DNA from: a virus
Strand: one strand, 5' to 3'
IMG/VR virus record: IMGVR_UViG_3300032516_005108
Span: 1 to 22,767 of that record
DNA length: 22,767 nucleotides
The notes beneath the pieces were generated by a model, which ran no database searches, had not been told where the DNA came from, and saw nothing but the letters and a program-made list of their open reading frames with translations. Of this stretch, positions 1-22,767 are shown piece by piece (within the stretch, counting starts at the first letter, position 1; each line of letters opens with the position of its first letter). Made by a program: the position numbers and the translations under genes.

Positions 1-209
1 AGTTCCGCCTGGTGCCTTCCCTCGGTCACCGGCCTGGCGCCGCCCTGGAGCAACCCGAGGTTCGCCTGAAGTTCCTGCAACTCGTTTTCGCGTTTTTCTC
101 GCCGGATGGCGCGTTCGAGCGCTTCTTGCTGCATGCTCATCCCGCGGAGCGCCTGCGCCAAAGCCACCGCCTGACTCAGCCCGCTCGCCACCGGATTGAT
201 CCCGTCCAT
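1..209 (-). CDS. 5' fragment of a probable internal virion or ejection protein (runs off left edge)
   Basis: An ATG at 209 opens a frame that stays open for 69 codons to the window edge, so only the N-terminus is present. It begins MDGINPVASGLSQAVALAQA and continues into a highly charged helical stretch (about residues 25-55) rich in E, R, K, Q and L, which looks like a coiled coil. A purine-rich ribosome binding site (AAGGGG, six bases before the ATG) supports this start, which lies 3 bases after the stop of the upstream gene. By position, behind a GNAT-like and a small hydrophobic virion protein, it sits where T7-like phages carry large internal virion proteins. That role is inferred from order only; no family was recognised from this fragment. 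Confidence 0.6.
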   Translation of the reverse strand, partial: MDGINPVASGLSQAVALAQALRGMSMQQEALERAIRREKRENELQELQANLGLLQGGARPVTEGRHQAE

Positions 210-212
210 TCG

Positions 213-755
213 TCACCCCTTCCCCAGCATCTTGCTCAGCGCGTATAGGAGCGTCGCCGTCTCGACCCCGCCTCCGATTCCCGAGGCCGCCGCCGTGCTC
301 GGCCCAGTCGTTGTGCTCGTCGCGCCGCTCGGCGACCCGAAGGCGAACCCCATGGCGTTCTGGAAGCCTTGCTGTTCGTAGTCCTGCTGATACATCGCCA
401 GTTTCGCTTCGAGGTCCGAAAGGTCCCCGGCGCGGCCCATCTCGATCGTCCGCGTGTTCAAGGCCAGTTTCCCGCCACGCCCGAACCCGCGCTGCGTGAG
501 CGCCTGCTCCATCCGGTCGTTGATGGAACCGTACGTCTTGTTGATATTGCGGGTCGCGGAAGTTCTAGCGGGCGCTAGATCGGCGCTGGGGTTCTCGAGG
601 CGGCTCTGAACCAGCGGCCCGAGGATTTTCTGGATGGCGAGCTGCTCCGGGGTGTATTCGGTCTTCTGGGTGGTGGTCTGTTTCTTGCTGCGGCCCGCCA
701 GCGCGCCGCTCACCACTGAGGCCCCCGCCATGATCGGGTAGGCGAACCAGGGCAT
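213..755 (-). CDS. small hydrophobic-N-terminus virion protein, possible ejection (gp14-like) protein
   Basis: 180 residues from an ATG with a strong AAGGAGG site six bases upstream. Residues 5-21 form a glycine/alanine-rich hydrophobic segment (PIMAGASVVSGALAG), followed by a basic patch (RSKK). Residues 35-135 are mostly helical, with an RNINKTYG...DRMEQAL stretch and a DLEAKLAMYQQDYEQQ helix. The tail (about 140-170) is rich in G, S, T and A. This layout resembles internal virion or DNA-ejection proteins of podoviruses, which insert into the cell envelope during infection. The position right after a GNAT-like gene matches T7 gene 13-14 order. The function is inferred from context and composition, not from a recognised domain. 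The start lies 191 bases inside the preceding reading frame, an unusually long overlap. Confidence 0.6.
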   Translation of the reverse strand: MPWFAYPIMAGASVVSGALAGRSKKQTTTQKTEYTPEQLAIQKILGPLVQSRLENPSADLAPARTSATRNINKTYGSINDRMEQALTQRGFGRGGKLALNTRTIEMGRAGDLSDLEAKLAMYQQDYEQQGFQNAMGFAFGSPSGATSTTTGPSTAAASGIGGGVETATLLYALSKMLGKG

Positions 756-1266
756 CGAAGTCCTCCTTCAGCAATCCCAGCGCAATCATGTCCACGGCTT
801 CGCCGCCACGCAGGGTTTGCTTCCGCAGGACGCCTTCTTCTCGTGCCCCCAACTTCCGCGCCAGGTCCAGGATCGCGTAATTGTCCCGGAACACGGCCGA
901 ACTGATCTTCCTGACTCCGGAGCCGAACAGCTCCCCGTAGACCAGCCGGATCGCTGGAATTGTCGTCGCCGGTCCCCAGAACGACCGTTTGAACAGGATG
1001 TGGGACTGCCCCGCCACCGGATTGATGAGCTGGAAACTGATCAGGCCGCCCAGCTCCCGGTCGCGGTAGACGCCCCAGGTCCGTTCGCGCTTGGCCCGTT
1101 CCAGGGCCTGCTCCACGAACTCTTCCAGTGTCTTGGGCGCGAAATCGTCACAAACCCTGGCACGGAAGGACTGGATCCAGGTCCAGACACGCGGCCACGC
1201 GGAGTCCGGGAACGGCGAGGCTACCGTTACGCTCGGACCGTCCAAACTGCGCCTCCATTCCGGCAT
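565..1266 (-). CDS. GNAT-fold acetyltransferase-like phage protein
   Basis: 233 residues as read. Residues 10-175 have the GNAT pattern: an N-terminal helix region, a central strand pair (TWGVYRDRELGGLISF, 63-78), the helix after PAT (99-113), a strand VRKISSAVF (118-126), then DNYAILDLARKLGAREEGVLR (128-148) and a closing strand. GNAT-like proteins occur in T7-type structural clusters, where gp13 (DUF2833-type) is an internal virion protein, and the position here fits. Whether this one binds acetyl-CoA cannot be told; the classic Q/RxxGxG/A loop is not clear. The last 63 residues (171-233) overlap the next gene in another frame and are R/G/P/H-rich, as expected of out-of-frame translation. 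The functional protein probably ends near residue 174. No strong ribosome binding site precedes the ATG. Confidence 0.7.
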   Translation of the reverse strand: MPEWRRSLDGPSVTVASPFPDSAWPRVWTWIQSFRARVCDDFAPKTLEEFVEQALERAKRERTWGVYRDRELGGLISFQLINPVAGQSHILFKRSFWGPATTIPAIRLVYGELFGSGVRKISSAVFRDNYAILDLARKLGAREEGVLRKQTLRGGEAVDMIALGLLKEDFDALVRLPDHGGGLSGERRAGGPQQETDHHPEDRIHPGAARHPENPRAAGSEPPREPQRRSSAR

Positions 1267-1289
1267 GTCGGCACCAGCCGACTGCCCCT

Positions 1290-4200
1290 TTAGAACAACA
1301 ACGCCTGGCCCGGCGCCCTTTCCGGCATCGGCAACGGCCAGGTGGAGTTGCAGAAATGATCAAACGCCCAGAACCCGATCAGGGGAAGCCCCTCGTCGAT
1401 GGCCAGCAGGAGCTCCTTCCAGTACGGGCAGCCGGCATTCCAGTTCGGGATCAGGTAAGCCACGTCCGCCCGGTCCCAGGACCACCCCGGCTCGGTGTAG
1501 GCCCAGCGGATGGCCCGGCGGACCGCCTCTAGGTCGTGCGCGTACGCGCCGTAATTCAGCGCCTCCATCTTGAATCGGTCGAAGAGCCCGCCCGGCGTCT
1601 TGGCCTTGAACGACTCCGGGCAGTTGATGTGCATGTTCAACGGCCCGCCATGGCTCCCCGGAATCACCGCCGGGTCCTGATGGGTGTCCAACTGCCACAG
1701 CACCTCGAACTTCGACCCCGCGGTCTTGGCGACGCCGCGCACGTAGGCGATGATCTGCTTGGCGTGGTTGTCCAGGATCGCCCGCAAGAAGTCCGCGTCC
1801 TCCTGGTGAGCCGCCGGATCGTCGGTCGGGTACTTGAACCGGGCCAGTTCGCGGCCCAGCGCGATCAGCGCCTTCGCCCGAGTCTCCTCGTCGTAGAACG
1901 CCATTCCGCCCGCCGGTGAGAAGTACTTCCCGTCCCCCCGCTCGTACGCCGTCTCGGCGTAGTTCCCCTGCGGCCACCACAGGTGCTCGCCGAACTGGAT
2001 CCACGGCTCGAGCCCGGCGTCCACCATCAGCGCCGCCATCTCCTGCATGGCCTTGCCTTGATAGATTCGGACCGCATCCGTGAAGCAGCAGTGGTGACTT
2101 GACCATCCGGTCTTCACTCGCCGCCCATCGTAGTACCGGCTGATCCACACCCGGCCCGCTTCCGGATTGTCCGGCGAGTTCGTGAACTCCATCGAGAACG
2201 ACGGGCAGCAGGTTCTCCCCAGTGCCAGCAACTCCTTGAAGAGATCCGCGTGCCACGCCCGCGTCGCCGCATTCAGCACCGGTTGGACCGTGTCGTCGAT
2301 CTCCCATTTGCCGTCGATGTGCAGCTCGACTTGCCCGCCGGCTTCGTAGGCGTACGCCGGCGCCACGGATCCCACCAAGTTGAACGTCGTCTCCGCACAC
2401 CCGGTCAGCACCCAGAGGTTGTCGGCATTCGCCTGCTGACCCGTGGCGATCAGGGCATTCCCGCTGATGGTCACGACGTCGTCGTCGTGGTACGGATGTG
2501 GGCCGGTTGTGGTCACACGGATAATCCCCGGCCTCGACGGATCCGGCCGGCCGGGGTCGCACTCGGCCAGCTCGATCTGCATCGGCGTGTTGATGAACTT
2601 GAGGCTGCCCTCCGTCTCGGCCAGAATGTGGGTCCCGGTGACCTCGACCGTGGCTTCGAAGTTCCAGCCCGGGCTGAGGGGTCGGACCACGATCCACCCA
2701 CCGACATACTCCGCCCACACCGCCGTCAGGCTCGCGTTGATCGTGTAGACAAACTGCGCATTTACCACCGCGGTCGTGTCCCCCTGCTGGATCGTGCGCG
2801 AGATTATGACCGGGGTGGCCCCCCCGCCGAATTCCATGGTGATGATCTCACCTGGCGTCCATGCGCCGATCGGGCTCAGTCGGCAGCGCCAGGTCGGGAA
2901 GCAGCCGCCCACGCGCTTCCGCTGGTGCCAGTAGTTGATCCCGAGGTAGTGATCGAGGTCCCCTTTGAACCCCAGCCGCTCCGTCATCCACAGGAACCGC
3001 TGCGGCGTGATGCTCACCGTGTGTGGGGTGTCGTAGTCCGTGGCGGCGTACGTCAAGTTCCCCGGCTGGATCTGCTCGGTGGGGAACTCCGCCGGCGCCA
3101 CGCAATGCAAGTAGTCGAAGTAGAGGGCGTAACCCCCGGAGGCCGGATTCCGTTGCCCCGTGTTTGCTATCCTCACGGTGTGCTGCCCCGCCGGCACATC
3201 CTTCCACAGCAGCCGGGAGACATTCGCCGTCCACGGCCAGGCTTGGTACAGATCCACCTGGACCGGGGCCGCGCCGTCCAAAGTGGCCTCCAGGATGCCC
3301 CCAGTCGCCCCTACCCAGGTGCCTACGTAGATGTCGTGTTGGTGCTGGCAGTGCGTCTCGATCGTCACAGCGGCGCCGGCGATCCCCGTCCACCGCGCGC
3401 TGCCTTGGCTCATCCCGCCGAAGTCGGGATAGTCCTGCTGCCAGAAGCCGGTGTAGGTACACCAGCGGTCGAAGTCCTCGATCCAAACCGATCCGGGGCC
3501 CGGGCACTTCAACTCGCGTTTCCCGAGCCGGTCGGTCACCTGCCAGTTCGAGAACTGCGCACTCCATTCCTGTTGCTGATAGGCCGTCCGGTTCGGCCTC
3601 TTGGCGCAGAGGCTCAAGAACACTTGCCGGGCCTCGAGGATCCCCTCCGCGTCGAAGTCTATCTTGACGTGCCAGGTGACATCCGAGTTCCCGCCGGCGA
3701 ACTCCGCCACCGGCGTGGCCGACATGCTCGCATCGGTGGACGTCGTGTAAACTGTGAGCAGGTTGCCGTCATCGCCGCCGCGCGGCGCCACGTAGAGGTG
3801 CCTCCCGTCGCCCGCCTCGAAATCCACCGTGAGGTGGCTGTGGTCGATGACGTCCACCACCTGGCCCAGCGTCCCACCCAGGCGGATCTGATCACCCGCC
3901 GCCAAGCCGGTGAACCAGTTTGCATCGGAGAGTGCGACGTCGCGCCCAGTCACAATCACCGTGCCGTACCTGGCCGCGGTCAGCGTGATCTGGCCTCCGC
4001 TGGCATGCGCCAGCAACCCGAACGGGCAACCCATCAGGCGCCAGTCCACCGCGTTGACCTGGTCCGCCAGGGCTGTGGCGATCTGCGCCGCCGTCTCTCC
4101 GCCCTGCGTCGCGGTGAAGATGATCGGCAAGTTCTGATACCACAGGATCAGTTTCTTCCACTTGACGGCGCCGGTCGAGCTGATCATCACCGTCGCCGTC

Positions 4201-4595
4201 GCTGGCGTGAACGCCCCACTCACCGCCCGCGCGTTCTTGAATAGGGGAACCGTCCTCCGGCTGCCGTCCTGGGCGTCCACCACCAGGCTGTTCCAGTAGA
4301 GCCACTCGTAGAGCGGTGAGTCGATCGGCTGGCAATTCTGGAGCCGGACGTCGTACTCCAGGACCAGGCCCTCGAGGCTGTAGTCCGGCAGGTAGTAGAG
4401 GTACCGGGGATGCCCGAGCCCATCGTCCACGTCGTGCAGGCAAATGAAGCAGTAGTCCGCGTTGTCCCGGAAATTGCCCGCGGCTTTGAACCCGCTCGGC
4501 GAGGCCTCGAAGATCGTGCCCACCGCCCCTGGCCCGCCCAGTCCTCCGACGAACAACGTCCGGTCTGGCTGGAACTTGTAGACCTTCTCCCCCAT
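1290..4595 (-). CDS. large tail protein with jelly-roll, FCCH-like and C-terminal TIM-barrel hydrolase-like domains
   Basis: 1101 residues and modular. Residues 1-350 form a beta-rich N-terminal region likely to join the virion. Residues 370-500 look like a galactose-binding or CBM-type jelly roll (WIEDFDRWCTYTGFW at the start, AGQHTVRIANTG and YFDYLHC near the end). Residues 690-757 match the short beta module (TTTGPHPYHDDDVVTISG ... YEAGGQVE) seen in many phage tail proteins and related to E1-FCCH. Residues 780-1095 resemble the glycoside-hydrolase-like TIM barrel of GTA-type tail proteins. There, E870 in WIQFGE and E964 in SKFEVLW lie at strand ends where retaining hydrolases keep their acidic pair. 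The likely role is binding and degrading a host surface or cell-wall glycan during adsorption. Substrate and activity are inferred. The start is 3 bases after the fibre gene stop, with only a weak ribosome binding site. Confidence 0.72.
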   Translation of the reverse strand: MGEKVYKFQPDRTLFVGGLGGPGAVGTIFEASPSGFKAAGNFRDNADYCFICLHDVDDGLGHPRYLYYLPDYSLEGLVLEYDVRLQNCQPIDSPLYEWLYWNSLVVDAQDGSRRTVPLFKNARAVSGAFTPATATVMISSTGAVKWKKLILWYQNLPIIFTATQGGETAAQIATALADQVNAVDWRLMGCPFGLLAHASGGQITLTAARYGTVIVTGRDVALSDANWFTGLAAGDQIRLGGTLGQVVDVIDHSHLTVDFEAGDGRHLYVAPRGGDDGNLLTVYTTSTDASMSATPVAEFAGGNSDVTWHVKIDFDAEGILEARQVFLSLCAKRPNRTAYQQQEWSAQFSNWQVTDRLGKRELKCPGPGSVWIEDFDRWCTYTGFWQQDYPDFGGMSQGSARWTGIAGAAVTIETHCQHQHDIYVGTWVGATGGILEATLDGAAPVQVDLYQAWPWTANVSRLLWKDVPAGQHTVRIANTGQRNPASGGYALYFDYLHCVAPAEFPTEQIQPGNLTYAATDYDTPHTVSITPQRFLWMTERLGFKGDLDHYLGINYWHQRKRVGGCFPTWRCRLSPIGAWTPGEIITMEFGGGATPVIISRTIQQGDTTAVVNAQFVYTINASLTAVWAEYVGGWIVVRPLSPGWNFEATVEVTGTHILAETEGSLKFINTPMQIELAECDPGRPDPSRPGIIRVTTTGPHPYHDDDVVTISGNALIATGQQANADNLWVLTGCAETTFNLVGSVAPAYAYEAGGQVELHIDGKWEIDDTVQPVLNAATRAWHADLFKELLALGRTCCPSFSMEFTNSPDNPEAGRVWISRYYDGRRVKTGWSSHHCCFTDAVRIYQGKAMQEMAALMVDAGLEPWIQFGEHLWWPQGNYAETAYERGDGKYFSPAGGMAFYDEETRAKALIALGRELARFKYPTDDPAAHQEDADFLRAILDNHAKQIIAYVRGVAKTAGSKFEVLWQLDTHQDPAVIPGSHGGPLNMHINCPESFKAKTPGGLFDRFKMEALNYGAYAHDLEAVRRAIRWAYTEPGWSWDRADVAYLIPNWNAGCPYWKELLLAIDEGLPLIGFWAFDHFCNSTWPLPMPERAPGQALLF
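1311..2255 (-). other. glycoside-hydrolase-like TIM-barrel domain of the 1101-residue tail protein
   Basis: Residues 781-1095 of the large tail protein. Alternating helices and strands run from WHADLFKELL through AMQEMAALMVDAGLEPWIQFGEHLWW and KFEVLWQLDTHQD to LPLIGFWAFDHF. Candidate catalytic acids are E870 and E964. The block also holds two adjacent-cysteine pairs (796-797 and 836-837). Loss of either glutamate in relatives would argue for a binding-only barrel. Confidence 0.6.
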
Positions 4596-4598
4596 CGT

Positions 4599-5207
4599 TC
4601 AACCGCTGAACCGGATCAGGAGCGACAGATCCGCCCCCGGAAACGTGGTCCCCACCTCCGTCAGATCGAGCCGCACCGCCTTCCCGGCACCGATCGGCGC
4701 CAACCCGGCCGGGTTGGCCACCGTCCCCGTGGTTTCGCCGTCCTTGACCGTAACGGTTGCCCAATCCGCGCCGTCCACGAGCACCTTGCAGGTCAGGTCC
4801 GCGCCGGTCGGCGCGCGCTTCAGGAGCGCCTCGACTGATTTAACCACGCTCTCCGTGGCCAGGGTCACCACCGGCGCGGCGTCTGACTGAATCGCCAGGA
4901 CACCCGGCACTGCCAGCAGGGCGGTCTGGGTCACTGTCGGCGCGATCGCGGCCTGCATCACCGCCGGCGCCGCCTTCACCCCGACCAAGCGCCCCTCGAG
5001 ATAGGCCAGCGGAACCGCGTCGCCACTCAACCTCGGGTTGCCCAGGTTGACGACCCGGTGCCCGCCCATGTCCAGGTCGCCGGTAGCTTTGCCACCCCCC
5101 AGCCGCTCGACAGCTTCCTGGATCCGCCGGAAGATGTCGTTCAGCCGCGCCGTGAACCCCGGCGCCGTCGCCTCCGCTGTGGGCGGGAGCTCGAAACAGT
5201 GTTTCAC
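4599..5207 (-). CDS. tail-fibre-like protein with GDLDMGGHRV hinge motif
   Basis: 202 residues from a GTG start; GAGGT lies close upstream. A helical N-terminus (ARLNDIFRRIQEAVERL, 20-36) could trimerise. It is followed by GDLDMGGHRVVNLGNP...DAVPLAYLEGRL (43-74), the motif that recurs in phage fibre shafts (usually GDLDMNGxxIxNLxxPxxxxDAVNLxYL). Residues 75-130 are A/V/T/P-rich. The C-terminal 75 residues form a beta domain ending VGTTFPGADLSLLIRFSG, typical of fibre tips (VGtxxPGxDLTVxIR). The likely job is a fibre or fibre connector that works with the large hydrolase-like protein directly downstream (3-base gap). It is short for a full fibre, so it may be a shaft or tip subunit. Which receptor it binds cannot be read. 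Confidence 0.65.
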   Translation of the reverse strand: MKHCFELPPTAEATAPGFTARLNDIFRRIQEAVERLGGGKATGDLDMGGHRVVNLGNPRLSGDAVPLAYLEGRLVGVKAAPAVMQAAIAPTVTQTALLAVPGVLAIQSDAAPVVTLATESVVKSVEALLKRAPTGADLTCKVLVDGADWATVTVKDGETTGTVANPAGLAPIGAGKAVRLDLTEVGTTFPGADLSLLIRFSG

Positions 5208-5215
5208 CGCCTACC

Positions 5216-5749
5216 TCACTCCACTACGGGCACCGGCAGGTCCACCCACGTCCGCAGGTCCGGCGTGGTCCGGATCGGCAATCCCGCGGTCGCCCATCCC
5301 TCCGGAGTCGGCTCGATCGGCAACCGCGCCTCCGCGAACCCATCCGGGGTCGGTTCGATCGGCAGTTGCGCTGTGGCGAACCCGTCCGGAGTCGGGTCGA
5401 TGGGCAGCCGTGCCGTGGCGAAAAGTTCCGGCGTCGCCTCGATGGGAACCACGTACCAGTTCCAGCCTTCCGTCCCGCCCAGCACCCGCCCCAGGACCCG
5501 GGCCCCAAACAGGCGCACCTGCGCGCCGCCCTCCATGCGCAGCTTCATCAGCCGGCCCTTCACGTTCCCCGGCAAGCGCACCTCGACGACCCGGCGGCCT
5601 GTCGTTGTCAGCTCGGTGTTGATCGCCTCGGAGTGCCGCAGCCGCATGTCCTCGCCCGGCAGGTCGGTCGAGACGTAGAGCGTCATCTGGCCGCTGGTGT
5701 CCAGGTCCACCCTGATCTTGCGGTACTCCTTGAGCCGCTCGAACGCCAT
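5216..5749 (-). CDS. virion beta-module protein with five 14-residue proline-rich repeats
   Basis: 177 residues; its ATG immediately follows the stop of the upstream gene (TAG-ATG), so it is probably coupled to it. Residues 8-92 resemble the C-terminal beta module of the nozzle-like protein: a strand KIRVDLDTSG, then LYVSTDLPGEDMRLR, GRRVVEVRLP, KGRLMKLRMEGG and VRLFGARVLGRVLGG. The nozzle has matching DIDAGAP, LYGDVPGG, GGRKTVLVS, RGRIYLSS and FRLYAARVRVRPVG in the same order. Residues 101-170 are five repeats of a 14-residue unit with consensus LPIEPTPDGFATAx, and LPVPVVE closes the protein. The repeats suggest an extended or beta-solenoid arm displayed on the virion. Family and function are unknown; the domain relationship was judged by eye. 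Confidence 0.65.
   Translation of the reverse strand: MAFERLKEYRKIRVDLDTSGQMTLYVSTDLPGEDMRLRHSEAINTELTTTGRRVVEVRLPGNVKGRLMKLRMEGGAQVRLFGARVLGRVLGGTEGWNWYVVPIEATPELFATARLPIDPTPDGFATAQLPIEPTPDGFAEARLPIEPTPEGWATAGLPIRTTPDLRTWVDLPVPVVE
5240..5449 (-). repeat. five tandem 42-base coding repeats
   Basis: Five in-frame units of 42 bases encode 14 residues each (residues 101-170 of the 177-residue protein). The unit is LPI[D/E]PTPDGFATAx. The central units are the best conserved; the first (VPIEATPELFATAR) and last (LPIRTTPDLRTWVD) are diverged. A partial sixth unit (LPVP) ends the gene. Confidence 0.85.
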
Positions 5750-6082
5750 CTAAATCCCGAAGCCGAGCTCCTGGGTCTCCCAGACCTCGCCATTCGCCCC
5801 GTCGAAGTACACCCCGATGGGTCGCCATCGGATCACGCCGCCAAACAGCCGGACGATTCCCGTGCTCTCCGCGCGGTACTTCAACAGCACCGCCTCTAGG
5901 ACACTGGGATTGTCCAGTGGCAATGTGTGCGGCCGCTGCCCGGTCGAAGCCGGGAAAGTCAGCGTCCGCGCCAGTGTCGCTCCGGCGGCGCCGGCGTTGG
6001 CGTAGATCTTGAACGTGAAGCCCGCCGGGGCGTCGTAGTGCAAGGTCAGGTCCTTAAACTGGTTCATCCGCCCTGCTGGCAT
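5750..6082 (-). CDS. stand-alone copy of the nozzle C-terminal beta module
   Basis: 110 residues from an ATG with a strong GGAAGG-type ribosome binding site, 18 bases after the nozzle-like gene. Residues 9-110 align without length difference to the last 102 residues of that neighbour. By eye, 16 of the final 26 residues are identical, including RPxGxYFDGxxGExWExxExGxGI. The earlier part keeps the same strand pattern (DLTLHYDAPAGFTFKIYANAG against GLEFDIDAGAPVTWSLYGD). It is therefore most likely a duplicated domain that became a separate small virion protein, perhaps adding extra copies of the module to the tail or forming mixed rings with the parent. The exact role is unknown. Confidence 0.7.
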   Translation of the reverse strand: MPAGRMNQFKDLTLHYDAPAGFTFKIYANAGAAGATLARTLTFPASTGQRPHTLPLDNPSVLEAVLLKYRAESTGIVRLFGGVIRWRPIGVYFDGANGEVWETQELGFGI

Positions 6083-6100
6083 GTTCCTTCCTTCCTTTCG

Positions 6101-8941
6101 TCAAATGCCGTACCCAACCTCTGCGCTTTCCCAAATCTCCCCGGCGCTCCCGTCGAAGTACTCGCCAACCGGCCGCACTCGCACCCGCGCCGCGTACAGC
6201 CGGAAGGAGCCAAACGGACTCGACAGGTAGATCCGCCCCCGCCTGGCCTCGACCAGCGCGAAACTCACCAACACGGTCTTCCGGCCGCCGGTCGCGGCCA
6301 AGTTATCCGTCTTGCGCTGGGAAAGGTTCCCCCCCGGCACGTCGCCATAGAGTGACCAGGTCACCGGCGCCCCCGCGTCGATGTCGAACTCGAGACCGTC
6401 GATCTCCTTGACCTGATCCGTGCCGCAGTCGAACACTCCCGAATCCCAACTCCGCGCCAGGCGTGGCTCCGCCTCCGCGTGCAGGAAAATCCCGTAGATG
6501 ACGACCTCGGTCGTGACCTCGCCATCGAGGAACACCGCCGCGTTATACGCCCGGCGCCCCTTGCCCTCGTTGAGTTGGAAGATCGACGGTGTCCGGATCA
6601 GTGAGTTGATACTCCCGAGTGCCAGCTCCTCCGTCCCATCCGCGAACAGGAGTTTCACCGTGATGCTCGAGCCGCCGGTGTTGTGCTCGATCACCAGGTC
6701 CTCGTACAGCTTCTCGTTGTCCGGCAATCCCTGGTTGTGATACCCGCTCAGGTACCGCAAAGAGAGGGGTTGGCCGGCATCGGTGGTTCCAGACCCGAAG
6801 GCATATGCCCTGCCGCTCGCGCTGCCCGCGACCAGTTCGCCACTTTCGCCCTCCGAGTAGAGTGCGGTGAACCCGCGATCAAGCGCCGCCGCCGTTCGCA
6901 TGGACACCCACTGTTCGCTCTTCGGGTTGTAGACCACCGTAATCGTGGGCCACTGGTGGCCCTCTTCGGGATAAGACAAATACAACAAGTCGTTCGCGTA
7001 GGCCAACACAACGCGTGCACGATACTCCCGTTGCGAACTGATCGGGGGAATCACGATCTCATCCGCCAGGCGTGTGTGCGCCCCCTTGAAGATCGGATCC
7101 AGTTTGTCGGAGACCTTGCGCTCTTTGTCGAAGTCGAAGCTATAGACTCCCTGCGGCCCGGCGAAGTAGTCGAGCGAGCCGGCGTCCGCGACCGCTCCCG
7201 GCCCCAGGATGCCTATGTTGGCATTGGTCTGCTCGATCGTGGCGCCCTCATCGTCCGGATCCCCCAGCAATCGCCAGATCGTGCCTGCCTTGTAGAGAAT
7301 GGCCAGCCGCTTGTGAGTGGTGACGCGCAGGAGCCGCTCGCCATCGTCGCCGATCGGTTCGTGGCTGCCCTCCTCGGTACTCGATCCTGGCCAGCAGCTC
7401 GGCTGATTCACCTTCGTCCACCACAACCAATTCGGATGCACGTCCGACCCGTACGCCAGTAGCTTGCCGAAGTACGGCCCCGCCATCCCCATCGCCGGCG
7501 GCGGCGGATCCCGGTCCGTTTCGAGCATTTTGGCGTTGATCGCGTCCGCGTCCGGCAGCCGGTCCACGTAAGTCGTCGTGACGTTGTCGTTCAGTGTCCC
7601 CACGCGATAGGCCTCGCCCAGCGTGCCGCCGCCGCGGTAGATCTGCCGCTTGGTCACCTGAGGATCGGGACTGACCGGGATCCCGTTCAGAGTGACCGCC
7701 TGTTTATCCACGTGGATGGTCTCACTCGGTGGCCCGGCGTTCGTTTCGTGCCCCTCGGCAGTGTCGAAGCTGACCGCGTAGTAGACATCGCCTTCGATGG
7801 GCGCGTTCAGCCCGCCGTAGAATTGCCACTGGTCGAAGTTGACGTCGCACATGTCCGTGGCGATCACCTGGATCCGAATCGCCGCCACGGTGGACCAGTC
7901 CTTGCCGGCAGTGCTCCCCACCCGGCTGAAGGCCAGGGTCCCCTGGACCTCCTCGCCCAGCACCCGCAGACGCTCTCGAATGGCGTCCATGCGCTGCTGC
8001 TCCCAGCCGGCGCCGTATTCGTCGTAGACCTGCTGGGCGCGCTTCTCCAGGTCGGCCAACTCCTGTTGGAGCGCCGTGTACTCCGAATTGCCGGCGAGGG
8101 CGGCTTGAGCGTCGAAAGCTCGGCGAATCTCGACACAGGTCCAGCCCCAGCGCTGTTCGCTCAAGTGCGCCGGCGTGATGGTCACCCGGTAGTAGTCCCG
8201 GTCGAAGCTGGCATCGCCGCAGTCGATCACCAGGTCGATCTGAGCGATTTTGCTCGGGTCCGAGCAGTTGATCCAGATCCGGCACTTGTCGTCGGCGCGA
8301 TGCTCCCCGTCGATCCCCAGGTCCTTGCTGAGTAGTCGCTCGGCCTGCCAGGTGCCCGCCGGGTTAATCCCGATCCAGAGCGAACTCTCCCCCTCGACCT
8401 TGTTGTCCGTGTCCCAGGACGGGTCATACGGTACCCGGCTGGGGTTGAAGACAGTCCAGTATCCGCCCTCCTCGCTCTGGTTGAAACCCGTGATGACGAC
8501 CGTCTGCTGCGCTCCGGCGCTCACCGCCGGCGCCGTCGTGGGCGCCGCCGCCAACCACTCCGAGCAGGTGTTGCCGTCATCCTTCTTCTGCTTGTTCCGG
8601 TGCATGAACCAGGCGTAACCCTGGAACGAGGCGACGCCGATCGGCTGCCCGTCGTACCCAGAAGCCAGCAAGACAGGCGTCGCGCCGGCGCCGGTCTGCC
8701 GGTAGAGGTCCCCGCCGGAGCCGTAGTAACGCTGCTCGTCCCGCCTGAACAGGGTCCGGACAGCCCCACCTTCCGGGATCTCGACGACCTGGTAGCATCC
8801 CTGGCGCGATCGCAGCGCCCCGGCCTGATCGACGCGCCAATTCTCGATCCACAGCGCGTCCGGCGGTTGCACCAAGTCGCCCGGCGGCAGCAGGTTCCAG
8901 CTCCCGCTCAGGATGCGTTGCGGTTCGCCTTTATAGCTCAC
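6101..8941 (-). CDS. tail nozzle-like protein (gp12/gp10-type, beta-propeller) with inserted domains
   Basis: 946 residues from a GTG start overlapping the previous stop as GTGA. Residues 10-80 show the nozzle-type opening (DALWIENWRVDQAGALRSRQG ... YYGSGGDLYR). Residues 150-390 look like a jelly roll split by a long charged helix pair (about 278-335). Residues 388-465 resemble an FN3-like module ending RQIYRGGGTLGEAYRVGTL...TTTYVD. Residues 485-730 carry propeller-like blades (GKLLAYGSDVHPNWLWW, RLAILYKAGTIWRL, LDYFAGPQGVYSF, YNPKSEQWVSM). Residues 745-830 and 843-946 are two similar beta modules. Such proteins form the hexameric nozzle below the adaptor in short-tailed phages and hold the DNA in. 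At 946 residues it is longer than T7 gp12, owing to the inserts and C-terminal modules. Confidence 0.72.
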   Translation of the reverse strand: MSYKGEPQRILSGSWNLLPPGDLVQPPDALWIENWRVDQAGALRSRQGCYQVVEIPEGGAVRTLFRRDEQRYYGSGGDLYRQTGAGATPVLLASGYDGQPIGVASFQGYAWFMHRNKQKKDDGNTCSEWLAAAPTTAPAVSAGAQQTVVITGFNQSEEGGYWTVFNPSRVPYDPSWDTDNKVEGESSLWIGINPAGTWQAERLLSKDLGIDGEHRADDKCRIWINCSDPSKIAQIDLVIDCGDASFDRDYYRVTITPAHLSEQRWGWTCVEIRRAFDAQAALAGNSEYTALQQELADLEKRAQQVYDEYGAGWEQQRMDAIRERLRVLGEEVQGTLAFSRVGSTAGKDWSTVAAIRIQVIATDMCDVNFDQWQFYGGLNAPIEGDVYYAVSFDTAEGHETNAGPPSETIHVDKQAVTLNGIPVSPDPQVTKRQIYRGGGTLGEAYRVGTLNDNVTTTYVDRLPDADAINAKMLETDRDPPPPAMGMAGPYFGKLLAYGSDVHPNWLWWTKVNQPSCWPGSSTEEGSHEPIGDDGERLLRVTTHKRLAILYKAGTIWRLLGDPDDEGATIEQTNANIGILGPGAVADAGSLDYFAGPQGVYSFDFDKERKVSDKLDPIFKGAHTRLADEIVIPPISSQREYRARVVLAYANDLLYLSYPEEGHQWPTITVVYNPKSEQWVSMRTAAALDRGFTALYSEGESGELVAGSASGRAYAFGSGTTDAGQPLSLRYLSGYHNQGLPDNEKLYEDLVIEHNTGGSSITVKLLFADGTEELALGSINSLIRTPSIFQLNEGKGRRAYNAAVFLDGEVTTEVVIYGIFLHAEAEPRLARSWDSGVFDCGTDQVKEIDGLEFDIDAGAPVTWSLYGDVPGGNLSQRKTDNLAATGGRKTVLVSFALVEARRGRIYLSSPFGSFRLYAARVRVRPVGEYFDGSAGEIWESAEVGYGI

Positions 8942-9588
8942 TGAGCACTCCCCCAGTAAGAGCGGATGACTTCCTCCATCAGCGCCAAGCGCTCATCCAA
9001 GTGCGCAGCGACTTCGGGCATCGCTGCTTCCGATTCTTTCCGACGCGCTTCCGCCAGAATCCCGAAAGTGAAGTAGTCGGCCAGCACCAAGGGCGCGCTC
9101 AGCCAGCGGTTCTCCGGCGTGATCGTCGCTGGGTACCGATGAAAGATCAATGCCAACGTGCCCCCGGCTACGGGTTTCGGATACAGGCGCAGTTGAGTCA
9201 GTCCCAGTTCGCCGCGTGTGATTCGCTCCGGCGTCCGTGCCGTGGTTCGCCACGGGGTATCGAGCGCCTCCAGCTCCTCGACGGTGGCCTCCCGAAGCAG
9301 CGCCCCGCCCAGCGAGGCGTGGATCGTGGACAAGTGCCGCGCTGGCAGGTTGTACACCGCCGTGCCCGCCTCGACCGTCGTGCTCGCGTCCCGAACCACG
9401 AAGAGCCCGGTATTTCTCGCCAGCCGCTGAGCCACCTCGTCCGCGAACTGATACAGCTCCTGCTCGTCCCAGAACACCAGGTCCGCGTATGCCGACCCTC
9501 CCAGCGATGGGATCAGGTCCTCAATCACCCGGCCGACATCGAGGCCAGGGCTGACCGTGCCCTGGCAAAGGAGCAGCACCAGCAGCAT
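8938..9588 (-). CDS. connector/adaptor-like virion protein (third of three)
   Basis: 216 residues. The ATG is 3 bases after the preceding fibre-like gene, with GAGG eight bases upstream. The end overlaps the nozzle-like gene as GTGA, and adaptor next to nozzle is the usual order in podoviruses. The core shows a helix with W, D/E and a downstream Q/E-A motif (DLVFWDEQELYQFADEVAQRLARN, 36-59), then strands (AGTAVYNLPARHLSTIHASL) and a C-terminal helical stretch (APLVLADYFTFGILAEARRKESE). This is the layout of tail-adaptor (gp11/gp4-like) proteins. Oddly, the first 10 residues (MLLVLLLCQG) are strongly hydrophobic with no basic residue. They could be a short membrane-seeking segment, or the real start may be further in, though no better start is visible. 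Confidence 0.6.
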   Translation of the reverse strand: MLLVLLLCQGTVSPGLDVGRVIEDLIPSLGGSAYADLVFWDEQELYQFADEVAQRLARNTGLFVVRDASTTVEAGTAVYNLPARHLSTIHASLGGALLREATVEELEALDTPWRTTARTPERITRGELGLTQLRLYPKPVAGGTLALIFHRYPATITPENRWLSAPLVLADYFTFGILAEARRKESEAAMPEVAAHLDERLALMEEVIRSYWGSAQ

Positions 9589-9591
9589 GGC

Positions 9592-11154
9592 TCAGACCTC
9601 GTAACCCTCCAGAGTGACGTCACCCGCTGCGGTGGCCCCGGTCGAGTACCGCAGAATGTTGTTGACCGCCCCAGAGGGGCACAAGTGCGGGAACGGAATC
9701 ACGATCGTGCTCAGCGGCGGCATCCCCTGGTAGATCATGTTGGCTGCGGCGTCCGTGTTGTCGAAAATCTTCAGCAGGGCGCCCGCCGCGGTCGGCGTGA
9801 TGATCATGTGCGTGATTACCCAGCGCTTGCCGCCCGCCGGCGTCCAGACGGCGGTTGCCGTCTCGAGAGCGCCGTAGGTGAACGCCTTGCGGACTCGGGT
9901 TCGCCCGAGCGGCGCGTACTCGGTCGGCGCCGGATTCGAGTCGCTGAACGCCGCCCCAGCCTCGTCCACCACCCCGACCTTCTGCACACCCGCCGCTGCG
10001 GTGACCACAGCGTCTCCGCCGACCTGCTTCAGGTTCTCGTTCCAGGGCGTCGCGTTGGCCGTGCCCTGATTCGCCGTCACAGTCCCCGACACCGGCACCG
10101 CGCTCTGATCGCTGGCGATCACCACCGGCGTCGATGACGCCATCACCTTCTGGCCCAGGGTGTTCACTCGCGCCTGGAAGCCGGCCTCGGTCAAGAGCGT
10201 CCCCACCGTCCCGATATTCGCGGTCACCGTGCCGCTCACCGGCTGCGTCGTGCTGCCGGTCGGATCCACGCGCACCGGCGCCCCTGCCGTCCCGATCTCT
10301 GTCCCCGCCACGTTCCGCAGGTTGACGTGGATCGCCCGTTTCGCCGTGATCCGCGCCGCCGCCGCCTGGTCTTCGGTCGGATCGCTCGAGATGGCCTCGT
10401 TGTAGACCCCGCCGATCACCTCGAATTTGCCGGTGCCCTCGACAAACGCCGCTTTGTCGGTCTGCGCCGAGCTGCCGACCGCCTGCACTATGTCCACCTT
10501 CAGCGCCTTGGCGGCGCCGACTGTCGAGATCCCCACCGTGTCGGTGCCATCGCTCAGCTTCACCGGCCAGGCGTTCGCCACCACGGCGGCCGTGCCCTGA
10601 TTCGCGGTCACTGTGCCCGAGACGGGGTGAGTCACTCCACTGCCGTCCACCGCCAGCCGGCCGCTTACCAGCGCCGGCGGGAGTTGGGCCGCCACAGGCG
10701 CGTCGTAGAACGCCGCGCCAGTGCTGAGACGCACGGCGTGAGGTGTGGCGAACGCGACGTGCTCTTGGGCCGCGCCAGTCGGCAACGGCAGAGTCGCAGC
10801 GCTCACCGGCTGGGTATCGCTCGGCGTGGTGGCCTTGTAGAATGCCGACCCGTCGGTCAACCGGGCGGCATGGGGCGTGGCAGCCGCCACGTGCTCCTGC
10901 GCCGGCGCCGCCGGGATCTTGTCCGTCCCGGTCTTGATCGCCGCCACGGTCGCCTCGGTGGCCGCGCCGCTGGGAAGGTTAGATCGGGTGATTTCCACGG
11001 CCAGGCCGTAAGTCGCGTCCGCGGGGACCAGCGTCTCGTCGCCGTCGGCGCTGACCGCCAGCTTCACCACCTGCATGTGCGCGCCGGAGACGGAACCTAC
11101 ATCCGTCTTCGCCAGCGCGCCTACCCCTGGCGTGATTGCGAGGTTGTCAGGCAT
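9592..11154 (-). CDS. fibre-like virion protein with PVSGTVTAN repeats
   Basis: 520 residues from an ATG with AAGGAG four bases upstream; it overlaps the previous gene by 8 bases. Low-complexity A/T/V/G-rich shaft. The phage-fibre motif PVSGTVTAN(Q/I)GT occurs three times (near 177, 305 and 354), and EHVAxATPHAxRLxxGxAFY occurs twice (87-106 and 131-150). Residues 416-520 form a distinct C-terminal beta domain (KAFTYGALETATAVWTPAGGKRWVITHM ... ending VTLEGYEV), likely the tip or trimerising head. Proteins of this type in phage structural clusters are annotated as tail fibres or virion proteins. Attachment point and receptor are unknown. Lying between two adaptor-like genes suggests it is mounted near the head-tail junction. 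Confidence 0.65.
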   Translation of the reverse strand: MPDNLAITPGVGALAKTDVGSVSGAHMQVVKLAVSADGDETLVPADATYGLAVEITRSNLPSGAATEATVAAIKTGTDKIPAAPAQEHVAAATPHAARLTDGSAFYKATTPSDTQPVSAATLPLPTGAAQEHVAFATPHAVRLSTGAAFYDAPVAAQLPPALVSGRLAVDGSGVTHPVSGTVTANQGTAAVVANAWPVKLSDGTDTVGISTVGAAKALKVDIVQAVGSSAQTDKAAFVEGTGKFEVIGGVYNEAISSDPTEDQAAAARITAKRAIHVNLRNVAGTEIGTAGAPVRVDPTGSTTQPVSGTVTANIGTVGTLLTEAGFQARVNTLGQKVMASSTPVVIASDQSAVPVSGTVTANQGTANATPWNENLKQVGGDAVVTAAAGVQKVGVVDEAGAAFSDSNPAPTEYAPLGRTRVRKAFTYGALETATAVWTPAGGKRWVITHMIITPTAAGALLKIFDNTDAAANMIYQGMPPLSTIVIPFPHLCPSGAVNNILRYSTGATAAGDVTLEGYEV

Positions 11155-11839
11155 GATTCTCCTTCACCCGGAACAGCCGGGACACGTCGAACCGCTCCAG
11201 TTCAATCGGGATCTTGTCGTACCCCTGCCCAATGTTCCGCGCCCGCACGTGGTTCCCGAGCTTCTGGGCGTCCCCCAGGAACCGCTGAAACCGCGGCAAC
11301 GTCTTGGCGAGTTGCTGCGCGCCCTCTTTGAGGCTCAACCGCGGAATCACGTAGTCGATCAGGCTCGAGTGGTACTCCGCGGGAATCTCCGGTACATCCC
11401 CTGGCAGGCTCAGGGTCGCTGGCGCTCGGGCGTAGACCAAGTCCAGGCTCTGCCCATCCGCACTCGGATGCGGCCACAGCGCCACCAAGTCGAACCCCAG
11501 CGCCGCGTACCGCTCGGGGGTCCCTGTGGCGCTCTGCCACGTCGAGGACCTGGCGTCCAGTTCGCTGAGCCGCGCCGGCCTCACCCGGGCCTGCGTGCTG
11601 TGCGCCAGCACCCGTAGCGGCACGATCCAGTCCGGATAGCTCGCGCCCATACTGTGAAACGTCAAACCGGCACCCAGCGGGTAGATGGCGCTCGTCTCCA
11701 GGCACAACGTCAGCAGCACGAACACGCGCTGCGCCTCGTTGAGCGCCGCCAGGAACTCCACCGGCGTCCAGAACCGCGGACTAAGCCCGTCTTCGTCCAA
11801 CCGCTTCATCGCCCGCCCCTGAAGTTGCTCGACCGTCAT
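11147..11839 (-). CDS. connector/adaptor-like virion protein (second of three)
   Basis: 230 residues from the ATG at 11839. The open frame extends further upstream, but that part lies in a gap and then shadows the preceding gene. MTVEQLQGRAMKRLDEDGLSPRFWTP opens with the pattern common to phage connector-like proteins, followed by EFLAALNEAQRVFVLLTLCLE (27-47). Middle strands (YPDWIVPLRVLAHS) and a long C-terminal helical part (YHSSLIDYVIPRLSLKEGAQQLAKTLPRFQRFLGDAQKLG) follow. This fits a head-tail connector or tail-adaptor family. The ribosome binding site is weak. The gene starts 59 bases after the previous stop and ends inside the next gene by 8 bases. Specific gp numbering cannot be given from sequence alone. 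Confidence 0.6.
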   Translation of the reverse strand: MTVEQLQGRAMKRLDEDGLSPRFWTPVEFLAALNEAQRVFVLLTLCLETSAIYPLGAGLTFHSMGASYPDWIVPLRVLAHSTQARVRPARLSELDARSSTWQSATGTPERYAALGFDLVALWPHPSADGQSLDLVYARAPATLSLPGDVPEIPAEYHSSLIDYVIPRLSLKEGAQQLAKTLPRFQRFLGDAQKLGNHVRARNIGQGYDKIPIELERFDVSRLFRVKENHA

Positions 11840-11898
11840 AATCCCGTTCTCGCGAGTGCCATCTCTGCTCCTGCGCCGCAAGGCGCCCCGCCGCGCGG

Positions 11899-12780
11899 TT
11901 AGCGCCTCCGGCTGCCTCGGGCGGCCGCCTCCCGGAAGTGCCGCGTAAACCGATCCGCCATCTTGATCCGCACCGGCCCTTTCCGCCGGGCGTCTGCCAG
12001 CGCCATGCCGGCGACCAGTTTGTCGAACCGGGCCTCGGAGAACTGCGCCCCGACGTAGTCCTCCCGATGCGCCAGAATGTTCGCCCACACGCCGGCGACC
12101 AGCGCCGCCGGCCTCAGCCAGGGCAGCAGAGTCGCCGACGTCGTGCCCGCGGAGAGCGCCGCCTGGTCCGCCACGTAGGTAATGGGCAAACCCTTGGCAG
12201 CGTCTGGGATCGGGTACAGCTCCACCTGCATCCGAGGCGGATCGCTCGTGTCGTCCATGTAGGGCGCCCAAATCGCCGGGTTGCCCGTGGCCGGCCGGTT
12301 CGGGAAGCTCGCATCGAGCTGGCTCCGGCTGAACCGCCCCAACCCGCCGGGCGGATCCAGGCTCCGGACGTCCTCCAGAATCCGGCAATCCGCTGGCAAC
12401 GGATAGACGCTCTGGAAGATCGCGTACCCCGCCGCGGCATCAGTACTGCCCTCGTACGGCCGGTCCAGCGTCCCCGTGGTGTCGCCCGTCCGCGTGAACT
12501 CGTAGTACTCGTTCCGGCCAGTCACCCGAAACCCGCGGCCCGTCATCCCCGCAGTCCACACCGTGGCCGTCCCCGTCACTCCGGTGCTGCCCTCGGTCAC
12601 CGCCACCGTGCCTGTCTCGTACGGCGCCACGGTCTCAAGCACGCTCTCGATCTTCAACCGCTCCCACTGGAGCCGGTCCAGGATCTCCGCGTACCGCCCG
12701 TCAATCCAAGCATCGAGTAAGTCCGGATCAACCCCTGGCGCCGACTTGGTGAGCACTAACCTGAGTTGCCCGTAAGTCAC
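11899..12780 (-). CDS. tail adaptor-like protein (gp11/gp4-type) with inserted beta domain
   Basis: 293 residues from a GTG start overlapping the previous stop as GTGA. The N-terminus (LRLVLTKSAPGVDPDLLDAW, then DGRYAEILDRLQWERL) is the adaptor-type helix pair with a conserved W. Residues 54-130 form a small beta domain (TGTVAVTEGSTGVTGTATVW ... LDRPYEGST ... VYPLPADCR) that recurs in phage connector proteins. The remainder returns to strands and helices (MQVELYPIPDAAKGLPITYV, then LPWLRPAALVAGVWANILAHRED), ending in a basic tail (FREAAARGSRRR). It probably sits between portal and nozzle and seals the packaged DNA. Assignment rests on fold-level pattern and position. Confidence 0.65.
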   Translation of the reverse strand: MTYGQLRLVLTKSAPGVDPDLLDAWIDGRYAEILDRLQWERLKIESVLETVAPYETGTVAVTEGSTGVTGTATVWTAGMTGRGFRVTGRNEYYEFTRTGDTTGTLDRPYEGSTDAAAGYAIFQSVYPLPADCRILEDVRSLDPPGGLGRFSRSQLDASFPNRPATGNPAIWAPYMDDTSDPPRMQVELYPIPDAAKGLPITYVADQAALSAGTTSATLLPWLRPAALVAGVWANILAHREDYVGAQFSEARFDKLVAGMALADARRKGPVRIKMADRFTRHFREAAARGSRRR

Positions 12781-12998
12781 TTGAACACCTTCCCTCCGGG
12801 CGGTGCCCCTGGCCGAAACAGGTCCGTGGCTCCAGCCCCTTCCCCGTAGCGCAGCAGATCGCCCGTGCCGGTGATGAGCGCCCGGAAAATGCGGTGCGCC
12901 GATTCCGGCGGCGCTGGAGCGCCCACACTCAGCCCATGCGTCGCCAGGTAGTGGACCCCTCCGAACCCGATCCCCCAGGCCAGCAAGGCGCTGATCAT
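12777..12998 (-). CDS. small protein with one hydrophobic N-terminal segment
   Basis: 73 residues, coupled at both ends (ATGA with the gene before, GTGA with the gene after), which argues that it is a real gene. Residues 2-20 are hydrophobic and glycine-rich (ISALLAWGIGFGGVHYLAT) and could span or touch a membrane. The rest is polar, with G/P-rich stretches. It has no positively charged N-terminal residue, so it is not a classic signal peptide. It could be a small virion component or a membrane protein acting at infection or lysis; nothing in the sequence decides between these. No family recognised. Confidence 0.6.
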   Translation of the reverse strand: MISALLAWGIGFGGVHYLATHGLSVGAPAPPESAHRIFRALITGTGDLLRYGEGAGATDLFRPGAPPGGKVFK

Positions 12999-13567
12999 GT
13001 CGCCCTCACCCGCGACGTCGGGGCCACCGCGTCATCCATCGTGAAGGTCATCGCCTCCGTGCTGCCATCCAACTTCTTGGCGCTGATCGTGAGCCCGGCG
13101 ATCCCGAACTGCGCCAGTGCGGCCCAGATCATGTATTGCATCTGTCCCCAGGTCGGCACCGCGCCGTCCGCCGCGTAGCTCTCCTCGGGCAGCGTGCGCG
13201 CCCCGTGCGCGTCCGCCACCGCGTTGCGCTCCCCAGCGGTCAGCGTCATCGCTGCCCCTGGCGCCGCCGCAGCCTTCGCAGCATCGTAAGCCGCCGTCAA
13301 CGCCCCGACCGGCGCCTCCACCACCTGGTCGCACATGTCCAGATCGTCCGCGCCCGCGGCCGTGAAGTGGTACGCCAGTTCTCCGAGCGTCTCGGTGTCA
13401 ATCACCGTGAGCAGCACCTTGTACCAGCCCGAGCCGATCTCACTCACCGCGCCAGCCGCCGCGCCAAACGCCGCCCCAGCCTTCGAGATCGTCACTACCG
13501 GCGAAAGGCCCGTCGCCCCGAGGCAGAACGGACGTGGATATACCGTGCTCTGCGCAATCAGGCTCAT
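12995..13567 (-). CDS. beta-rich virion protein of unknown function
   Basis: 190 residues; ATG start overlaps the previous stop (ATGA). Residues 10-80 carry a pattern met in phage structural clusters: FCLGATGLSPVVTISKAG, then EIGSGWYKVLLTVIDTETLGELAYHFTAAGAD. This is an Ig-like beta domain. A central helix region (ALTAAYDAAKAAAAPGAAMTLT) and a further short beta region (GLTISAKKLDGSTEAMTF) follow. It lies between the export-signal fibre-like protein and the small hydrophobic protein, immediately upstream of the adaptor set. It is likely a minor virion or fibre-base subunit. Function unknown. Confidence 0.6.
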   Translation of the reverse strand: MSLIAQSTVYPRPFCLGATGLSPVVTISKAGAAFGAAAGAVSEIGSGWYKVLLTVIDTETLGELAYHFTAAGADDLDMCDQVVEAPVGALTAAYDAAKAAAAPGAAMTLTAGERNAVADAHGARTLPEESYAADGAVPTWGQMQYMIWAALAQFGIAGLTISAKKLDGSTEAMTFTMDDAVAPTSRVRAT

Positions 13568-14658
13568 TGGACTGTGAAAAAGCCTCCGCCCCCGACGTAG
13601 ATCGCATCCAACAGCAACGCCACCGCTGGCCGACTCGCCCGGTCTGTCGTCCCCCCTGAGCCTTTGGTCACTTGGTAGATGCCGTCGCCGTACTCCGCCA
13701 TGACTGCCATACGCGCCTGAGAGGTGAAGGCCATTCGAGCGGCCGTGATGTTGTTGACGTTCTCGGCCCGCATGGTCACGTCGTACTGGCTCCCCCGGGT
13801 GATGACGACCGGGGTTAGTAGAGGCATGGTGAAGCGGGCGACGCTGGCCGATGTCTCTGCGCAGTTGTACACAGCCGTCGCGCCGATCTCAGTACCGGTC
13901 GAATTGTAGATCCTGCCACTATAGGCGCTGCCAGCGGTGCACGCGAGCCCTGGGAGCCAGTAGATGGCGGCGACCCTGCCGGTGTAGGCCGAACTCCCGA
14001 TGCGGATGCCGTACTCGGTCTGCGTCGAGCCGGAGTTGTAGTTCGTGGCGGTGGCCGCGTACCCGTCCGCGAACCCAGGGTGGCAGAGCGGGTACTCGAC
14101 TCCGCCTACGGTGATCGAGGCCCAGTTTGCGAAGCCGCTCTTACTTCCCCACGCTCCGGCATCCTTGGTGATCCTGTACCCCCAATAGACGTAGTGCGCT
14201 ATGTTTGCCCCGTACGCGATCTGGAGATTGCCTGCCGTGCCGGTGAACTGGACCACCAGGGCGACCAGATCCCCCTTGGTCGCCCCGAACGCGGTGAAGG
14301 CTTCCGAGTACTCCGTCGCAGACGTGACTGCGGCACGGGTGGTGGTCGCGTTGGCATGGTACGGAGTCCCGGTTGGCTGCCCCGTACCGCTGTCCACAGT
14401 CTCTAGCTGAATCGTCAGCGACTGCGACGAGGTGACGGTCCCAGTGCGCCAGCCGACGCCAGTGACGTTGCCCGTGGCGGGCATGTGAAACACCATCGCG
14501 CACACGTCATTCGCCGCGACCTCGTTCAGGGTGCAGGTGACGAGCGTGGAGTTCTGCCCGTAGATGGTGGGATAGCTCAGGTAGGCCCGGGAAATCTCCA
14601 GCAACTGGCCCACCAACGACCCCACGAACAAGAGACAGATCAGAAACCGCGTCATCAT
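13564..14658 (-). CDS. tail-associated beta-sandwich protein with N-terminal signal peptide
   Basis: 364 residues from the ATG at 14658, chosen because GGAGG lies five bases upstream and the start overlaps the previous stop as ATGA; longer readings only shadow the neighbour. Residues 1-18 (MMTRFLICLLFVGSLVGQ) have the layout of a Sec signal peptide: a basic residue, a hydrophobic core, then a small-residue end. The mature part holds two similar beta-sandwich halves, with NVTGVGWRTGTVTSSQSLTI and YHANATTTRAAVTSATEY in the first. The second has EYGIRIGSSAYTGRVAAIYW, SGRIYNSTGTEI, RGSQYDVTMRAE and RPAVALLLDAIYVGGGG. Such two-lobed proteins occur beside fibre genes in environmental phages. A role in host attachment is plausible but not shown. 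The export signal is unusual for a virion protein. Confidence 0.62.
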   Translation of the reverse strand: MMTRFLICLLFVGSLVGQLLEISRAYLSYPTIYGQNSTLVTCTLNEVAANDVCAMVFHMPATGNVTGVGWRTGTVTSSQSLTIQLETVDSGTGQPTGTPYHANATTTRAAVTSATEYSEAFTAFGATKGDLVALVVQFTGTAGNLQIAYGANIAHYVYWGYRITKDAGAWGSKSGFANWASITVGGVEYPLCHPGFADGYAATATNYNSGSTQTEYGIRIGSSAYTGRVAAIYWLPGLACTAGSAYSGRIYNSTGTEIGATAVYNCAETSASVARFTMPLLTPVVITRGSQYDVTMRAENVNNITAARMAFTSQARMAVMAEYGDGIYQVTKGSGGTTDRASRPAVALLLDAIYVGGGGFFTVQ

Positions 14659-16205
14659 TGTGTCCTCCGTGTCTTGAACTGCACCCAGATCAGCTCCGCG
14701 GCGGCCGCCAAGGTGTCCCCGGCGTCCGTGGCGTCGCGCAGGACCTTGAACAGCAGCGTCTCCCCCGCCGCGCACCCCGTCGTCGTCAGGCCGGTCAATT
14801 GCGCCACATCGTTCCACTGCAACGTGGTCCCTTTCGCGGTATCCGCCGTGAACGCTTGCGCCGCGTTCCACGCCGGATCTCCGGTCTCGCCATCGGCCAC
14901 GCAAGCGGTCCGGATCTGCCACACCACGTCACCCGCAATGGCCGAGGTCCGCCAGGTCGCGTTCACGTCGATAGCGCCCGTCCAGGCGCTCACCAGCGGG
15001 AACCGCCCCTGGATGGACTGCGCCGCCCCAGCGCCGTTCTCGGCGAATGCCAACGTCCCGTAGACGCTGTTACTCCCCTCCACGCAGGTAGCGCTCGGGT
15101 AATTCGTCGAGCCAAGCGCGAACGCCGTCGAAGCCACCCCCATCTGGCAGGTCGCGGTCAGATACCCCAGATGTTGCACGGTAGTGATGTTGTTCCCCGT
15201 CCCCTCCACGTCGAGCGTCTTGTTGGTCAGCGTGTCCGTGCTTGATTCGGTGTGGCTCCCGCCACCCGCCGCCGTGCAACTCTCCACCGCGCCGGAAGCA
15301 TCCACCCCCAGCGGATAGTAGCCGGCCGAGCAATTCGCTCCGTTCGCCGCCAACGCCGTGGCCGTCGCAGCATTTCCGGTGGTGCTCTGATTCAACGTCG
15401 GGAAGTCGCCCGCCACGGCGATACTGAGTATTCCCGTCGTCGTCGTGTTTTTGAGAATGCCCGTCGCCAGCGCCGACAACGCCTGCTCGGCGGAGAGCGT
15501 CGCGTCGGGAGTCTGCGTGATGTAGGTCGCGTCCGTCGGCGCCCCCCCGCCGCCTCCACCTCCCCCCGGGGTGTCGGCTCGCACCCACGCTGCCAAGGCC
15601 GTGTTGTAGGCCAGCAGCAGCGACCCGCGGGGGACGATGGTGACGTTGCTGCCACCCAGCCGCAAGTTGGAGTTGGCCAGGAAGCTTTCGTCCTGAAGGG
15701 TCACGGAGTAGCTGGCGCTGTTGTTCGAGATCACCAGCAACTGCCCGTCCACCCCGTCCGCAATGGTGGGCGCGGAGGTGAGGGTGTAATCGGCGTCGGG
15801 CGCGATGCGCACATTCAGGGCGTCCGCCGCGATCGCGTCCGTCGCCGCGTCGATGGTCTGCACGGCGGAGGGTATCAGGTTGAGGAAAGCGGTCCAAGTA
15901 GCAGCGCTTCCGTCCGTCTTGAGGATCTTGCCGCCGTGCCCGCTTTGGTTCGGCAGCGCGCACAGCGCCGCGATGGCCTCAGAAACAGCGTCGGTCCAGG
16001 TGTTGGTAGCCGTGCAGTAGAGGTACACCCCGGCCGCCGGACAGCCCGCCCCGTTGCACAGGTAGACGCTGCGGTTCGCGGTGCAGGTGGCCGGCAGATC
16101 AGCCAGCGGTCCCACGGCAACGGTCCGCCAACGCGGGTCCCGCTGGACGAACACCTGGCCCTGCAACGCCCCGGCCAGTGCCGCCAGCGCCAGCCACTTC
16201 CTCAT
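14655..16205 (-). CDS. fibre-like protein with signal peptide, Cys-rich head and poly-Gly hinge
   Basis: 516 residues from an ATG with AGGAGG six bases upstream. Residues 1-17 (MRKWLALAALAGALQGQ) look like a Sec signal peptide. Residues 41-82 contain five cysteines (41, 50, 55, 64, 82), more in keeping with an oxidising compartment than the cytoplasm. Residues 105-210 are beta-rich and end at a hinge of eight consecutive glycines (214-221). Residues 270-340 carry fibre-type motifs (TTGNAATATALAANGANCSAG, then TDTLTNKTLDVEGTGNNITT). The last 120 residues form a beta domain ending LIWVQFKTRRTQ, of a type seen at fibre tips. This is probably a receptor-binding or decorating fibre. It could instead be an exported, phage-encoded surface protein of the infected cell. 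Confidence 0.62.
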   Translation of the reverse strand: MRKWLALAALAGALQGQVFVQRDPRWRTVAVGPLADLPATCTANRSVYLCNGAGCPAAGVYLYCTATNTWTDAVSEAIAALCALPNQSGHGGKILKTDGSAATWTAFLNLIPSAVQTIDAATDAIAADALNVRIAPDADYTLTSAPTIADGVDGQLLVISNNSASYSVTLQDESFLANSNLRLGGSNVTIVPRGSLLLAYNTALAAWVRADTPGGGGGGGGAPTDATYITQTPDATLSAEQALSALATGILKNTTTTGILSIAVAGDFPTLNQSTTGNAATATALAANGANCSAGYYPLGVDASGAVESCTAAGGGSHTESSTDTLTNKTLDVEGTGNNITTVQHLGYLTATCQMGVASTAFALGSTNYPSATCVEGSNSVYGTLAFAENGAGAAQSIQGRFPLVSAWTGAIDVNATWRTSAIAGDVVWQIRTACVADGETGDPAWNAAQAFTADTAKGTTLQWNDVAQLTGLTTTGCAAGETLLFKVLRDATDAGDTLAAAAELIWVQFKTRRTQ

Positions 16206-16274
16206 CGAGCGCCTCCTAGCGGCCTTCCACCGTGATCGAGTACGCGATGCCCCTCACGCCGGAGTGCCGGCGGT

Positions 16275-16910
16275 CTAGATGATCGCGATCTCTTCCCAGG
16301 CCATGTAGCCGGAAATGACGTGGGTGGTCCCGACCGCGTGCGCCGACACCACCAGAGCCGCGCCGGGCGGCACAACGATGAGTCCACCGACGTCTTCGTC
16401 GATGCTGTAGACTCCGGCGCCGGCTGCCACAGCCGCCAACCCTCCCAGTGGCCGCAGCATCACCGCTACCACGGTTTGGGCGACAACTTGCGCGTTCAGC
16501 GTCCGAGTGACCGATCCGGCCGCCAGCAGGGTGAGGAGGCTCGTCGGCACCCCTCCGATTCCAGCCACGATCCCGGAAGGAGCCGCGATGTAGTCGAGAT
16601 AGAACGGCCCGCCGGGCGTTCCCGAGACCGTCGCAATCCCGATCTTCAGCACCACCAGGTTCTTGCCGGACGTCACGGGGTTGAAGACCCCCAGCAAGGA
16701 ACGGCCCGTGCTTGCGGGCAGCGGAGAAATGTCCGTCGTCGCCGTCACGGTCGCCGACTTCACCGCTGTGATGAAGCACATTCCCCGCAGGACGGCCTCC
16801 GTGTATCGGCCGTGTGCGTCGGTGACGACCTGAGCTCCGGTCTTGTCGCCGCGCAGAAAAGTCAAGTTACCGTCCGCAATCGCCTGCGGTCCAATTCGCA
16901 TGTCAAGCAT
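16275..16910 (-). CDS. small beta-rich virion protein
   Basis: 211 residues from the ATG at 16910, chosen for AAGGAG ten bases upstream; the frame continues upstream only as a shadow of the neighbour. An internal ATG at 16901 is a second possible start. The sequence has the pattern of a virion protein family common downstream of coat genes: GNLTFLRGDKTGAQVVTDAH near the start, then FITAVKSATVTATT, LGVFNPVTSGKNLVVLKIGI and TVSGTPGGPFYLDYIA. The second half is V/A/G-rich and strand-forming, ending MAWEEIAII. It could be a head decoration or minor tail subunit. The following 69-base gap to the fibre-like gene holds only a short G/C hairpin and no gene. Confidence 0.65.
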   Translation of the reverse strand: MLDMRIGPQAIADGNLTFLRGDKTGAQVVTDAHGRYTEAVLRGMCFITAVKSATVTATTDISPLPASTGRSLLGVFNPVTSGKNLVVLKIGIATVSGTPGGPFYLDYIAAPSGIVAGIGGVPTSLLTLLAAGSVTRTLNAQVVAQTVVAVMLRPLGGLAAVAAGAGVYSIDEDVGGLIVVPPGAALVVSAHAVGTTHVISGYMAWEEIAII

Positions 16911-16945
16911 CTGAGATGTTCTCCTTCCTCTTGGTCGATTTGCCT

Positions 16946-17335
16946 TTAGTCGTCGTCCACTTCGCAACCGAGCGAGTAGGTGTAGCTCGAGCCGTCCCCG
17001 TGCTTCACCAGAACGTCCCACCGGCCGGGTAGCCAATCGTTCATGCGCTCCAGGATGCAACCGAACGGCTCGGGCAACGGCCCGGGCCGCATTTCGTACA
17101 CGTACAGCCCCGTCTGGGTCGCCGCCGCCACTCCCCCGGTGCTCATCTCGAAGGTCTTGGCGGACGCCGGATCGTATCCGCGAATGACCGGCCGCAGACC
17201 ACCCGATCCACTCGCCGCCGTGACACTGAGATACAGGCGGACGCGCATGCTCCGCCTGTCGGCCTGGGCGGGGCTGGCGGTATCCGCCAGCCGCGCGCCG
17301 CTGGCCAGTAAAAGTCGACATCCCTTGAGCGCCAT
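16946..17335 (-). CDS. small virion protein of unknown function
   Basis: 129 residues from an ATG preceded by the strong site TAGGAGGAGC. The N-terminal 30 residues are A/R/L-rich. The core (SMRVRLYLSVTAASGSGGLR, then VIRGYDPASAKTFEM and GLYVYEMRPGPLPEP) is strand-forming, and the C-terminus ends with an acidic run (EVDDD). The phrase RVRLYLSVTAASG...LRPVIRGYDPAS resembles small structural proteins found beside coat genes in phages. It probably decorates the head or forms part of the neck. No catalytic or membrane features. It lies between two other small beta-rich virion genes in the same direction. Confidence 0.6.
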   Translation of the reverse strand: MALKGCRLLLASGARLADTASPAQADRRSMRVRLYLSVTAASGSGGLRPVIRGYDPASAKTFEMSTGGVAAATQTGLYVYEMRPGPLPEPFGCILERMNDWLPGRWDVLVKHGDGSSYTYSLGCEVDDD

Positions 17336-17390
17336 TTGCTCCTCCTACGCGGTTTGGCCGCAGCCTCTCCTGTAGAGTCCGGGCCCGGCG

Positions 17391-17819
17391 CTACGGAATG
17401 CGCGTCAGACTGACCCGCACCGTCACGCCGTCCAGAGTCGTCAGCGTGCCGGTCGGAACCACGCCCAAGGCGTCGCCGATGGCCAGTTGCAGGTTCGCCG
17501 CAGTGCCGTGGAGCGTGCCGGCCTGATTCGTGTCGGCGGTTGCCTTCAAATTGATCCCGCTGGCCAGGACGTCCGTTCCCGCTGCCTTCGCTGTGCCCGA
17601 CGGGACCTTCTTGACCATCAGGGTTACGGCGCCGGCGTCGTTTCCGGCCACCGCATGCCGCTCGACCACCGCGGTCACCTGGTAGGGCGCGTCCGCGATG
17701 AAGAACAGGCCATCGTAGTCCCCCGCCGCCGCACCCGCTAGCGTGTTGAACACGGCCAATTGCGTCTTCGGCACGACCGCAATCGTGCCCTCGATCTGTG
17801 TGACTCCTCTCGTCGCCAC
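17391..17819 (-). CDS. small beta-sandwich virion protein
   Basis: 142 residues from a GTG start with AGAGGTG about six bases upstream. The pattern AVVERHAVAGNDAGAVTLMV, then SGINLKATADTNQAGTLHGT, ANLQLAIGDALGVVPTGTL and GVTVRVSLTRIP belongs to a small all-beta protein type that recurs in phage structural modules just after the coat gene. A decoration or head-fibre role is likely but unproven. It is the first gene after the strong hairpin that follows the coat gene, so it may be expressed at a different level from the head genes. A 55-base gap with a CCGGGCCCGG palindrome separates it from the next gene. Confidence 0.65.
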   Translation of the reverse strand: MATRGVTQIEGTIAVVPKTQLAVFNTLAGAAAGDYDGLFFIADAPYQVTAVVERHAVAGNDAGAVTLMVKKVPSGTAKAAGTDVLASGINLKATADTNQAGTLHGTAANLQLAIGDALGVVPTGTLTTLDGVTVRVSLTRIP

Positions 17820-17838
17820 TGTTCACCTCTCTCTTGGG

Positions 17839-17863
17839 GGAGGGGCCCCTTTCGGGCCCCTCC
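17839..17863 (-). terminator. strong hairpin after the coat gene
   Basis: The minus-strand transcript forms GGAGGGGCCC, loop GAAAG, GGGCCCCTCC: a perfect 10-bp, very GC-rich stem with a 5-base loop. It sits 29 bases beyond the coat gene stop. No U-tract follows (CCCAAGAGAG), so it is not a textbook Rho-independent terminator. It may partly terminate transcription, or protect or cut the message so that coat mRNA is more abundant than the downstream genes. Confidence 0.6.
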
Positions 17864-17892
17864 GCGGTTTCAGTTGCCAGTTTGCCGGCGGC

Positions 17893-18822
17893 TTACCCCC
17901 CCGGCGTCCCGTACACCCCGTAGAAGCTCGACCAGCCGCTCGACTGGCGATACCACATCGCGGTCTTGATCGAGCGGGAGTCGAAGTCCACTTCGTGCAC
18001 TGTGTTGGGCTTCTCGCGCCAGTAGAACCGGAGCTCGGTGTCCTCCGGCTCCGCTTGGACGAACCAGGCCCTCGGATCGGACAAGTAGTCCCACACGAAG
18101 GCGTCTTCGAACCCGGCCATCCCGGACCGGTTCTGGAACGCGTTGATCGCCCGGTTGGGCGTGTCGCTGCGCGTCGGGCTCTTCAGGATCTCCGCCGCCG
18201 CGAATTCCAGTTCCGGCGGAATGATCAGTCTCCGCGGCCGCACCCGGACTTTCTTCCCGGAGGGGTCTTTCATCCTCCGGAAATCCGTCAGCGTGATCTC
18301 GATCGAGCCGATGTCCAGGTCCGCCGGCGTGGTCAAGCAGTTTTGCTGGACTAGCCCGCTCTTCACCATCGGATGCGAGAGGCTGAAAAGCGGCTGGCCG
18401 TCCGGGCCCGCGTAGGCGCCCCCGGTGAAGCCGTTGTTGAAATGAGAGGCGACGGCCAGCTCGACCGTCTCCTTGGCGCTCCTACCGAGCTCGCTGGCCA
18501 GCTTCTGGATGATGGCGAACCGGTCGTCATCGACCATGACTCGCGTCATCCGGAAGCCGAGGCCATACTGCTCGTGGAGATAGGTCTTGTCAAATCCGGG
18601 CACTGCGCTGTCGTAGTGCATCGGGCCGCCCTCCGGGATTTGAACAAAAGTGCCCAGGCCGGCGATCTCGCTGGTCTGCTCGATCGACTTGCCGGAGCCC
18701 ATCACCCGGAAAACCTGGGTGTACTGTGGCGGGAAGCGGTCGTAGCGCTGGAAGATCACCTCGTCCAGCGCCGGCAGCATGGATGCCAGGAAGAGGTCGG
18801 GGAATTGTGCTCGTATTAACAT
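17893..18822 (-). CDS. major capsid protein (HK97-fold type)
   Basis: 309 residues from an ATG with AGGAGG ten bases upstream; the site overlaps the stop of the cement gene, so the two are probably coupled. Coat-type landmarks appear in order: an N-terminal segment, GSGKSIEQTSEIAGLGTFVQ (42-61), YGLGFRMTRVMVDDDRF (86-102), a spine helix (103-128), DGQPLFSLSHP (141-151), and RRLIIPPELEFAAAEILKS (197-215), the strand-PP-helix of the A domain. The closing part is VWDYLSDPRAWFV...ELRFYWREKP. It assembles the icosahedral shell on the scaffold. No long N-terminal delta domain and no protease gene are visible, as in T7/P22-like phages. It resembles the coat group often annotated as Mu gpT-like. Confidence 0.88.
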   Translation of the reverse strand: MLIRAQFPDLFLASMLPALDEVIFQRYDRFPPQYTQVFRVMGSGKSIEQTSEIAGLGTFVQIPEGGPMHYDSAVPGFDKTYLHEQYGLGFRMTRVMVDDDRFAIIQKLASELGRSAKETVELAVASHFNNGFTGGAYAGPDGQPLFSLSHPMVKSGLVQQNCLTTPADLDIGSIEITLTDFRRMKDPSGKKVRVRPRRLIIPPELEFAAAEILKSPTRSDTPNRAINAFQNRSGMAGFEDAFVWDYLSDPRAWFVQAEPEDTELRFYWREKPNTVHEVDFDSRSIKTAMWYRQSSGWSSFYGVYGTPGG

Positions 18823-18836
18823 GACTTAGTTGCCTC

Positions 18837-19355
18837 CTAGACCCCCACCGCGTCGCTTGCCATGCGGTGCTTGTTGATCAGGACCTCGAGGCGCACGTTC
18901 GCCCCGTAGGCGTTCCCCTCGACGCGCAACCTGCCGAGCAGGTGAACGTCCAGGGTCGCGGTCTCGGCCTCAGTCGCCGAGTCGATCTCGTGACCGCTTT
19001 TGAGGGCCAGCGCGTCGCCGGCGCCGTACAGCAGGTTCGCGTTCAGGCCCATATCGGCTTCGAGCAGCGAGGCGTCCGCCTGCCCCTCGAAGACCTGATC
19101 AGGGCTCACTACCACCAGGTGCTTGGTGGCGGCAGCGTAGCTGGCCACGCAGTGCACCAGGTTGACCCCGGAGATTCGAGTGGTTCCCGGCGTCGCCGGG
19201 ATGGTGATTGTGTGGTCGTTGATCCGTCCGACTACGTCGCCCCTGTAGAGCGCGGTGCCGTAGGCGGCGGCACGAGTGAATTCCTCCAGAACCATGGCCC
19301 CCCCGGACAGGGAATACACGGGAGACAGTCCGTGGGGGTTGTCAACGTTGGGCAT
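18837..19355 (-). CDS. capsid cement/decoration-like protein
   Basis: 172 residues, opening MPNVDNPHGLSPVYSLSGGA, a pattern typical of small structural-cement (Gp24-like) proteins encoded directly before the coat gene. GGAGG lies ten bases before the ATG. The body is beta-rich: YGTALYRGDVVGRINDHTIT, then HLVVVSPDQVFEGQAD, NANLLYGAGDALALKSGHEI and LDVHLLGRLRVEGNAYG. Proteins of this kind bind the outside of the shell and strengthen it after expansion. Its ribosome binding site lies in the 3' arm of an inverted repeat with the end of the previous gene, so its translation may depend on that gene being read through. Confidence 0.72.
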   Translation of the reverse strand: MPNVDNPHGLSPVYSLSGGAMVLEEFTRAAAYGTALYRGDVVGRINDHTITIPATPGTTRISGVNLVHCVASYAAATKHLVVVSPDQVFEGQADASLLEADMGLNANLLYGAGDALALKSGHEIDSATEAETATLDVHLLGRLRVEGNAYGANVRLEVLINKHRMASDAVGV

Positions 19356-19362
19356 GAAAGAC

Positions 19363-19408
19363 AGTCCTCCAGTTCGCTTTTTCCGCGGGTACTACCTGAA
19401 GGAGGACT
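19363..19408 (-). promoter_or_regulatory. inverted repeat that could hide the cement gene ribosome binding site
   Basis: In the minus-strand message, AGTCCTCC (beginning at the last base of the upstream TAA stop) is matched 30 bases later by GGAGGACT, a perfect 8-bp complement. The second arm contains GGAGG, the site for the cement gene. Pairing would block initiation until a ribosome ending the upstream gene covers the first arm, giving translational coupling. The model is inferred from the sequence only. Confidence 0.45.
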
Positions 19409-20091
19409 TACTCTTCCACTGCGCGGCTGTTGCCGCGGTGCATTCGCAGACCAACGGAAGCGGTACGAGTGCGGTCTCTCGAATCGCGCAGCACATCGTG
19501 GGGACGCAGGGGCGCGAGCCCCACAGCTTTCCCGTCCGCGATGAGCTTCTCCTGGTTCTGGTGGAGCAAAGCCTCAGACTCGCGCAACTGAGCGTTCCCT
19601 TCTTCGCGGTAATGCTCGTTGCGCCTTTTGGCGAGGGCCTTGGGCATACGCGCCAAGGTCATGTTCGCCACTTTGATCAAGTTACCGTCCGTGTCGCGAC
19701 ACGGTTCGAAGCCATCCCGACCGAGTCGTTTGACTACCGTGTCCGACAGGTACCTGTACTGCATCTCCGGCCGGGGATCGCCGTCGCGAGCCACGCCCTC
19801 TGCCAGTGGGTCCGGAGCGGACCATGGCTCGATCAGGCCGTTGGCCGCCGCCTCGCGCGCCTCGATTTGCCGATCGAACCTGTCCCTCACACTGACCCGA
19901 TGCGGTGTCTTCTTCCCTTTCGCGTTCTCTTCGTCGATGCCCTGGTCGGTGAGTCGATGCGGAATCGCGTGCTCGAGGTGTGTCGGCACGGGTTTCCCCT
20001 GCACGGTCCTCGCCTTCACCCGCGTCCCCTTCGGGTCCGCTGTGGGGCCGGCTTTAGCCGGCCGCGCCGTCTTTTTCCTCGCCATCTTCAC
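19408..20091 (-). CDS. basic pre-capsid protein of unknown function
   Basis: 227 residues from a GTG that overlaps the scaffold stop (GTGA); an ATG six bases later (20085, MARKKT) is an equally good start. The first 40 residues are very basic and K/R/P/A-rich (ARKKTARPAKAGPTADPKGTR). The middle part (EMQYRYLSDTVVKRLGRDGF, then EPCRDTDGNLIKVANM, LARMPKALAKRRNEHYREEG) matches a pattern seen in short phage proteins encoded between scaffold and coat genes. A helical, Q/E-rich stretch follows. The likely place is inside the head or on the prohead; the basic tail could touch DNA. No enzyme motif seen. It is coupled to both neighbours by position. Confidence 0.62.
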   Translation of the reverse strand: MKMARKKTARPAKAGPTADPKGTRVKARTVQGKPVPTHLEHAIPHRLTDQGIDEENAKGKKTPHRVSVRDRFDRQIEAREAAANGLIEPWSAPDPLAEGVARDGDPRPEMQYRYLSDTVVKRLGRDGFEPCRDTDGNLIKVANMTLARMPKALAKRRNEHYREEGNAQLRESEALLHQNQEKLIADGKAVGLAPLRPHDVLRDSRDRTRTASVGLRMHRGNSRAVEE

Positions 20092-20987
20092 CGCCTGGGC
20101 AGCCCGGAGATTCTCACCCCGGCCTTCGCTCGTTTCCGGTAGGCCTCTTCGGAGACCCCCAACCTGGCCGCGATCTTCTTCTGGAGCGGGCTCAGGTCGT
20201 CATTCGGTTCAGCCTCACGCGCCGGTCGGCGGCCTCGGCTGCCAGCCTGCGCCCGAACCCGCTCGATGCGATCCTCTTCATTCTCCGGTTCATCGGCTGC
20301 GGCCCGGTCGTCGCTGTAGCCCCCGTCATCGTCCTCGTCGCCCTCTGGTTCCCGCCGGCGCCCGCCGCTTTGCGGCTTCTTTCCGCCGCCCAGATCCTTC
20401 TCCGCCAACTCCGCCGCCAGTTCCATCAGCATCCCGGACCCCCGGATCCCCTCGTTCTTCTTCAACTGTTCGTACCGCTTCGCCGTCGCCGCGAAGAACT
20501 CGCTCTTCTCATCGCCCAGGTCCGGAAACCTGCCCAGCAGCCGGGCATCCTGCGTGATCTGCCCGCGCGTCCGCTCGATCTTCTGGTCGATGTCCTCGAC
20601 CCGCGCGTACCCGAGCCGCTTCAGAACCTTGTCCAGCCCTTTCGCGCCCTCGTCGGTGAGCGCCTCGATGACGTCGATCTCCTCCTCGGCGGCAGGCGGC
20701 TTCTCCGGTGCCTCCTCGACGGGTTGCCGCGTACGGGCCACCTCGCTCCAGTGCCGTTCGGACGCCTCGAGTTCCCCGATCCGGCCCCTGGCTTGCCTCA
20801 GTTCCCGGCGCAACGCCTTCACTTCGCGCGGGCTGGGTTCGACCTCCGCCGCTTTCTTGTCCTTGTCTGGTTCCGCCTCGCCGGCCGCTTCGACCTCCAC
20901 CACCGCTTCAGGTTCACCCTCCGCGCCGGGTTCCGCCAGGAAAGTCGCCTCTCCCGCGTCTCGGTCCTGTTCTTTGTCCTTCGGCAC
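20088..20987 (-). CDS. scaffold-like protein
   Basis: 299 residues from a GTG start; the strong site AGGAGGGG overlaps the stop codon of the gene before. Very charged and low in hydrophobics: an acidic N-terminus (1-50), a coiled-coil segment (VKALRRELRQARGRIGELEA, 56-75), a second helical block (130-195), an acidic linker (210-245), and a C-terminal basic helix (LSPLQKKIAARLGVSEEAYRKRAKAG, 265-290). Internal scaffolds of P22/T7-type phages are acidic and helical, and end in a basic helix-turn-helix that binds the coat protein. Placement between portal and coat fits. It would fill the prohead and leave before packaging. Identity is by composition and position, because scaffold sequences diverge quickly. 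Confidence 0.68.
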   Translation of the reverse strand: MPKDKEQDRDAGEATFLAEPGAEGEPEAVVEVEAAGEAEPDKDKKAAEVEPSPREVKALRRELRQARGRIGELEASERHWSEVARTRQPVEEAPEKPPAAEEEIDVIEALTDEGAKGLDKVLKRLGYARVEDIDQKIERTRGQITQDARLLGRFPDLGDEKSEFFAATAKRYEQLKKNEGIRGSGMLMELAAELAEKDLGGGKKPQSGGRRREPEGDEDDDGGYSDDRAAADEPENEEDRIERVRAQAGSRGRRPAREAEPNDDLSPLQKKIAARLGVSEEAYRKRAKAGVRISGLPRR

Positions 20988-20996
20988 TAGCCCCTC

Positions 20997-21341
20997 CTAC
21001 AATCGCTGCGCGGCGCCGTAGGGCGTCGCGCGATACAGATCCAGCCGCTTGCGTTCGTACTCGTCCGAGCACGCCCCGCACAGCAGCTGGTAGATCCCGT
21101 CCTTCGGCTGCACGAACATCCTCACGTTCTCCCCGGCGGTCTCACGCCGCAGGTCCTCCCAGTTTCGCCGGCACGGTCCCTGGCACCCCGGCGGCGCACA
21201 CCCGGCCAACACACTCAGAGCTGCGCGGTGCCAGTAGTAGCAGTCCCAGCACGGCGCCACCGCCGGCGGCCCGACAAATTCCCGCGGGTCCCGCCACTTC
21301 GAGCAGAATCGGCATCGCACCCGCGGCCGTAGAATAGGCAT
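20997..21341 (-). CDS. cysteine-rich zinc-type small protein
   Basis: 114 residues from an ATG with only a short AAGG just before it. Cysteines are arranged as C10-x2-C13, C31-x2-C34, C48-x4-C53-x3-C57 and C88-x2-C91. The first two pairs (RCRFCSKW, CWDCYYW) look like one zinc site; the last pair (LCGACSDEYER) could join the middle group in a second. No catalytic residues recognised. The C-terminal third is helical and basic. Its stop overlaps the scaffold gene's ribosome binding site, so the two are coupled. It may bind nucleic acid or act as a small assembly or regulatory factor; neither can be shown here. Confidence 0.6.
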   Translation of the reverse strand: MPILRPRVRCRFCSKWRDPREFVGPPAVAPCWDCYYWHRAALSVLAGCAPPGCQGPCRRNWEDLRRETAGENVRMFVQPKDGIYQLLCGACSDEYERKRLDLYRATPYGAAQRL

Positions 21342-21381
21342 CCTTGCCTGTTCCCTACGTCGGCAGCGCCTGAACCACGCT

Positions 21382-21549
21382 TCACCGCCGCTTCCGGCTG
21401 CCCTTCGTGTGCTCCGGCAGCGATTTCATGCTCCTGCCGTGCATCTTCTCGACGACTTCGCGGGCATACGCCTTGCTCATCCCGCTCGACTTCGCCTTCC
21501 CGCCCACGACCGCGTGGGCCAACCGCACTTCCGCTCTCGATCTCGGCAT
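21382..21549 (-). CDS. 55-residue basic helical phage protein
   Basis: A short frame from an ATG with GAGGGG seven bases upstream, ten bases after the previous stop; it ends 40 bases before the next gene. It reads MPRSRAEVRLAHAVVGGKAK, then SSGMSKAYAREVVEKMHGRS, and ends KSLPEHTKGSRKRR. The pattern (R-x-A-H-A-V, G-K-A-K-x-S-G-M-S, A-R-E-V-V-x-K-M-H-G-R, x-L-P) is one I associate with small conserved phage proteins near portal or scaffold genes. It is basic and would fold as one or two helices. Function unknown. A good ribosome binding site and tight packing make it likely to be real despite its size. Confidence 0.7.
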   Translation of the reverse strand: MPRSRAEVRLAHAVVGGKAKSSGMSKAYAREVVEKMHGRSMKSLPEHTKGSRKRR

Positions 21550-21559
21550 CGGTCGCCCC

Positions 21560-21883
21560 TCACAGCCTGAGAGCGGCGTCCACTTGGCGCACTAAGCAAA
21601 CGAGTTGCCGCAGCCGGTAAAGCTGGGTCAGTAGCGAGTCGTCCAGGGAGCACGTCGCGGCCCGAACTGGTTGGCTGACCGGGCTCTCCTCAGACTTGCC
21701 CATCACCGGCTGCAACTTCTGGACCAAGTTGGTGAGCGAAACTTCCAGATCGCTGACCGCTTGCCCCAGTTCACCGACCGCCATGAGAAGGCCGGGTTCG
21801 GCCGCCGTTGCTGGGGCCGCGACGTCGCGGATTACCGTTTGACGGCCGATCTTACCTTCGACCGCCTTAGTGTATTTTGGCAT
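21560..21883 (-). CDS. small helical protein of unknown function
   Basis: 107 residues from the ATG at 21883, chosen because AAGGAGG lies four bases upstream; the longer open frame above it only shadows the previous gene. It begins MPKYTKAVEGKIGRQTVIRD. A helical centre follows (LMAVGELGQAVSDLEVSLTNLV, about residues 33-55), then a second helix near the end (LLTQLYRLRQLVCLVRQVDAAL). The start lies 17 bases inside the upstream gene. No family recognised. Its place right after the portal fragment and an 89-residue gene suggests a minor head or packaging accessory role, by position only. Confidence 0.6.
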   Translation of the reverse strand: MPKYTKAVEGKIGRQTVIRDVAAPATAAEPGLLMAVGELGQAVSDLEVSLTNLVQKLQPVMGKSEESPVSQPVRAATCSLDDSLLTQLYRLRQLVCLVRQVDAALRL

Positions 21884-22136
21884 GTCCCTCCTTCTTCTGC
21901 TCTCGCGCCCGAATCTCCTGCGCGAGTATCCCTGGCACCTGCAGCACCCGCCGCAAGGCCGCCAGTTGCCCCTGCGCCCGATAGAGTTCCGGGCCCAGGT
22001 CCTGGATCTCAAGTTGGCGCTGCGCCTGGGTAGCCATCTCTGCGATCCGCCCCCCGATCATCTGCCACCCGCGCGTGTCAAGGGTCTGGCGCAGGTGCTC
22101 GAGATCCACCCTGTCGGCCGGGACCCGGATCCTCAT
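21867..22136 (-). CDS. small coiled-coil-like protein downstream of portal
   Basis: 89 residues from an ATG overlapping the portal stop (ATGA). Almost entirely helical and charged: DLEHLRQTLDTRGWQM, then GGRIAEMATQAQRQLEIQDL and AQGQLAALRRVLQVPGILAQEIRAREQKKE. Heptad-like spacing of L, I and A suggests a coiled coil. It is coupled to the portal gene and overlaps the next gene by 17 bases. No family recognised. A small head-assembly or portal-associated protein is a reasonable guess from position. Confidence 0.6.
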   Translation of the reverse strand: MRIRVPADRVDLEHLRQTLDTRGWQMIGGRIAEMATQAQRQLEIQDLGPELYRAQGQLAALRRVLQVPGILAQEIRAREQKKEGHAKIH

Positions 22137-22767
22137 GGTTGTGTTTCCGAGCCGCGACCGTCAGGGAGCGGTTGCCCGCCGCCCTGCATCCCCGCCAGCA
22201 GACCTTGCATCTGCTCGGGCGGCACCGCCGCCCCGGGGACCTGCCCCGGCCCCGCCGCGCCCTTCAGCGACTCCACCAGGCGCTCCATCAGGGCGCCCAT
22301 CAGCTTCTTCTGCTGCCACTGTTGCATATGCTCCAGTGTGTGGCTGACCATCGTGTGGAAAGCGCCCTCGTCGCGCTGCGGATCCACTCGCGCCTCGCGT
22401 AGCCGCTTGTTGTGGTCCAGCAAGTGGAGGTCGTCGTTGTCCTCCGGATGGACCGGGATCTCCTCGCCCTGGAGCGCCATCGTCCACTCTTCCCGGGGGT
22501 TCTTCGGCAGGCCCATGTCTGGCGGCTCGGGAATCAGGTCGCAGAAGCGGTCGTCGCCGAACGCCCGATGCACCTCCTGGGTGATCCGGTATAGAGCTCG
22601 CGGGTTCTGGGCCACAAGCGGGTTCTGGAGGTCGAGCTGGTACAGAGCGAGCTGCCGGTCCCGCTTCGCCTCCCGCGCCCAGTAACTCGTGGCGAACCGG
22701 ATGTCAAAGTCGTACCGGCCGCCGCGCTCCTGCTGGGTCATGGTGGCGCCGCCGTTCTTGGTCTCGA
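22133..22767 (-). CDS. C-terminal part of probable portal protein (runs off right edge)
   Basis: The frame is open to the window edge (reading ETKNGGATMTQQERGGRYDF from the edge), so the start lies outside; an internal ATG at 22741 is not a convincing start. The visible 211 residues contain GRYDFDIRFATSYWAREAKR, a helix with QLDLQNPLVAQNPRALYRIT (leader-stem type), DDRFCDLIPEPPDM, a linker with IPVHPEDNDDLHLLDHNKRL, and a long helical end (TMVSHTLEHMQQWQQKKLMG). It closes with a G/P/Q-rich tail. Portal proteins end with such helical barrel and tail regions. Placement ahead of scaffold and coat supports portal, the dodecameric DNA entry channel. Without the N-terminal core, a different head protein cannot be excluded. 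Confidence 0.6.
   Translation of the reverse strand, partial: ETKNGGATMTQQERGGRYDFDIRFATSYWAREAKRDRQLALYQLDLQNPLVAQNPRALYRITQEVHRAFGDDRFCDLIPEPPDMGLPKNPREEWTMALQGEEIPVHPEDNDDLHLLDHNKRLREARVDPQRDEGAFHTMVSHTLEHMQQWQQKKLMGALMERLVESLKGAAGPGQVPGAAVPPEQMQGLLAGMQGGGQPLPDGRGSETQP
22146..22171. repeat. possible REP-like element inside the portal 3' end
   Basis: The plus strand reads TCCGAGCCGCGACCGTCAGG followed by GAGCGG; on the coding strand it is translated as PLPDGRGSE in the portal tail. From memory, the DNA word and its LPDGRGSE translation recur as short dispersed repeats in Acidobacteriota and Planctomycetota genomes. CCGC and GCGG arms could pair weakly. Only one copy was noticed in this window, so the call rests on recall. 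Confidence 0.35.

Follow-up and report, generated by a model that had tools for sequence, protein, structure and literature searches.

Sec-type signal peptides on fibre-like proteins in a tailed-phage head-tail operon suggest fibre export to the periplasm

Filamentous phages build their virions in the membrane, without lysis, from coat proteins that use Sec signals and form disulfides in the periplasm. T5 Llp, a superinfection-exclusion lipoprotein, has been described in a structural study (PMC9586334), and in work on diversity-generating retroelements signal peptides have been tied to cellular targets and not to those of phages (PMC6199706, PMC8144416). In the literature searched, where subscription papers are thinly covered, we found no description of signal peptides on tailed-phage fibres. 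The locus presented here suggests, from its sequence, export of fibres to the periplasm, which is not normally expected of tailed-phage parts.

The window, meaning the whole stretch of DNA analysed, is a complete IMG/VR record of 22,767 bases; it is probably a genome fragment, and all its main genes lie on the minus strand. Two neighbouring genes, P0001 and P0002, occupy a fibre slot between capsid and tail genes. A downward arrow marks predicted cleavage sites, and SP stands for signal peptide.

17893..18822 (-): major capsid protein (phrog_371, PF10124, PF25209), on the head side of the fibre slot
16275..17819 (-): three small head-side genes from capsid to slot (17391-17819, 16946-17335, 16275-16907)
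16212..16217 (-): Shine-Dalgarno AGGAGG, 6 nt ahead of the P0001 ATG
14655..16205 (-): P0001, 516-aa fibre-like protein, an ORF with an N-terminal Sec signal
16155..16205 (-): predicted P0001 signal peptide MRKWLALAALAGALQG↓Q, alternative site AGA↓LQ (sequence and rule)
P0001 residues ~340-516: C-terminal beta domain with four conserved cysteines (C353, C374, C435, C478)
14664..14668 (-): Shine-Dalgarno GGAGG, 5 nt ahead of the P0002 start codon
13564..14658 (-): P0002, 364-aa beta-rich protein, an ORF with an N-terminal Sec signal; its start and the P0001 stop overlap as ATGA
14608..14658 (-): predicted P0002 signal peptide MMTRFLICLLFVGSLVG↓QLLE (rule and comparison with L004)
12995..13567 (-): 190-aa protein without SP, its start overlapping the P0002 stop by 4 nt; same operon
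12777..12998 (-): 73-aa protein with a single hydrophobic segment at its N-terminus and a 4-nt overlap with both neighbours
11899..12780 (-): 293-aa tail protein (phrog_2712, phrog_24607), closing the slot on the tail side
9592..11154 (-): 520-aa fibre-like protein without SP, with one cysteine; an internal contrast in the same genome

Every junction from P0001 to the 293-aa tail protein, which is conserved in the related loci L004 and L010, is a 4-nt overlap, so P0001 and P0002 belong to a coupled head-tail operon. The preliminary description had placed the two proteins inside the virion block, and this position holds. It had also reported neighbouring ORFs of 516 and 364 residues with Sec-type N-termini, on which ORFs, Shine-Dalgarno sequences and signal-peptide rule all agree. 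Its interval, 14605-16205, covers P0001 and only the signal of P0002, which extends to 13564. Elsewhere in the window, a 1101-aa protein (1290-4595, minus strand) matches PF23845, 'Non-contractile tail sheath protein TIM barrel', at 5.7e-16, a match unexpected alongside podovirus-like head and tail genes. A tail-type protein (8938-9588, minus strand) starts with MLLVLLLCQGTVSPG, which is hydrophobic and has no positive residue, and this start is nearly the same in L004 and L010. A 114-aa protein (20997-21341, minus strand), kept in L006, L008 and L010, has nine cysteines with several CxxC pairs and, judged by that pattern, is probably zinc-binding.

Signal peptides were called in all surveys with a home-made rule (K/R, an uncharged hydrophobic core, small residues at -3/-1 and no hydrophobic continuation), and start sites came from our own gene caller. 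Applied to 26 window genes, the rule matched P0001 and P0002 strongly, the capsid protein weakly and no others. In comparison phage loci it flags about 2.5-4% of genes, so two adjacent strong matches are unlikely by chance. Both N-termini, MRKWLALAALAGALQGQ and MMTRFLICLLFVGSLVGQ, combine a positive n-region with an uncharged hydrophobic core, with core mean KD values of 2.22 and 3.09 under the rule. The -3/-1 residues of the P0002 site, LVG↓Q, are acceptable; neither P0001 candidate, LQG↓Q or AGA↓L, is ideal, and many homologues have AxA sites. Signal peptidase I would most likely cut the P0002 and P0001 signals at G↓Q. Sequence inspection found no lipobox in P0001 or P0002: the first cysteine of P0001 is C41, and the cysteine in the P0002 signal sits inside the hydrophobic core, not at +1. 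The cluster of five cysteines within 42 residues noted earlier in P0001 is present (C41, C50, C55, C64, C82). Both proteins have odd cysteine counts, 11 for P0001, all in its mature part, and 5 for P0002. A wrong start codon as the source of the signals was rejected on the basis of the strong Shine-Dalgarno sequences and recurrence in relatives. That both window proteins carry real Sec-type export signals, with their function under selection, is well supported at the sequence level.

No Pfam or PHROG family matched full-length P0001 or P0002. Residues 243-274 of P0001 share 84% identity with a protein annotated as a tail fibre, and no such match was found for P0002. AlphaFold gave poor models, with mean pLDDT of 37.6 for P0001 and 41.5 for P0002. 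Foldseek searches with these models likened P0002 to cupins and CBM-like proteins and P0001 to collagen- or C1q-like viral proteins, matches that are suggestive at best.

Close relatives show how the fibre slot changes. In L002, a P0001 relative at 96% has an identical signal peptide. The L004 relative of P0002 is 86% identical overall, yet its signal is rewritten, MRRILTRLPAGITAFLLAGPLLG↓QL versus MMTRFLICLLFVGSLVG↓QL: only 7 of 17 signal residues are identical, against 308 of 347 (89%) in the mature part, with the break at G↓QL. Such a break would fit a cleaved signal, and a recombination point would look alike. The capsid proteins of L008 and L010 are 73-80% identical to that of the window, and their slots hold unrelated fibres that also have signal peptides: MIRRLSFLGLLGALCFGQ in L008, and MKDTILAVLAFVSVLGAQ in L010, where three further SP-bearing genes follow. 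The signal peptide at the slot thus appears conserved as a function, not as a sequence. No SP-bearing fibre turned up in the parts inspected of more distant capsid relatives, about 30% identical, which come from isolates and from complete phage records (Caulobacter RW, Roseobacter CRP-901, Planktothrix Pag-Yong1 and others). L005, a phage of another type with a tape-measure-like gene, encodes at 2-655 a close relative (87-89%) of the P0002 C-terminal half, which marks P0002 as a mobile module.

A survey with the fibre module of P0001 (residues 236-339) recovered 28 genome and 26 viral loci. Of the viral fibres whose N-terminus could be read, nine were SP-plus and 16 SP-minus. The gene after the fibre was SP-bearing in 7 of 8 cases for SP-plus fibres versus 0 of 14 for SP-minus fibres (Fisher 5e-5), so signal peptides come as cassettes. 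One locus, L058, has five SP genes consecutively, and its second cassette gene, used as a query, found only itself. L069 has three SP genes behind GroES, scaffold and capsid genes, the capsid being confirmed, and in L115 the layout recurs as capsid, three SP genes, virion protein. Among the partners in these cassettes are GDSL esterases, a carboxylesterase, a lactonase-like propeller, a G8/CEMIP beta-helix and a chitobiase C-terminal domain. The GDSL esterase at L003 5467-6720, adjoining an SP fibre, has a twin-arginine-like signal (TRRGVIGG); the Tat pathway may therefore carry a phage fibre partner. The module also occurs in signal-bearing proteins of Patescibacteria-type bins (L022, L025, L029, L038, L040, L043, L044), which are perhaps surface adhesins. 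In the SP-bearing protein at L110 634-1815, the phrog_26190 profile would begin near residue 20, which is where cleavage is predicted; this may be one more grafted signal.

Another cassette protein, L099 2671-4290, carries the fibre domain NEFYTHGSFPAPGSPATSAGMRAELDLISAGFDKLP directly after its signal. A search with this domain gave 20 viral loci. Twelve of the 20 genes are SP-minus and start two codons before the motif (MTNSYYNHG..., MSNPYYDH...). The other eight (seven distinct) have a 20-25-residue signal ahead that ends at the motif, with the junctions AQA↓NDF, AWA↓NDF, AWA↓SNDF, AWA↓ANDF, YSA↓NQF and AYG↓NEF. The rule placed cleavage 0-2 residues from the motif in 6 of 7 SP-plus genes, choosing an earlier site in L118. 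On a tree of the fibre domain, the signal must have been gained or lost at least twice. All 18 loci compared have the same head-closure gene upstream of the fibre, separated from it in L118 by a small ORF; between SP-plus and SP-minus loci, most pairs of its products share ~50-56% identity. An orthologous head-closure gene in E. coli phage PTXU04 and in Vibrio phage 1.232.O is followed by a fibre-like gene without a signal, annotated in PTXU04 as partly similar to tail fibre. Because both kinds of gene follow an orthologous head-closure gene, the SP-plus genes of this family count as positional orthologues of ordinary fibre genes. Additionally, the SP-plus fibre of L120 has a C-terminal Phage Tail Collar domain (1.4e-20). 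For P0001 and P0002, this positional argument for a fibre role would apply by analogy.

These genes also bear on the expectation that homologues without the N-terminal segment would count against an export signal. Such homologues exist within a related fibre family. They show a modular signal, gained or lost ahead of a tail fibre that is ordinary in other respects, and the signal itself is not refuted.

Searching with a profile of the P0001 C-terminal domain (residues about 340-516) brought up another 24 viral loci, with cassette relatives of up to 2174 aa. Among readable N-termini, 19 of 22 were SP-plus. L107 and L112 are SP-minus and identical in the genes compared, and L094, an ambiguous case, has a long leader ending in a signal-like stretch, AHA↓QSF. 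Each of the cysteines C353, C374, C435 and C478 is present in 24 of 26 aligned proteins, and the losses are paired: L003 is without exactly the equivalents of C353 and C374, and L117 without exactly those of C435 and C478. All four are missing from L107, the only clear SP-minus member. The simplest reading of the alignment, in which one SP-minus lineage figures, would be two disulfides if the protein is exported and none if it is not.

Cysteine parity points in the same direction. With P values that are optimistic, as the contigs are related, an even count was found in 18 of 19 whole mature SP-plus C-terminal-domain proteins (P=4e-5, L105 being taken as SP-plus via an alternative start), and across all surveyed loci SP-plus proteins split 57 even to 11 odd (P=6e-9) versus 101 even to 83 odd for SP-minus proteins (P=0.10; Fisher 1.7e-5 between the two). 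Most cassette protein bodies therefore look disulfide-paired, as in an oxidising compartment; the two window proteins themselves have odd counts. Cysteine content is a less general marker. SP-plus proteins were significantly enriched in the fibre-module survey (p=0.014), no difference between SP-plus and SP-minus proteins appeared in the N-terminal-domain family (p=0.61), and L049 and L060 have SP fibres with no cysteines at all. Enrichment is thereby weakened as a general marker, and pairing and parity are the better tests.

Host information comes from bacterial genome contigs. An Edaphobacter MAG contig, L037, whose binning may be wrong, carries a P0001-type SP fibre. When 396 genomes of a single phylum were searched with P0001 and the capsid protein, few matches emerged, among them L089. 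This contig, of the same phylum as L037 (Acidobacteriota by the title of L037, where binning may be wrong), has a P0001-type SP fibre too. Its prophage-like region has five SP-type genes in a row beside lysis-type genes, the first SP being called by eye.

The best explanation, to which we assign a probability of roughly 0.6, is that the fibres are exported through Sec, gain disulfides in most cassette proteins and join virions at lysis. Export is well supported; incorporation into virions is what we infer. P0001- and P0002-type proteins would be made late, from the same operon as head and tail proteins, and the host Sec machinery would move the cassette proteins through the inner membrane. Signal peptidase I would remove the signal, and the mature chains would fold in the oxidising periplasm, where most cassette proteins would form disulfide bonds. 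Once the holin breaks the inner membrane, cytoplasmic virions may meet the waiting fibres, which may attach to the short tail during lysis together with exported esterases and beta-helix or carbohydrate-binding partners. We know of no precedent for post-lysis attachment of tail fibres in tailed phages. Taken further, many uncultivated tailed phages of diderm bacteria may build two-compartment particles joined only when the holin opens the inner membrane, a proposal on which we would lay even odds. Capsid and tail core would then be cytoplasmic, with fibres and surface enzymes periplasmic and disulfide-bearing.

The proteins might instead be exported without ever joining the virion, serving in receptor masking (from within or on debris, which would spare progeny), in superinfection exclusion or in loosening capsule or polysaccharide before lysis. 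This is possible but clearly less probable. The enzyme-like or carbohydrate-binding cassette partners would suit it, T5 Llp shows a phage lipoprotein acting in superinfection exclusion (PMC9586334), and one more fibre-like gene in the window genome, at 9592-11154, lacks an SP. Against it, the SP-plus gene behind the head-closure protein is a positional orthologue of an ordinary tail fibre in the N-terminal-domain family, the L120 fibre has its collar domain, and the proteins have large fibre bodies without lipobox rather than being small lipoproteins. The preliminary description had offered surface proteins of the infected cell, periplasmically matured fibres and membrane-entering virion proteins as options; the second is now favoured, since SP function is kept, the cleavage-site junction is visible and paired or even cysteines follow the signal.

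Membrane entry, in which an uncleaved hydrophobic N-terminus would anchor or insert a virion protein, is now disfavoured and unlikely. The hydrophobic segments are real and some -3/-1 residues, including those of P0001, are imperfect, yet conservation drops sharply at the predicted cleavage site between P0002 and L004, SP-minus homologues begin where the mature chain would begin, and paired and even cysteines imply that the body, not the N-terminus alone, reaches an oxidising compartment. A shade less likely still is that these are passenger bacterial surface-protein genes without a role in the phage particle. The fibre module does occur in SP-bearing bacterial-genome proteins, for example on Bacteroidota and Patescibacteria contigs; however, the window genes sit in a translationally coupled head-tail operon, SP genes stand beside capsid and tail genes in L115 and L069, and positional orthology ties such genes to ordinary fibres. 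All contigs are metagenomic and gene starts are predicted, so wrong start codons or mis-binned bacterial DNA could in principle create apparent signals. Such an artefact is very improbable given the strong Shine-Dalgarno sequences in the window, the trait's presence in dozens of contigs, several with adjoining virion genes, and a cysteine covariation whose pairing is independent of start calls.

If fibres do mature in the periplasm, one of the common parts of a virion could be produced outside the cytoplasm, and the route by which fibres gain disulfide bonds would be explained. Such maturation would also break the working rule that a signal peptide means a cellular and not a phage protein, and therefore annotation may mistake such fibres for host surface proteins or overlook them as determinants of host range.

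Compared with known systems, the cassettes resemble the tail fibres and tailspikes of short-tailed Caudoviricetes such as PTXU04 and 1.232.O in gene position, fibre modules and N-terminal fibre domain, and the collar domain of L120 is a further likeness. T5 Llp and similar superinfection-exclusion lipoproteins share with the window proteins passage of a phage protein through Sec during infection, which for the window is predicted; Llp is a small lipoprotein, whereas the window proteins are large (516 and 364 aa), without lipobox and part of virion-operon cassettes. Bacterial adhesins and secreted targets of diversity-generating retroelements likewise join a signal peptide to a fibre or lectin-like body, but the retroelement signals are linked to cellular targets and the cassette signals sit in phage head-tail operons. 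Filamentous phages differ by assembling in the membrane, while the cassette phages are tailed, with cytoplasmic capsids. Known short-tailed fibres open directly with the fibre domain, and their folding is presumed to be cytoplasmic, whereas the cassette proteins have a Sec signal and, mostly, paired cysteines.
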